From positions 1 through 48,672 of the forward strand of contig NZ_FRAX01000022.1 of assembly GCF_900142465.1 (NCBI RefSeq): DNA of 48,672 bases, given 5' to 3'. The position numbers were made by a program, and so were the translations under genes. Under the pieces are notes generated by a model, which ran no database searches, was not told where the DNA came from, and was given only the letters and a program-made list of their open reading frames with translations. Source of the stretch: Fibrobacter sp. UWH6 (GTDB lineage: Bacteria > Fibrobacterota > Fibrobacteria > Fibrobacterales > Fibrobacteraceae). Positions 1 through 48,672 of the stretch are shown here, in pieces (position 1 is the stretch's first letter; every line of letters begins with the position of its first letter).

Positions 1-80
1 TGAACAATAGACCAAGAAAAAGGCTTGACTACCTAACACCAAATGAGTATCTTTTGAAAAAGTTCAACATTATGCGTTAG
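1..80 (+). mobile_element. IS30-family insertion sequence, 3' end only (transposase C-terminus)
   Basis: The frame starting at base 3 is open to a TAG at 78-80 and encodes 25 residues beginning NNRPRKRLDYLTPNE. That NRPRK-x-L-x-x-x-TP-x-E pattern is the usual C-terminal end of IS30-family transposases (DDE integrase-type). The element continues off the left edge. Homology to the histidine kinase that follows begins at about base 80-86, so the element boundary lies close to the transposase stop. The terminal inverted repeat cannot be defined without the other end. A small palindrome (GCGATT/AATCGC, 80-94) sits at the presumed junction. Confidence 0.75.
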
Positions 81-103
81 CGATTAGAAATCGCCAGATT
101 ATT

Positions 104-1459
104 GTGAACCTTCTGACCAATGCCATCTTGTATACGGAATTAGGTGAAGTTCGTCTGATTATCAGTTATGATGTGATTCCCAATCAGGGTGAACAACGTC
201 TGGATGAATGCATCAATCTGAAAATTACGGTAAAGGATTCGGGCGTGGGAATCCGCGACGAAAATACGGATTCCATTCTCGGATTGTTCCAGATGATGAA
301 TGAACCGAAACCTGCCGGAACTCGATTTAGTCTTAGCCTGACAAAAAAACTGATTTCCATGTGTGGTGGCGAAATTATCGTGAAGAGCCGTTTTGGTGAG
401 GGCGCTACATATATGGTTTCGATTCCGCAGCTCGTGTTGAATGTTGAACCTATGGGCGATTTTGCGACTCGCTATAAGAACGGTTCTGAAAAGGAATCGC
501 TGGGCTCAGAAATGTTGTTTGCTCCTGCTGCCCGCATATTGGCGGTCGACGATGCAGAATTGAATCTGAAGGTGATTCGTGGTTTGCTGAAGGAAACCCG
601 CGTTCAAATCGATACGGCATTAAATGGGTCTCAGTGTCTGGATATGGTCCAGGTAAGACATTATGATCTGATTTTGCTTGACAATATGATGCCTATGATG
701 GACGGCCGAGAAACCTTTGAAAGGATGAAGCGCCTCTCTGTCAACTTGTGCAAGGACACTCCTGTGGTCATTATGATTGCAGGCCCTGTTCCTGTAGATA
801 AGGAATCCTATTTGAGTGTGGGCATTGCCGATTATATTCCTAAGCCGCTTATGGAAGAAGATTTGCTTCGTGCCTTGAAGTGGTATTTGCCCAAGCATTT
901 GGTTCTTACCCGAGAAGACTTGAATATGTCTCCCTATGAAGAGATGTCCGCTAAGAACCTGGAAGAAGAAACGTCGGCTCTACTGGCCACTTATGACAAG
1001 GTGAACGGATTCTATCAGGTGGCTTCTAGCGAATCTGAAAAGAAGAAAAAGCGTGAACTTGTTGGCGACCTGGAATTGGATATGGTTACTCCTCAAAGTC
1101 CCAATGAGCGCCTGTCTGTTTTTGAAGATGTCCTGGATGTTAAACTTGGACTGGAAAACTGCATTAATGACGAGGAATTCTTTAGGGAAATGCTTTCTGA
1201 ATTCCTGCTGGATGACAAGCGGAAGGAATTGGAACGTGCATACGATTCTGGTGAATGGATGAATTATCAGATTCTGGTTCATGCCCTTGGAGGTACTGCC
1301 CGCACAATTGGTGCCGAGGAATTGTCACGAGATGCCAAGTCGATCGAGATGGCTTGCAAGGAAGGTAAGATTGACTATGTGCGTAAGAGGCATGTTGAAC
1401 TGATTGCTTCATATGCCAATGTTCTTCGAAAGATTCGTGAAGGATTGAACGCAAAATGA
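104..1459 (+). CDS. 5'-truncated hybrid histidine kinase: degenerate HATPase, receiver and HPt domains
   Basis: This is the C-terminal half of a hybrid sensor kinase paralogous to the kinase at 3621. What remains: the HATPase N-box (NLLTNA, residues 3-8), the G1 box (DSGVGI, ~45-50), a degraded G2 region (GTRFSLSL where the paralogue has GTGLGLNL), a receiver domain (~143-258; acidic pair D149/D150, phosphoacceptor D193, K247) and an HPt domain around H393. The sensor and HisKA regions are gone. The receiver has Ala226 where Thr/Ser is expected. The HPt motif is HALGG rather than HSLKS. The kinase frame is open from base 47, but a stop at 44-46 and the IS30 end lie upstream; GTG at 104 is the first usable start. 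Its stop overlaps the next ATG (ATGA). It may be a decaying remnant or a stand-alone receiver/HPt protein. Confidence 0.7.
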   Translation: MNLLTNAILYTELGEVRLIISYDVIPNQGEQRLDECINLKITVKDSGVGIRDENTDSILGLFQMMNEPKPAGTRFSLSLTKKLISMCGGEIIVKSRFGEGATYMVSIPQLVLNVEPMGDFATRYKNGSEKESLGSEMLFAPAARILAVDDAELNLKVIRGLLKETRVQIDTALNGSQCLDMVQVRHYDLILLDNMMPMMDGRETFERMKRLSVNLCKDTPVVIMIAGPVPVDKESYLSVGIADYIPKPLMEEDLLRALKWYLPKHLVLTREDLNMSPYEEMSAKNLEEETSALLATYDKVNGFYQVASSESEKKKKRELVGDLELDMVTPQSPNERLSVFEDVLDVKLGLENCINDEEFFREMLSEFLLDDKRKELERAYDSGEWMNYQILVHALGGTARTIGAEELSRDAKSIEMACKEGKIDYVRKRHVELIASYANVLRKIREGLNAK

Positions 1460-2547
1460 GAATGGTAGGCTTTGTATTTGGAAGTATCCTGATGATCATT
1501 GCCATCGGCATTTTGATGATGCAGGATAAGAAAGTTGAGACCAATGTGACTCTCCATCGTACGAAGGTGGCCGTAATCATGAACGGCTCGCGAAATGATC
1601 ACAGCTGGAGCGAATCTCATTATGAGGCCATGGAGAAAGTTGCTGACAGGCTTAATCTGGAAGTGCTCTATTATGAGAATGTGTCCGAGGATTCCCTGAC
1701 GGAACGCATTATGGAATCTGCCATAAAAAAAGGAGCTCGTATTGTTGTGGCCAATTCCTTCGGGTTTGGAAAAACTGTAATGCGGATGGCCGAGAAATAT
1801 CCTGAAGTCAAATTTATACATGCGTCAGGTATCGATTATAAATCTAACGTATCTACTTTCTTTGGACGAATTTACCAGATGCGTTATTTGTCGGGAATCG
1901 TGGCAGGTCTTACTACGAAGACGAACGAAATTGGTTATGTGGCTGCATTTGATATTTCTGAAGTGAATCGTGGAATAAACGCCTTTGCGCTGGGAGTCGC
2001 CAAAGTGAACCCCGAAGCGAAGGTTTTTGTGGGTTGGAGTCGTTCCTGGGAAGACTCTGCCTTGGCTGCGGATGCGACTAATGACTTGATTAATAAGCAT
2101 AATATAGACGTGTTGACGGTCCATGTGGATGCCCTGAGCCCTTACGATATTGCAGAGCATCGGAATATTCGGATGATTGGATATAACCTGGATAATGGAA
2201 ACCGTTTCCCGAGAACGTTTATGACAGCCCCGGTATGGCGCTGGGAGAATTATTACTCTCCCAAGATCATGGCTATCTTGCAGGACAAGTTTGTTGGCGA
2301 TCATGCCTGGCTTGGTGTTGATAGCGATATTATTGGCCTGGCTCCAATGACGGCTCTTGTTCCGGATTCCGCAAGGAAAATCGTTGACGTAGAATTCGAA
2401 CGTTTGAAATCTGGCGCCTACGATGTCTTTTATGGCCCCATTGAAGATAACCATGGAGATGTTCGCGTAAATGATGGTGAAAGCATGACCGATGTGGATA
2501 TGCTTGAACATTTTGACTGGTATGTGAAAGGGGTGGTGAATGAATAA
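1456..2547 (+). CDS. Membrane-anchored BMP/PnrA-family binding protein 1
   Basis: A 363-residue protein with one N-terminal hydrophobic segment (about residues 4-22) that has no lipobox Cys, so it is probably a membrane anchor or uncleaved signal. The rest has the layout of BMP/PnrA-family (Med-type) periplasmic nucleoside-binding proteins: an opening beta strand VAVIMNGSRND, a YPEVKFIHASG strand, the RYLSGIVAGL helix and IGYVAA..EVNRGINAFALG. No ABC permease or ATPase gene is adjacent, which argues against a transport role here. The start overlaps the previous stop by 4 bp and the end overlaps the next gene by 8 bp, so translation is probably coupled. It is a paralogue of the next gene, of the same length. 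I infer a ligand-sensing partner for the kinase at 3621; the ligand is unknown. Confidence 0.8.
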   Translation: MRMVGFVFGSILMIIAIGILMMQDKKVETNVTLHRTKVAVIMNGSRNDHSWSESHYEAMEKVADRLNLEVLYYENVSEDSLTERIMESAIKKGARIVVANSFGFGKTVMRMAEKYPEVKFIHASGIDYKSNVSTFFGRIYQMRYLSGIVAGLTTKTNEIGYVAAFDISEVNRGINAFALGVAKVNPEAKVFVGWSRSWEDSALAADATNDLINKHNIDVLTVHVDALSPYDIAEHRNIRMIGYNLDNGNRFPRTFMTAPVWRWENYYSPKIMAILQDKFVGDHAWLGVDSDIIGLAPMTALVPDSARKIVDVEFERLKSGAYDVFYGPIEDNHGDVRVNDGESMTDVDMLEHFDWYVKGVVNE

Positions 2548-3631
2548 ATTGTTATGGACAATTCCCCTTGTCTGCATCATCCTGACAACGGTCATTATTT
2601 CGTCGATTTTGTCTTTTGGTAGCGAAAAGGAGACTCCTGAATCAGTGATAGGAGTCATTATGCCCGGCCGCGTGAATGAATTGGGCTGGAACGGCATTCA
2701 TTACAAGGGTATTGCGGAAGCCGCCGAAAATTTGGGCGTAAAAGTTTTGCTGGTTGAAAATGCTCGTGAGAACTCGGGACTTTGTGCAGCTGCAATTGAT
2801 AGCCTTGTTGAGGCTGGCGCAAAGATGGTTATTCTTGGCAGCTACAATTATCCGCAGGAAGTCCTGTCAACTATACGTAAATATCCCAAGGTGATGTTCT
2901 TCTCTTACCTGTCCATGTCGGATGAAGAAAATTACAAGGTTTATTTTGCGAGAGTTTATCAGGCCAGGTTCCTTTCCGGAATTGTTGCCGGCCTGTCTAC
3001 GAAGAACAACAAGATTGGCTATGTGGCAGCCATGAATAATAATGAAGTGAATCGTGGAATAAATGCCTTTGCGCTGGGCGTTGCCAAGGTAAATCCCGAA
3101 GCAAAGATTTTTGTTTCGTGGACAGGTGCCTGGGATGATGAGGATATTGAAAAGGATAATGTGAATCGTCTGGTGAATGGTGCAGGCGTTGACCTGGTGG
3201 CATATCATCAAAATCAGGATTGGGTTCTGAAGGAAGCCGAAGTGATGGGCGTGATGTCCATCGGTTATAATTTGGACTCTTCTTCCTATTCGCCTAATGT
3301 GCTGACATCTGTCTCGACGAATTGGGAAATTGTCTACAAGTCCATCATCCAGGATTACTTTCAGAAAAAGCAAAGTCTGTCTAATTATTGGATTGGCATA
3401 GAAACTGATGCAGTAGGGTTGTCTTTTTATTCTTCTCTCGTAAGTGATTCTGTCAAGAACGTCTTGAACGAGACTGTTCTCCAGATGAAAAGTGGGATGG
3501 ATGTTTTTTCCGGTCCGATTTATGACAATAAGAAGAAAAGGCGTTGTGCCAAGGATGAAATTGTCAGCGATCAAATTTTACGTGATAGTATGGATTGGTT
3601 TGTGAAGGGGGTGGTCATTTATGAAGACTAG
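2540..3631 (+). CDS. Membrane-anchored BMP/PnrA-family binding protein 2
   Basis: A 363-residue paralogue of the preceding protein. It has an N-terminal hydrophobic segment (residues ~4-26; Cys12 is inside the helix and is not a convincing lipobox), then a BMP/PnrA-type domain with VIGVIMPGRVNELGWN, YPKVMFFSYLSM, ARFLSGIVAGL, IGYVAA..EVNRGINAFALG and the shared C-terminal WFVKGVV. Residues lining the two ligand clefts differ between the paralogues (GRVNELGW against GSRNDHSW), so they may bind different ligands. It overlaps the upstream gene by 8 bp and the downstream kinase start by 11 bp, a compact arrangement typical of interacting products. Transport, as in true PnrA systems, would need permease genes elsewhere. 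Confidence 0.8.
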   Translation: MNKLLWTIPLVCIILTTVIISSILSFGSEKETPESVIGVIMPGRVNELGWNGIHYKGIAEAAENLGVKVLLVENARENSGLCAAAIDSLVEAGAKMVILGSYNYPQEVLSTIRKYPKVMFFSYLSMSDEENYKVYFARVYQARFLSGIVAGLSTKNNKIGYVAAMNNNEVNRGINAFALGVAKVNPEAKIFVSWTGAWDDEDIEKDNVNRLVNGAGVDLVAYHQNQDWVLKEAEVMGVMSIGYNLDSSSYSPNVLTSVSTNWEIVYKSIIQDYFQKKQSLSNYWIGIETDAVGLSFYSSLVSDSVKNVLNETVLQMKSGMDVFSGPIYDNKKKRRCAKDEIVSDQILRDSMDWFVKGVVIYED

Positions 3632-6251
3632 TATTCGATTGAGGATGATCCTTTGGATGGTGGCGTTTGCCTCTGTCCTGTGTCTTGTGGCCGGTTTGCT
3701 GCGTTTTAGACTGGATAGCCTTTTTTATGGATATGTTTCAAGCCAGGTATCAAAGCAGGCTGCCATCATGGCTGAACTCGTGGATGAACGGGTGAGCGTC
3801 CAGCTTGAATTCCTGTCGGGAATTTCTAGGGAAATGGAAAAGGATAGTTCAAGAATGTCCGTAATCCTGGAAAGCTACCGAAAGGAAAATGGGATTTCCT
3901 ATGGAGTGTTGAATCTAAAGGGAAAGCTTATTGTGGGTGATACGTCAGTAACGGTTTCGCCTGCCGATTTTTCAAGCATCGCCCAGTCATTTCGAGGGAA
4001 TGAGGCTGTCAGCTATAGCGAGGGCAAGGGCTTCCTTTTTAGCGTTCCCATATACCATGGTAGAAACGTTCGTTATGTCCTTTATAAAATCTATAGCGAG
4101 TCTGAAGTTCTTCGCTATTTCGACAATCGCTGTTATGATGGGGAATGCTATTCTTCGATTCGTAATGCCGATGATCAGGTGATTGTGGGTTCGGCCAATA
4201 ACCCGCTTTCTGAAAATCCGATTTGGCAGAACGGAAACTTTGATCCCATTCGCGTTCAGCTGAAAAAACTTCTGAATGTTTCTATTGCCGCAGCCGTACG
4301 CGAAGATGTGGGCGGAAAGGGTTACTTCTTCTTTATGGCGGACTTGAAGCAACCTGGTCTTTCTCTTGTTGGCATGGTTCCCGAATCGGTTGCCGCAAAG
4401 GGTGTTGAAGATATTACCCTCCTGATTTTCTGGGTTTTCGGAATTTTGCTGCTCTTGTTCCTTATCGGCTTTGGCTTCATATTTGTGTCGGAACGTAAGG
4501 CGGAAGAAAATGTGACCTTGAGAGAAGCGAAGGTCCTGGCAGAAAAGGCAAGCCTGGCCAAGAGTCAGTTCCTGGCTAACATGAGCCATGAAATTCGTAC
4601 TCCGATTAACGGAATTCTGGGTATGGATACAATGTTGCTGAAGGAATGCAAGGATCCGACCTTGAAGGAATATGCCCTAAATATTCAGAGTGCGGGCCAT
4701 ACGCTGCTTTCGATTATTAACGACATCCTGGATATTTCCAAAATTGAATCGGGCCGCATGGAAATCGTTCCTGTTGAATATGACTTGTTCTCTGTGCTCA
4801 ATGAATGCCGTAACATGGTGTCTATGCGCGCCAACGAAAAGTCGTTGGATCTTCGTGTAGAAGTGGATAAGTCCATGCCATCGGGCTTGATGGGTGATGA
4901 AGTCCGTGTGCGTCAGATTATCAATAACCTGTTGTCGAATGCGGTCAAGTATACTCCCAGTGGAAGCGTAATCTTGAGAGTGTCTTACGAACGGAACAAT
5001 ATGGGTTCGCAGTTGGGTTCTCCGGATCTCCGTACCATCAATTTGGTGATTGCCGTTCAGGATACTGGTATTGGAATTCGCAATGAGGATGTCGACAAGT
5101 TGTTTGCGACGTTCCAGCGCCTAGAAGAAAAGCGTAACCGCAATATCGAAGGAACGGGCCTTGGCTTGAATCTGACTAAGCGTCTTGTTGACTTGATGGG
5201 TGGCGACATCCAGGTGGAAAGTGAATATGGAAAGGGTTCTACGTTTATCGTGGCGATTCCGCAGATTGTGAAGCGTAGCGAACCTATTGGTGATTTTAAT
5301 GAACGTTGCAACAAGGCAGTGACGGTTGATATTTCCCGTAACCGCTTTAGGGCTCCTCACGCCAATATCCTGGTGGTTGATGACGTTCCCATGAATCTTC
5401 GTGTGATGAGTGGCCTCTTGAAGGATACGCAGGTGCAGATCGATACTGCACTCAACGGAATGGAAGCTCTGGAAAAAATCAAGCGCAAACATTACGATGT
5501 CATATTCCTTGACCATATGATGCCTGTAATGGATGGTATGGAAACGGTTTCGCTGATGCATACCCTTTCTGGACATCCGAACGAGAGTACGCCTGTAATC
5601 ATGCTGACCGCCAATGCCGATAAGCATGCCCGCGATCTGTATTTGCAGGCGGGATTCTCTGATTATCTGTCAAAGCCGATTCGCGAAGCGGATTTGCTGG
5701 GTGTCTTGCTGGACTATCTGCCGTCTGACCTTCTCGTGATGGTTGACCAGCCTAAGCCTGTTGCGGAACCCAAGTCGTTGGATGACCTGTATCAGACTCC
5801 TGTAGTTTCTGTGCCTCTTGCAAATAAGGAAAAAACTCAGCCGGAAGAAAAGTCTCCAAGATATGGAAAGGCTTTGAATATTTCCAAGGATCTGGTGGAT
5901 CTTTCTGCAACGGGTTTTGTGGATGTAGAAATCGGTCTAGGCTATTGCATGAATGATGAAACGTTCTATCGCGAAATGCTGACCGAATTTGTGAAGACCA
6001 ATAAGGAATCTGAATTGAATGCGTCCTTGAAGGATGGCGATTTCGAATCCTATAGAATTTGCGTTCACTCCCTGAAGAGTACTTCCTTGACTATTGGCGC
6101 AGTGGAATTTTCGAGCCGTGCCAAGGCCATGGAATTTGCCTGCAAGGATGGGCATTTTGACTATGTGCAGATGCATCATGACGCGCTGATGGCCGAATAT
6201 CGTAACTTCTTGAAAGTCCTTACGGATTTTGCCAAGGATCATCGGGCATGA
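3621..6251 (+). CDS. Hybrid sensor histidine kinase (Cache-like sensor, HisKA, HATPase, receiver, HPt)
   Basis: An 876-residue membrane kinase. A transmembrane helix (~8-27) leads into a ~240-residue periplasmic region that looks Cache-like, then a second helix (~270-292). HisKA follows with phospho-acceptor His323 in SHEIRTP. The HATPase has an N-box NNLLSNAVKYT, G1 DTGIGI and an intact G2 GTGLGL. The receiver domain has VVDD, phosphoacceptor Asp631 (FLDHMMPVMDG), Thr in MLTANA and Lys in SKPI. The C-terminal HPt carries His816 (VHSLKS). All phosphorelay residues are present, so it should autophosphorylate and relay internally to HPt, then to an unseen output regulator. It is translationally overlapped with the two BMP proteins, which suggests they present a ligand to its periplasmic domain. 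It is a paralogue of the truncated kinase at 104. Confidence 0.9.
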   Translation: MKTSIRLRMILWMVAFASVLCLVAGLLRFRLDSLFYGYVSSQVSKQAAIMAELVDERVSVQLEFLSGISREMEKDSSRMSVILESYRKENGISYGVLNLKGKLIVGDTSVTVSPADFSSIAQSFRGNEAVSYSEGKGFLFSVPIYHGRNVRYVLYKIYSESEVLRYFDNRCYDGECYSSIRNADDQVIVGSANNPLSENPIWQNGNFDPIRVQLKKLLNVSIAAAVREDVGGKGYFFFMADLKQPGLSLVGMVPESVAAKGVEDITLLIFWVFGILLLLFLIGFGFIFVSERKAEENVTLREAKVLAEKASLAKSQFLANMSHEIRTPINGILGMDTMLLKECKDPTLKEYALNIQSAGHTLLSIINDILDISKIESGRMEIVPVEYDLFSVLNECRNMVSMRANEKSLDLRVEVDKSMPSGLMGDEVRVRQIINNLLSNAVKYTPSGSVILRVSYERNNMGSQLGSPDLRTINLVIAVQDTGIGIRNEDVDKLFATFQRLEEKRNRNIEGTGLGLNLTKRLVDLMGGDIQVESEYGKGSTFIVAIPQIVKRSEPIGDFNERCNKAVTVDISRNRFRAPHANILVVDDVPMNLRVMSGLLKDTQVQIDTALNGMEALEKIKRKHYDVIFLDHMMPVMDGMETVSLMHTLSGHPNESTPVIMLTANADKHARDLYLQAGFSDYLSKPIREADLLGVLLDYLPSDLLVMVDQPKPVAEPKSLDDLYQTPVVSVPLANKEKTQPEEKSPRYGKALNISKDLVDLSATGFVDVEIGLGYCMNDETFYREMLTEFVKTNKESELNASLKDGDFESYRICVHSLKSTSLTIGAVEFSSRAKAMEFACKDGHFDYVQMHHDALMAEYRNFLKVLTDFAKDHRA

Positions 6252-6263
6252 TGAGGTAATAAA

Positions 6264-6806
6264 ATGACTGAAGAACAGATTGATGTGTTGAATCCGGATG
6301 GAACTTTCGCTGGCTATTCCCGTGGCCGTACTGAAGTACACGAGAAGGGCCTTTGGCACAGAACGGTGCATATCTGGGCTTTTGACAAGAGCGGCCGTAT
6401 TCTGTTTCAGCTGCGCGCCGCTGTAAAGGAAAACAATCCGGGGCTTCTGGATACCAGTTGCGCAGGCCATATTTCTGCGGGCGATAGTAGCTGTAATGCC
6501 GCTGTCCGTGAATTGCGGGAAGAGTTGGGCGTTACGAAAACCGCCGAAGAACTGGAGTACCTTTTCGAGTCTGGACATGAGAGCGTGCTGAACGGTGGCT
6601 CCTATCTGGACAATGAATATTACGACACCTACAAGATTGTCCTGTCTGATGAAGAGGCCGCTAGCCTTGTTCCCCAGCCTGGCGAAGTGGACGATTTTGT
6701 ATGGATGACCCGCGAAGAATTTTTTGCGAAGCATAAGCTGAATCCCGAAAAGTTCGTAGACCATCCCAAGGATTATGCCTGGCTGGAAAGCAACTTGGTG
6801 TTTTAA
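6264..6806 (+). CDS. Nudix hydrolase (YfcD / IPP-isomerase-like subgroup)
   Basis: A 180-residue single-domain Nudix protein. The Nudix box lies at residues 68-90: G68, then D74 where the consensus has Glu, and R82-E83-L-R-E86-E87-L-G89, so the metal-binding RE..EE core is intact. The N-terminal part (VLNPDG..G....R.EVHEKGLWHRTVHIW) is characteristic of the YfcD/IPP-isomerase-like branch, whose members hydrolyse nucleoside diphosphate derivatives or are uncharacterised. The exact substrate cannot be read from the sequence. It starts 12 bp after the kinase stop with a short purine-rich stretch (ATGAGGTAATAAA) before the ATG, so it may be co-transcribed with the signalling genes upstream and the patatin downstream. 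Confidence 0.85.
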   Translation: MTEEQIDVLNPDGTFAGYSRGRTEVHEKGLWHRTVHIWAFDKSGRILFQLRAAVKENNPGLLDTSCAGHISAGDSSCNAAVRELREELGVTKTAEELEYLFESGHESVLNGGSYLDNEYYDTYKIVLSDEEAASLVPQPGEVDDFVWMTREEFFAKHKLNPEKFVDHPKDYAWLESNLVF

Positions 6807-6826
6807 CATACTGAAGGAACGATTAT

Positions 6827-7696
6827 ATGGCAATGTTTAAGGATGTAGCTCTGGTTCTTGAAGGTGGCGGCATGCGTGGCGCCTATTCTGGCGGCGTGTT
6901 GGATATTCTGTTGGATCACGGGATTAAGTTTGGCGGTTATGCAGGAACCTCTGCCGGCGCCACCCATATCTGCAGTTTTCTGTCGGAACAGCGCGAACGC
7001 AATATGCGCATCGATACGGTCCATTCCAAGGATCCGCGGTATAGCGGTTTCAAGTATCTGTTGAAGGGCGAAGACTTTTTCCCGAGAGAGTTCTGCTACG
7101 TTACCATTCCCCGCGAGATTGACATCTTTGACTATGCCAAGTTCGAAGAGAATGCCCATATTTCCGATTTTTATTCTGTCTGCACGAACCTGGAAACGGG
7201 CGAAGGCGAATACCTTCTGACCCAGGATGTGGACAAGGGCGACGGTCTTGAATGTGTTCGCGCTTCGGCATCCTTGCCGCTGGTCAGTAAGATTGTGGAA
7301 CTCCGCGGTAAAAAACTTCTGGATGGCGGCATTGCCGACAGCATCCCCTTCCAGTTCATGGATAGCAAGGGTTTCAAGAAGCAGGTGGTCATCTTGACTC
7401 AACAGGAAGGTTATGTCAAGAAGCCCAATTCCATGATCCCGCTGTTCAAGCTGATGTACCGCAAGTATCCGAAGTTCGTTGCCGCGGCTGCTACTCGCCA
7501 TATCCGCTACAACCAGGCGCTGGCCACCTTAAAGCAGTGGGAAGGTGAAGGCAAGTCCTTTGTGTTCCGCCCCAGCGAACCGTTCCAGATCAGCCGTATC
7601 GAAAAGGATACCGAAAAGCTGAAGGAACTTTACAAGATGGGCCTGCGGGATGGCGAGCGCTTGATTCCCGCTCTCAAGAAGTTCCTGGAAGGTTAG
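6827..7696 (+). CDS. Patatin-like phospholipase (YjjU/RssA type)
   Basis: A 289-residue cytosolic patatin-family serine acyl hydrolase. The oxyanion-hole loop is LEGGGMRG (residues 11-18), the nucleophile elbow is GTSAG with Ser42, and the Asp of the catalytic dyad is Asp166 in LLDGGIADSIP. The C-terminal ~100 residues are helical and basic (MYRKYPKFVAAAATRHIRYNQAL), as in the YjjU group. Expected activity is lipid acyl hydrolysis; the physiological substrate is unknown. It starts 20 bp after the Nudix gene with a GAAGGA element upstream. Its stop overlaps the convergent EamA gene by 4 bp. No hairpin terminator is apparent. Confidence 0.88.
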   Translation: MAMFKDVALVLEGGGMRGAYSGGVLDILLDHGIKFGGYAGTSAGATHICSFLSEQRERNMRIDTVHSKDPRYSGFKYLLKGEDFFPREFCYVTIPREIDIFDYAKFEENAHISDFYSVCTNLETGEGEYLLTQDVDKGDGLECVRASASLPLVSKIVELRGKKLLDGGIADSIPFQFMDSKGFKKQVVILTQQEGYVKKPNSMIPLFKLMYRKYPKFVAAAATRHIRYNQALATLKQWEGEGKSFVFRPSEPFQISRIEKDTEKLKELYKMGLRDGERLIPALKKFLEG

Positions 7697-8592
7697 CGTT
7701 TATATTCCGCTAAAATCATCCCAGTTATAATGGCGACCGCCCCTGCGATTGCCACGGGAGAAATGTATTCCCCGATGGTAATGACCGCCGTGATCATGGT
7801 AATGAGGGGAATGGCGAAAATGTAGTTGCTGGCGAGAACCGTCCCCAGTTTCATCATCACCTTGTTCCATATCAGGTAGCCGAACAGGTTGCTGAAAATG
7901 CAGAGACATAAAAAGTTTCCGATGACCACGGGTTCCCGGAACGCCTCCCATGGGATGTTGTGAGTTTGCCCGAATAGGGTTGAACCCGGGATTCCTATGC
8001 AGTCAAGAATCATCAGCGGCAGGGACGTAAGTACCCCGTAAAAGAAAATCTTTCGAATGGCGAAACTGGTGCTGTACTTTTCGCGGGTCTTCTGGGTGCT
8101 GAAGGCGTAGAATACCCAGGACACGGCGGCACCGAATGCCAACAGGTCGCCGACAGGTGAAAGCTTCAGGATGAATTTCCCGTTCAGAACCACCAGCGCG
8201 GCACCCAGGAAGGTGACGATACTTCCAAAAATCTGGCGCCGGTTCAGACGCTCCGCCTTGTAGAGCAGGCCGCCAACGATCATGATCATCAGGGGGTTGG
8301 TACACACGATCAGCGACACGTTGCTGCTTGGTGAAAGCGACAGTGCGGTGTTTTCTGCCCAGAAGTAAGTGGTGCAGCCGGTAAAACCTCCCAATAAAAA
8401 TTTGAGCTCATCTTTCCAGCAGTCGGAAAAGAACTTCTTGTGGTTGGCGATCAAAAGCATCAGGTAGGTTGTCGCAAATCGTATAAAGAAAATCTGGATG
8501 GGGGAAAAGCCGTGCTCGATCAGAACCTTGGTGCTGACGAAGCTGGTGCCCCAGAAAATCATGGTGACGATTGCGAGTAGGTGCCAAATCAT
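7693..8592 (-). CDS. EamA/DMT-family membrane transporter
   Basis: A 299-residue protein with about ten hydrophobic helices in two homologous halves, the EamA (drug/metabolite transporter) arrangement. Typical family signatures are FWGTSFVSTKVLIEHGFSP near the N-terminus, FAAVSW-like segments before the second half, and PLITMITAVITIGEYISPVAIAGAVAIITG at the end. The likely role is export or exchange of a small metabolite across the inner membrane; the substrate is unknown. An upstream in-frame ATG at 8646 would add 18 hydrophilic residues. The start at 8592 (MIWHLLAIVTMIFWG) was chosen because it fits the family N-terminus; neither site has a clear Shine-Dalgarno sequence. It converges on the patatin gene. 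Confidence 0.85.
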   Translation of the reverse strand: MIWHLLAIVTMIFWGTSFVSTKVLIEHGFSPIQIFFIRFATTYLMLLIANHKKFFSDCWKDELKFLLGGFTGCTTYFWAENTALSLSPSSNVSLIVCTNPLMIMIVGGLLYKAERLNRRQIFGSIVTFLGAALVVLNGKFILKLSPVGDLLAFGAAVSWVFYAFSTQKTREKYSTSFAIRKIFFYGVLTSLPLMILDCIGIPGSTLFGQTHNIPWEAFREPVVIGNFLCLCIFSNLFGYLIWNKVMMKLGTVLASNYIFAIPLITMITAVITIGEYISPVAIAGAVAIITGMILAEYKR

Positions 8593-8758
8593 GACTTCAA
8601 AGATAGAAATTCTGTTTTTGGTTTGATAAGCATACGGGAAACGCAAATTTAAAAGAGAATGTTGAATGTTATAGTTTTTATTTATTGCTGCTTATAATTA
8701 AAACCTTATAGCAGGGGGGAAGATCTTGCAGGATTGTTTTATATGGCGGGTGTTTATA

Positions 8759-8787
8759 TTGTGTTGGCTATAGGAACTAGCTATATT
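8759..8787 (+). promoter_or_regulatory. Predicted sigma70-type promoter of metY
   Basis: A TTGTGT -35 hexamer (8759-8764), a 17-bp spacer and a TATATT -10 hexamer (8782-8787). Transcription would begin near 8794, exactly at the 5' edge of the structured leader described next. A second TATAAT-like box lies further upstream near 8690 without a clear -35. Confidence 0.55.
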
Positions 8788-8790
8788 TGG

Positions 8791-8878
8791 AGCATCAATC
8801 TGCGGTTTAACCCCGCGTGCATCAGATTGCACGGCAGGTGGCCGAAGCGATTAGTGCATTTAACATAAAGAGGAAAAT
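8791..8878 (+). promoter_or_regulatory. Candidate SAM-responsive leader (SAM-II-like pseudoknot riboswitch) of metY
   Basis: The metY leader can fold like a SAM-II riboswitch. P1 is a perfect 7-bp stem, CAATCTG (8796-8802) with CAGATTG (8823-8829). Its loop holds GGTTTAACC (8804-8812), resembling the conserved UUUAACC of SAM-II. The loop's GTGCAT (8817-8822) can pair with a second GTGCAT (8854-8859), giving four Watson-Crick and two G-U pairs, as the pseudoknot helix. That helix lies just upstream of the AAAGAGG ribosome site (8867-8873), so closure would hide it. A small hairpin CGGC/GCCG (8832-8844) sits in between, where classical SAM-II has a short loop, and the 3' strand differs from the usual GCUAAAAAGG. 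The gene context (metY) fits; class membership is unproven. Confidence 0.5.
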
Positions 8879-10156
8879 ATGGCAAATCTCGAAACATTGT
8901 GTGTTCAGGCCGGTTGGACCCCCAAGAAGGGCGAACCCCGCGTGCTCCCCATCTACCAGAGCACCACTTTCAAGTACGACACTTCCGCCCAGATGGCTGA
9001 CTTGTTCGACCTGAAGGAATCCGGCTACTTCTACACCCGTCTCCAGAACCCCACCAACGACGCTGTTGCAAGCAAGATCGCTCAGCTGGAAGGTGGCGTA
9101 GGTGCCATGCTCACCTCTTCCGGTCAGGCTGCAAACTTCTACGCCGTGTTCAACATCTGCGAAGCCGGTGACCACTTCATTTCTACTTCCGCAATCTACG
9201 GCGGTACCAGCAACCTCTTCAGCGTTACCATGAAGAAGCTGGGCATCGAATGCACCTTCATCGACCAGGACGCTTCCGACGAAGAAATCGAGAAGGCTTT
9301 CCGCCCCAACACCAAGTGCGTCTTCGGTGAAACTGTGGCTAACCCCGCCGGCAAGATTCTTGACCTGCAGCGCTTCGCCAACTTGGCTCACAAGCACGGC
9401 GTGCCTCTGATCATCGACAACACTTTCCCCACCCCGATTCTCTGCCGCCCCTTCGAATTCGGCGCAGACATCGTGACCCACTCTACCACCAAGTACATGG
9501 ACGGTCATGCCATGGCTGTGGGTGGTGTTGTGGTTGACAGCGGTAACTTCGACTGGGAAGCCCAGCACGACAAGTTCAAGGGCCTCACCGAACCGGATCC
9601 GTCTTACCACGGCCTGACTTACACCAAGTCCTTCGGCAAGCTCTGCTACATCACCAAGGCTACCGTGCAGCTCATGCGCGACCTGGGTTCCATCCAGTCT
9701 CCCCAGAATGCTTTCCTCCTGAATGTGGGCCTGGAAACTCTGTTCCTCCGTATGCCCCGTCACTGCGAAAACGCTCTGGCCTGCGCCAAGTACCTGAAGA
9801 ACCATCCGAAGGTCGCTTGGGTGGATTACGCCGGCCTCGAAGACAATGCTTCCTACGCCCTGGCCCAGAAGCAGTTCAAGGGCGGCCTGCCCTGCGGCGT
9901 GCTCACCTTCGGTATCAAGGGTGGCCGCGACAAGTCCATCCAGTTCATGGATGCCCTGAAGCTGATCTGCATCGTGACCCATGTGGCCGACGCCCGTAGC
10001 TGCGTGCTGCACCCCGCAAGCCACACCCACCGTCAGCTTTCCGATGAACAGCTCATCGAAGCAGGCGTTGCACCTGACCTGATCCGCTTCAGCGTGGGTA
10101 TCGAAAACGTGAACGATATCATCGCCGACTTGGAACAGGCTCTGGCACAGGTCTAG
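8879..10156 (+). CDS. metY: O-acetylhomoserine sulfhydrylase (homocysteine synthase)
   Basis: A 425-residue PLP enzyme of the Cys/Met metabolism (cystathionine gamma-synthase) fold. The N-terminus (TLCVQAGW..VLPIYQSTTFKYD) and YTRLQNPTN match the O-acetylhomoserine aminocarboxypropyltransferase subgroup, which makes homocysteine from O-acetylhomoserine and sulfide. Further family marks are the SSGQAA cofactor-phosphate loop, DNTFPTP with the PLP-pyridine Asp, and the Schiff-base Lys205 in HSTTKYMDGH. Length is normal. The ATG at 8879 has an AAAGAGG ribosome site 6-11 bases upstream. Codons are strongly biased to C-ending forms, suggesting high expression. It is a single-gene unit with its own promoter, a candidate SAM leader and a terminator. 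Confidence 0.95.
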   Translation: MANLETLCVQAGWTPKKGEPRVLPIYQSTTFKYDTSAQMADLFDLKESGYFYTRLQNPTNDAVASKIAQLEGGVGAMLTSSGQAANFYAVFNICEAGDHFISTSAIYGGTSNLFSVTMKKLGIECTFIDQDASDEEIEKAFRPNTKCVFGETVANPAGKILDLQRFANLAHKHGVPLIIDNTFPTPILCRPFEFGADIVTHSTTKYMDGHAMAVGGVVVDSGNFDWEAQHDKFKGLTEPDPSYHGLTYTKSFGKLCYITKATVQLMRDLGSIQSPQNAFLLNVGLETLFLRMPRHCENALACAKYLKNHPKVAWVDYAGLEDNASYALAQKQFKGGLPCGVLTFGIKGGRDKSIQFMDALKLICIVTHVADARSCVLHPASHTHRQLSDEQLIEAGVAPDLIRFSVGIENVNDIIADLEQALAQV

Positions 10157-10159
10157 TTT

Positions 10160-10194
10160 AGATATCAGATACAAGATATGAGCGAATAGCGAAG
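10160..10194 (+). repeat. Heptanucleotide short tandem repeat, 5 units
   Basis: Five consecutive 7-base units beginning AG (AGATATC, AGATACA, AGATATG, AGCGAAT, AGCGAAG) follow the metY stop. The next ~25 bases contain a partial inverted copy (CTCATATCTGA) that can pair back with it. Confidence 0.55.
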
Positions 10195-10227
10195 TCTCAT
10201 ATCTGAAACCAGTATCTTGATTTTTGA

Positions 10228-10270
10228 AAAATCCGCGATGTCCTTCTGCGACAACGCGGGTTTTTCTTTT
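10228..10270 (+). terminator. Rho-independent terminator of metY
   Basis: The arm AAATCCGCG (10228-10236) pairs with CGCGGGTTT (10255-10263) around an 18-base loop, followed by a T-rich run. Confidence 0.75.
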
Positions 10271-10274
10271 TCGT

Positions 10275-10309
10275 ATCTCATCCCTCATATCTCATGCCTC
10301 ACCGCTCAT
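10275..10309 (+). repeat. Heptanucleotide short tandem repeat, 5 units (CTCAT-type)
   Basis: Units ATCTCAT, CCCTCAT, ATCTCAT, GCCTCAC and CGCTCAT lie head to tail between the metY terminator and the fic promoter. The five-base core is almost invariant and the first two bases vary. Confidence 0.6.
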
Positions 10310-10316
10310 TCCCCTC

Positions 10317-10345
10317 TTGACTAGCAATATCAAGTGATGTATATT
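10317..10345 (+). promoter_or_regulatory. Predicted sigma70-type promoter of the Fic gene
   Basis: TTGACT (10317-10322), a 17-bp spacer and TATATT (10340-10345) lie about 55 bp upstream of the ATG at 10401. Confidence 0.6.
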
Positions 10346-10400
10346 ATTCCTGTCGGTCTATATGACGTTGTATTTGTCTATGTATATGTCGGGGTAAATT

Positions 10401-11258
10401 ATGTATCGTCCGTCCTTAAAGTTGAGCATGGAGATTGTGAATCTGGCTATCGAGATTTCCGTTTTGGCGACCCGATGCGAGGCCTGGCTGGAAGGCCGTC
10501 AGGGGCATCGCGGCTTTGACTGCGGCGTCGGTAGAGACCTCTGCGATGAACCCTTTCAGGGGGATTACGACGTGTTTTCGCTGTCGGATTTTTTGCGGGC
10601 CCATGCCGACTTGGCGGGGGCGAACCAGCCTGACGGGGGATCTTTCAGGACGGGGAACGGCTGCGTTTTCAACGGCAAGATGTGTATCCACCTGGCGCCC
10701 CCTGCAAGCGAAGTGCCTTACATGATGCAGGAACTTTTCCAGTGGCTCCAGAAAAGCGAGGACCACCTGCTGATCAGGGCCTGCATTTTCCATTACGCCC
10801 TGGATTACATCCGCCCCTTCAAGGATGGCAATGGCCGCATGGGATTGCTCTGGCAATCGTTGCTCCTGAAGAAGCTGAGTCCCGTTCTTTCGAACCTGTC
10901 CCGGGAACATTGGGACGAAGATCAGCAGCGTCGCTACTATTTTGCCTTTGTGAAGGCCATAAAGGCAGGCGAGGCGGGCCCCTTTGTGGAGTTCCTTTTG
11001 CAGGGAATCCTGGATTTGCTTAAAAACATTGCAGAATCCCTTAAAGAAAAGGGTGATGATGCCGCAAGTGTGGAACTTTCTATCCGACAGAACAAAATTT
11101 TGGATTATTTGCGAGAAAAAACGCTGACTGTTGAGCAGATTGCCAAGAAGTTGAAAGTTTCGTCGAGAACTGTAGAACGGGAAATGTCTAAATTGCAGCA
11201 AATGGGTGTTGTTTACCGCGAGGGTTCCGACAAAACAGGCTCCTGGCGGGTACGTTAA
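10401..11258 (+). CDS. Fic-domain protein with C-terminal winged helix; catalytic His missing
   Basis: A 285-residue protein with a central Fic fold and a C-terminal winged HTH (~225-283: VEQIAKKLKVSSRTVEREMSKL then a wing). The Fic signature HxFx(D/E)GNGRxxR appears at residues 138-149 as RPFKDGNGRMGL. The phosphate-binding DGNGR is intact, but the catalytic His is Arg138 and the last Arg is Leu149. The surrounding FHYALDYI and LWQSLLLKKL are typical of the Fic/HTH family in which active members read HPF..GNGRMGRLW. AMPylation therefore looks lost, while nucleotide binding and DNA binding may persist. No S/TxxxE(G/N) inhibitory helix was recognised. It is a stand-alone gene with its own promoter, converging on rng. 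Confidence 0.8.
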   Translation: MYRPSLKLSMEIVNLAIEISVLATRCEAWLEGRQGHRGFDCGVGRDLCDEPFQGDYDVFSLSDFLRAHADLAGANQPDGGSFRTGNGCVFNGKMCIHLAPPASEVPYMMQELFQWLQKSEDHLLIRACIFHYALDYIRPFKDGNGRMGLLWQSLLLKKLSPVLSNLSREHWDEDQQRRYYFAFVKAIKAGEAGPFVEFLLQGILDLLKNIAESLKEKGDDAASVELSIRQNKILDYLREKTLTVEQIAKKLKVSSRTVEREMSKLQQMGVVYREGSDKTGSWRVR

Positions 11259-11259
11259 A

Positions 11260-11292
11260 AAGGACCTCGGATGAATCCGAGGCCCTTTCTAT
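11260..11292. terminator. Bidirectional terminator between the Fic gene and rng
   Basis: An 11-nt arm at 11262-11272 pairs with 11275-11285 (CCTCGGAT/ATCCGAGG core, one mismatch). It is flanked by A-rich sequence on the left and a T-rich stretch on the right, so it can serve both convergent genes. Confidence 0.75.
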
Positions 11293-11315
11293 TTCGTTAG
11301 ATTGTTTTAGACAAA

Positions 11316-12851
11316 TTAAGCGAAGTTGTACAGGTCTGTAATATCTTCGTTGTTCTTGTCGTACATCCAGAACTGGTTGATGTGGGCATGTTCGTCTTCC
11401 ACCAGGTTGATCTTCATGCCGTGCTTGTACTCCAGATAGTTGTACATGCGGTTCAGGTCCTTGCACATCACGTCGATAACGAAGGGGCTGACCACCAGGG
11501 TCACTTCGCGGAGCTTGCCCTTGGCCTTGGCGCGAGCCATCCAACGGTCAATCATGCCGAGAGTGCTTTCCAGGGTAGCGATACGGCCACCACCGCAGCA
11601 GACCGGGCATACCTGAGTCTTTTCGGTCATCAGGTTCACGCGGACGCGCTTACGGGTCACTTCCATCAGGCCGAACTGGCTAATGGGGGCGGGGGTGATG
11701 GGAGCCTTGTCGCGACGGATTGCCTTGCGGAATTCCTGGTAGACGGTCTCATTGTCGGCTTCGGTTTCCATATCGATGAAGTCGATAATGATCAGGCCGC
11801 CCACGTCGCGGAGACGGAGCTGCTTTGCAATTTCGTGGCAAGCATCGATGTTGGTTTCCAGGATAATCTTACCCTGGTCCTTGCCGTGGACCTTGGGACC
11901 GGTATTCACGTCGATGGACACCAGTGCTTCGGTCTGCTCGATGACCAGGTTGCCACCGCGGGGCAGCGGGACCTGGCGCTGGAGAGAGCGTGCATAGTCG
12001 TTTTCGATCTTGAAGTATTCGAACAGGCTTTCGTTGCTGCTCCACAGCTTCACCTTGTCCAGCTTGTCCGGAGACAGAACCTTCAGGTAGTCGCGGAGGG
12101 CGAAGTATTCGTCGCGGTTGTCGATATACACGTAGTCGGTGTTATCGCCAAAGTATTCGCGGACGGTCTGTTCGATGGAATCAGATTCTTCGTAGATGCA
12201 GGTTTCGGCAGGCTGGTTTTCGAAGTTGTACTTCGTCTGTTCCCACTTGCTTTCCAGTTCACGCATCTGCTTGTTGATTTCGAATTCGGATTCGTTCAAG
12301 CCGTTGGTACGTACGATATAGCCCACATCGCGACCCTTCAGGCGGCGGACCACCTTCTTGAATTCGCGGCGCTTGGCCGGATCACGTTCACGCTTGGACA
12401 CACCGATAAAGTTGGTACCCGGCATGCAGACCAGGAAACGGCCGGCAAAGCTGAGATGGGTGGTCAGACGGGCACCCTTGGTGCTGATGGGTTCCTTAAC
12501 CACCTGGACCATGATTTCCTGGCCTTCGTGGAGGATTTCATCAATAGGCACTTCCTTGGAGGAACCGCCTTCGTCATCATCGTCACCGTATTCGCGACGA
12601 AGCAGTTCGTTGCGATCGACGGCGTCTTCCTGATGGAGGAAGCCGGCCTTCTCCAGGCCGATGTCAATGAACGCAGCCTTCAGTGCCGGAAGCACCTTCT
12701 GGACCACGCCCTTATAAATATTGCCCAGAACTCGATTAGAAGAAACGCCTTCCACTACCAATTCGACGAGTTCACCGTCTTCCATGATAGCGATACGCTT
12801 TTCATAAGGCGTCTTGCTAATCAAAATCCCGCGCTTACACTTATTTGCCAT
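11316..12851 (-). CDS. rng: Ribonuclease G/E family endoribonuclease
   Basis: A 511-residue RNase G/E-type endonuclease acting in rRNA maturation and mRNA decay. The S1 RNA-binding domain spans about residues 35-125 (RVLGNIYKGVVQKVLPALKAAFIDIGLEKAGFLH) and holds a short acidic insert (GDDDDEGGSSKE). The RNase E/G catalytic domain follows, with the metal-binding Asp residues in SIDVNTG and IIIDFIDM and a CPVCCGGG zinc-link motif around residue 414. Length is RNase G-like, with no RNase E scaffold tail. The start at 12851 (MANKCKRGILISKTPYEKRIAI) is preceded by AGGAG 7 bases upstream; the open frame runs 65 codons further upstream but that part is not protein-like. Codon use is biased. Confidence 0.93.
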   Translation of the reverse strand: MANKCKRGILISKTPYEKRIAIMEDGELVELVVEGVSSNRVLGNIYKGVVQKVLPALKAAFIDIGLEKAGFLHQEDAVDRNELLRREYGDDDDEGGSSKEVPIDEILHEGQEIMVQVVKEPISTKGARLTTHLSFAGRFLVCMPGTNFIGVSKRERDPAKRREFKKVVRRLKGRDVGYIVRTNGLNESEFEINKQMRELESKWEQTKYNFENQPAETCIYEESDSIEQTVREYFGDNTDYVYIDNRDEYFALRDYLKVLSPDKLDKVKLWSSNESLFEYFKIENDYARSLQRQVPLPRGGNLVIEQTEALVSIDVNTGPKVHGKDQGKIILETNIDACHEIAKQLRLRDVGGLIIIDFIDMETEADNETVYQEFRKAIRRDKAPITPAPISQFGLMEVTRKRVRVNLMTEKTQVCPVCCGGGRIATLESTLGMIDRWMARAKAKGKLREVTLVVSPFVIDVMCKDLNRMYNYLEYKHGMKINLVEDEHAHINQFWMYDKNNEDITDLYNFA

Positions 12852-13210
12852 TAAAACTCCTAAAAGTTCGACAAAACTTGATAGACACGATAATAGATTT
12901 TGGCCCCAAGACCGGTCCAAAAGTATGGGCCCTGTCCGAGCCCCGCGCGCTTCTTGACGGAAAGTACCGACTGCCTGCCAACGCGAGACCTGGGGACCAT
13001 AAATATATAATATGATTTTTATGCGGGGGAAGCCTCCCCCTCGCACAAGCCCTTTTTAAGGTCTTTTGCTACCCCCTCTGCGGGGGCACGCCCCCGCAAC
13101 GCCCCCAACCGTTGACAAATTGTACAACATATTTTTCAGCCAGCGCATCAAAAAAGTTTCGCCAAAGTCTATATTCTAACCGTAAGGAATTTGGGAAACC
13201 AGGAGGCTCT
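12852..13210. other. Divergent intergenic region with two GC-rich hairpins
   Basis: This gap separates rng (-) from the lipoprotein gene (+). It holds two GC-rich dyads: GGGGGA/TCCCCC (13025-13040) and GCGGGGGC/GCCCCCGC (13080-13097). Further right are a TTGACA at about 13112 and a TATATT box at 13170-13175 upstream of an AGGAGG ribosome site (13201-13206). No convincing open reading frame or RNA gene was seen. The hairpins have no adjoining T-run and look more like an interspersed palindromic element than terminators. Confidence 0.5.
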
Positions 13211-13771
13211 ATGTCCATCAGGAAACATTGGGGAAAAATCACCTTAGGCATTGCGGCAAGTTTTTGGGCCGGCTGTAACGATAGCGGCACCGAGGCGGAA
13301 TACATCCAAGGTGGCGAAAACATCTGTACAAACGAGCAAAATGAAGAATGTGGCGGTGGTGCTGTCATCGCACTCTACGGCGTCGCCCCCACTTATGACA
13401 TCAGCTCCAGCAGCATAACCGGTGACTGCACCGAAGGTAACTGCGCAGAGTCTTCCTCCGGCATGGGAGAATCCTCTTCCAGCGTCAATAGCGAATATCC
13501 CTACGTGCTCTATTCCGATCCCTCGGTACACTGCAAGGACAGCACCGTATACGTTCCGTCTCCATGCGAAAACGCCTCCAAAAGCTACGCATCCACTGAT
13601 GAAAACGCCCCTCTGTACGGCATCGTTCCCATCGTCTGCAATACACCGAGCCGTTACGATCCCATTTTCAAGTGCGACAACGGCGATTCCCTCCCCGCAT
13701 ACCGTTACAAGGAAAAGGACGGCATCATCTACACCAACAAAGAGTACGATGAACTATTCGGCTCCAACTAA
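13211..13771 (+). CDS. Serine-rich lipoprotein, hypothetical
   Basis: A 186-residue secreted lipoprotein: signal sequence with a Cys22 lipobox (FWAGC), then a Cys-rich region with serine-rich spacer blocks (SSSSIT and SSSGMGESSSS) like those of other Fibrobacter surface lipoproteins. The segment AVIALYGVAP followed by a serine run resembles repeats seen in the genus, but no enzymatic domain is recognised. Several paired cysteines in the C-terminal half (VHCKDS, SPCENA, IVCNT, FKCDN) suggest disulfides in the periplasm or outside the cell. The open frame extends upstream to 13112, but the ATG at 13211 has a strong AGGAGG site 5 bases before it and begins a proper signal peptide. Confidence 0.75.
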   Translation: MSIRKHWGKITLGIAASFWAGCNDSGTEAEYIQGGENICTNEQNEECGGGAVIALYGVAPTYDISSSSITGDCTEGNCAESSSGMGESSSSVNSEYPYVLYSDPSVHCKDSTVYVPSPCENASKSYASTDENAPLYGIVPIVCNTPSRYDPIFKCDNGDSLPAYRYKEKDGIIYTNKEYDELFGSN

Positions 13772-13797
13772 GCCAATAATTTAGTAGATTGCCCTGC

Positions 13798-13995
13798 ATG
13801 GCCCTGCTCCTCACCATCATTTTCTTCGCCTGGTTTATCAGCAATATTGTCCGCGGCAACATTTCTCACCAGGGCAGTGATTACCATTTCAGGGAGCACC
13901 CCATACCGTTCATCATCATCCAGATTTTCCTTCTAGGCTTCGGTCTCTTCTGCTTGAACCGTTTTCTGAGTGAGATCGGGATTCTCGTCTTCTAG
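13798..13995 (+). CDS. Small two-helix membrane protein, hypothetical
   Basis: A 65-residue protein with two predicted membrane helices (about residues 2-16 and 35-52) separated by a polar loop (RGNISHQGSDYHFREHP). No known domain is recognised. The ATG at 13798 gives MALLLTIIFFAW; a TTG three codons upstream (13789) is an alternative start. No strong ribosome site is visible, so the gene is plausible rather than certain. It lies 26 bp after the lipoprotein stop on the same strand and 38 bp before the next gene. Confidence 0.5.
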   Translation: MALLLTIIFFAWFISNIVRGNISHQGSDYHFREHPIPFIIIQIFLLGFGLFCLNRFLSEIGILVF

Positions 13996-14033
13996 ATTTT
14001 AATATCTTTCGTCTCCAGGAAGAAGAAAAATCT

Positions 14034-14753
14034 ATGTCTGACCAGATCAACTTAAAAGACGAACTTTACCTAAAAGATTATGCCGGCAAGATTCACAATT
14101 TGCCGTTGGGTGAACTGTACGAAGTTTTGGGTGTCGTCAAGAAGGATTCCTCTGACGAACGAGTCAAGATCGTAATGGAACGGATCCATGAGTTAGAGGC
14201 GGAAATTCAGACGAACAAGTCTAACAAAAAAAAGAAAGTAAAGGTAAAGCCCGTCAAGGCGGCAAGGGAAGATTCTGCAAATAGGGAATCGCCGGTAAAG
14301 CTTTTCATCCGCAAGCTTTTCTGGATTTCTCTCATGGCCGTATTCGTTGTTTCGAGAGTGCAGGACGTCGCCCATAAAATTCTTGATGGTTCGTTTGATG
14401 TTACCGAATGCGGAATCACCTTTACCATGGATATCCTTCCGTTTTTTTGCTTTGGTATCGGGTACAAGATCGCCCGGCGTTTTACCATGGCCAAGAAGAA
14501 GAAGTTCCATCTTGGAGTCGCCTTTTTCCTGATGGGGAAGGCTGTTCTGGGAATCTGTCTTGACGTCTATCTTGGTGTCGTCTGCCAGTTTTACGATGAG
14601 AAGGCGTCCTACGTATCTGTCATCGTTCTTGTGGCGGCCTTGCTTTTTACGGTCAACATGTTCCGCAGGAAGGTCAAGGACAAGTTTGCGACAAACGGCA
14701 TGTTGCCTATGGCCATTGCCCTGTTGGCGGAACAGCAAATCTGGATGATGTAA
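14034..14753 (+). CDS. Four-helix membrane protein with charged N-terminal region, hypothetical
   Basis: A 239-residue protein. Residues 1-60 are soluble and acidic with a helical stretch (ERVKIVMERIHELEAEI). A very Lys-rich linker follows (~61-75), then four predicted membrane helices (about 92-105, 126-145, 155-180 and 187-208). A basic loop (RRFTMAKKKKFHLG) lies between helices two and three, suggesting a cytosolic face. No family is recognised. A GGAAGAAGAAAA stretch lies before the ATG. The gene is followed by a hairpin terminator that overlaps the end of the convergent HAD gene. Confidence 0.7.
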   Translation: MSDQINLKDELYLKDYAGKIHNLPLGELYEVLGVVKKDSSDERVKIVMERIHELEAEIQTNKSNKKKKVKVKPVKAAREDSANRESPVKLFIRKLFWISLMAVFVVSRVQDVAHKILDGSFDVTECGITFTMDILPFFCFGIGYKIARRFTMAKKKKFHLGVAFFLMGKAVLGICLDVYLGVVCQFYDEKASYVSVIVLVAALLFTVNMFRRKVKDKFATNGMLPMAIALLAEQQIWMM

Positions 14754-14754
14754 G

Positions 14755-14783
14755 AAAGGCGGGACTGAGCCCGCTTTTTTTAT
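14755..14783 (+). terminator. Rho-independent terminator
   Basis: GCGGG (14759-14763) pairs with CCCGC (14770-14774), followed by a run of seven T bases. It closes the hypothetical membrane-protein gene and overlaps the 3' end of the convergent HAD gene. Confidence 0.7.
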
Positions 14784-15763
14784 TGAAGATGGGTGGGCGG
14801 GGCGCCGGCGCTATTCTTGATGGCAGCCTGCTTGGTAGCCACGATCTTGTCGGCAATGGCGCGGGCCTTTTCCGTAAGCCACAGCCATGAAGTCGTTGCT
14901 TCACTGTAGTCCGCTTCGCCGTACATCTGCACACGGCCATCGCGGCGGAGTGCGTCCACCTGGCGCATGCCCTTTACGTCGCCCTTGGGGTAAACGGCAA
15001 AGGTGCTTCCGCCATTGTTGTTCAGGATGCTGAAGGCGGGAACGTCACTGGGACCGTCGGCGATGTATACCATGTTCTGGAAGGGAACGCGGCGCACTTC
15101 TCGTGCGATAGAGGAGTTGACGTCGATGGTTTCGGGGTACTTGTTGCTGCCCTTGTTGATTTCGAAGATGTAGCGGGTCTTGGAAGTGTTGTCCAGGGCG
15201 CTGGCGATCTGGGAAATTTCGTTTGCGGATACTTCGTTTGCGTTAGGGACGTTCCCTGCTGCGTCCTTTGCATCCAGAAAACCGGGTTGCAGTACTTCTT
15301 CGATGAATTCACATCCAAAAATTCCATCTACAAAGGGGGCGATGGCGCTGCCACGGATCGTTTCGGCAAAACCGGTACTGACCACGTAATGTTCCAGACG
15401 GATGTCGAAGGCCTTGTATTTCGGATCTTCTTCAATCAGCTTCTTGATTTCGCCGAAAAAATCGGGAAGGCCCGGGTAAAAGGCAAGTTCCTTGCCGAAG
15501 CTACGGAGCATCTTGTTGGAAAGTCCCTTGAACAGCCCCGCCTTCACATAGGTCAAGATGTGGTTCAGGTAGCTGGTGTCGGAATTGACGGAAATTCCCT
15601 GGGCGGCGTAGTGGCTTTTTAGGGCGTTCACTTCTTGCCAGAACTTGGCGCCGTCAACGTTGAAATGACGGAATAGGGGTTCCTGCATGTAAGAGCTGAT
15701 GAGCGTCTTGTCGCAGTCCCATACCATGGCGATGATGTTCTGTTCAAAAGCGGAATTTGCCAT
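14780..15763 (-). CDS. HAD-superfamily phosphatase
   Basis: A 327-residue haloacid-dehalogenase-type hydrolase. Motif I is DCDKT with nucleophile Asp16 and acid/base Asp18. The late acidic motif is ADGPSDVPAF, the GDxxxD-like metal site. A large helical cap lies between (~45-170). The layout resembles phosphoserine phosphatase-like HADs, but the substrate cannot be assigned. The start at 15763 (MANSAFEQN) has a GAGGT ribosome site; an upstream GTG at 15784 is less likely. It is the last of three minus-strand genes (coiled-coil protein, M23 peptidase, HAD), 21 bp after the peptidase stop. Confidence 0.85.
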   Translation of the reverse strand: MANSAFEQNIIAMVWDCDKTLISSYMQEPLFRHFNVDGAKFWQEVNALKSHYAAQGISVNSDTSYLNHILTYVKAGLFKGLSNKMLRSFGKELAFYPGLPDFFGEIKKLIEEDPKYKAFDIRLEHYVVSTGFAETIRGSAIAPFVDGIFGCEFIEEVLQPGFLDAKDAAGNVPNANEVSANEISQIASALDNTSKTRYIFEINKGSNKYPETIDVNSSIAREVRRVPFQNMVYIADGPSDVPAFSILNNNGGSTFAVYPKGDVKGMRQVDALRRDGRVQMYGEADYSEATTSWLWLTEKARAIADKIVATKQAAIKNSAGAPPTHLQ

Positions 15764-15784
15764 ATTGACCTCGTTCCTGTCCAC

Positions 15785-16612
15785 CTATTTGGTGATGAAG
15801 AAACTTTCGGGGTTGATGGAGTTGCCCGACAGTCGGATTTCGTAGTGCAGGCCGAGGCTCGTTTCGCGACCGCTTTCGCCGATGAGGGCGATGGGTTGAC
15901 CGCGTTTTACAAAGCTTCCCTGGGGGACAAGGGATTTCCCTAGGTGGGCGTAGAAGGAACGGACGCCCTTCACATGCTCGATTTTCATGGACAGGCCAAA
16001 ACCGCGATGGTTGCGGACTTCCATGACGGCACCTGCACCTGTCGCATAGACGGTGTCCCCTTCGACGGCCACGTAGTCGATGCCGCGATGGGGCAGTTGT
16101 CTGTCGGTAAAGGGATCGTAGGCCATTTCAAAGCGTTTCTTGACGGCGTGTTCACCCTTCATGGGGTGAAGTACGGGCAGCTTGGCGGCCAGGGCGGAAT
16201 CGTTTTCCAGGGCGTTCAGCAATTTGCGGAAAGTGGTTTCCAGTTCCATCAGGCTCTTGCGCTTGCGGGCGGCGCGTTCTTCGTCGCTGGTGGTTTCCAG
16301 GGTGAATCCCAGACCTCCCATTTTCAGGGTGCTGTCGCGGAGAAGCCTTGTTTCTTCGGCCTTGAGGATGGAAGAGTCTACGGAGGCGCGGACGGCTACC
16401 AGTTCCTTTTCGATAGCTGCATTCTGGCGATAGACATTCGTTACGTTTCCGCTTGTTATGTTATCCATAATGCGGACGGGAGAGAACATGATAAAGCCTG
16501 CCACGGCGGCACAAACGCTCAATACAGAGAGTATGGCCCCTAGGAGGGATACGCTGTAGCTCTTACCCGAGGTGGTCTTGCTGGGGAATACATGGATTTC
16601 AAGTTTTTTCAC
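15785..16612 (-). CDS. M23-family (LytM/DacO-like) peptidase, membrane-anchored, one catalytic His absent
   Basis: A 275-residue protein with an N-terminal cytosolic tail, one membrane helix (~22-43), a helical linker (~60-135) and a C-terminal M23 domain. The zinc ligands are visible: His175 and Asp179 (HRGID) and His256 (LHYE). His223 in the YAHL motif is also present. However the HxH motif reads G254-L-H256, so the first His, normally catalytic, is missing. The protein may be a weakened peptidoglycan endopeptidase or a regulatory M23 protein of the EnvC/NlpD kind. Its start lies inside the 3' end of the coiled-coil gene (14-bp overlap). Confidence 0.85.
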   Translation of the reverse strand: MKKLEIHVFPSKTTSGKSYSVSLLGAILSVLSVCAAVAGFIMFSPVRIMDNITSGNVTNVYRQNAAIEKELVAVRASVDSSILKAEETRLLRDSTLKMGGLGFTLETTSDEERAARKRKSLMELETTFRKLLNALENDSALAAKLPVLHPMKGEHAVKKRFEMAYDPFTDRQLPHRGIDYVAVEGDTVYATGAGAVMEVRNHRGFGLSMKIEHVKGVRSFYAHLGKSLVPQGSFVKRGQPIALIGESGRETSLGLHYEIRLSGNSINPESFFITK

Positions 16613-16865
16613 CGTCGATACGCTCCCGCAAGGAATTGATTTTGCGCTTATGTTCTTCGATGGCGCCGAGTATTTCTACCACGGACGGGTCGTCCTTGAT
16701 GGCGGAAAGAAGGTCGTCACGGACGGCTCCGTGAAGTTTCTGACCCAGTGCCTGGAAGCGGTTTTTGAGCCTAGATTCCTCGGCTGCCAGTTCTACCCGC
16801 AAAAGTGCGGTAGAGGCGAAGTTCATAGCCGAATTTTTAAGCTTATTTAAAGGAATTTTACTCAT
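16599..16865 (-). CDS. Small helical (coiled-coil) protein, hypothetical
   Basis: An 88-residue protein without signal or membrane segment, predicted to be almost entirely alpha-helical (LLRVELAAEESRLKNRFQAL; ILGAIEEHKRKINSLRERI). No family is recognised. It overlaps the M23 gene by 14 bp, so the two are probably translationally coupled; it could be a cytosolic partner of the peptidase's N-terminal tail. Some resemblance to small cell-envelope or polymer-bactofilin accessory proteins would be expected from the position, but this is only inference. The region between it and the divergent small gene at 16930 is 64 bp. Confidence 0.7.
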   Translation of the reverse strand: MSKIPLNKLKNSAMNFASTALLRVELAAEESRLKNRFQALGQKLHGAVRDDLLSAIKDDPSVVEILGAIEEHKRKINSLRERIDGEKT

Positions 16866-16929
16866 AAGATGATTTCCAATGTCTGTAAAAAAATTAGTTT
16901 TTTATCCGTATAAAATTTGGAGAAATACC

Positions 16930-17079
16930 ATGAGTCGTCGCGATCGTAGACACGCTAAACAAGAAGTCAAGAAGTTCACCCCGAACAAGAAGAACGCACT
17001 GGACCCCAAGATTATTGCTGTACTTGGAGCTCTCGCCGTAATCTTCTTTGTTGGCACCATGCTAATCCAGAGAGGCTAA
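16930..17079 (+). CDS. Very small basic single-helix membrane protein upstream of dnaN
   Basis: A 49-residue protein. Residues 1-25 are strongly basic (MSRRDRRHAKQEVKKFTPNKK) and residues 28-46 form one hydrophobic helix (IIAVLGALAVIFFVGTMLI). The ATG at 16930 has a GGAG ribosome site 8 bases upstream; an in-frame ATG at 16879 lacks one. The stop is one base from the dnaN ATG, and dnaN's GAGG ribosome site lies inside this gene, so the two are coupled. The function is unknown. The basic cytosolic tail could contact DNA, RNA or lipids. Confidence 0.65.
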   Translation: MSRRDRRHAKQEVKKFTPNKKNALDPKIIAVLGALAVIFFVGTMLIQRG

Positions 17080-17080
17080 G

Positions 17081-18196
17081 ATGAAGTTCGATATTAAGAA
17101 GTCCGACCTGCAGGAAGCTCTGCAGACTGCCATTACCGCAATTCCCAACAAGTCTACTCTTCAGATTCTGAACAACTATTCTCTTCGTCTCGAAGGAAAC
17201 ATCCTGGAAATTTGCGCAACCGACTTGAACCTTGGTGTCAGGACCAAGCTGGAAGTGAACGGCGAACGTGATGGCGAAGTCGTGATCAACGCCCGCAAGT
17301 TCTCTGACTTGATCAAGGCTCTTAGCGATCCCGCTATCGAAACCATCAGCATCGATGTCCAGGATTATCTGGCTCGCATCAAGTGGAGCGAACGCGGTCA
17401 GGCTTCTATCATGGGTTTTGACGCTGGTGACTTCCCTCCGTTCCCGGAAGTGGAAGGCGACAGCCTGAACTTCGCTGCAAGCGAACTTGCATTCCTCGTC
17501 GAAAAGACCGCTTTTGCAACTTCCAACGATTCTGTCCGCATGAACCTGAATGGCGTGTTCTTCGAAGCTGACAATGGCAAGGTTTCCATGGTCGCTACCG
17601 ACGGTCACCGCATGGGCCGTGCAAGCATCGACCAGGAAGGCGCTACTCTCGCTAGCGGCATTATCATCCAGCCCAAGGTTCTGCAGCAGATCCTGCGCAT
17701 TGCCAAGAGCGAAGATATCATCGAAATTCGCACTACCGAAACCCATGTGCTGTTCAGCACCGGTTCTACCCAGATCATTTCCAAGCTGTACGAAGGACCG
17801 TATCCTAACTACCGCAATGTGATCCCCCAGAACTTTGAACGTACCGTGCAGGCCAACTGCGCCGAACTTCAGGGTAAGGTCAAGAGCATTCTCCCCATGG
17901 CTAATCCCCGCACTCACCAGATCCGTCTGCACATGAACGGCAACGTCATGGAACTTTCTGCAACTGACCCGGATGTTGGTGGCGAATGCCGCGAAGCACT
18001 GGCCATTACTCACAATGGCGAAGGCAACTTCAGCATGGGCTTTGACGGTCGTTACTTCTCCGAAATCCTCGGCATGTGCAAGAGCGAAGAAGTTATCCTC
18101 AAGATGAACAGCCCTCTTGGCGCCTGCATTATCGAACCGGTCGGTGAAGACCTGAACTATAGCTTCCTCCTGATGCCGTCTCGTCTGGTTGACTAA
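17081..18196 (+). CDS. dnaN: DNA polymerase III beta subunit (sliding clamp)
   Basis: A 371-residue protein of normal length with the three tandem clamp domains (about 1-125, 126-250, 251-371). Family marks include the N-terminal MKFDIKKSDLQEALQTA, LEICATDLNLGVRTKLEV in domain 1, ATDGHRMGRA in domain 2 and YSFLLMPSRL at the C-terminus (usual LMPMRL). It forms the ring that tethers polymerase to DNA. It is co-expressed with a 49-residue membrane protein rather than flanked by dnaA or recF, and is closed by a strong terminator. Codon bias suggests high expression. Confidence 0.96.
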   Translation: MKFDIKKSDLQEALQTAITAIPNKSTLQILNNYSLRLEGNILEICATDLNLGVRTKLEVNGERDGEVVINARKFSDLIKALSDPAIETISIDVQDYLARIKWSERGQASIMGFDAGDFPPFPEVEGDSLNFAASELAFLVEKTAFATSNDSVRMNLNGVFFEADNGKVSMVATDGHRMGRASIDQEGATLASGIIIQPKVLQQILRIAKSEDIIEIRTTETHVLFSTGSTQIISKLYEGPYPNYRNVIPQNFERTVQANCAELQGKVKSILPMANPRTHQIRLHMNGNVMELSATDPDVGGECREALAITHNGEGNFSMGFDGRYFSEILGMCKSEEVILKMNSPLGACIIEPVGEDLNYSFLLMPSRLVD

Positions 18197-18224
18197 GGCT
18201 TAGACATTAGGAACTGCAATAAGA

Positions 18225-18257
18225 AAGGACTCGCGAAAGCGAGTCCTTCTTTTTTTA
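18225..18257 (+). terminator. Strong rho-independent terminator of dnaN
   Basis: A perfect 10-bp stem, AAGGACTCGC (18225-18234) with GCGAGTCCTT (18239-18248), has a GAAA tetraloop and is followed by a T-run. Confidence 0.9.
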
Positions 18258-18309
18258 TAGGTATGCGGAAATTATTTACGTTTAATTTATCTATATCAAT
18301 AAGTATAAA

Positions 18310-19467
18310 CTAAACGAGTTTTTCTGCTTCGCCTTCGGCGTACTTTCCGTAAAGCATGGCAATGACGTCCTTCTTGGGAACCTTCTGCTTGGTCTCCTTG
18401 AGGCTTACGTGGAGGCGGTCCAGCATGGCCTTGTCGATTTCCTTCCAGTACTGATTGTTTTCGGTCAGCGTCCAAAGCTTGTCTCCATCGTCGCTGGTGG
18501 AGACGGTTACCAGCTTTGCCTTGAAGAATGTTCCCAGGGCGCGGTTGATGTAACTGCTTGTGGTGCCGGGGATGTTCATGGCGACGATTTCTTCTACCAG
18601 CATTTGCTTGCTCATGGGAACGAAGGAGCTCAGGTCGCAGGCGGCCACGTAGATTTTCTTAAGCATGTTCTTGGGGAAGATGTCCCAGCCCTTGCGCTTG
18701 AGTGCCTTGGCCAGAACCATCTGGGCGTCTTCTTCCACAGAGACTTTCTGCTCGGCGAGAGATACGGTGAAGGATCCGCCGCCGATGTCGTTGATTTGTA
18801 CGAAGTCTGCCGACTTGACGAAGTCCATGAAGTTCTTGAATCCCAGACGCTTTTCGTTGAAGGCGTTGTCGATGCCCAGCATTTTCGGCTTGACGGCGGC
18901 AAGGGGCAGCGGGCCGTCTTCCTTCTGCAGGATGTCGCGGAGCATTTCCATGGAGTCGATCTTTTCGGACACGATAAGGCTGCTTCTGTCCTTGGCGTTT
19001 TCTTCTTCATCTTCGTCCACGGGGGCGGCCGTGGCGTCGTCGGTGTAAACGTAGCGGGAACAGGAATTCTTGACGCACTCGCTTAGAGGGGACTTGGGAC
19101 CGACGCCGATGACTTCCTTGCCTTGTTCGCGGAGTTTGCGGAACAGGGGCGAAAAGTCGGAATCGCCGGTGGCCAGCACGATCCACTGCACCTGGGAATC
19201 CAGGGCCACTTCCATGGTGTCTACGGTCATCTTGATGTCGGTGGAATTCTTTCCGCTGACAGGATGGAAGGTGTGGACAAGCTCGAAACCGTTTTCGTTC
19301 AATGCGGATTGCAGAGGCATCAGCTGGGGGCTAGACCACTTGCCGTAAGCCTTACGCACAACGATTTGCCCCAGGGGCAGCAGTTCGTCCATTAAGGACT
19401 GCACGCCATTGTTTCTTACCCAGTTGGTCAGGTTCTCTGCATCAATAAAAATTGCAATATGGTTCAT
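18310..19467 (-). CDS. NYN-domain (PIN-like) putative ribonuclease with OST-HTH/LOTUS-like domain
   Basis: A 385-residue cytosolic protein. The N-terminal ~140 residues are a NYN/LabA-DUF88 domain, with the acidic metal-site motifs IFIDAEN (Asp9), STDIKMTVD and [10 protein letters not shown], plus the family end motif [12 protein letters not shown]. After an acidic linker, residues ~170-240 ([43 protein letters not shown]) look like an OST-HTH/LOTUS RNA-binding winged helix. The remaining ~140 residues may hold further winged helices. The family's predicted role is RNA cleavage in processing or silencing. The ATG at 19467 was chosen by fit to the family; there is no clear ribosome site. It is divergent from the Omp85-like gene, only 28 bp away. 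Confidence 0.82.
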
Positions 19468-19496
19468 AACGGCACTAATATATATATTGTGAACCA
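19460..19496. promoter_or_regulatory. Inverted repeat spanning both start codons of a divergent gene pair
   Basis: TGGTTCA (19460-19466) and TGAACCA (19490-19496) form a perfect 7-bp dyad whose half-sites are 30 bp apart, about three helical turns. A TATATATATT stretch lies between them. Leaders for both genes would be very short. It may be an operator for the pair or a coincidence of the two starts. Confidence 0.4.
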
Positions 19497-20617
19497 TGAG
19501 TCCGAAGGTGCCGCAAAAGAACTGCAAGCTACTGCGCAAGATTATGAGCGTTGTGGCCCTTGCGGTGTGCGGTATTGGTCCAGCCGCCTTCGCTTTAGAG
19601 AATGATGAGGATCATTTTCAGCGATTTTCTGCCCTTCCCATATTAGGTTATTCGGAAGAAACCAAACTGCAGTATGGTGCCATGGCGCTTCTGTTCTTTA
19701 AGCCCAACGAACCTGGTGGTAAGGTCCAGGAAATCGATATTACGGCATACGGTTCTACCCGAAAGCAGTTCCAGTTTCTGATGGTTCCCTATTTCTATCT
19801 GTACCACGACAGGATTAGCGGTATCGTAGACTTCAGGTATCAGAACTGGGTAGGCAGTTACTTCGGCATGGGGAACGATGTGGACTTCGACAAGTACATC
19901 GGCTTCGATCGAGAACGTCTGCATTTTTCTACGGAATTGAAGTCTTCCATAGGGTTGCCCCGGTCGTTCAATTATGGTGTGAAGGTTATTGCAGAAAGGT
20001 CGTCTACCGATTTTAATGACTGCACCAAGGATCGCTGTGCCGATATGGACTTACCGGATTTGCATAATGGTTGGCGGAATGGGGGCGGCTATATTCTTAG
20101 TTACGACACCCGCGACAATTTGAACTGGACCCGGAGCGGTTTCCTTGTTCGCTGGCAGCAGATGTTCTACAGCGACTGGCTAGGGGATTATGACTTCGGT
20201 GTTCAGGATCTGGACCTCCGTGGGTACACGCCCTTGTTCTGGAATATCTCCGTGGCGACGGCAGCCCTCTGGCAAAGGGCTAGCGGGGATGTTCCCTTTG
20301 ACATGCTATCTGGCCCTGATGGAACGAAACGCTTTCGCGGTGTAGAGAGCTTGTTTTTTCGCGATAACCAGAGTCTGATTTTACAGGCGGAACTTCGTAA
20401 ATATTTAGGTTGGCGCCTGGCCGGTGATATCTTTTTTGAAGGGGCCAAGGTGGGTGACCACTTTGGCGAACTTCTACGGAATCGGTGGCATCAGGCTGTT
20501 GGGTTTGGAGGGATGCTGGCCCTTAACTTGAAGGAACGGCTTTACGCCCGTGGTGAGATTTCCTGGGTGGACTACGAGAAGTTCGGCATGACTGTTTATA
20601 TCCGGTCTGCGTTCTAG
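19496..20617 (+). CDS. Outer-membrane beta-barrel protein, Omp85/BamA-type surface antigen domain
   Basis: A 373-residue protein with an N-terminal signal (about residues 15-33, cleavage near AFA-LEN) and then alternating beta strands ending in a terminal aromatic residue (VYIRSAF). The pattern resembles the C-terminal barrel of the Omp85 superfamily (bacterial surface antigen) without POTRA domains: [37 protein letters not shown] and [24 protein letters not shown]. The last of these corresponds to the region around the conserved (V/I)RG(Y/F) motif, here FRG. The likely location is the outer membrane; assembly or transport cargo is unknown. Divergent NYN gene upstream; tandem hairpins downstream. 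Confidence 0.8.
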
Positions 20618-20633
20618 TTCCCGAGGTTTAAAC

Positions 20634-20752
20634 AAAAAATAGGCCCCGCAGGGCGGAAGTAAAAATGCGGCTGCGCCCCGAAGGTCGGATATGAAAAAGT
20701 GGTTGCGCCCCGAAGGTCGGGTATGAAAAAGTGGTTGCGCCCCGAAGGTCGC
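20634..20752 (-). repeat. Tandem 32-bp hairpin repeats acting as nuoA terminators
   Basis: A 32-base unit (GTTGCGCCCCGAAGGTCGGG plus TATGAAAAAGTG) occurs at 20670-20701 and 20702-20733, with a partial third copy at 20734-20752. On the minus strand each copy contains a GC-rich stretch followed by a T-run. GTGGTTGCG/CGCAACCAC at the right end forms a perfect 9-bp stem. A final GCCC/GGGC hairpin with a T-run lies at about 20634-20655. These would stop transcription coming from nuoA. Confidence 0.65.
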
Positions 20753-20792
20753 AACCACCATTTTTGAGATAGAATATCTGTGGATTCAGGAA

Positions 20793-21185
20793 TTAGTCCT
20801 GAATGCGAGTCCAGTTCAGCACGCCCTTCTTCATGAGGTAGCAGTAACCGGCTTCGAGAATCACCAGGAAGGCGAGAAGAACAAAGAGCAATTCCCAACC
20901 ACCAGCCAGGAACTGGATGGTCCAGGGGTAGAGGAATGCAACTTCGAGGTCGAACACCAGGAACAGCATTGCCACCATGTAGTACTTGACCGGGTAGCGT
21001 TCGCTGGAGGTGCCGGATACATGGGCGATACCACATTCATAGGAGGTACCCTTGATGGCGGTTTCCTTGATTTTGCCCGGATGCAGAAGCCAGTTGGCAA
21101 CCAAGAGGACAGTGGGGATGCAGAGGGCCAAAATGACCAGGATGGTCATGGCAAAAGTGGTGTCGAAAATTTCAACGTTCGTCAT
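20793..21185 (-). CDS. nuoA: NADH-quinone oxidoreductase subunit A (NuoA), solitary
   Basis: A 130-residue protein with three membrane helices (about 11-32, 66-85 and 92-112). It carries the NuoA signatures: YECGI in the loop after helix 1, the RYPVKYYMVAMLFLVFDLEVAFLYPW block with conserved acidic Asp-x-Glu, and a third helix ending before a basic tail. NuoA helps form the quinone/proton-channel junction of complex I. No other nuo gene lies in the window: neighbours are an outer-membrane barrel and a FISUMP lipoprotein. Its own terminator array suggests a single-gene unit. The start at 21185 (MTNVEIF) is preferred over a GTG at 21194. Confidence 0.88.
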   Translation of the reverse strand: MTNVEIFDTTFAMTILVILALCIPTVLLVANWLLHPGKIKETAIKGTSYECGIAHVSGTSSERYPVKYYMVAMLFLVFDLEVAFLYPWTIQFLAGGWELLFVLLAFLVILEAGYCYLMKKGVLNWTRIQD

Positions 21186-21253
21186 AGTGAGCACAAAGAT
21201 AGTAAAAAACTTTTTGCTGTTTAGGTATGGTTTTGTAAACTATATTTGAGCCT

Positions 21254-22111
21254 ATGAAAAAGATCACTGCATTATTGGGATTTGTGGGTGTAGTGAGCAT
21301 GATTTCGGCTTGTTCCGATACCATCTCAGACGTTGATGTGATAATTGCTGAGCAGGATAGCTCTATTTCCAGCGATTCTAACGCCCCTCAGGGTGACGCT
21401 CCTGCATCATCGTCTTCTAAGAAGGATTCTGGGGTACAGGCTGAAGTCAAGTCTAGTGGTTCTGTCGTAACAGATACTGTCAACAAGACTGTGTATTTGT
21501 CTTCTGCCAGCAATTATGAGACCCCCTACATTAGTAGCGGTGTTTTCTGCTGGAGCGAAAAGTGCGAAGCGGCTGCGGTTACCTCCAGCGCTAGCATGGA
21601 AACCATCGTTATTGGAGTCTCTTCCGAGGCGGAAGTGTGGCCCAACGTAACAGAAACTCAGATGGTTGACCTGCGAGACAACAAGACCTACGCCTTGAAG
21701 ACTATCGCCGGTGTTCATTGGATGACCCAGAACCTGAATTACGAAACCAAGGCCAATAGTTTCTGCCCCACTAAGGACGGTGCTGATATGTGTGCCAAGT
21801 ATGGCAGGTATTATACCTATGCCGCAGCATTGTCCGCCTGCCCCACTGGATGGAGACTTCCTACCGAGGCAGAAGTTCTCGCGCTGGATAATGCTGTAGA
21901 ACATGAATGGTGGTCCATTGGCGGCCGTGTGAACGTTGAAGAAGGCAATAGCTTTGGAAATGAAGGTGACCAGGGATATATCTGGTACGAAGATAACGGA
22001 ACCAACAATTCCTATCGTATCAAGAACTATTCTGGCGATAGACCTCACGAAGTCCAGCATGTGGGTGGCGATACTCGTGCCTACAACGTTCGCTGTGTAG
22101 AAAACAAGTAA
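21254..22111 (+). CDS. FISUMP-domain lipoprotein
   Basis: A 285-residue lipoprotein: signal with lipobox ISAC and Cys20, then a ~110-residue serine-rich linker (SSSSKKDS, SSASM and similar) to carry the domain away from the membrane. It ends in a C-terminal Fibrobacter succinogenes major paralogous domain (residues ~135-283: MVDLRDNKTYALKTIAGVHWMTQNLNYET, YGRYYTYAAALSACPTGWRLPTEAEV, and the terminal NVRCVENK). The domain is very abundant in this genus; its molecular function is unknown. The ATG at 21254 begins the signal peptide directly. The divergent spacing from nuoA is 68 bp, and a good terminator follows. Confidence 0.88.
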   Translation: MKKITALLGFVGVVSMISACSDTISDVDVIIAEQDSSISSDSNAPQGDAPASSSSKKDSGVQAEVKSSGSVVTDTVNKTVYLSSASNYETPYISSGVFCWSEKCEAAAVTSSASMETIVIGVSSEAEVWPNVTETQMVDLRDNKTYALKTIAGVHWMTQNLNYETKANSFCPTKDGADMCAKYGRYYTYAAALSACPTGWRLPTEAEVLALDNAVEHEWWSIGGRVNVEEGNSFGNEGDQGYIWYEDNGTNNSYRIKNYSGDRPHEVQHVGGDTRAYNVRCVENK

Positions 22112-22131
22112 GACTTTCTTGGAACTGTAAG

Positions 22132-22166
22132 AGAGTTCGCGGTTGTAATCGCGGGCTCTTTTTTTA
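22132..22166 (+). terminator. Terminator of the FISUMP lipoprotein gene
   Basis: AGAGTTCGCG (22132-22141) pairs with CGCGGGCTCT (22150-22159), including two G-U pairs, followed by eight T bases. Confidence 0.85.
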
Positions 22167-22193
22167 TGGCTGGCTTCTTGCTGTTCCGTCAGC

Positions 22194-22228
22194 GCAAAAA
22201 AGACCGCGCGAAATAAATCGCGCGGTCC
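22194..22228 (-). terminator. Terminator of the fibro-slime pseudogene
   Basis: A perfect 10-bp stem, GACCGCGCGA (22202-22211) with TCGCGCGGTC (22218-22227). On the minus strand it is followed by a T-run. It faces the plus-strand terminator 40 bp away. Confidence 0.85.
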
Positions 22229-22270
22229 TTTTGGTTTGGTTGGTTTGGAGGGATTTCTTTTTGTCTGGAG

Positions 22271-23300
22271 TTACGGCCTTGTTCGGCGGACTCCCCAGAG
22301 CTTGTCGCGGGTCTGGTTCAGTATGGTCTTGCCGTTGACTTCTATTCTTAATTCCAGTCGTCCGATGTAGACGCCGGTTCCGACCAGTCTGCCGGTTCTG
22401 TCGCGCATGTTCCATGCCAGGAAGAGGCGTTCCCCTTCGTGGTCTAGGCAGGAACCATTGATTCAGATGTTCTGCGTTACGGCACTTTCCTTTCCAGTCA
22501 AAATTCTCATTTCGGACGGGGACACCGTTCTTTCCCAGTTTGCGTTCCACCATGCCTTCCAGCACCTGGTCGAGACTGGCGGTGTAGTCAATGAGATTGC
22601 GGTCTTCTTCGGTGTAGTCCCTCTTGGACATGGGGGAATTGGGCCAGCAGAGGTTTACGTTGTCGCCGCCGAAGTCTGCGCTGGTTCCCACGCCGCCGAA
22701 TGTGTCGGTGCAGTGGTCCGCGCCGTCGCCCAGGTTGCAGAGGCTTTCGTCGCGGGTGGTGGGCCTGAATTTCTTGTGGTTGTCGCGGCTGCCGTCATAC
22801 CAGTCGAACATCATGACGGGGAGTTTTCTGGTGGGGCAATCTCCCAGGATGCCTGGGTATTGGGTAAAGAGGGCGGGTGCGTCTGCCTTATAGGCGCGAA
22901 TCCAGAGGGTGTCGCCTTCGGCCGCCAGACTGTCCAGGCTGATTTCGTTTTCGGTGCCGGGGGCTTTAGAAACGACGCCTTCTGCGCTGTAGAATTTGTT
23001 TCCTACGGTCTGCTTGAAATAGACGCTGAACTCACCATCGGGTTTGCTGATTTTCGTTTCGTACCAGCCGCAGTATTTGTCTACGGCAGTCATGACACCG
23101 ATGGAATCTCCGTTGACGTAGGCGATGGCGTTGGTGTTGGTCCAGGGGGCAAGAAAACGGAGGACTTTGGCCGGGGTTTTTGTTGCGGGAGTTTCGTTGC
23201 CCGGGCGGTCTGTGTTGTTGGTACCGGGTCTAGCGGCAACGAGACATGCGCTCAAGGCGAGTCCCATGAGGATTGTTTTGGAGAGATTCTTACACCACAT
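22271..23300 (-). pseudogene. Fibro-slime protein remnant: large internal deletion with frameshift
   Basis: Translation from the ATG at 23300 (AAGGAG ribosome site, signal peptide) gives ~285 residues matching the N-terminal part of the two intact paralogues downstream: APWTNTNAIAYVNGDS, KYCGWYE, VYFKQTVG, PGILGDCP, KLPVMMFDW and HLNQWFLP. At about 22455 the match jumps to the extreme C-terminus (CLDHEGERLFLAWNMR..GRLVGTGVYIGRLEL..RDKLWGVRR), which lies in another frame and ends at the TAA at 22271. Roughly 900 residues, including the fibro-slime domain, are gone and the junction is out of frame. Read without correction, the frame runs on as nonsense to 22164. The promoter area and terminator still look intact. 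Confidence 0.85.
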
Positions 23301-23494
23301 ATAGATTTCTCCTTCTAAACACCCATTTGCTCTAATCCCATTTTTAGACGAAGTGTTTAGAAATAATTTCAAATATTTGAAGAAGTTTTCCAAAAATATT
23401 TAAAATCTTGTAAAAATCAATGTTTTTTTAAAATAACTGTGTAAGAATTTGTTGATTTTGTTTAGTAAGTGTGTAAAAATGAAGGTCAGCGGGC

Positions 23495-23535
23495 AAAAAA
23501 AAGAAAAGGCGCCGGCATTTGGCCGGACACCTTTA
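23495..23535 (-). terminator. Terminator of fibro-slime gene A
   Basis: On the minus strand AAAGGTGTCCGGC pairs with GCCGGCGCCTTT (23505-23534) with a bulge, followed by a T-rich run (A-run at 23495-23507 on the plus strand). Confidence 0.8.
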
Positions 23536-23558
23536 ATGAGAGAGGTTTAATTTCTTTT

Positions 23559-26500
23559 CTAGAGCCCGAATTCTAGGCCAAGCTTGTTGACTTTTCCACG
23601 GCGCACGCCCCAGAGCTTGTCGCGGGTCTGATGCATGGTGGTCTTGCCGTTTACGATAATCTTCAGTTCCAGTCGGGCGATATACACACCGGTTCCCACG
23701 AGGCGGCCGTTGTTGGAGCGCATGTTCCAGGCCAGGAAGATCTTGCCCTTGTTCTTCATGCAGCCTTCTTCGCCATAGATTTCCTTGTCGGAGCACTTGA
23801 TGGACTTGGAAGTTCCGCCCACATATTCGCCATACTGGCTGTAGTAACGTGTACGGTAGAAGAGTTCTATGGCGTCGTCTGCAATCAGGGACTTGGAACC
23901 GTTGCGGAATTCTTCGATGTTGTATTCGTTCAGGGTGCCGTCCTTGATGGCGTCAATGACGGTCTGGCTGACTCCGGCCTGCTTCAATTTTTCATCAAGT
24001 AGACCTGCCCTGATCGAGTTGAACAAATCCGTCTGGGTGGTGGTCGAAATGGAACTGATTTCGGTCAGGGTGTCCCTGCTGGCTTCAATATTGTCTTCGG
24101 TCAGTTTGGCTATGATGCCCTTTTCTTCTGCTGTTAGGGCGGACTGGTAATTGCTTTCGTTGATAGTACCTTCCATGATGGCGATGACGGTGGCTTCGCT
24201 AAAGCCGAAGTTTTCGCCAACCACTCCGGTTCTGATATCGGCAAAGACCTGCGTCAGGGCTTCTTCTTCGCTGATGCATATATATGTCGTATCGTAGGTC
24301 GTGGTGCTTCCCAGCTGAGATTCTATGAATGCGTCCAGCGAGTTGATGTCCTTCTGGGTTTCTTCCAACATGATCTTGGAAATGTCGTAGTCAATGAGGC
24401 TGCCCTGAACACCGAGGGAGTCGCCGATCTGCTGAGCGTCCTGGGTAGTGTTGGTGATCAGCAGGCTCTGTGTGACGGTATCCTTCTTGATGATGCCGTA
24501 GGGGTCATCGCCGATAGAAATGACTCCCGGACTTTCGTTGGTCAGTTCCTGGTCGCCAGTGATGGTTACCCAGGCGTTGTCCTTGTGGGGAGCGTTGCCA
24601 ACAAGGTCGATGGTCTCGTTTGCGGAACCGTTTCCGGGGACAAAGCGGATCAGGTCTCCATTGTTGGGCAATACGGCGTCCTGTGTGGTCGAACTATAAA
24701 CCAGGGTCATGGTATTGCCGCTACCGGATTGCAGTACCGGGGTTTCGGGATTCTCGTTGATGCCACCGCGCATGCAGATAAATTCAAACATGGTGGCGAA
24801 CTGAATACGGGAATCGTCTGAGATGGCTTCGCTGAAAGTCAGTGCCAGGTGGCGGTTACCATCGTTGCTCTTGGACTTCACGGCACTTACGATAATGGGG
24901 CCCATGCCGTCGCTGATGGGTTCGTTTTCCTTGTAGAACTGACTTGTCTTTCCATTGTCCTTGTAGGTGAACCAGTTGTTCAGGGAACCTGTGTAGATAT
25001 TGGTTGCACCTCCGGTGAACTGGCGGCTACCGAAACCACACTTGGCATCGGTGCATTTTTCAACATCGATATCTTCGGCGGTCAGGACGATGGTATTGTT
25101 GTTGATGAGTCTGAACTTGTCGGTTGCCATAAAGGCTTCGCCAAATTCAAACTGAATGGAATCCAGACGGCTCTTGTCAGAAAGGCTTCTGTCGAACTGT
25201 GCATATAGGCTGTCGGCTCGACCGTCACCGTTTCTGTCAAAAATGGTTGCTGTAACGATCTGCGGAATTGGCGGATCGGCAAAATTCAATTTTGTCCAGG
25301 CAGAAGAACCTGCTGCTGCGCCCTTGATGGTAAGTGTTGCTCCGGTAACAGGGGCGTTGGCGTGTACGTAGAAGGTGGCTCTGCCGTTGGAATCCAGGTT
25401 GACGGAAGTAATCTTCTTTCCGCCGATGGTATCAAGAATGTCGATGTTTACGTCAGAGAAGGACAGGTTGATCTTTCTGTTATAATTATTGACTGTAGCC
25501 CATTCTTCAAAGAAGGTGATGTTGACCTGGTAGGTGGCGTAAGCCCATTCGCCGATCTGAGTGGTGTCGCCAGAAACGGCCGTGCCGAGGACTGTCCAGT
25601 CTTCCTTTGCGAATGCTACGCTGGGGAGGTCGTAGGCAGGGACGGTAATTTCGACCTTTGTAGTCTGGCTGGGATCGGACTTCAGGGTGATTTCCAGGAA
25701 GTAGTGGCCCGGAGCCAGGGCGCCGTTAGCCTTGATGGCTTCTACGTTGACGCTGAATGTAGAGTCGCTGGTAATGTTGAGGCCTTCGTAATGCAAGCCC
25801 ACATCAAGAATCTGGGGTTCAGAAAGATTGCCGCCGGTAAGCTTGAATGTGGAAGCGCCGCCTGTAGTATCCGTTTCTGTAGAGTTGGCGTCATAACCGC
25901 AGGAAAGCTTGTTCTTCTTATTGACCTGCCAGACTTTGTAATTGGTTTCATCACCCAGGGGGATGGACGTTACGAAAATGGAGGCGTCCACCTGCAGGTC
26001 GATGGATGTACGCATACGGAAATTAGAAGAACTGGTATGGCGTTCCACATAGAAAATATGGAAGTCATAGGTAGTTCCTTCGACAAGTCCCATGGTGTCC
26101 AGGTCTACGGCACCTGCAACCTGTCGGTGCTGGCCACCGATATCTACTGCCAGGCGGTTGTCGATAAAGACCCACACGTCGTCATCGCCGTAGAAGTCGA
26201 AGTACTGACCGGGAACGTATTCAAAGGTGGCTTGGATCTTGACGGCGAAACCGAAGTTATGCTTCTGGCCGTTGCCTAGCTGGTCAAAGTAGGGATTCTT
26301 GACGGTCTTGGCGTCATCCAGGAATTCAAAGTCGTCTACAAGGAACATGCCGCCCTTGGTGGCGTCATTTCCTTCGGAAACATTGTCAGAGGAAACTTCG
26401 GCCAGCCAGAAACCTTCCTTGTCCATAGAGATGTAAATGTCGCGGCAGGTCATGTTGGTGTACTGGGTGCCGGCGGCATCGGTAGCCACCACTTCGGGCA

Positions 26501-27518
26501 GGAACCAGTTTGCCAGGTGGGTGGTAATCTTGCAGTCTCCAGGGAACGGATCTGCGGGAACGGGAACGCCGTTGGGACCCAGATTCTTCTGGACCATGCC
26601 TCCCATATATCCCTTGTTGTTGTTGGATCCGCCACAACCGCCAGAACCGAAGTCGGCGCTGACACCGTTGGCGGGGTCGCCGTTCTTGCCGGGATCGTCA
26701 CCGTCGCCCTTGTCGCCATGAAGCCAGTCAAATACGGTAACGGGGAATTTCTTGAGGGGGCAGTCTCCTAGGACGCCGGGGTACTTGGAGAATAAGGCGG
26801 GAACGTCTGCCTTGTAACCCTGCACCCAGATGGTGTCGGAAATGCTGGCGATGGAATCCAGGGAGATTTCGCTGGCGATGGTCGGTTCGGTGATGGTGAC
26901 GCCTTCTGCGCCTACATAGTTACGACCGACAGTCTGTTTGAAGTAAACCTTGAGTCCATTTTCGGGAGTTTTGACCGATGCGGCGAACCAGCCACAATAA
27001 TTCTTGATGGGCTGCATGATGCCCACGGAGTCGCCGTTCATGAAGAGGATGGCGTTGGTGTTGCTCCAGGGGGTAAAGAAGGCGATCGTCTTTCGGCTGC
27101 CGGGTTCTTCGAGAGTCAGCTTGCCGTCTTTGCCGAGTGTGGCTGTTGCTGAAGTGGCTCCGTCCTTGAAGAGGTCCGCGCCCCTGATGGTGACGTTTCT
27201 GCGCTGGACTGTCAGGGGAGTATTGCAGTTCCTGTTGGTGTATAAATTGATGGTGACGTTCTTGGCATCCACTGTAGAGAAAGAAATGCCATTGGCGAGG
27301 CTTGTACATCTCGTGAGATTGTTTCTGCCTGAAGTAACGGTGTAATAGAGATTTCCGTCGGCGTATTCCACGTCAGCGGTGTAATCTGCGGCGAACGCTG
27401 CGGCCGAAAGGCCCAAGACTAACCCTGCCTGTGCGATCGCACGAAGGGGTTTAAATTTGTTAAACGAAACAAGGGAAGGCAACTTCCTTGCCTTCTCAAG
27501 AAGTACTCTACACACCAT
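23559..27518 (-). CDS. Fibro-slime domain surface protein A
   Basis: A 1319-residue secreted protein. It has a long signal peptide ending AAAFA-ADYT (~43 residues), an N-terminal module ending in the FFTPWSNTNAILFMNGD..YCGWF motif, then LGDCPLKKFPVTVFDW. The fibro-slime (PA14-like) region is centred on FDFYGDDDVWVFIDNRLAVD with IGGQH (~435-462). Several beta-rich Ig-like segments follow, with a DRNGDGRAD calcium-type loop near residue 760, then a helical region (~1040-1230). The C-terminal tail (IFLAWNMRSNNGRLVGTGVYIARLEL) resembles FlgD-like tails of type IX-secreted proteins. Fibro-slime proteins of Fibrobacter are linked to cellulose adhesion. AAGGAG lies upstream of the ATG. Paralogue of the genes on both sides. 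Confidence 0.88.
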   Translation of the reverse strand: MVCRVLLEKARKLPSLVSFNKFKPLRAIAQAGLVLGLSAAAFAADYTADVEYADGNLYYTVTSGRNNLTRCTSLANGISFSTVDAKNVTINLYTNRNCNTPLTVQRRNVTIRGADLFKDGATSATATLGKDGKLTLEEPGSRKTIAFFTPWSNTNAILFMNGDSVGIMQPIKNYCGWFAASVKTPENGLKVYFKQTVGRNYVGAEGVTITEPTIASEISLDSIASISDTIWVQGYKADVPALFSKYPGVLGDCPLKKFPVTVFDWLHGDKGDGDDPGKNGDPANGVSADFGSGGCGGSNNNKGYMGGMVQKNLGPNGVPVPADPFPGDCKITTHLANWFLPEVVATDAAGTQYTNMTCRDIYISMDKEGFWLAEVSSDNVSEGNDATKGGMFLVDDFEFLDDAKTVKNPYFDQLGNGQKHNFGFAVKIQATFEYVPGQYFDFYGDDDVWVFIDNRLAVDIGGQHRQVAGAVDLDTMGLVEGTTYDFHIFYVERHTSSSNFRMRTSIDLQVDASIFVTSIPLGDETNYKVWQVNKKNKLSCGYDANSTETDTTGGASTFKLTGGNLSEPQILDVGLHYEGLNITSDSTFSVNVEAIKANGALAPGHYFLEITLKSDPSQTTKVEITVPAYDLPSVAFAKEDWTVLGTAVSGDTTQIGEWAYATYQVNITFFEEWATVNNYNRKINLSFSDVNIDILDTIGGKKITSVNLDSNGRATFYVHANAPVTGATLTIKGAAAGSSAWTKLNFADPPIPQIVTATIFDRNGDGRADSLYAQFDRSLSDKSRLDSIQFEFGEAFMATDKFRLINNNTIVLTAEDIDVEKCTDAKCGFGSRQFTGGATNIYTGSLNNWFTYKDNGKTSQFYKENEPISDGMGPIIVSAVKSKSNDGNRHLALTFSEAISDDSRIQFATMFEFICMRGGINENPETPVLQSGSGNTMTLVYSSTTQDAVLPNNGDLIRFVPGNGSANETIDLVGNAPHKDNAWVTITGDQELTNESPGVISIGDDPYGIIKKDTVTQSLLITNTTQDAQQIGDSLGVQGSLIDYDISKIMLEETQKDINSLDAFIESQLGSTTTYDTTYICISEEEALTQVFADIRTGVVGENFGFSEATVIAIMEGTINESNYQSALTAEEKGIIAKLTEDNIEASRDTLTEISSISTTTQTDLFNSIRAGLLDEKLKQAGVSQTVIDAIKDGTLNEYNIEEFRNGSKSLIADDAIELFYRTRYYSQYGEYVGGTSKSIKCSDKEIYGEEGCMKNKGKIFLAWNMRSNNGRLVGTGVYIARLELKIIVNGKTTMHQTRDKLWGVRRGKVNKLGLEFGL

Positions 27519-27672
27519 CCAATCTCTCCTTAGTGAGGCTCGCTACACCAAACGAGTCTCTAGGTCTCCGTAGAAATAAATTATTCCTGATTGGAATGCA
27601 ACAAGTAAAGAGTGCGTTTTTGTAAAAATACCGGAGAAAACTTTTTTTGAGGCCTTTTTGGGGGAGTTCGTT

Positions 27673-27703
27673 CCAAAAAAAATCCCCCTTTGGCAGGGGG
27701 ATT
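27673..27703 (-). terminator. Terminator of fibro-slime gene B
   Basis: A perfect 8-bp stem, AATCCCCC (27681-27688) with GGGGGATT (27696-27703), is followed on the minus strand by eight T bases (A-run 27673-27680). It insulates the two fibro-slime genes, so they are separate units. Confidence 0.9.
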
Positions 27704-27732
27704 CCGTGTAAGAATTTTTTAGAACAGTCTAA

Positions 27733-30700
27733 TTAGAGACCAAGGTCAATGGCGTTAACCTGACCGCGACGGACGCCCCAGAGGAAGTCCTGGGTCTTGT
27801 CGGTAATGGTCTTGGTGTTTACCTTGATCTTGATTTCCAGACGGGCGATGTAGACACCGGTTGCGGCGAGTCTTCCGTTGTCTGCGCGCATGTTCCAGGC
27901 CAGGAACAGCTTGCCGTCGGAATCCAGGCAGTTCTTGCGTCCGCCATCCTTGAAGATGTCGTCGTTACAGGTCAGTCTGCCGGTCTGACCGCTAACATAG
28001 TGGCCAAGGCTGGTGTAGTAGAAGGTCTTGTAAGTCAGCACGGTGCTTTCTGCAACGGTAGAGACGATGTTCTTGATGTCGGCTTCGGTACCGCTGGAGT
28101 AGTAGTGCAGATTTTCGACATTCAGAAGACCGTTTTCGTAAGCGTCTACGATGACTTCGCTGAGGTCAAATCTGTCCTTGGCTTCACCGATGCTCATGGT
28201 ACCGTTTGCGACGGCGGCGATGATTTCATCGATGGTGTAGGTCTTGTCGGCGTTAGCGGGATCGTTTGCTGCCTTCTTGTCTACGTAGCTGGGAGTGCTC
28301 TGAACGGCCTTCACAATTTCGGCAATCTCATTTTCTACCAACTGTGCCATGTCCAGGTCTCCCAGGTAATGACCCTGTGTGCCGTAAACTGCGGCGACCT
28401 GCTCTGCGCTCATGGCCTGTTCGCTAACGACCAGCTTCGGAACCGTGGCGTTGGGGTTGGTAATGATTTCCTTTGCGCTCTCGAAATTCTCTGCGGCAGG
28501 ATCCAGGGCCACAACCTTCGGGCTGGTAACGGTAACCTTCTGCTCGCCGGTGATTCGTACCCAGGGGTTTCCTTCGTGGGGGAGAATTCCGATTAGGTCG
28601 TGAGCCTGTCCGCCCATAGAGGGAACCGTGAACCTGATGGAGTCGCCTACGGCAGGGACGATATCCTGTGTGCTACCCTTGGAGAATACAAGACTCCACT
28701 GGTTGGGCTGTCCTGCGCCGATTCTTCCGGGGGTCTTTACTACAGTATGAAGAACCTTGTCCTTCCAGCAGTGGAAACTGAACAAATCAATGTTTGCGTT
28801 TTCCTCGTTGACGCCTTCACTGAAGGACAGTCTCAGGAACGTATTACCGTCGCTCATGTATTCAATTTCAGCGGCGACGATAACAGGACCGACTCTGTCG
28901 TACAGGATGCCTTCCACAGGGAAGTAGGACTGCTTGCCGGATTCGTCAGTGTAGGTGTAGTAAACGGTAATCTTTCCGTTGTAGGGAGCCATTGCACCGC
29001 CGGTATAGATCGAGGTGCTGAATCCCGAACCACTTGCAACGACATAGGCGAAATCTTCACCGTCGTTGTAGACTGCCTTGTAGGGGGTATCGAAATTGCT
29101 ACCGAATACGAACTTCAGGGAATCCAGAACGCTCTGGCCGCCGAGGGCCTTGTTGAAGTGAAGCCAGATGCTGTCAGCGCGTCCATCGCCATTTCTGTCG
29201 TAGATGAATGCGGAATCAATCTGCGGAACAGGCGGGACTGCAATGTTGATGTTTGTCCAGTCTACAGAAGCGTTCTTGGCGCCTGCACTCTTGATTGTCA
29301 AGGTGGCGTTAATCACTTCGTCCTGGGCCTTGATATAGAAGCTGGCATGGCCTGCTACCAGGACCACTTCGTCAATGATGTTGCCCAGGGAGTCGCATGC
29401 GATCAGGTTCGGGTTAGTAGAAATGATGGATACTGCGATACCGCTATAGATAGTAGCCCATTCTTCTGCATACATGATGTTGACGGGGTAGGAGCGTCCT
29501 GCCCACATACGTTCAGTACGGTCGAGGTTAACAGGGAGAGTATCGCTGGAAACGTCGCGGGAGATCTCGTTACCGAATGCGTGCCAGTACTGGGTGTAGC
29601 AAGTGGAGTCCATTGTGGAATCTGCCGTTTCGCTGATGTTGGCGACACAGTAGCTAGAATCCTTGACGCTTGCGTATGCCAGGTTGGGCAGTTCGTAGGG
29701 ATCCACGGTAAAGTAGACGTCCTTGTACTGGTCGGGACTGTCGCGGAGGGCTACGCGTACGTAGTAGGTTCCCGGCGGTAGACTCTGTGCAAAGCCGATC
29801 GCCTGCAGGTCAATGGTAAGCATGGTATAGTCATTGGTGACCTTGATACCGCTATAGTAGGCGGAATCAAGCTTGGAGAGGGCGATGCCTCCCTTGGCCA
29901 GACTCTTACCGAACAAGGTGAATGTTGAGGGGCCGAGAGTGGTGTCGCGAAGTTCGGGGCTTGTAGAGAAGTCGCAGGCCAGGGCGGTCTTACGGACAAT
30001 CTGCCAAACTTCCTTCTGGATAACCTTTTCGCCACCGGGAATGTCCTTCAGGAACATGCTGGCGTCAGTCTTCAGGTCGATAGACGTACGCATCTTGAAG
30101 TTGGATTCATCCTTGTGACGTTCTGCGTAGAAAATGTGGAACGGGTAGGTTTCGCCAGGAATCAGGGGGTCGCCTGTATCCTGTCCGATGGTATCCAGCT
30201 TTACAGAACCGCTAACCTGGTGATGTTGGCCGCCGATATCCACCACAAGCTTGTTGTTGATGAAAACCCACACATCGTCATCGCCGTAGAATTCAAAGTA
30301 CTGGCCCCTTACATATTCAAACTGGGCCTGGATCTTCATGGTAAAGCCATAGTTGTGGGTACCGATATTTTCGCCACCGTTGATCCAGTCGAAGTTGGGG
30401 TTGGGAACAGTTCCTGCCTCATCCAGGAATTTGAAGTCATCCAGGAAGAAGAGACCCTTTTCGGGGCTTTCCAGGTTCTTCTGACCCAGCCAGAAACCCT
30501 TGTTGTCCAGAGTCAGTTCCAGATCACGGCAAGTGGCGTTGGTGTACTGGTTGCCGGCGGCATCGGTTGCCAAGACTTCGGGCAGGAACCAGTAATCAAG
30601 GTGATCCGTAATTTCGCATTCCTTGGGGAAGTTCTTTGCCCTGACAGGAACTCCGTTGGGGCCAAGTTCCCTTTCGACCATGCCCAGGCGGGCCTTGTAG

Positions 30701-31620
30701 GCGTTGTCTTCGCCCTTACATCCGCCGGTACCGAAGTCCTGGCTTGTAGTGCCTGCCTGTGCGATTGCGTTCTTTTCATCACCCTGGTCGCCGTGGAGCC
30801 AGTCGAACATCATGACGGGCAGTTTCTTTACAGGGCAGTCGCCGAGAATTTCGGGGAATGCGGTAGAAATCTCGGGTTCGCCATACTGGTTGGCCACGAT
30901 CCAGAGTTCCTTGCCGATGGCCAGTGCGGAGTCCAGCTTGATTTCGTCTTCGATGTCGATGGGTTCCTTGATGGGACCGTTCTTGCCGATGTACATGTCG
31001 CCGATAGTCTGCTTGAAGGAGACGTAGACATTCTTGGGAACAATTCTAAGGGTATCTTCGAACCATCCGCAGTAGGTTTCGCGGATGGGAGTCATGGAGT
31101 AGTCCTTGCCGTTGAGGGTCATGAGAGCCGTGGTGTTGTTCCAGGAGGGGAGCAGCCTAATAATGACCGTGGCGGAATCGGGTACCACGTATTCGTCGGG
31201 AATGCCCGGCAGAATTTCAAGAGAACCCTGACTCAGCTTGAGCCAGACTTCGTAAACGGGCTGATTCTTGATGGTCTGGTCATACTCCGGGAAAAGCGTA
31301 GCCAGGTAAGGCATATCCTTTTCTTCGGAAGTGAGGTACGTGCCGCACTTGTCCGTATTCTTTTCGCAGTTTAGACCGAAGCGAAGCCTGCGGAGTTCAG
31401 CCTTCCCGTCGTCAAGGCGTTCTTCGTTGAACTTGATTGTATAGGTACCGTCGCGTTCCTGGCTGACCAAGCTGTACTTCAGCTTTTCTTCGTTATCAGC
31501 ATAGTAAAGACTGTCACCCTCGTAAATGATATGGGCGATAGCGACAGTTGCCGCATTTGCAGAAATAGTAAACAGAGCCAGGCCAACCGCCAAGCTCCGG
31601 AATAGGTTCGTCAACCGCAT
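27733..31620 (-). CDS. Fibro-slime domain surface protein B
   Basis: A 1295-residue secreted paralogue of protein A. The start at 31620 (MRLTNLFRSLAVGLALFTISANA) has AAGGAG 10 bases upstream and gives a clean signal peptide; an ATG 21 codons earlier has neither. The order of parts is the same: an N-terminal module with LLPSWNNTTALMTLNG and YCGWFED, LGDCPVKKLPVMMFDWLHG, the fibro-slime core YFEFYGDDDVWVFINNKLVV with IGGQH (~439-468), Ig-like beta segments, DRNGDGRADSIW near residue ~803, a helical region, and the C-terminal FLAWNMRADNGRLAATGVYIARLEIKI..FLWGVRRGQ tail. The likely location is the cell surface by type IX-like sorting, with a role in fibre adhesion (both inferred from the family). 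Confidence 0.88.
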   Translation of the reverse strand: MRLTNLFRSLAVGLALFTISANAATVAIAHIIYEGDSLYYADNEEKLKYSLVSQERDGTYTIKFNEERLDDGKAELRRLRFGLNCEKNTDKCGTYLTSEEKDMPYLATLFPEYDQTIKNQPVYEVWLKLSQGSLEILPGIPDEYVVPDSATVIIRLLPSWNNTTALMTLNGKDYSMTPIRETYCGWFEDTLRIVPKNVYVSFKQTIGDMYIGKNGPIKEPIDIEDEIKLDSALAIGKELWIVANQYGEPEISTAFPEILGDCPVKKLPVMMFDWLHGDQGDEKNAIAQAGTTSQDFGTGGCKGEDNAYKARLGMVERELGPNGVPVRAKNFPKECEITDHLDYWFLPEVLATDAAGNQYTNATCRDLELTLDNKGFWLGQKNLESPEKGLFFLDDFKFLDEAGTVPNPNFDWINGGENIGTHNYGFTMKIQAQFEYVRGQYFEFYGDDDVWVFINNKLVVDIGGQHHQVSGSVKLDTIGQDTGDPLIPGETYPFHIFYAERHKDESNFKMRTSIDLKTDASMFLKDIPGGEKVIQKEVWQIVRKTALACDFSTSPELRDTTLGPSTFTLFGKSLAKGGIALSKLDSAYYSGIKVTNDYTMLTIDLQAIGFAQSLPPGTYYVRVALRDSPDQYKDVYFTVDPYELPNLAYASVKDSSYCVANISETADSTMDSTCYTQYWHAFGNEISRDVSSDTLPVNLDRTERMWAGRSYPVNIMYAEEWATIYSGIAVSIISTNPNLIACDSLGNIIDEVVLVAGHASFYIKAQDEVINATLTIKSAGAKNASVDWTNINIAVPPVPQIDSAFIYDRNGDGRADSIWLHFNKALGGQSVLDSLKFVFGSNFDTPYKAVYNDGEDFAYVVASGSGFSTSIYTGGAMAPYNGKITVYYTYTDESGKQSYFPVEGILYDRVGPVIVAAEIEYMSDGNTFLRLSFSEGVNEENANIDLFSFHCWKDKVLHTVVKTPGRIGAGQPNQWSLVFSKGSTQDIVPAVGDSIRFTVPSMGGQAHDLIGILPHEGNPWVRITGEQKVTVTSPKVVALDPAAENFESAKEIITNPNATVPKLVVSEQAMSAEQVAAVYGTQGHYLGDLDMAQLVENEIAEIVKAVQSTPSYVDKKAANDPANADKTYTIDEIIAAVANGTMSIGEAKDRFDLSEVIVDAYENGLLNVENLHYYSSGTEADIKNIVSTVAESTVLTYKTFYYTSLGHYVSGQTGRLTCNDDIFKDGGRKNCLDSDGKLFLAWNMRADNGRLAATGVYIARLEIKIKVNTKTITDKTQDFLWGVRRGQVNAIDLGL

Positions 31621-31926
31621 CCGTTCTCTCCTTAGAATTTCCCAAACAACAAAACCGCCACAAAAATAATTTTTTTTTAACATTACTCAAGTGCTTTTGT
31701 ATCAATAACTTGTAAAGTTTTTTTTGTAATTGGGATACGTCGGGAAGGGAGCCGCGAACTGGAATAAGACAGGCCTATAAACGCCGATTTTGAACGTTTT
31801 TTTTTCGCAAAAAAGGCATTTTTGAAAAAAACAGGTGCTTTCGGGGAGTCAAAATCCTAATTTTTATGCCGTAAAAAGAAAAGCTAACTGGAAAAAGAAC
31901 TTTAATCGAAAAATGGAGATTTCAGA
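31621..31926. other. Divergent promoter region between fibro-slime gene B and pta
   Basis: An AT-rich region with long T and A tracts (31664-31679, 31798-31814). It must carry promoters for both divergent genes, but no pair of boxes stands out. A GGAG ribosome site precedes pta (~31916). No open reading frame or RNA gene was seen. Confidence 0.4.
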
Positions 31927-33318
31927 ATGAATCGCGTATATCTCGTAGCCTCCGAAAACATGGAAGCTAAAATCAAGGAAGCAAGTGAAGCCGTAGCCGC
32001 CGCAGGCCTCAAGGTCGCCACCTACAAGCCCGCTGTAAACGGTGCCGCTGCCGCCGCCCAGATCAAGGCCGACAAGACCGCCGTCCTCATGGAAACCATC
32101 GCCGCCGACTTCCTCAAGCAGGATTTCGAAAACGTGGACCTGGTAGTGGTAGAAGGTGCCGTAGGCATGAGCCCCGTCTGCGCCCAGGCATACAACGAAG
32201 CCCTTGCAACCGCTCTCGATTCCAAGATCTATTCCGACAACGAAGATGCCGACCTGTTCTGCCCCAAGCGCCTCCTCCATTGCCCCAAGTGCATTGCCCG
32301 CGACCTGGCTGAACCCGCCGCCGAACGCAAGACCTCCCAGGCCATGTTCCGCGCAGGCCTCCTGGTGAAGGCTTCCAAGGCTGCAAAGCGCATTGTCCTG
32401 CCCGAAGGTTCCGAACCCCGTACCGTCCAGGCCGCCGTTCTCGCTGTAGAACGTAACATTGCCGTGCCTGTTCTCGTAGGTGCCAAGTCTGAAATCGAGG
32501 CTACTGCCAAGTCCGTTGGTGTAACCCTTCCCGCCAGCATCGAAATTATCGAACCTTCCGAAGCTCTCGCCGAAAAGTATGTTCCCACCCTGGTCGAACT
32601 CCGCAAGTCCAAGGGCATGACCGAAGAACAGGCCCGCGCCGCCCTCAAGGATAACGTGACCCTCGCTACCATGATGTTGAAGATGGGTGAAGTGGACGGT
32701 CTCGTTTCCGGTGCCATCCATTCTACCGCAGACACTCTCCGCCCGGCCCTCCAGATCATCAAGTGCGCTCCCGGCGTCAAGTCCGTCAGCTCCGTGTTCT
32801 TCATGTGCCTGCCCGGTCAGACTTACGTCTATGGCGACTGCGCCATCAACCTGAACCCCACCGCCGAAGAACTGGCCGGCATCGCCCTCCAGTGCGACGA
32901 TACCGCAAAGGCTTTCGGCCTTCCCAGCCGTGTGGCCATGCTCTCCTACAGCACCATCAATTCCGGTAAGGGTCCCGACGCTGACCTGGTGAAGGAAGCT
33001 ACCGCCATCGCCAAGGCTGCCCGCCCCGACATGGCTCTGGATGGCCCGCTGCAGTATGACGCCGCCACCACTCCCAGCGTTGGCTCCCTGAAGGCTCCGG
33101 GTTCCGCTGTGGCTGGCAAGGCAACCGTGTTCGTGTTCCCCGACCTGTCTGCCGGTAACATCGGCTACAAGGCCGTGCAGCGTTCTGCCCGTGGCACCAT
33201 CGCCATCGGTCCCATGCTCCAGGGCCTCGCCAAGCCGGTGAACGACCTGTCCCGTGGCGCCCTGGTGGAAGACATCGTCTATACCATCGCTCTGACTGCT
33301 GTTCAGGCCCAAGCTTAA
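31927..33318 (+). CDS. pta: Phosphate acetyltransferase
   Basis: A 463-residue enzyme converting acetyl-CoA and phosphate to acetyl phosphate, on the acetate-forming route. The C-terminal catalytic PTA_PTB domain (~140-460) is clear: [87 protein letters not shown] and [18 protein letters not shown]. The N-terminus ([28 protein letters not shown]) is a shortened P-loop/BioD-like domain of ~130 residues, much smaller than in the ~714-residue E. coli enzyme, with the Walker A loop not visible. No ackA lies nearby. Codons are extremely biased toward C-ending forms, implying very high expression. Confidence 0.94.
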
Positions 33319-33340
33319 AAGCTAGTTTGGCTAATGCAAA

Positions 33341-33374
33341 AAAGACTCGCTTGTCAGTAGGCGAGTCTTTTTTT
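33341..33374 (+). terminator. Terminator of pta
   Basis: A perfect 10-bp stem, AAAGACTCGC (33341-33350) with GCGAGTCTTT (33361-33370), followed by T bases. Confidence 0.88.
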
Positions 33375-33507
33375 AAGGAAAAATTTATGCAGGTTTACGC
33401 CTGTACGATTTTTCCGATTTTTTGATCCGAAGAGATAAAAAAATCGTATCTTCATTAAGGAAGAGAACAAGTTAACTAGAAGGACGAAAAATAAAAAAGG
33501 AGAACAA

Positions 33508-34998
33508 ATGTCCACTGAAACAATCATCGCCATCGTTGGTGTGCTTGTCTTACTTTTCATCATCCTGTTCTTTGCCGCCTATATCAAGGCTGCACCGGAT
33601 GAAGCCGTGATTGTATCTGGTATCCAGAAACAGCCTCGTGTTATCATTGGTCGCGCAGGTTTTTGCATTCCGTTCTTTGAACGTGCGGATCACCTGAGTT
33701 TGCAGCTTATTCCTATTGACGTGAAGACTCGTAATGCAGTCCCTACTTCTGATTACATCAATGTGGTTGTTGATGCTGTCGTGAACGTGAAGATTTCTGA
33801 CGATCCTTCGAGGCTTAGGGCCTCTGCCCAGAACTTCTTGAACAAGAAGCCCGAACAGATCAAGGATATGGTGGTCGACGTTCTTGAAGGTAACATGCGT
33901 GAAATCGTGGGCCAGATGAAGCTGGTTGATATGGTGAGCGACCGTAAGCAGGTTTCTGAACGCGTCCTTGAAAATGCTATTCCGGATTTGGAAAAGCTGG
34001 GTATTATTGTGCAGACTTTCAATATCCAGAATTTTGCAGACAGCAATGGTGTTATCGAAAACTTGGGCGTAGACAAGACTGTGGCTATCCGCAAGGCAGC
34101 CGCCATTTCTAAGGCTAATGCTGAACGTGATATTAGTGTTGCCCAGTCTCAGGCCAAGAAGGAAGCTAACGATGCTGCTGTTGCCGCTGACCTGGAAATT
34201 GCTCAGAAGCAAAATGATCTGGCAGTGAAGAAGGCTAACCTGCAAAAGATTTCTGATACGGAACAGGCTATTGCTGATGCTGCCTATAAAATCCAGGAAC
34301 AGAAGCAGCGTCGCGAAATTGAAATTGCCAATGCCGAAGCAAACATCGCTAAGCAGGAAAAGGAAATTGAAGTTCGCGAAAAGATGGTGGCTGTCCGCCA
34401 GAAGGAACTGGAAGCTGAAATTCAGAAGAAGGCCGAAGCTGAACGCCAGGCCATGATTCAGAAGTCTGAAGCCGACTTGTTCCAGCAACAGAAGGATGCT
34501 GAAGCAACCCGTTACACCGAGGAACAGCGCGCCGTGGCAATCACCAAGGTGGCAGAAGCAGAAAAGCAAAAGGCATTCGCTGAAGCAGCTGCTATCAAGG
34601 CCAAAGGTGAAGCTGAAGCAGACGCCGTGAAGGCCAAGGGTATTGCAGAAGCTGAAGCTCTGGACAAGAAGGCTGAAGCCATGAAGAAGTATGGTGAGGC
34701 CGCTCGTCAGGAAATGCAGCTGAAGACCTTGGAAAAATTCTTTGAACAGCTCCCTGCTGTGGCAAGCAACATCGCAAAGCCCATGGAAAAGATTGGAAGC
34801 ATCACTATGTACGGCGAAGGCAATACCGCCAAGCTTACAGAAGATATTACCAAGACTCTTTCTCAGATCACCAACGGTCTTACCGATTCCGTAGGTATCG
34901 ACTTGAAGACCATTGTGGGCAGCATGTTCGGTGCAAAGCTTGCAGGTGTGGGTGGTGTCAAGCAGATTGCTGAAGAAAAGAAAGATTCCGACAAGTAA
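33508..34998 (+). CDS. Flotillin-like SPFH/band-7 membrane protein
   Basis: A 496-residue protein: N-terminal membrane helix (~5-26), SPFH/band-7 domain (~30-200; AAPDEAVIVSG, RAGFCIPFFERADHLSLQLIPID), then a long Ala/Glu-rich coiled coil (~200-410) with the repeated AEAEA-type heptads typical of flotillins, and a Gly-rich C-terminal part. Flotillins (FloT/YqiK type) form oligomeric scaffolds in membrane microdomains. The usual NfeD partner gene is not adjacent. A strong AAAGGAG ribosome site lies 10 bases before the ATG, and a hairpin terminator follows. Probably a single-gene unit. Confidence 0.9.
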   Translation: MSTETIIAIVGVLVLLFIILFFAAYIKAAPDEAVIVSGIQKQPRVIIGRAGFCIPFFERADHLSLQLIPIDVKTRNAVPTSDYINVVVDAVVNVKISDDPSRLRASAQNFLNKKPEQIKDMVVDVLEGNMREIVGQMKLVDMVSDRKQVSERVLENAIPDLEKLGIIVQTFNIQNFADSNGVIENLGVDKTVAIRKAAAISKANAERDISVAQSQAKKEANDAAVAADLEIAQKQNDLAVKKANLQKISDTEQAIADAAYKIQEQKQRREIEIANAEANIAKQEKEIEVREKMVAVRQKELEAEIQKKAEAERQAMIQKSEADLFQQQKDAEATRYTEEQRAVAITKVAEAEKQKAFAEAAAIKAKGEAEADAVKAKGIAEAEALDKKAEAMKKYGEAARQEMQLKTLEKFFEQLPAVASNIAKPMEKIGSITMYGEGNTAKLTEDITKTLSQITNGLTDSVGIDLKTIVGSMFGAKLAGVGGVKQIAEEKKDSDK

Positions 34999-35016
34999 TC
35001 AAAAACGTTAAACACA

Positions 35017-35047
35017 AAACGCGACCTCATTGAGGTCGCGTTTCTTG
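35017..35047. terminator. Terminator after the flotillin gene, possibly bidirectional
   Basis: A 13-bp perfect dyad, AAACGCGACCTCA (35017-35029) with TGAGGTCGCGTTT (35031-35043), has T-rich sequence to the right and A-rich sequence to the left. It lies between convergent genes. Confidence 0.8.
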
Positions 35048-35061
35048 TAGTTCATATTTTT

Positions 35062-35859
35062 TTACTTCTTGTCCAATCTTTCGTTGATCTTCTTCTGGAG
35101 TTCCTTCAGGTGCCAACGTCCACGTTTGTCTTCCAGGAAGTAGCTGGTACGAACGCCTCTTGCAAGGCCGCGGTCGATCAGGTCCAGGGCGTCGGCGTAA
35201 CGCTTCTGGTCAAATCTCAAATCCGCCAGGAAGTAATAGTTGTACAGGTCCTTGGGGTTCTGCTGCAGGGCCATGGTCAGGTACTTGTCCGCCAGCTTCT
35301 TGTCGGGCCATGAAAGCACCAGGGGAACATAGGGCAGCATAAAGTGGGCCCTGCCTAGAATCTGCCAGTCTTCGGCTGCGGTAGAAACGTCGCGGACAAT
35401 GTTGGCTACGCCGTCCTTCACAGAGGCGAGAGCTCCGCGTTCATTACCCCACATAGAAATGGCCGACGCGTACACATGGGCGATTTCCTTGTTCTTGGGG
35501 AATTGCCTGTAGGCGTTTTCGCTGATGGTCTTCAGGCTGTCCAGTTTCTGCTTACGCTTGCTCTTGTCGAAGTGAACGAATCGGAAACTGAAGAAAAGAC
35601 TCTTGGTCAAACCTTCGGTCGCAGCCTCGAGAACGGAGGAGTCTGCCATGGCGGCACGATACTTCTCGATCATCAGGTTAGCATTCTTCTTGTCTGCTTT
35701 ATCCCCATTGGCGCGTTCGGCGCGAGCGGTGAAACAGGAATCCGCGATACGCAAATCCTCTTTACCGTTGTAGCCGGCGTTGGCCACACCTGTAGAATCC
35801 GCGAAACCAAAGGTCGCAGAAATCGCAATCATCAGTAATGTGGCGAAGAACTTATTCAT
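35062..35859 (-). CDS. Periplasmic TPR-like protein, hypothetical
   Basis: A 265-residue protein with a signal peptide (MNKFFATLLMIAISATFGFA, cleavage about residue 20) and a helical body resembling tetratricopeptide repeats, clearest at the C-terminal end (NPKDLYNYYFLADLRFDQKRYADALDLIDRGLARG). The family is typical of envelope or outer-membrane assembly scaffolds. No enzyme motif is visible. Its ATG overlaps the stop of the 47-codon gene upstream (ATGA), implying coupled translation. It converges on the flotillin gene across a terminator. Confidence 0.72.
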   Translation of the reverse strand: MNKFFATLLMIAISATFGFADSTGVANAGYNGKEDLRIADSCFTARAERANGDKADKKNANLMIEKYRAAMADSSVLEAATEGLTKSLFFSFRFVHFDKSKRKQKLDSLKTISENAYRQFPKNKEIAHVYASAISMWGNERGALASVKDGVANIVRDVSTAAEDWQILGRAHFMLPYVPLVLSWPDKKLADKYLTMALQQNPKDLYNYYFLADLRFDQKRYADALDLIDRGLARGVRTSYFLEDKRGRWHLKELQKKINERLDKK

Positions 35860-35999
35860 ACCTTCCAGTTCTGCAGCAGCTTGTTCAGCTGGGCAATGCG
35901 GGATTTTTCTTCATCGGTGCCGTGGTAGGTCTTGAACAAGAGATACCGATACTCCATTAGAGCGGTGCGAATCAGAACTTTTTCTTCTTTCTTTAACAT
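35856..35999 (-). CDS. Small 47-residue protein, coupled to the TPR gene
   Basis: A short reading frame from the ATG at 35999 to the TGA at 35856: MLKKEEKVLIRTALMEYRYL followed by a polar, helical remainder ending LNKLLQNWKV. It is charged and helical with no signal or membrane segment. The 4-bp ATGA overlap with the next gene and the sensible amino-acid composition support it. No clear ribosome site precedes it, and no family is recognised. Confidence 0.55.
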   Translation of the reverse strand: MLKKEEKVLIRTALMEYRYLLFKTYHGTDEEKSRIAQLNKLLQNWKV

Positions 36000-36074
36000 A
36001 TACAGTTTGCGATATTGGGTAAGCGGGATTTGGGAACTTGCGTTCCCGTACCGCTAACTTTAAAAAGAATGGAA

Positions 36075-37412
36075 TTACTTGTGGCCCTTGCCCTTGCCGG
36101 AGAAGTAGTCCTGCTGACGGGTCATACCGAGAACAGCGTGCCACAGGGTTCCGTTGGGGTTGATCTTCTTACGTTCGTTGACAGCATATTCGATAGGAAC
36201 ATGAGAGAACACATTGTTCATGCTGCCGACGACCATGTCGGTCTTACCGGCCATACCAGCGTGTACGGCGGCTTCAGCCAGCTGGAAGCAGAAGATGGCG
36301 TCGGTGCCCTTTGCCGGGGTGCTGCGGACCATGTAGCTGGGGTCGAAGTACTTGATGTTGATTTCCTTGCCCACGTTCTTGAAGTGTTCCTTGATCTTTC
36401 GGGTAAGGAATTCACCAATGTCGTTCTTCAGGATGTTGCCGCTGGCGTCCTTGCGTTCGGGCTGGTCGTTGAACAGTTCCTGGCCGGCGCCTTCGGCCAC
36501 AGCGATCACGGCGTGAGTCTTGCCGTTGTCGTAGCGGCTTTCAAGAGCCTTGCAGAGACCTTCCAGAGTAAAGGGAACTTCGGGAACCAGGCAGATGTTC
36601 ACCACGGTGGTGGCGAGTGCTGCGTATGCTGCGATGAAGCCGGAGTCGCGACCCATGAGTTTTACCAGGCCAAGACCGTTGAATGCACCGTTTGCTTCGT
36701 TATGGGCGCAGGTGATAACGTCGGTAGCACTGAGAACTGCTGTTTCGAAACCGAAGGTTCTGTCGATCAGGTTCAAGTCGTTATCAATAGTCTTGGGAAT
36801 GCCGATAACGGAAATCGGCTGCTTACGCTTTTTAACTTCTTCGGCAATATCGTGGGCGCCGCGGAGGGTGCCGTCACCGCCGATACAGAAAAGCACGTTG
36901 ATGTTGAGGCGCATCAAGGTGTCCACCATGACGGCTGCGTCCTGGTTACCGCGGGAGCTACCGAGAATGGTGCCGCCGTCTTCCTGGATGGCGTCAACCA
37001 CATCCGGGTTCAGAACCTTGGGAGAATAACCGTACTGCGGGTTGAGACCGCGGTAACCGTAAGGGATACCGAAAATGTTGCGGACACCGTAATCAAACCA
37101 CAGAGTCTGTACGAGGCCCTTGATCACGCTGTTGAGGCCGGGGCAGAGGCCGCCGCAGGTCACGATGCCTGCACGGGTCCAGGCCGGGTCGTGGAAAATG
37201 GTTTCGCGGGGGCCGGCAGCTTCCAGGCTGGGGACCGGGGTGTTGGTTTCGTAGAAGTGCTTCAGACGGTTTACGTCGGTAGTAAGGCTAACCTGTTCGC
37301 TATCAGAAGTGAACTGGATTCCCTTCATGGGGGACTTCAGAGTTCCCACGCCAACGGTTTCAATAGAAAGATCATATTCAGACGGATTCTGCAGAATATC
37401 TTCTTGAGTCAT
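36075..37412 (-). CDS. 6-phosphofructokinase, long (TP0108-like) clade
   Basis: A 445-residue phosphofructokinase-fold enzyme catalysing the committing step of glycolysis. It has an N-terminal extension of about 80 residues before the core motif VTCGGLCPGLN. Then come YGYRGL, LGSSRG, the GGDGT nucleotide motif, PKTIDNDL with catalytic Asp, the GFETA motif and MGRDSGFIA. The Gly after GGD points to ATP as phosphoryl donor, whereas PPi enzymes have Asp there; the Lys in PKTIDND is shared with the PPi and long-clade enzymes. ATP use is thus likely but not certain. An AAAGGGAT ribosome site precedes the ATG at 37412. It is apparently a single-gene unit. Confidence 0.9.
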   Translation of the reverse strand: MTQEDILQNPSEYDLSIETVGVGTLKSPMKGIQFTSDSEQVSLTTDVNRLKHFYETNTPVPSLEAAGPRETIFHDPAWTRAGIVTCGGLCPGLNSVIKGLVQTLWFDYGVRNIFGIPYGYRGLNPQYGYSPKVLNPDVVDAIQEDGGTILGSSRGNQDAAVMVDTLMRLNINVLFCIGGDGTLRGAHDIAEEVKKRKQPISVIGIPKTIDNDLNLIDRTFGFETAVLSATDVITCAHNEANGAFNGLGLVKLMGRDSGFIAAYAALATTVVNICLVPEVPFTLEGLCKALESRYDNGKTHAVIAVAEGAGQELFNDQPERKDASGNILKNDIGEFLTRKIKEHFKNVGKEINIKYFDPSYMVRSTPAKGTDAIFCFQLAEAAVHAGMAGKTDMVVGSMNNVFSHVPIEYAVNERKKINPNGTLWHAVLGMTRQQDYFSGKGKGHK

Positions 37413-37547
37413 ACTAGCATCCCTTTATGGTTGCTGGGTTATACAGCTTGCCCTTGTACTTAAAAAATACATAAAAGCGGAAGCCGCGACAAAAGGCTTG
37501 CTTTCTAGCACGGCTGAGCAGCAGTATTTTCTGCAAAAAATACATTA

Positions 37548-37577
37548 TTAAGTTCGCAAAAAATGTTGCAAACTTAA
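37548..37577. repeat. 12-bp inverted repeat between the phosphofructokinase and kinase genes
   Basis: TTAAGTTCGCAA (37548-37559) and TTGCAAACTTAA (37566-37577) pair with a single mismatch across a 6-base spacer. On the minus strand a T-run follows about 6 bases on. It may terminate the two-component operon, or act as an operator upstream of the phosphofructokinase gene. Confidence 0.5.
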
Positions 37578-37602
37578 GTTTTATCGGTAACAAATTATTT
37601 AA

Positions 37603-39471
37603 CTAAAGGTCCAGCGGCGGGAAGTGAATCTTGGTGCGCAAACCGGGATTTGCGTTTTCCAGTTCGATCTTCAGGTTGGTCAGGGTGCAGAGCTTCTTGA
37701 CCATGGAAAGACCGATACCTGTTCCACTTGTCTGGCGGGTCATTTCGTTTTCGACGCGGTAGAATTCCTGGAACACCTTCTTCATTTCGGAGGCAGGAAT
37801 ACCGGGGCCGAAGTCACGGACCGCAAGGTACATGTCAGTACCCTTGATGGCCAATTCGATATTGATCATCTTGTAGTCCGACTTCTTGCTGAACTTCAGG
37901 GAATTGTCCACCAGGTTCATCAGAATCTGCATAATGGCATCGCGGTCAATTAGCAATGCGATGTTGCTTGCATCCGTATCCGAAGAAACGGTCAGCTCGA
38001 AACCCTGCTTTTCTACGTTCTTGCTGTAGGTGGCGATAAAGTCGTCTAGCACAGCCTTGGGGCGTTCCCTGCGTAGCTGCACGTTCCAGCGGTTGCCATC
38101 CAGTTTTGAAAGGTTCAGCACATTCTGGATCAGTCGGGAAAGTCTGTCGGCTTCGCTGGCGATCTGGTTATAATACTTCTGTCGTTTCTCGTCGCTGACC
38201 ACCCAGGAATTCTGCAGGAGTTCCGCATACATCTTGATGGCGGTAAGAGGCGTTTTCAGCTCGTGGGTAATTGCAGAAACGAAGTCCTGACGCTTGGTGG
38301 CCAGAGCCATCTTACTTTGGATGAAACGGTAGATGGTCCAGAGGGCGATTGCGATAAAGATCAGCAGGATGATTCCCGAAATCAGGGTGACCATGCTTCC
38401 GATGTTCGTCGCTTCGCTGGCGAACATAGAGAATCGAATGCTATCGTAGGGCTTGGCTAAGAAGAAGAACTTCTTCAGGTAATGGGAAGATGTTCTACGA
38501 CCGATGGTAGAAATCGTCTGACCGTTCAGGGAAATTTCGATGGCGTAAGGGGAATAGACGTAGTCTTTTAGTTTGTCCTGAGCGATAAAGTTCAGGTAAC
38601 GGAACATGTCTACGGCAAAACCCTGAATAACGGGCATCTTACCGATAAGGATTCGTCTGTAGAAGACGATCGTATCGTTAATGGCCCTTGCCTGGAAGTT
38701 GGAAATGTCGACGTTGGTATTTGCCCCGGAGAATGCCAGCAGGTCCGTCTGCAGAGTGGAGTCATCCTTCTGGGTTTCGGCGATATAGGTGATAGCTTCG
38801 TCTTCCGATGTGGTTTCCGTTCTCACGGGGAGGGCGAAGTCGGGCATTTCATCGTACAGCTGGTCGATGGTTTCCGTGGAGTCCATCATCTGGGTGGCTC
38901 GCTTGGGAAGACCGTTCTTGATGTCCAGGGTGTCCAGGAGGTGCTGAATCTGGTCGCGGGTCTTTTTACGTTCTTCGCGGTGGTCGAACAGCGCGTTGTC
39001 CCAGATGGACTTGCCGATAAGGGTTGTTGTATCCGGGTAGAACGGTGTAAGCAGATCTCCGTTATGGGAAATCTGGAAGTGACCAATCAAGCCTTTGGTA
39101 CATTGATAGTTGGGGTCGTATTCGCAGAACGGACCGATGCGGTCGGGGAATACGAAAAAGTCAGAGAGCAGGCTTCCGCTTCCGCCAATGACGGCAATGG
39201 AGTTCAAGATGCCGTAGGCTTTATAGGAACGGCGGTTTTCCTGGTTCAGGTCCTGCAACAAGGCAAGTTCAAACGTGGAAAAGGCCTTCTGGATATCTTC
39301 CTGGACGTTGCGTTCGTTAAGGTCTCGAGCCTGACGGTAAGACTGCACGAATATGATCGTCAGCGGAACTGCGATAATCAGGAAAATGGAAATAAACACC
39401 AGGCGTTCCTTGATGACCGCCTGGTGCTTTTTAACGTATGAGAGAGCTTCTTTGAGACTTATCTTTCGCAT
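37603..39471 (-). CDS. Sensor histidine kinase of a two-component pair
   Basis: A 622-residue membrane kinase. A first helix lies at ~23-44, then a ~300-residue extracytoplasmic sensor region, then a second helix (~352-375). HisKA carries His403 in THELKTPL. The HATPase has NLVDNSLKFS (N-box), RDFGPGIP (G1) and GTGIGLSMVKKLC (G2). All catalytic motifs are intact. The sensor region matches no family I recognise. Its start overlaps the 3' end of the response-regulator gene by 13 bp, so the two form an operon in the order regulator then kinase. Its target genes cannot be read from the window; the outer-membrane protein just upstream is one candidate. Confidence 0.9.
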   Translation of the reverse strand: MRKISLKEALSYVKKHQAVIKERLVFISIFLIIAVPLTIIFVQSYRQARDLNERNVQEDIQKAFSTFELALLQDLNQENRRSYKAYGILNSIAVIGGSGSLLSDFFVFPDRIGPFCEYDPNYQCTKGLIGHFQISHNGDLLTPFYPDTTTLIGKSIWDNALFDHREERKKTRDQIQHLLDTLDIKNGLPKRATQMMDSTETIDQLYDEMPDFALPVRTETTSEDEAITYIAETQKDDSTLQTDLLAFSGANTNVDISNFQARAINDTIVFYRRILIGKMPVIQGFAVDMFRYLNFIAQDKLKDYVYSPYAIEISLNGQTISTIGRRTSSHYLKKFFFLAKPYDSIRFSMFASEATNIGSMVTLISGIILLIFIAIALWTIYRFIQSKMALATKRQDFVSAITHELKTPLTAIKMYAELLQNSWVVSDEKRQKYYNQIASEADRLSRLIQNVLNLSKLDGNRWNVQLRRERPKAVLDDFIATYSKNVEKQGFELTVSSDTDASNIALLIDRDAIMQILMNLVDNSLKFSKKSDYKMINIELAIKGTDMYLAVRDFGPGIPASEMKKVFQEFYRVENEMTRQTSGTGIGLSMVKKLCTLTNLKIELENANPGLRTKIHFPPLDL

Positions 39472-40181
39472 TCGGGTGCAGAGCGCATCTGATAGCCTTC
39501 ACCGCGGAAGGTCACCAGCAGTTTCGGGTGAGAAGGATCGTCTTCAATCTTCTTGCGGAGCTTGGTGATGTGGATGTCCACGGTACGGGTATCCACGGAT
39601 TCAGCATTTTCGTAACCCCAGACCTTGCGGAGCAGTTCGGAACGGGGAACGGCGTGGTCGCGGTTAGTCCACAAGTATTCGAGAATTTCGATTTCCTTGC
39701 GGGTAAATGCCAGTTCTTCGTCACCGCGGGTACCGGTGTATTCGCGGAAGTTCACCTTGAGGTTACCGGCAACAAGCTTGCCTTCGTTTTCCATGCTCTG
39801 ACGGCTACGGCGGAGCACTGCTTCGATACGGGCCAGGAGCATGGGAACAGAGAACGGCTTCGGAATATAGTCGTCAGCACCGAACTTGAGACCGTTGATG
39901 ATGTCTTCGTCGGCATTCTTTGCAGAAAGGATGATGATGGGCAGGCTCTTGTCCTGTTCGCGGATCTTGTCGCAAACGGTAAAGCCGTCCATGCCCGGGA
40001 GCATCAGGTCCAGAAGTACAAGACCGTACTGGCCGGTCAGGGCTTCTGCGAGGCCGTCTTCGCCGTTGATTACGTGCTTGACGCGGTAGCCATTCAGCTC
40101 GCAGAGGTCGATGAGGCCTTCTGCGATGGCGATTTCGTCTTCGATAATGAGAATGTTTGTGCTGCTAGTATTCTGAGTCAT
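39459..40181 (-). CDS. OmpR/PhoB-family response regulator
   Basis: A 240-residue regulator. The receiver domain (~8-122) has acidic EDE, phosphoacceptor Asp58 (LLDLMLPGMDG), Ser in ILSAKN and Lys in PKPF. The C-terminal winged-helix DNA-binding domain (~135-235) shows the OmpR pattern FTRKEIEILEYLWTN, LLRKVWGY and VDTRTVDIHITKLRKKI, ending FRGEGYQM. It is controlled by the kinase encoded downstream with a 13-bp overlap. DNA targets are unknown. Confidence 0.93.
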   Translation of the reverse strand: MTQNTSSTNILIIEDEIAIAEGLIDLCELNGYRVKHVINGEDGLAEALTGQYGLVLLDLMLPGMDGFTVCDKIREQDKSLPIIILSAKNADEDIINGLKFGADDYIPKPFSVPMLLARIEAVLRRSRQSMENEGKLVAGNLKVNFREYTGTRGDEELAFTRKEIEILEYLWTNRDHAVPRSELLRKVWGYENAESVDTRTVDIHITKLRKKIEDDPSHPKLLVTFRGEGYQMRSAPECER

Positions 40182-40206
40182 CTATGTACCTAAAAAATTT
40201 GCCGAA

Positions 40207-41058
40207 TTAGATTGCGAGGCCCACACCCACTTCAACGGTCATGTTACCCGGATCGACTTCGCTGGGATAGTCGCCGCCGAAGTAGTACTTGAAGTTGGCG
40301 TATGCGGCAATGGGGATGATAGGGAGCTTGGCGCGCATACCCACCAGCACGTGGCCGCCGATAGAGGTGTTGAGGCCTTCGTCAAGAGCCTTGTCCTGGA
40401 TGTTGTGCTGTACGGTTTCACCCATGGTCTTTGCCTTTGCGTTGGCTTCCTGAATCTGCTGGTCTCTAGCTGCAGGATCGGTTTCTTTTGCTGCGCCCTT
40501 GTACAAATCTGCAAGTTCGCCAAGGTCGCCAACGACGTTTCCGACGATACCGGAGGTGAAGCTCTGGTTAAGCACGAAGGAGTTCATGTAATAGGTGATA
40601 CCGCCGCCGATGTAGGGGCGGATAATGGGCAGGGAAGTAATGGGGTAAGTGATGGAGAGGTCGCCGTTCATGGCTACGAACTTGGGGTTGGCCTTGCCGA
40701 AGGGGGTGCCGCCCAGTTCAATTTCCAGGGGGATTTCCTGGGAAGAACCATCTACCGGGTTGTTCACGAAAAGGCTTGCGTCGTAAGAACCGAACTGGAA
40801 GTTGACGGTAGCTTCAACGTCGATAATGGGGAGAATGTCTACCCACAGCTTGAAACCGAAACCCTGCATGGTGCCGTCAAAGCCGCCGTGCTGCAGGCTG
40901 ATACCGGTGTTGTCGTCAATTTTGGCGATGTCGGCAGGCTTGTCCATGCCCTTCATCTTGGTGCCAAAACCAGGTGCATAGTGACCACCGATACCGATAA
41001 TTGCAAAAGACTGGGAGGCGAGCAAGGCGCCTGCTGCAATAAGAGCCTTAAAATTCAT
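40207..41058 (-). CDS. Outer-membrane beta-barrel protein, hypothetical
   Basis: A 283-residue protein: signal peptide (~1-19, SFA-IIG), then alternating beta strands with many Gly and aromatic residues, consistent with a barrel of 8-12 strands (IIRPYIGGGITYYMNSFV; GHVLVGMRAKLPIIPIAAYANFKYYFGG). A central soluble insert of ~50 residues is helical and charged (ELADLYKGAAKETDPAARDQQIQEANAKAKTMG is in this part). The family could not be named with certainty. The start is preceded by AAGGAG. It lies 25 bp upstream of the response-regulator gene with no terminator between, so read-through into the two-component genes is possible. Confidence 0.75.
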   Translation of the reverse strand: MNFKALIAAGALLASQSFAIIGIGGHYAPGFGTKMKGMDKPADIAKIDDNTGISLQHGGFDGTMQGFGFKLWVDILPIIDVEATVNFQFGSYDASLFVNNPVDGSSQEIPLEIELGGTPFGKANPKFVAMNGDLSITYPITSLPIIRPYIGGGITYYMNSFVLNQSFTSGIVGNVVGDLGELADLYKGAAKETDPAARDQQIQEANAKAKTMGETVQHNIQDKALDEGLNTSIGGHVLVGMRAKLPIIPIAAYANFKYYFGGDYPSEVDPGNMTVEVGVGLAI

Positions 41059-41153
41059 ATCTACTCCTTAGAAAAGATTTTGGAATCAAACTAAATAATA
41101 TTTTCCAAAAAGCAAACCGCAAATTGGCCGAAATGCCTTTTTTAGAGGCTTTT

Positions 41154-42548
41154 TTAGCGAATAGCGGGGATAATCAGGAATACTTTCTGTCCGCGGGCAA
41201 CCTTCAGGTCCTTAAAGGTGTACTCTCCAGCGTATCCGCCGTTCATGCCGGTTGCCTTGACGGTCACGTTGTGGACGCCGGTTTCTACCGGGGTTCGGGA
41301 CATATAAATGGAATTGGGCATAAAGAGACCGATGCGCAGGTCGGCCTGTTCCAGCTGGCTCTGGGCCACATCGGTGCCAAGACTTGTCACTAAATTCAGG
41401 AGGACGTTGTCCGTCTTCATGGCCTTCTTGGCCTGCTGTGCGGCAATGGTTCGAAGGGTCACGCGAACGGCGGTACGGGTAATGGTGGTAGGCGTTTCTT
41501 CCTTGATGTTCTTGTCCAGTTCGGCGTTCACATCCATAATTTTTTCCGGAGAAAATCTCTGGCCGTCCACACTTACGTCAAAGCCCTTGACTCGCTGGGG
41601 CAGGGTCTTCTTTTCGGGGAGGGAGAATCCGATATGGAACGTCTCACCGTTTCCGCCGGAGACCGGCGGGGCTACCAGCGTGAAGGAACTGATTTTCCCG
41701 GTCTGCGAATCCTTGTAGTTTAGATGCATGACTCCGCCACTGACAAAAGTTCCGGACATGTACAGTTCACCGAGAATGGGGCTATGTCCGGCATAACCGA
41801 TAACGATAATTTCCTGCCCAAGTTCGCGTGCCTTGGAGGCTGTGGGAGTGGCTGCCAGGGGTTCGTGCTTCAGGTCTTTCAGGTTGTCGGCGCGGTCTGT
41901 GCGGCGCAGGTTCTCGTTGACGAATTCCCAAACTTCCTTGGGCATCTTGATATTGCCTTCGTCGAAGGCCTTCACGGCCTGAACGTAAGAAATGGCGGCA
42001 TCGTCGCTTTCACCTGCCAGGTCGTAAACCAGGCCGCAGAGGTAACGCAAAAAGCCGTTGTCGTTGACCTTTTCGTTATCCTTCTGGTAAAGTCTTTCCA
42101 AGGCTAGCTGGGCTCGCTTGACTTCAACCATGGCTCCGTCCACATCGCCCATGGCCAGGTAGTTCAAAATTTGCAGTTCGTGGAGCACCACAATTTCAAA
42201 GGGGCGGGCTCTGTAGGGGCGCACGTTGTCGTTGGTAACTACGGCTGCCGCTTCGTTGGTGACGGATCTTGTATAGAGGTCGTCGTAAATTTCTTCGGCC
42301 TTGTCCAGGTTCAGGGCGCTTTCCTTGAAGTCCCTGTTGTAATGGTGGAGGGTTCCCAGGTCGAAATAATAGAGGAACTGGCTGTTGGAACCGTACAGGT
42401 CCTTTTCTTCTTTCTTGACCTTGTGGATGGCTCCGTCGAAGCCGTCCTTTTCCAGGGCAGGGGCCAAGGCTTCGTAGCGGGTCATGGACTTGTTGGCGCA
42501 GGAGCAAAGCAAAAGGGCTGCGGCCAAGAGTAGTAAGAGACGTTTCAT
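41154..42548 (-). CDS. COG3014-family lipoprotein with TPR-like repeats
   Basis: A 464-residue lipoprotein with lipobox LCSC (probable lipidated Cys17). The N-terminal ~220 residues are TPR-like helices (YYFDLGTLHHYNRDFKESALNLDKAEEIYDDL; VVLHELQILNYLAMGDVDGAMVEVKRA). The C-terminal half is beta-rich with the GYAGHSPILGE motif typical of COG3014 proteins, whose role is unknown. An AAGGAACC stretch precedes the ATG. It lies between the PEGA-protein gene (a terminator intervenes) and the outer-membrane protein gene (95 bp). Confidence 0.82.
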   Translation of the reverse strand: MKRLLLLLAAALLLCSCANKSMTRYEALAPALEKDGFDGAIHKVKKEEKDLYGSNSQFLYYFDLGTLHHYNRDFKESALNLDKAEEIYDDLYTRSVTNEAAAVVTNDNVRPYRARPFEIVVLHELQILNYLAMGDVDGAMVEVKRAQLALERLYQKDNEKVNDNGFLRYLCGLVYDLAGESDDAAISYVQAVKAFDEGNIKMPKEVWEFVNENLRRTDRADNLKDLKHEPLAATPTASKARELGQEIIVIGYAGHSPILGELYMSGTFVSGGVMHLNYKDSQTGKISSFTLVAPPVSGGNGETFHIGFSLPEKKTLPQRVKGFDVSVDGQRFSPEKIMDVNAELDKNIKEETPTTITRTAVRVTLRTIAAQQAKKAMKTDNVLLNLVTSLGTDVAQSQLEQADLRIGLFMPNSIYMSRTPVETGVHNVTVKATGMNGGYAGEYTFKDLKVARGQKVFLIIPAIR

Positions 42549-42590
42549 TGTCGGTTCCTTCTTTGTTACTGCTGCAAATTTAATTTTTTT

Positions 42591-42623
42591 AAAACAAAAG
42601 AAGCCTGGCGGTTAAGCCAGGCC
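42591..42623 (-). terminator. Terminator of the PEGA-protein gene
   Basis: GCCTGGC (42603-42609) pairs with GCCAGGC (42616-42622). On the minus strand it is followed by TTCTTTTGTTTT. Confidence 0.8.
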
Positions 42624-42653
42624 TCCGTCAAACTTGGTGTCTGAAGTCGAAAA

Positions 42654-43202
42654 TTACTTCTTCTTCTTCTTGCCGGTAGCGTCGAGAGTGACTTCGACAG
42701 TTTCTTCACCCTTAACGGTTACGAGTGCTTCAGCAGACTTGCGGTTGGAGCATTCTGCGCGAACCACGTGGTCACCTGCATCCAGGTTGTGGACGGTAAG
42801 GGGAGCGCCATCGGTCTTGTCAGCCTGGTCGCCATCAACGAAGATGATGCACTTGCCAGGATTGGTGGTCACCTTGATGTGGCCCTTGGGAATCTTGGTG
42901 CCGAAGTTGAAGTCATTGCACTTGTTCTTGCCCGGCCAGATGTTCACGCGCTTGTTCACCAGTTCGAAACCCTGGTCGATCACCACGAGGGTCTGACGGC
43001 CAGACTTGACGGTCACGTTTTCGATGGGGCTCTTGCCGAGAGGTTCGCCACCCAGGAACACGTCGCTGTTAGGAGGTTCAGTGATAATGTTGACCACTGC
43101 GTTCTGGTTGCGAGGAGGAGGTTCGTCGCCATCGCAATCGGCAGCGAAGACGTTGATGGAGAGGAATGCCACCATCAGGGCGAAAATATACAGTTTCTTC
43201 AT
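42654..43202 (-). CDS. Secreted PEGA-domain protein
   Basis: A 182-residue protein with a signal peptide (MKKLYIFALMVAFLSINVFA) followed by two PEGA-type beta repeats (~35-90: VVNIITEPPNSDVFLGGEPLGKSPI; ~108-172: HIKVTTNPGKCIIFVDGDQ). It ends in a Lys-rich tail (GKKKKK). PEGA domains are found in envelope proteins and may bind peptidoglycan or surface components; the role is not established. Four cysteines suggest disulfides. AGGAG lies 8 bases before the ATG. It is divergent from the ABC-class ATPase gene. Confidence 0.82.
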   Translation of the reverse strand: MKKLYIFALMVAFLSINVFAADCDGDEPPPRNQNAVVNIITEPPNSDVFLGGEPLGKSPIENVTVKSGRQTLVVIDQGFELVNKRVNIWPGKNKCNDFNFGTKIPKGHIKVTTNPGKCIIFVDGDQADKTDGAPLTVHNLDAGDHVVRAECSNRKSAEALVTVKGEETVEVTLDATGKKKKK

Positions 43203-43283
43203 GGATTACTCCTATTAAGTTTGCGTTAAAAAATACAAAGTTTTACTGGAATTTAATTTTTTTTTGTGAAAAAGTTTGTTTAA

Positions 43284-43311
43284 AGTGAAGAGTGTACAGT
43301 GAATAGTGAAT
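43284..43311. repeat. Heptanucleotide short tandem repeat, 4 units (AGTGAAT-type)
   Basis: Four head-to-tail 7-base units (AGTGAAG, AGTGTAC, AGTGAAT, AGTGAAT) lie in the divergent region between the PEGA and ATPase genes. They share the period, but not the sequence, of the repeats at 10160-10309. Confidence 0.6.
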
Positions 43312-43355
43312 AAAAAATTGGGAAAAAGGGGTGTAGGATTGTTATTTTTGTTTTT

Positions 43356-45125
43356 ATGAAAGCTCTTTATCAACGAATTCGAATGCTGAATGGCAAAAAC
43401 TATGGCCTCTACAAGTCTCTCGGCGACAAACCTTGGGATTTTGGGGACTTCGAACTGGAATTTCTCCATGTGCAGGGGGATCCCTACGCTCCGGCATCCA
43501 GAATCATGATAAAGGCGGACCTCCAGATGCTGGGCTACGGTTCGGAATGGGGTGTAGAGTTTGAACGTCGTCTGGCCCTCAGCGATTTTCTGTATCGCAG
43601 GCTTAGCAAGCTGGTGCTGGAACGCTACCCGGATAAGGATGCCGCGGTAATCTTCGATGTGTCCGGCCCCGAAATGCTGGTGCGCAATTCCCTGTGGATC
43701 GATAACGGCGTGTTGCGTGCGGTCCTTCAGGTGCGTCTTCCTGGCGATGGCCGCAAGATCCAGGCGGAAGCGGCTGCCGAAATTTTGACCATGGTCCTTC
43801 CGGACTTGGTTTCAGCCGGTCTCTATTATAGCAAGAGCGATGAGACCGCCCTGGATGCCCACTATCAAGTGCTGGCAGACCGTCGCGCCATCCTTGGCGA
43901 ACTGGATTCCCGCGGCCTGGCCGCCTTTGTTCCCGACGGAGCCGTGTTGCCCCGCGCTTCGGGGATTTCCGAAGATCCTATGGAAGGGGCGATCCCCTTC
44001 AAGTCTCCCGACGAAATGGCTGTCGTGCTGAATGTGAACGGTCGTGAAATCCGCGGCATGGGAATTCCCAAGGGCATTACCGTTATTACCGGTGGCGCCT
44101 TCCATGGAAAGTCCACCTTGCTTCAGGCGTTGACTCGTTCTGTTTATCCCCATGTTCCCGGCGATGGCCGCGAAGGCATTGTCATCGATGAAACTGCCGT
44201 TCGCGTGGGTGTGGAGGATGGCCGCAGTGTCCGCGGAACGGACTTGTCGCAGTTTGTCCGTAATCTGCCCGGCGGCGTAAGCACCAAGGAATTTACGACG
44301 GCGGGTGCGTCGGGCTCTACAAGCGAAGCGGCCAACCTGCTGGAAGCTATGGAAGCTGGCGCCTCTACATATCTTATTGACGAAGACTCCTCGGCGGTGA
44401 ACTTCCTTATCCGCGATGTCCGCGTCCGCAAGCTGTTGGGCGATGACCGCGAACCTCTGATTCCCCTGACCGACCGCATCCGTGATATTTGCTATCCGCA
44501 GAGCGGTTCTGATTGTGGTGGCGCAGAGTCCTCTGTTGCGGCCCGCAGTTTCATTCTCGTGGCAGGTGCCTGTGGCGACTACCTGGAACTTGCAGACAAC
44601 ATTATTGTCATGGCCAACTACAATGCGGAATGTGCAAAGACTGCGGGCAAGGCCTGCGAAGTCCTGGGGGCCGCACCCGCTGTGACGACGGACCTTCCCG
44701 CCTTTGTTCCCCCGGTTAGCAGAACTTTCTCTGACTATGTCAAACCCTTACAGCCTTCCATCAAGCCCCTGTCCGCCGTGGAACGTCAGGTTAAAGTCAA
44801 GCTGAACGGAGACTACATTGTTCAAATCGGCTTCCTGGTTTCGGATACCAGCCGCCTGGTGACCCTCGCCGGAAAGCAGCAGCGTTTTGGCGCCGGTTTT
44901 ATGCTGCTGAATCTTTGCCAGAGTGCGGCCAGTGCCGACGAATCGTCTAAATCTGCCGTGCTGCCGGGGGATTCCATTACCGACGCTATCGCCAAACTTT
45001 GCGACAAAATCAAGAATGTTGGTTTCCGTAATTTGCCCCAGGGTATGAGTCGCGAAATGAGTCTGCCTCGCCCCGTGGACATCGCCTGTGTGCTGTTCCG
45101 CCTTCGCGATATGGGCCGAAAGTAA
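43356..45125 (+). CDS. Predicted ABC-class ATPase (COG3044 type)
   Basis: A 589-residue soluble protein matching the predicted ABC-class ATPase family. The N-terminus is MKALYQRIRMLNGKNYGLYKSLG. The Walker A loop is GGAFHGKST (~residues 247-255). An ABC-signature-like stretch is TAGASGSTSEAANLLEAMEAG, and Walker B is STYLIDEDSSAVNFLIRD. There is a Ser/Gly-rich insert (SGSDCGGAESSVA). There are no membrane segments. The family is widespread; its biochemical role is unknown, with an ATP-driven non-transport function likely by analogy to other soluble ABC ATPases. It lies 17 bp upstream of two lipoprotein genes. Confidence 0.85.
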   Translation: MKALYQRIRMLNGKNYGLYKSLGDKPWDFGDFELEFLHVQGDPYAPASRIMIKADLQMLGYGSEWGVEFERRLALSDFLYRRLSKLVLERYPDKDAAVIFDVSGPEMLVRNSLWIDNGVLRAVLQVRLPGDGRKIQAEAAAEILTMVLPDLVSAGLYYSKSDETALDAHYQVLADRRAILGELDSRGLAAFVPDGAVLPRASGISEDPMEGAIPFKSPDEMAVVLNVNGREIRGMGIPKGITVITGGAFHGKSTLLQALTRSVYPHVPGDGREGIVIDETAVRVGVEDGRSVRGTDLSQFVRNLPGGVSTKEFTTAGASGSTSEAANLLEAMEAGASTYLIDEDSSAVNFLIRDVRVRKLLGDDREPLIPLTDRIRDICYPQSGSDCGGAESSVAARSFILVAGACGDYLELADNIIVMANYNAECAKTAGKACEVLGAAPAVTTDLPAFVPPVSRTFSDYVKPLQPSIKPLSAVERQVKVKLNGDYIVQIGFLVSDTSRLVTLAGKQQRFGAGFMLLNLCQSAASADESSKSAVLPGDSITDAIAKLCDKIKNVGFRNLPQGMSREMSLPRPVDIACVLFRLRDMGRK

Positions 45126-45142
45126 CGGAAAGGAATTGGAGA

Positions 45143-45853
45143 ATGGTGGCGAAGTTGCTTCATATTCTGCTATGTGCAGCGGCGCTAGCCTTGGTGGCTT
45201 GCAATGGATACTACTATGAAGACTATACCCAAACCTTGAATCGTTATGAATTGAAGGTGGCGAATTTTGTGGAACTGGATTCCATCATTCTTCGCCAGGA
45301 TTCTCTGGATGTAGACTTGTTTTATCCGGATACGATTGTAAAAGTGTCGTTGAAACATGACCACCGCTTTAGAAATTACCAGCCGATGGATTCGACTCTT
45401 TTGACCAATTCGGATTCTGCGTCTGCCACGATGGTCACATTGTCCGTAAATAGGGCGAATTCTTCTGCAAATCCCTTGTCCTTTGAATTCAAGATGGATA
45501 TTGAGTATGCTGCGACGGATTACGCAGGTGATGATCATATACCCTATTGGAGTGGTGTTTCCACTACGCGGTTCTATTTGGATATTTTCGGCTGCAACGA
45601 TATTAACTGCGAAACCGCAGAGAAAATTGTATGGCACAATGGCAATTACTCCAATGTACTGGTTCTTGGCCCCGATGATTTCAAGTTTTCCAAAAAAAAC
45701 TTTGAGCAGTTTTATGATGGAGACTGTTCCGACTACACCAAGGAATATTCCTTCAACCTAAAAATTGACCATCCCCGTATCAAGCTGGATGCCGATATTC
45801 AGCAGGGGTATATAGAATGTCGTGAAAAAGTGCCGAGTGGAAACTGGGGGTAG
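45143..45853 (+). CDS. Lipoprotein, hypothetical
   Basis: A 236-residue lipoprotein (lipobox LVAC, Cys20) with a mainly beta body, rich in Tyr, Asp and Ser (YYYEDYTQTL; FYPDTIVKVSLKHDHRF). Four later cysteines (FGCNDINCE, DGDCSDY, YIECRE) may form disulfides. No domain is recognised. A GGAAAGGAATTGGAGA stretch precedes the ATG. It is 17 bp after the ATPase gene and 3 bp before the next lipoprotein gene, so the three look co-transcribed. Confidence 0.72.
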   Translation: MVAKLLHILLCAAALALVACNGYYYEDYTQTLNRYELKVANFVELDSIILRQDSLDVDLFYPDTIVKVSLKHDHRFRNYQPMDSTLLTNSDSASATMVTLSVNRANSSANPLSFEFKMDIEYAATDYAGDDHIPYWSGVSTTRFYLDIFGCNDINCETAEKIVWHNGNYSNVLVLGPDDFKFSKKNFEQFYDGDCSDYTKEYSFNLKIDHPRIKLDADIQQGYIECREKVPSGNWG

Positions 45854-45856
45854 TAT

Positions 45857-47266
45857 ATGTTAAGATTTTTATTGCATATCGCCCTGTTGTTCCTTCTGGT
45901 ATCTTGCGGGGAAGATTTTTTTGGTCCGGAATCCCACACAAAGCCTGTGGAACTTTATGAGCTGGGGCTAGATAATCGGGCGCCTGTCGGATATGTATTG
46001 GCCGAGAATGATTTTACGGTTCGCAGGTTCTACTACTACGCCGTCAATGAAAAACTGAAAGCTGTTGGCGACACCGTATTTGCAAAGCCGGCTAAGGATC
46101 TAGTAAGTTTTGAATTTCCCGCAAGGAACATTGAATCCGAGACGGTGATGTTTGTTGCCGAATTGCAGGCCGATGATTCCGTGACGGTAAAGCTTCAATC
46201 CTTGACGGAGGTGGGGCGTAAAAACGAATTTATACTCAGCACGGCAAGTACTTTGCTAACCCCGCGAGTCATGGAATTGATGCGGCAGGGTTACCCGGTC
46301 TATACTGCAAAAAATATGGCGTTACAGGAGCTACAGAGACAACTCAATGTTCGTGAGGAACTTTTTGATATCGAAGATGTAGATGTTCCCTATGAAAATT
46401 ATGACACACGTTGTGTAAATTGTGATGTTCGGACAATCTGCACCCGCTCCAATTTCGTCGTTTATGCCTGGTCCTTCGTAAGGCAGAATAACAGTGCTTC
46501 CGGGTATAGGGATTTTCTTGATAGTGTCAAGGCGGACTTTGCAGAAGATGGAATCCTGAATGAAGAACATGTCGTCGTGCCGATTGTGGATTATGGACTT
46601 ATGAACTTGACGCTCATTTCCCGCGATATGGATTCTCTAGTTTCCTCAATGAAGCTAATCTGGGATACAAAGTATTCTAGGAATGGTAGCGGTCATTCAG
46701 ATAGTTGGTATCATAGGGATTACTGCGGCAGTATGAGGCAATTTGCCGGGGACTGGCAAAGCAAAATGCTAAACCATTTTTTAGGCTTTGGAAAATGCAA
46801 TCGCGATAACCTATTTGAAGTTCTGGATAATCCTTTTGAAAGTGGCGCTTCCCAGGATGAGAAGTTTATTTGTGATATTCGCAGTGCCAATGGGCATTAC
46901 GGGTCGAATGTTTGTGATACGAGCTTCGCTTGGCGCCCCCTTACACAGAATGAAAAAGACCTTGGACTCTGCATTAGTGACACTGCCCTTGTGCGTGAAA
47001 TTTATGCATTTAAGGATTCTGTCAAGTACAAGTGTGCTCCAGATGGAAACTGGTACAAGGTGATTTCTTACGATGAACTCAGAAAGTCAAGGGAGTGTCG
47101 TTCGACGGTAATCTACTACATCGAGGACATTGAAGAATATCACTCCCGCGCTTACCACAATGGTGAAGGGAAATATCAGCCCTTTGACCTTATTGATGGG
47201 GCCTGTAAAGTTAGGCTAGAGCCTCGTTGGAAAGAAGATGACAAGTATTTTGGTCGTTGCTATTAA
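45857..47266 (+). CDS. Large lipoprotein, hypothetical
   Basis: A 469-residue lipoprotein (lipobox LVSC, Cys17). Residues ~25-130 look beta-rich. A helical middle region follows (~135-260, including PRVMELMRQGYPVYTAKNMALQELQRQL). The C-terminal half has many Cys and aromatic residues (RCVNCDVRTICTRSN; YCGSMRQFAGDW; DLGLCISDTALVREIYAFKD), the last part resembling small repeats found in Fibrobacter surface proteins. No enzymatic motif is recognised. It starts 3 bp after the previous lipoprotein stop and ends 7 bp from the convergent FISUMP gene, without a visible terminator. Confidence 0.72.
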   Translation: MLRFLLHIALLFLLVSCGEDFFGPESHTKPVELYELGLDNRAPVGYVLAENDFTVRRFYYYAVNEKLKAVGDTVFAKPAKDLVSFEFPARNIESETVMFVAELQADDSVTVKLQSLTEVGRKNEFILSTASTLLTPRVMELMRQGYPVYTAKNMALQELQRQLNVREELFDIEDVDVPYENYDTRCVNCDVRTICTRSNFVVYAWSFVRQNNSASGYRDFLDSVKADFAEDGILNEEHVVVPIVDYGLMNLTLISRDMDSLVSSMKLIWDTKYSRNGSGHSDSWYHRDYCGSMRQFAGDWQSKMLNHFLGFGKCNRDNLFEVLDNPFESGASQDEKFICDIRSANGHYGSNVCDTSFAWRPLTQNEKDLGLCISDTALVREIYAFKDSVKYKCAPDGNWYKVISYDELRKSRECRSTVIYYIEDIEEYHSRAYHNGEGKYQPFDLIDGACKVRLEPRWKEDDKYFGRCY

Positions 47267-47273
47267 TGGCACT

Positions 47274-48215
47274 TTACTTTGTCAACTCGTCTGCAGTAGA
47301 ATCTTTGTCTACGGTAGAATCTTCATCTGCAACGGGATCGTCCGCACTTAAATCATCTTCTGTAATCTTGATGCATCGGATGGAGTAGCCTTCTTTTCGA
47401 AGGCGAAATTCGCTCGAGGCGTTTGCGCGGTTTGCCGCCAGCACTTTGATGACGGAATGTAAGTTGTTGTATTGGGTTGTGTGAAAGTTTGCGTTTTCCC
47501 CAACGTATTTCATGGATCCGTCATGGAACAAATAACCCGTGGGAATGGCAGAAAAACCTACACGATCGGATCCAGAATTGGTGTTCCACAAAGTTGTCTT
47601 TGCCTTTAGCGCCTTCCCTGCGGTGGAGAATCCTCCGAACTTTTGGAGCAGGTCGTCAAACTCGTTGCTGCTAGGCAAACGCCACCCTTCTGGGCAAATT
47701 CCCGTTATGATTTTGGGCGAGGGTGTCGTGTCGAGCAAGTAATCATCATAGTTAGTGGAAATGTTGTATCCTTCCTTTACAAACTCTATGGAGTCAACGG
47801 CGGCGCCCCACGTGTAGAGCCTTCCGAAGATATCGCAATAGTCTTGGATGGAAGAATCGCCTCCGCACCACATCTTTCCCTTAAGGGAGGGCGTGTTTAC
47901 GGAGTCCGCGTAGTTGAGGTTTTGAGCCATCCAGGTCTGGTCTTCAATTTGTACGGTCCTGTATTTTTTCCCGTCGCGTTTGTCTGTAATTTCACCATAG
48001 GAAATGTCGGGGTTGAATACGTCGTCTAGTTTGTATGCAGAGGAGCTGGATTGTGCGCTACTGGAGGAACTTCTTTTGACGGGGATGTTTTCTATTCTGT
48101 TATGCCAGTCGTCGTTGGATCCACCTGTTGGACTTGAATCTTCGGCGCATGCGACGAAAAAGAGGGCGGCAAACGTTAAGAAAATGGTTGTGACGATGTT
48201 TTTCTGGCTTGTCAT
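47274..48215 (-). CDS. FISUMP-domain lipoprotein
   Basis: A 313-residue lipoprotein: signal and lipobox FVAC with Cys23, a serine-rich linker (KRSSSSSAQSSSSAY), then a FISUMP domain (~75-285: GEITDKRDGKKYRTVQIEDQTWMAQNLNY; IFGRLYTWGAAVDS; GICPEGWRLPSSNEFDDLL; SIRCIK). It ends with a short acidic Asp-Ser-Thr repeat tail (DEDSTVDKDSTADE). The start at 48215 begins the signal peptide; 17 further codons upstream are open but do not look like part of the protein. No clear ribosome site. Divergent from the rrn region. Confidence 0.87.
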   Translation of the reverse strand: MTSQKNIVTTIFLTFAALFFVACAEDSSPTGGSNDDWHNRIENIPVKRSSSSSAQSSSSAYKLDDVFNPDISYGEITDKRDGKKYRTVQIEDQTWMAQNLNYADSVNTPSLKGKMWCGGDSSIQDYCDIFGRLYTWGAAVDSIEFVKEGYNISTNYDDYLLDTTPSPKIITGICPEGWRLPSSNEFDDLLQKFGGFSTAGKALKAKTTLWNTNSGSDRVGFSAIPTGYLFHDGSMKYVGENANFHTTQYNNLHSVIKVLAANRANASSEFRLRKEGYSIRCIKITEDDLSADDPVADEDSTVDKDSTADELTK

Positions 48216-48314
48216 GGGAATAAAAATACAATAAAAGGGACTTTTTTCTACTTCGTTGATGATCAATGAGTTAGAAAATCGAAGAAAATAGGGCTTGTTT
48301 TGCTGGGTGTCAAA

Positions 48315-48410
48315 AGAAAGCTGTGGATAAAAAGTTGATAAGTTGTAGTTTTTGTGGATTAAAAACAGTTATCTTTGAAAAATCGCAAAAAAAGTGAATT
48401 TTTTTGCAGA
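48315..48410. other. DnaA-box cluster beside an AT-rich palindrome
   Basis: A perfect DnaA box (TGTGGATAA, 48322-48330), a 7-of-9 match (48333-48341) and an 8-of-9 match (TGTGGATTA, 48353-48361) lie in the same orientation, spaced 11 and 20 bp apart, so on one helical face. An AT-rich palindrome follows (GCAAAAAAA/TTTTTTTGC, 48385-48407). This could be part of a replication origin or a DnaA-controlled upstream region of the rrn promoter. Neither is shown. Confidence 0.4.
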
Positions 48411-48417
48411 AACGCCC

Positions 48418-48445
48418 TTGACATTCATCCAGAAAATTCTATAAT
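48418..48445 (+). promoter_or_regulatory. Strong rrn promoter
   Basis: A consensus TTGACA (48418-48423), a 16-bp spacer and a consensus TATAAT (48440-48445) are preceded by AT-rich UP-like sequence and followed by a GC-rich discriminator. Transcription should start near 48452. Confidence 0.88.
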
Positions 48446-48451
48446 TGGCCT

Positions 48452-48612
48452 CACCTCCGAACGAGACAGCCGAAACGCTGAAACGGACGGAAGCGAGAAC
48501 CCGAGAGGCTCTCGAGAAGATTGAAGGAATCGGAGATGTGCTTAGTGACGGCCCAAGAAATTTCTTGGAATTAGTCGAATACGAACGTGATTACGGGACC
48601 AAGACTTTAAAA
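48452..48612 (+). other. 16S rRNA leader
   Basis: The transcribed leader before 16S. It contains a CGAGAG/CTCTCG hairpin (about 48503-48516) and a perfect 16-base palindrome, CCAAGAAATTTCTTGG (48554-48569). Such stems often take part in leader folding or RNase III processing. A boxA antitermination element was not identified with confidence. Confidence 0.55.
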
Positions 48613-48672
48613 AATTAATGAAGAGTTTGATCCTGGCTCAGAACGAACGCTGGTGGCGTGTCTTATACATGC
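48613..48672 (+). rRNA. 16S ribosomal RNA, 5' end (continues past the window)
   Basis: AGAGTTTGATCCTGGCTCAG at 48622-48641 is the universal 16S start region, followed by the conserved GAACGAACGCTGGTGGCGTG. The mature 5' end should lie about eight bases before the AGAGTTTGATC motif. Only the first ~60 bases are present. Confidence 0.96.

Follow-up and report, generated by a model that had tools for sequence, protein, structure and literature searches.

Why should two binding proteins of a nutrient-uptake family be encoded directly in front of a sensor kinase? The question is raised by a gene cluster in the window, the whole 48,672-nucleotide stretch of Fibrobacter sp. UWH6 DNA that was analysed. 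An earlier note on this DNA described two BMP/PnrA-type proteins whose genes overlap each other by 8 bp and the gene of a hybrid kinase by 11 bp, and both the coordinates and the domains have been confirmed (Table 1). BMP1 and BMP2 match PF02608 with 161 bits (E 3.7e-47) and 151 bits (E 5.1e-44), respectively, at a cut-off of 24.1 bits, and are the sole proteins of this family in the 3.92 Mb genome. Among the Pfam domain matches in the window, no ABC genes are found near the BMP-BMP-HK3 unit. We consider it probable that BMP1 and BMP2, derived from purine-uptake binding proteins, are membrane-tethered co-receptors of a dCache hybrid kinase (HK3) in a ligand-sensing phosphorelay. This reading builds on gene order, the absence of permeases, the exclusive association of the sensor domain with BMP genes, an anchor switch deduced from sequence, pocket conservation, folds from single-chain models and the linkage to HD-GYP/GGDEF proteins.

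Table 1. Features of the BMP-BMP-HK3 unit and its surroundings (positions in the window)
Feature	Coordinates	Strand	Remarks
IS30-family element, right end (transposase C-terminus and terminal inverted repeat)	1..95	+	contig start; splits HK2
HK2, C-terminal half (HATPase, receiver, HPt)	96..1459	+	N-terminal half lies at the end of contig C29
BMP1	1456..2547	+	PF02608; N-terminal TM helix, residues 2-24, apparently uncleaved; pocket W51, S101, F102, E169, W198, H223, D225
BMP2	2540..3631	+	PF02608; belongs to an old sister group; N-terminal TM helix; pocket Tyr for F102, Asn for D225
HK3, dCache hybrid histidine kinase	3621..6251	+	catalytic motifs intact
HK3 periplasmic dCache (double PDC) sensor, residues 28-264	3702..4412	+	AlphaFold2 model with structural match to dCache; occurs beside BMP genes
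HK3 HisKA and HATPase_c	4557..5261	+	Pfam matches
HK3 receiver and HPt	5367..6161	+	HPt under Pfam cut-off; His in VHSLKS conserved
NUDIX and patatin-like genes	6264..7696	+	3' neighbours of the unit in several Fibrobacter genomes

Anchor and pocket of the BMP proteins

The model of BMP1 (pLDDT 92) has the fold of a type I periplasmic binding protein, a class that also includes ribose-binding protein and XylFII. By sequence and fold its closest solved relatives are Brucella 3s99 (Z 45.0, rmsd 1.6, 326 aligned) and AtzT (Z 44.7), while XylFII scores Z 18.6; LuxP and TorT are absent among the structural matches listed for the model, which is not evidence against a relation. AtzT and 3s99 are purine-binding ABC binding proteins of PF02608 and share the pocket residues of the BMPs, but they are of the transport type, whereas the window BMPs are anchored by a transmembrane helix and come without a permease.

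BMP1 and BMP2 both start with a hydrophobic helix and have no lipobox, and the membrane anchoring claimed in the earlier note is borne out to this extent by their sequences. Neither is predicted to be the free periplasmic protein or lipoprotein of a BMP-type ABC transporter. More generally, kinase-linked BMPs have a hydrophobic N-terminal helix and no properly placed lipobox, while a lipobox is present in at least 30 of 39 transporter-linked BMPs; Gly18 in the helix is conserved in 36 of 40 kinase-linked BMP1 proteins. Other positions that set BMP1 apart include N67/L68, 275-279, Y326 and E342. Kinase-linked BMPs have apparently swapped the lipid anchor for an uncleaved transmembrane helix. 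The BMP tree separates BMP1, BMP2 and the transporter types (SH-aLRT 99, 86 and 99), but the branching order of these three groups is so weakly supported (40) that one recruitment is indistinguishable from two. Long frames in other genomes that were considered as BMP-kinase fusions of the 'Rosetta stone' kind (L155-L157) were rejected, as they belong to a different BMP subfamily and carry no kinase but an unrelated extension at the N-terminus that resembles ParB by eye.

The reference pocket is that of guanine-binding AtzT and adenine-bound 3s99 (PMC6834077), and the hallmarks of this subgroup, an aromatic sandwich with Ser, Glu, His/Asn and Asp/Asn, are all present in the BMPs. In the two BMP groups compared, W198 is invariant (40/40 in both), and H223 (40/40 and 39/40), S101 (39/40 and 40/40) and E169 (38/40 and 32/40) are also conserved. 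Conservation of these residues is just as high in transporter-type BMPs, and it therefore attests to descent and a working pocket, not to the present ligand. Since the AtzT/3s99 pocket is conserved, a purine base is the better guess for the ligand than a nucleoside, the possibility originally put forward.

Could the BMPs regulate the kinase without a small ligand, for instance by inhibiting it constitutively at the membrane or by serving as its structural partners? Ligand binding by the BMPs is a prediction, and the fold has non-transport roles, as in their Bacillus subtilis relative Med, a BMP-family protein outside transport that was solved as a comK activator (2hqb), but which, at 19% identity, has no known kinase link of this kind. 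A dead pocket, however, would need no conservation, whereas the ligand-contact positions are conserved above the column mean in both BMP groups and across phyla, and we hold this explanation to be unlikely.

HK3 and its sensor domain

HK3 matches the Pfam domains HisKA, HATPase_c and Response_reg, together with a weak Hpt below the cut-off. The H-box (SHEIRTP), the N, G1 and G2 boxes, the receiver Asp and the HPt His are all intact, and HK3 is thus predicted to be a complete hybrid phosphorelay kinase. It matches the NCBIfam LuxQ_Vibrio model with 276.8 bits across the kinase core only and, at a cut-off of 1200, is not a member of that family; the TorS model is also among the best NCBIfam matches to the core. 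The sensor is modelled by AlphaFold2 (pLDDT 85) as a dCache fold, which aligns with the dCache domain of CtaA (Z 16.2, rmsd 3.1, 212 aligned).

This sensor domain keeps close company with BMP genes. Its 17 occurrences in 37 genomes of the genus are each directly 3' of a BMP gene, and it is absent from the 26 genus genomes that have no BMP. All 15 occurrences in ten other genomes also directly follow a BMP gene, as do 17 of 18 among 299 relatives of a Lachnospiraceae genome, the remaining one being a dCache-GGDEF-EAL protein that matches weakly and is not a kinase. The three surveys together yield 47 sensor occurrences directly after a BMP gene and none on a kinase away from one.

Domains of the dCache type usually bind their ligands directly, purines included (PMC11245519), and the HK3 sensor might likewise recognise a ligand of its own, with the BMPs delivering or sensing something separate and no direct docking between them. 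The restriction of the domain to BMP-associated kinases speaks against this, and so do two features of its sequence. Firstly, Pfam dCache_1 (PF02743) matches the upstream kinase HK2 and not the HK3 sensor; secondly, the periplasmic part of the sensor alignment has no conserved Trp, while amino-acid and purine dCache_1 motifs include one, e.g., in YKWFN (PMC11245519). Direct sensing by HK3 is therefore quite improbable. In the dCache_1PU receptors, through which extracellular purines control cyclic-di-GMP among others (PMC11245519), the purine is bound by the sensor itself, whereas HK3 lacks their signature and would sense via the BMPs.

Gene order, proposed signalling route and known relatives

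The order BMP-(BMP)-hybrid kinase is present in 11 of the 37 genus genomes, and it recurs across Fibrobacter, Lachnospiraceae, Oscillospiraceae, Selenomonas and Treponema. The comparison of related loci covers the best 80 of at least 580, and divergent members may therefore behave differently; 43 of these 80 are kinase-type loci from three or more phyla, 37 encode a BMP with an ATPase and a permease, and none is mixed. The absence of an ABC permease or ATPase, as noted previously for the unit, extends to all 43 kinase-type loci, none of which contains an ATPase or PF02653 permease gene. The earlier note had proposed a search for this order across genomes and would have given up its idea had homologues always come with BMP-type permeases; the order proved to be conserved and free of them. 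At most junctions of the kinase-type loci the genes overlap by 4-38 nt, and such overlapping genes are predicted to be translationally coupled.

It is highly improbable that the BMPs serve in ordinary transport, as binding proteins of an ABC permease encoded elsewhere, with the adjacent kinase regulating uptake or being co-regulated with it, because, even though PF02608 is a transport family and the window's own genome has three PF02653 permeases, all on other contigs, no such permease is found genome-wide in the unit-bearing Fibrobacter genomes G003, G006, G010, G011 and G020, the first three of which are listed as 100% complete, and the 0/43 count, the sensor-BMP linkage and the loss of the lipid anchor that transport binding proteins typically have point the same way. 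Recruitment of the BMPs as kinase receptors is supported by the gene order, the missing permeases, the confinement of the sensor to sites beside BMP genes and the changed anchor.

Response regulators linked to kinase-type loci carry HD-GYP or GGDEF domains, and in Fibrobacter a tandem-receiver HD-GYP protein is encoded in the same cluster; the flanks of part of the loci have no such partner. These linked regulators point to cyclic-di-GMP, and the output of the unit appears to consist of cyclic-di-GMP enzymes.

In the proposed co-receptor mechanism, BMP1 and BMP2 would be held at the inner membrane by their uncleaved N-terminal helices, and the cleft that separates their lobes would take up a small ligand, for which a purine base is the most likely candidate. 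The resulting open-to-closed change would alter how the BMPs seat on the double-Cache domain of HK3, on which they are presumed to dock, and would thereby change HK3 autophosphorylation. Phosphate would then pass from the HK3 receiver to the HPt and on to a separate, putative partner response regulator, which in Fibrobacter would be the tandem-receiver HD-GYP protein of the cluster, with cyclic-di-GMP being lowered as a consequence. An extension of this scheme is tentative and rather doubtful: the tethered two-receptor kinases might form a family specialised for purine bases, with BMP1 and BMP2 reading different purines (Asp versus Asn at 225), and conserved pseudokinase copies might, as decoys or hetero-partners, tune the active kinase and with it the cyclic-di-GMP output.

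The unit is best filed as a variant of the binding-protein-assisted kinases. In contrast to LuxP, which is a single soluble protein from the sugar-binding family, the unit has one or two BMP-family proteins that are tethered to the membrane and have a pocket of the purine type. Both systems combine a type I binding protein with an adjoining hybrid kinase that has a double PDC sensor, as established for LuxQ (PMC8534201), and in the LuxP/LuxQ receptor for AI-2 of Vibrio the ligand is read indirectly (PMC6321045, PMC8534201), as is proposed here. The window thus has the gene arrangement of a LuxP/LuxQ-type pair, in which a binding-protein gene is coupled to that of a kinase whose periplasmic sensor is of the PDC type. 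The parallel drawn previously stands for gene coupling and fold classes but not for sequence membership, and the suggestion of a different fold is contradicted by the models. Unlike LuxQ, HK3 has its own HPt, and its output apparently consists of cyclic-di-GMP enzymes. In XylFII/LytS (D-xylose), a type I binding protein docks on a sensor kinase (PMC6321045), docking that is only proposed here; the binding-protein family, the kinase class and presumably the ligand differ. TorT/TorS likewise pairs a binding protein with a hybrid kinase that has an HPt (PMC6321045), but the TorS sensor is all-helical (PMC8534201), whereas that of HK3 is a predicted dCache.

The literature that was searched describes few binding-protein/kinase pairs of any family and makes no mention of a BMP-family one. 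The unit is likely a previously undescribed detector of extracellular nutrients or signals in gut bacteria of three phyla. If so, a nutrient-uptake family now provides, in the form of two tethered paralogues, the sensors of a phosphorelay that occurs in gut bacteria of several phyla, fibre degraders among them; for many kinases beside 'ABC transporter binding proteins', an extracellular signal (purine bases) and an output (cyclic-di-GMP) would become testable, and the naming of kinase-adjacent BMPs as ABC transporter binding proteins would need correction.

The interrupted upstream kinase

Upstream of BMP1, and overlapping it by 4 bp, lies a frame (47-1459) that had been taken for a truncated duplicate of HK3. 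It is located at the contig start, and the N-terminal half of the gene, HK2, is found where contig C29 ends (L061:16072-17430), with an IS30-family element between the two halves. The first 80 bp of the window code for the C-terminus of an IS30 transposase; in a relative, the same 94-96 bp come after a full IS30 transposase, the last 25 residues of which are those encoded in the window. Identical copies of the outermost 93-96 bp of the element occur at five contig ends for each side in this genome, and the contig break at HK2 is due to this repeat. An assembly error as the sole cause of the truncation was rejected, as the flanks fit an IS30 insertion in the N-box and the gene is interrupted in this assembly.

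In the N-terminal half of HK2 the phospho-acceptor His is replaced (AKELRTP) and the sensor is of a Cache type other than that of HK3; in the C-terminal half the G2 box is degenerate (GTRFSL). Judged by these motifs, HK2 is a pseudokinase that lacks the His, and an IS30 element splits its gene at the contig end; the different sensor, the missing His and the IS30 split rule out a plain duplicate of HK3. Elsewhere, single-BMP Fibrobacter loci contain conserved pseudokinase copies in which the BMP and Cache parts are retained.

The BMP-kinase unit and its distribution

Two BMP proteins (PF02608) followed by a hybrid kinase had been read in the earlier note as a LuxP/LuxQ-like receptor unit, and re-reading the window bore out the coordinates and overlaps of the three genes. 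No other PF02608 protein is present in the genome, an assembly of 3.92 Mb in 50 contigs with a completeness of 99.99, and on motif inspection all catalytic motifs of the kinase, HK3, are intact.

Positions of the unit, its neighbours and related loci
Feature	Position	Description
IS30 end	window 1-95	start of contig C22
BMP1	window 1456-2547	sole Pfam match PF02608
BMP2	window 2540-3631	sole Pfam match PF02608
HK3	window 3621-6251	periplasmic domain between two membrane helices, then HisKA, HATPase, receiver, HPt
NUDIX and patatin-like genes	window 6264-7696	patatin-like gene with DUF6363
IS30 end	L061:17406-17499	end of contig C29
Distant PF02608 proteins	L050:7966-9087; L062:9119-10240	two other genomes of the phylum
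Divergent BMP-kinase pairs	G067:C19:15475-17440; G068:C4:74007-75987	Selenomonas genomes of L101 and L106
Cytoplasmic-looking PF02608 subfamily	L155:2893-4842; L156:2786-4789; L157:1111-3171	Lachnospiraceae genomes

BMP proteins occur in 11 of the 37 genomes of the genus, and all 11 carry the BMP1-BMP2-HK3 string with no transporter gene identified beside the clusters. The fuller cluster runs RR-RR-HD-GYP, membrane hybrid kinase, HK2 (the upstream Cache hybrid kinase), BMP1, BMP2, HK3, NUDIX and patatin. A profile of the HK3 sensor domain from 32 sequences found 17 occurrences in the 37 genomes, coinciding exactly with the 17 BMP loci, and none in the 26 genomes without BMP; other weak matches in the genus are confined to the linker and HisKA region.

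Scanning genome contigs with a BMP alignment returned at least 580 relatives, the best 80 of which split cleanly into 43 loci with one or more BMPs and no permease and 37 of the BMP-ATPase type. Among these best 80 loci, a hybrid kinase lies directly 3' of the BMP in 40 of the 43, so the permease-less order also holds beyond the genus, and in the remaining three the contig ends before the kinase position; the 37 transporter loci have BMP then ATPase, plus permeases wherever the contig is long enough. The kinase type was found in this set in Fibrobacter, Lachnospiraceae, Oscillospiraceae, Selenomonadaceae and Treponema, and wherever a source is named it is animal digestive tract or faeces; sequences of one MAG labelled Thermoflexaceae cluster with Lachnospiraceae in the tree. 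At both junctions the genes usually overlap, by anything from a few to some tens of nucleotides. Sensor-domain matches adjoin a BMP in 15 of 15 cases in ten kinase-type genomes; in the family of one Lachnospiraceae carrier the domain occurs in 17 of 299 genomes, 17 of its 18 matches directly following a BMP and the last belonging to a divergent dCache-GGDEF-EAL protein. Since two genomes are common to these two sets, the unique BMP-linked sensor domains of the three surveys number 47. With E values of about 1e-59 to 1e-62 for the sensor and about 1e-24 for Bmp, the divergent Selenomonas pairs suggest that the family is wider than the 43 loci studied. In the cytoplasmic-looking subfamily, PF02608 is fused to a preceding N-terminal domain that resembles ParB on visual inspection and matches nothing in Pfam.

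The alternative is that the BMP proteins serve a BMP-type ABC transporter, as in the 37 transporter loci. No PF02653 permease was found anywhere in five unit-bearing Fibrobacter genomes, of which three have a listed completeness of 100%, and such a transporter is therefore impossible there, as far as the genomes are assembled. Recruitment of BMP proteins to the kinase as receptors, as first supposed, is well supported. The unit is a widespread new variant of the binding-protein-assisted kinase, of which no prior description was found in the literature searched.

Binding-protein fold, putative ligand and kinase sensor

In the tree, BMP1 and BMP2 form separate old groups spanning phyla (SH-aLRT 99 and 86), transporter-type BMPs form a third (99), and single-BMP loci retain the BMP1 type. 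Lachnospiraceae sequences surround Fibrobacter BMP1 in this tree, suggesting that the gene has been transferred among gut bacteria. A lipobox is present in at least 30 of 39 transporter-linked BMPs, a figure that is too low since some starts were predicted too far upstream. In kinase-linked BMPs there is a hydrophobic N-terminal helix and no lipobox, the few pattern matches falling inside or after the helix; in BMP1 the helix has a conserved Gly18 (36 of 40) and is followed by conserved Thr29, Thr32 and Thr36. The PF02608 proteins from two other genomes of the phylum make up a distant group and have a Cys-containing N-terminal leader.

The BMP1 model (pLDDT 92) best matches the Brucella protein 3s99 (Z 45.0, rmsd 1.6, 326 aligned), followed by AtzT (Z 44.7), PnrA-type proteins (Z 33), and then sugar-binding proteins and the kinase-linked XylFII (Z 18.6, rmsd 3.8, 251 aligned). 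AtzT, classed as B-I, sandwiches guanine between Tyr45 and Trp194 and contacts it through Ser97, Phe98, Glu165, Asn218 and Asn220, and adenine has been modelled in 3s99 (PMC6834077). The BMP1 equivalents are W51, W198, S101, F102, E169, H223 and D225, and the pocket positions are conserved at 72-100% in 40 BMP1 and 40 BMP2 sequences, above the mean column values of 0.65 and 0.58. Judged by descent, the pocket makes a purine base the best first guess for the ligand. Two of the contact positions are preferentially Tyr and Asn in BMP2; BMP1 and BMP2 may differ in the purine base that they favour.

The HK3 sensor model (pLDDT 85) folds as a dCache domain, matching CtaA at Z 16.2 (rmsd 3.1, 212 aligned). 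Pfam dCache_1 gives no match to it, and the periplasmic section of its alignment shows no Trp that is conserved. The LuxQ sensor is a double PDC, and AI-2 is read solely via LuxP (PMC8534201). In mechanism and in fold class the LuxP/LuxQ parallel stands; the "different fold" attached to it does not. Tandem-receiver HD-GYP proteins and GGDEF proteins are among the regulators linked to the kinases, which makes cyclic-di-GMP the likeliest output, reached by putative phosphotransfer.

Interrupted and degenerate kinases

The upstream kinase, previously called truncated, is indeed incomplete at the window start, which is base 1 of its contig; contig C29 terminates inside a Cache hybrid kinase, of which it has the N-terminal half, broken off in the N-box. 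The last 93 bp of C29 have identical copies at five contig ends, the 94-96 bp that open the window are likewise repeated at the ends of contigs (five places in total), and identical IS30 ends lie at about ten of this genome's contig ends. The first 80 bp of the window encode NNRPRKRLDYLTPNEYLLKKFNIMR, the exact C-terminus of an IS30-family transposase (NF033563, E 8e-62) from the sister genome G011, which has one copy of the element. These repeats and the transposase terminus indicate that an IS30 element interrupts HK2, whose other half is on C29. HK2 was probably already non-working as a kinase before the insertion, given its degenerate G2 box and an H-box that reads AKELRTP rather than SHEIRTP. 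A related locus, L070, has similar defects, and intact HK2 copies are retained in G036 and G011.

Six of the 11 BMP-carrying genomes (G003, G005, G010, G020, G030 and G035), all of which also have the active tandem locus, contain a second locus (L041-L046) with a single BMP1 between two kinases. Both kinases are without the phospho-acceptor His (SREIR, SNEIR or SSEIR upstream; GQDI, GKEI or GQEI downstream). The HPt His is missing as well from the downstream kinase, while the receiver Asp is retained. From these motifs, we read the locus as a copy of the entire receptor unit, conserved but with pseudokinases. In several Fibrobacter genomes, the NUDIX and patatin-like genes are found downstream of both active and pseudokinase loci.
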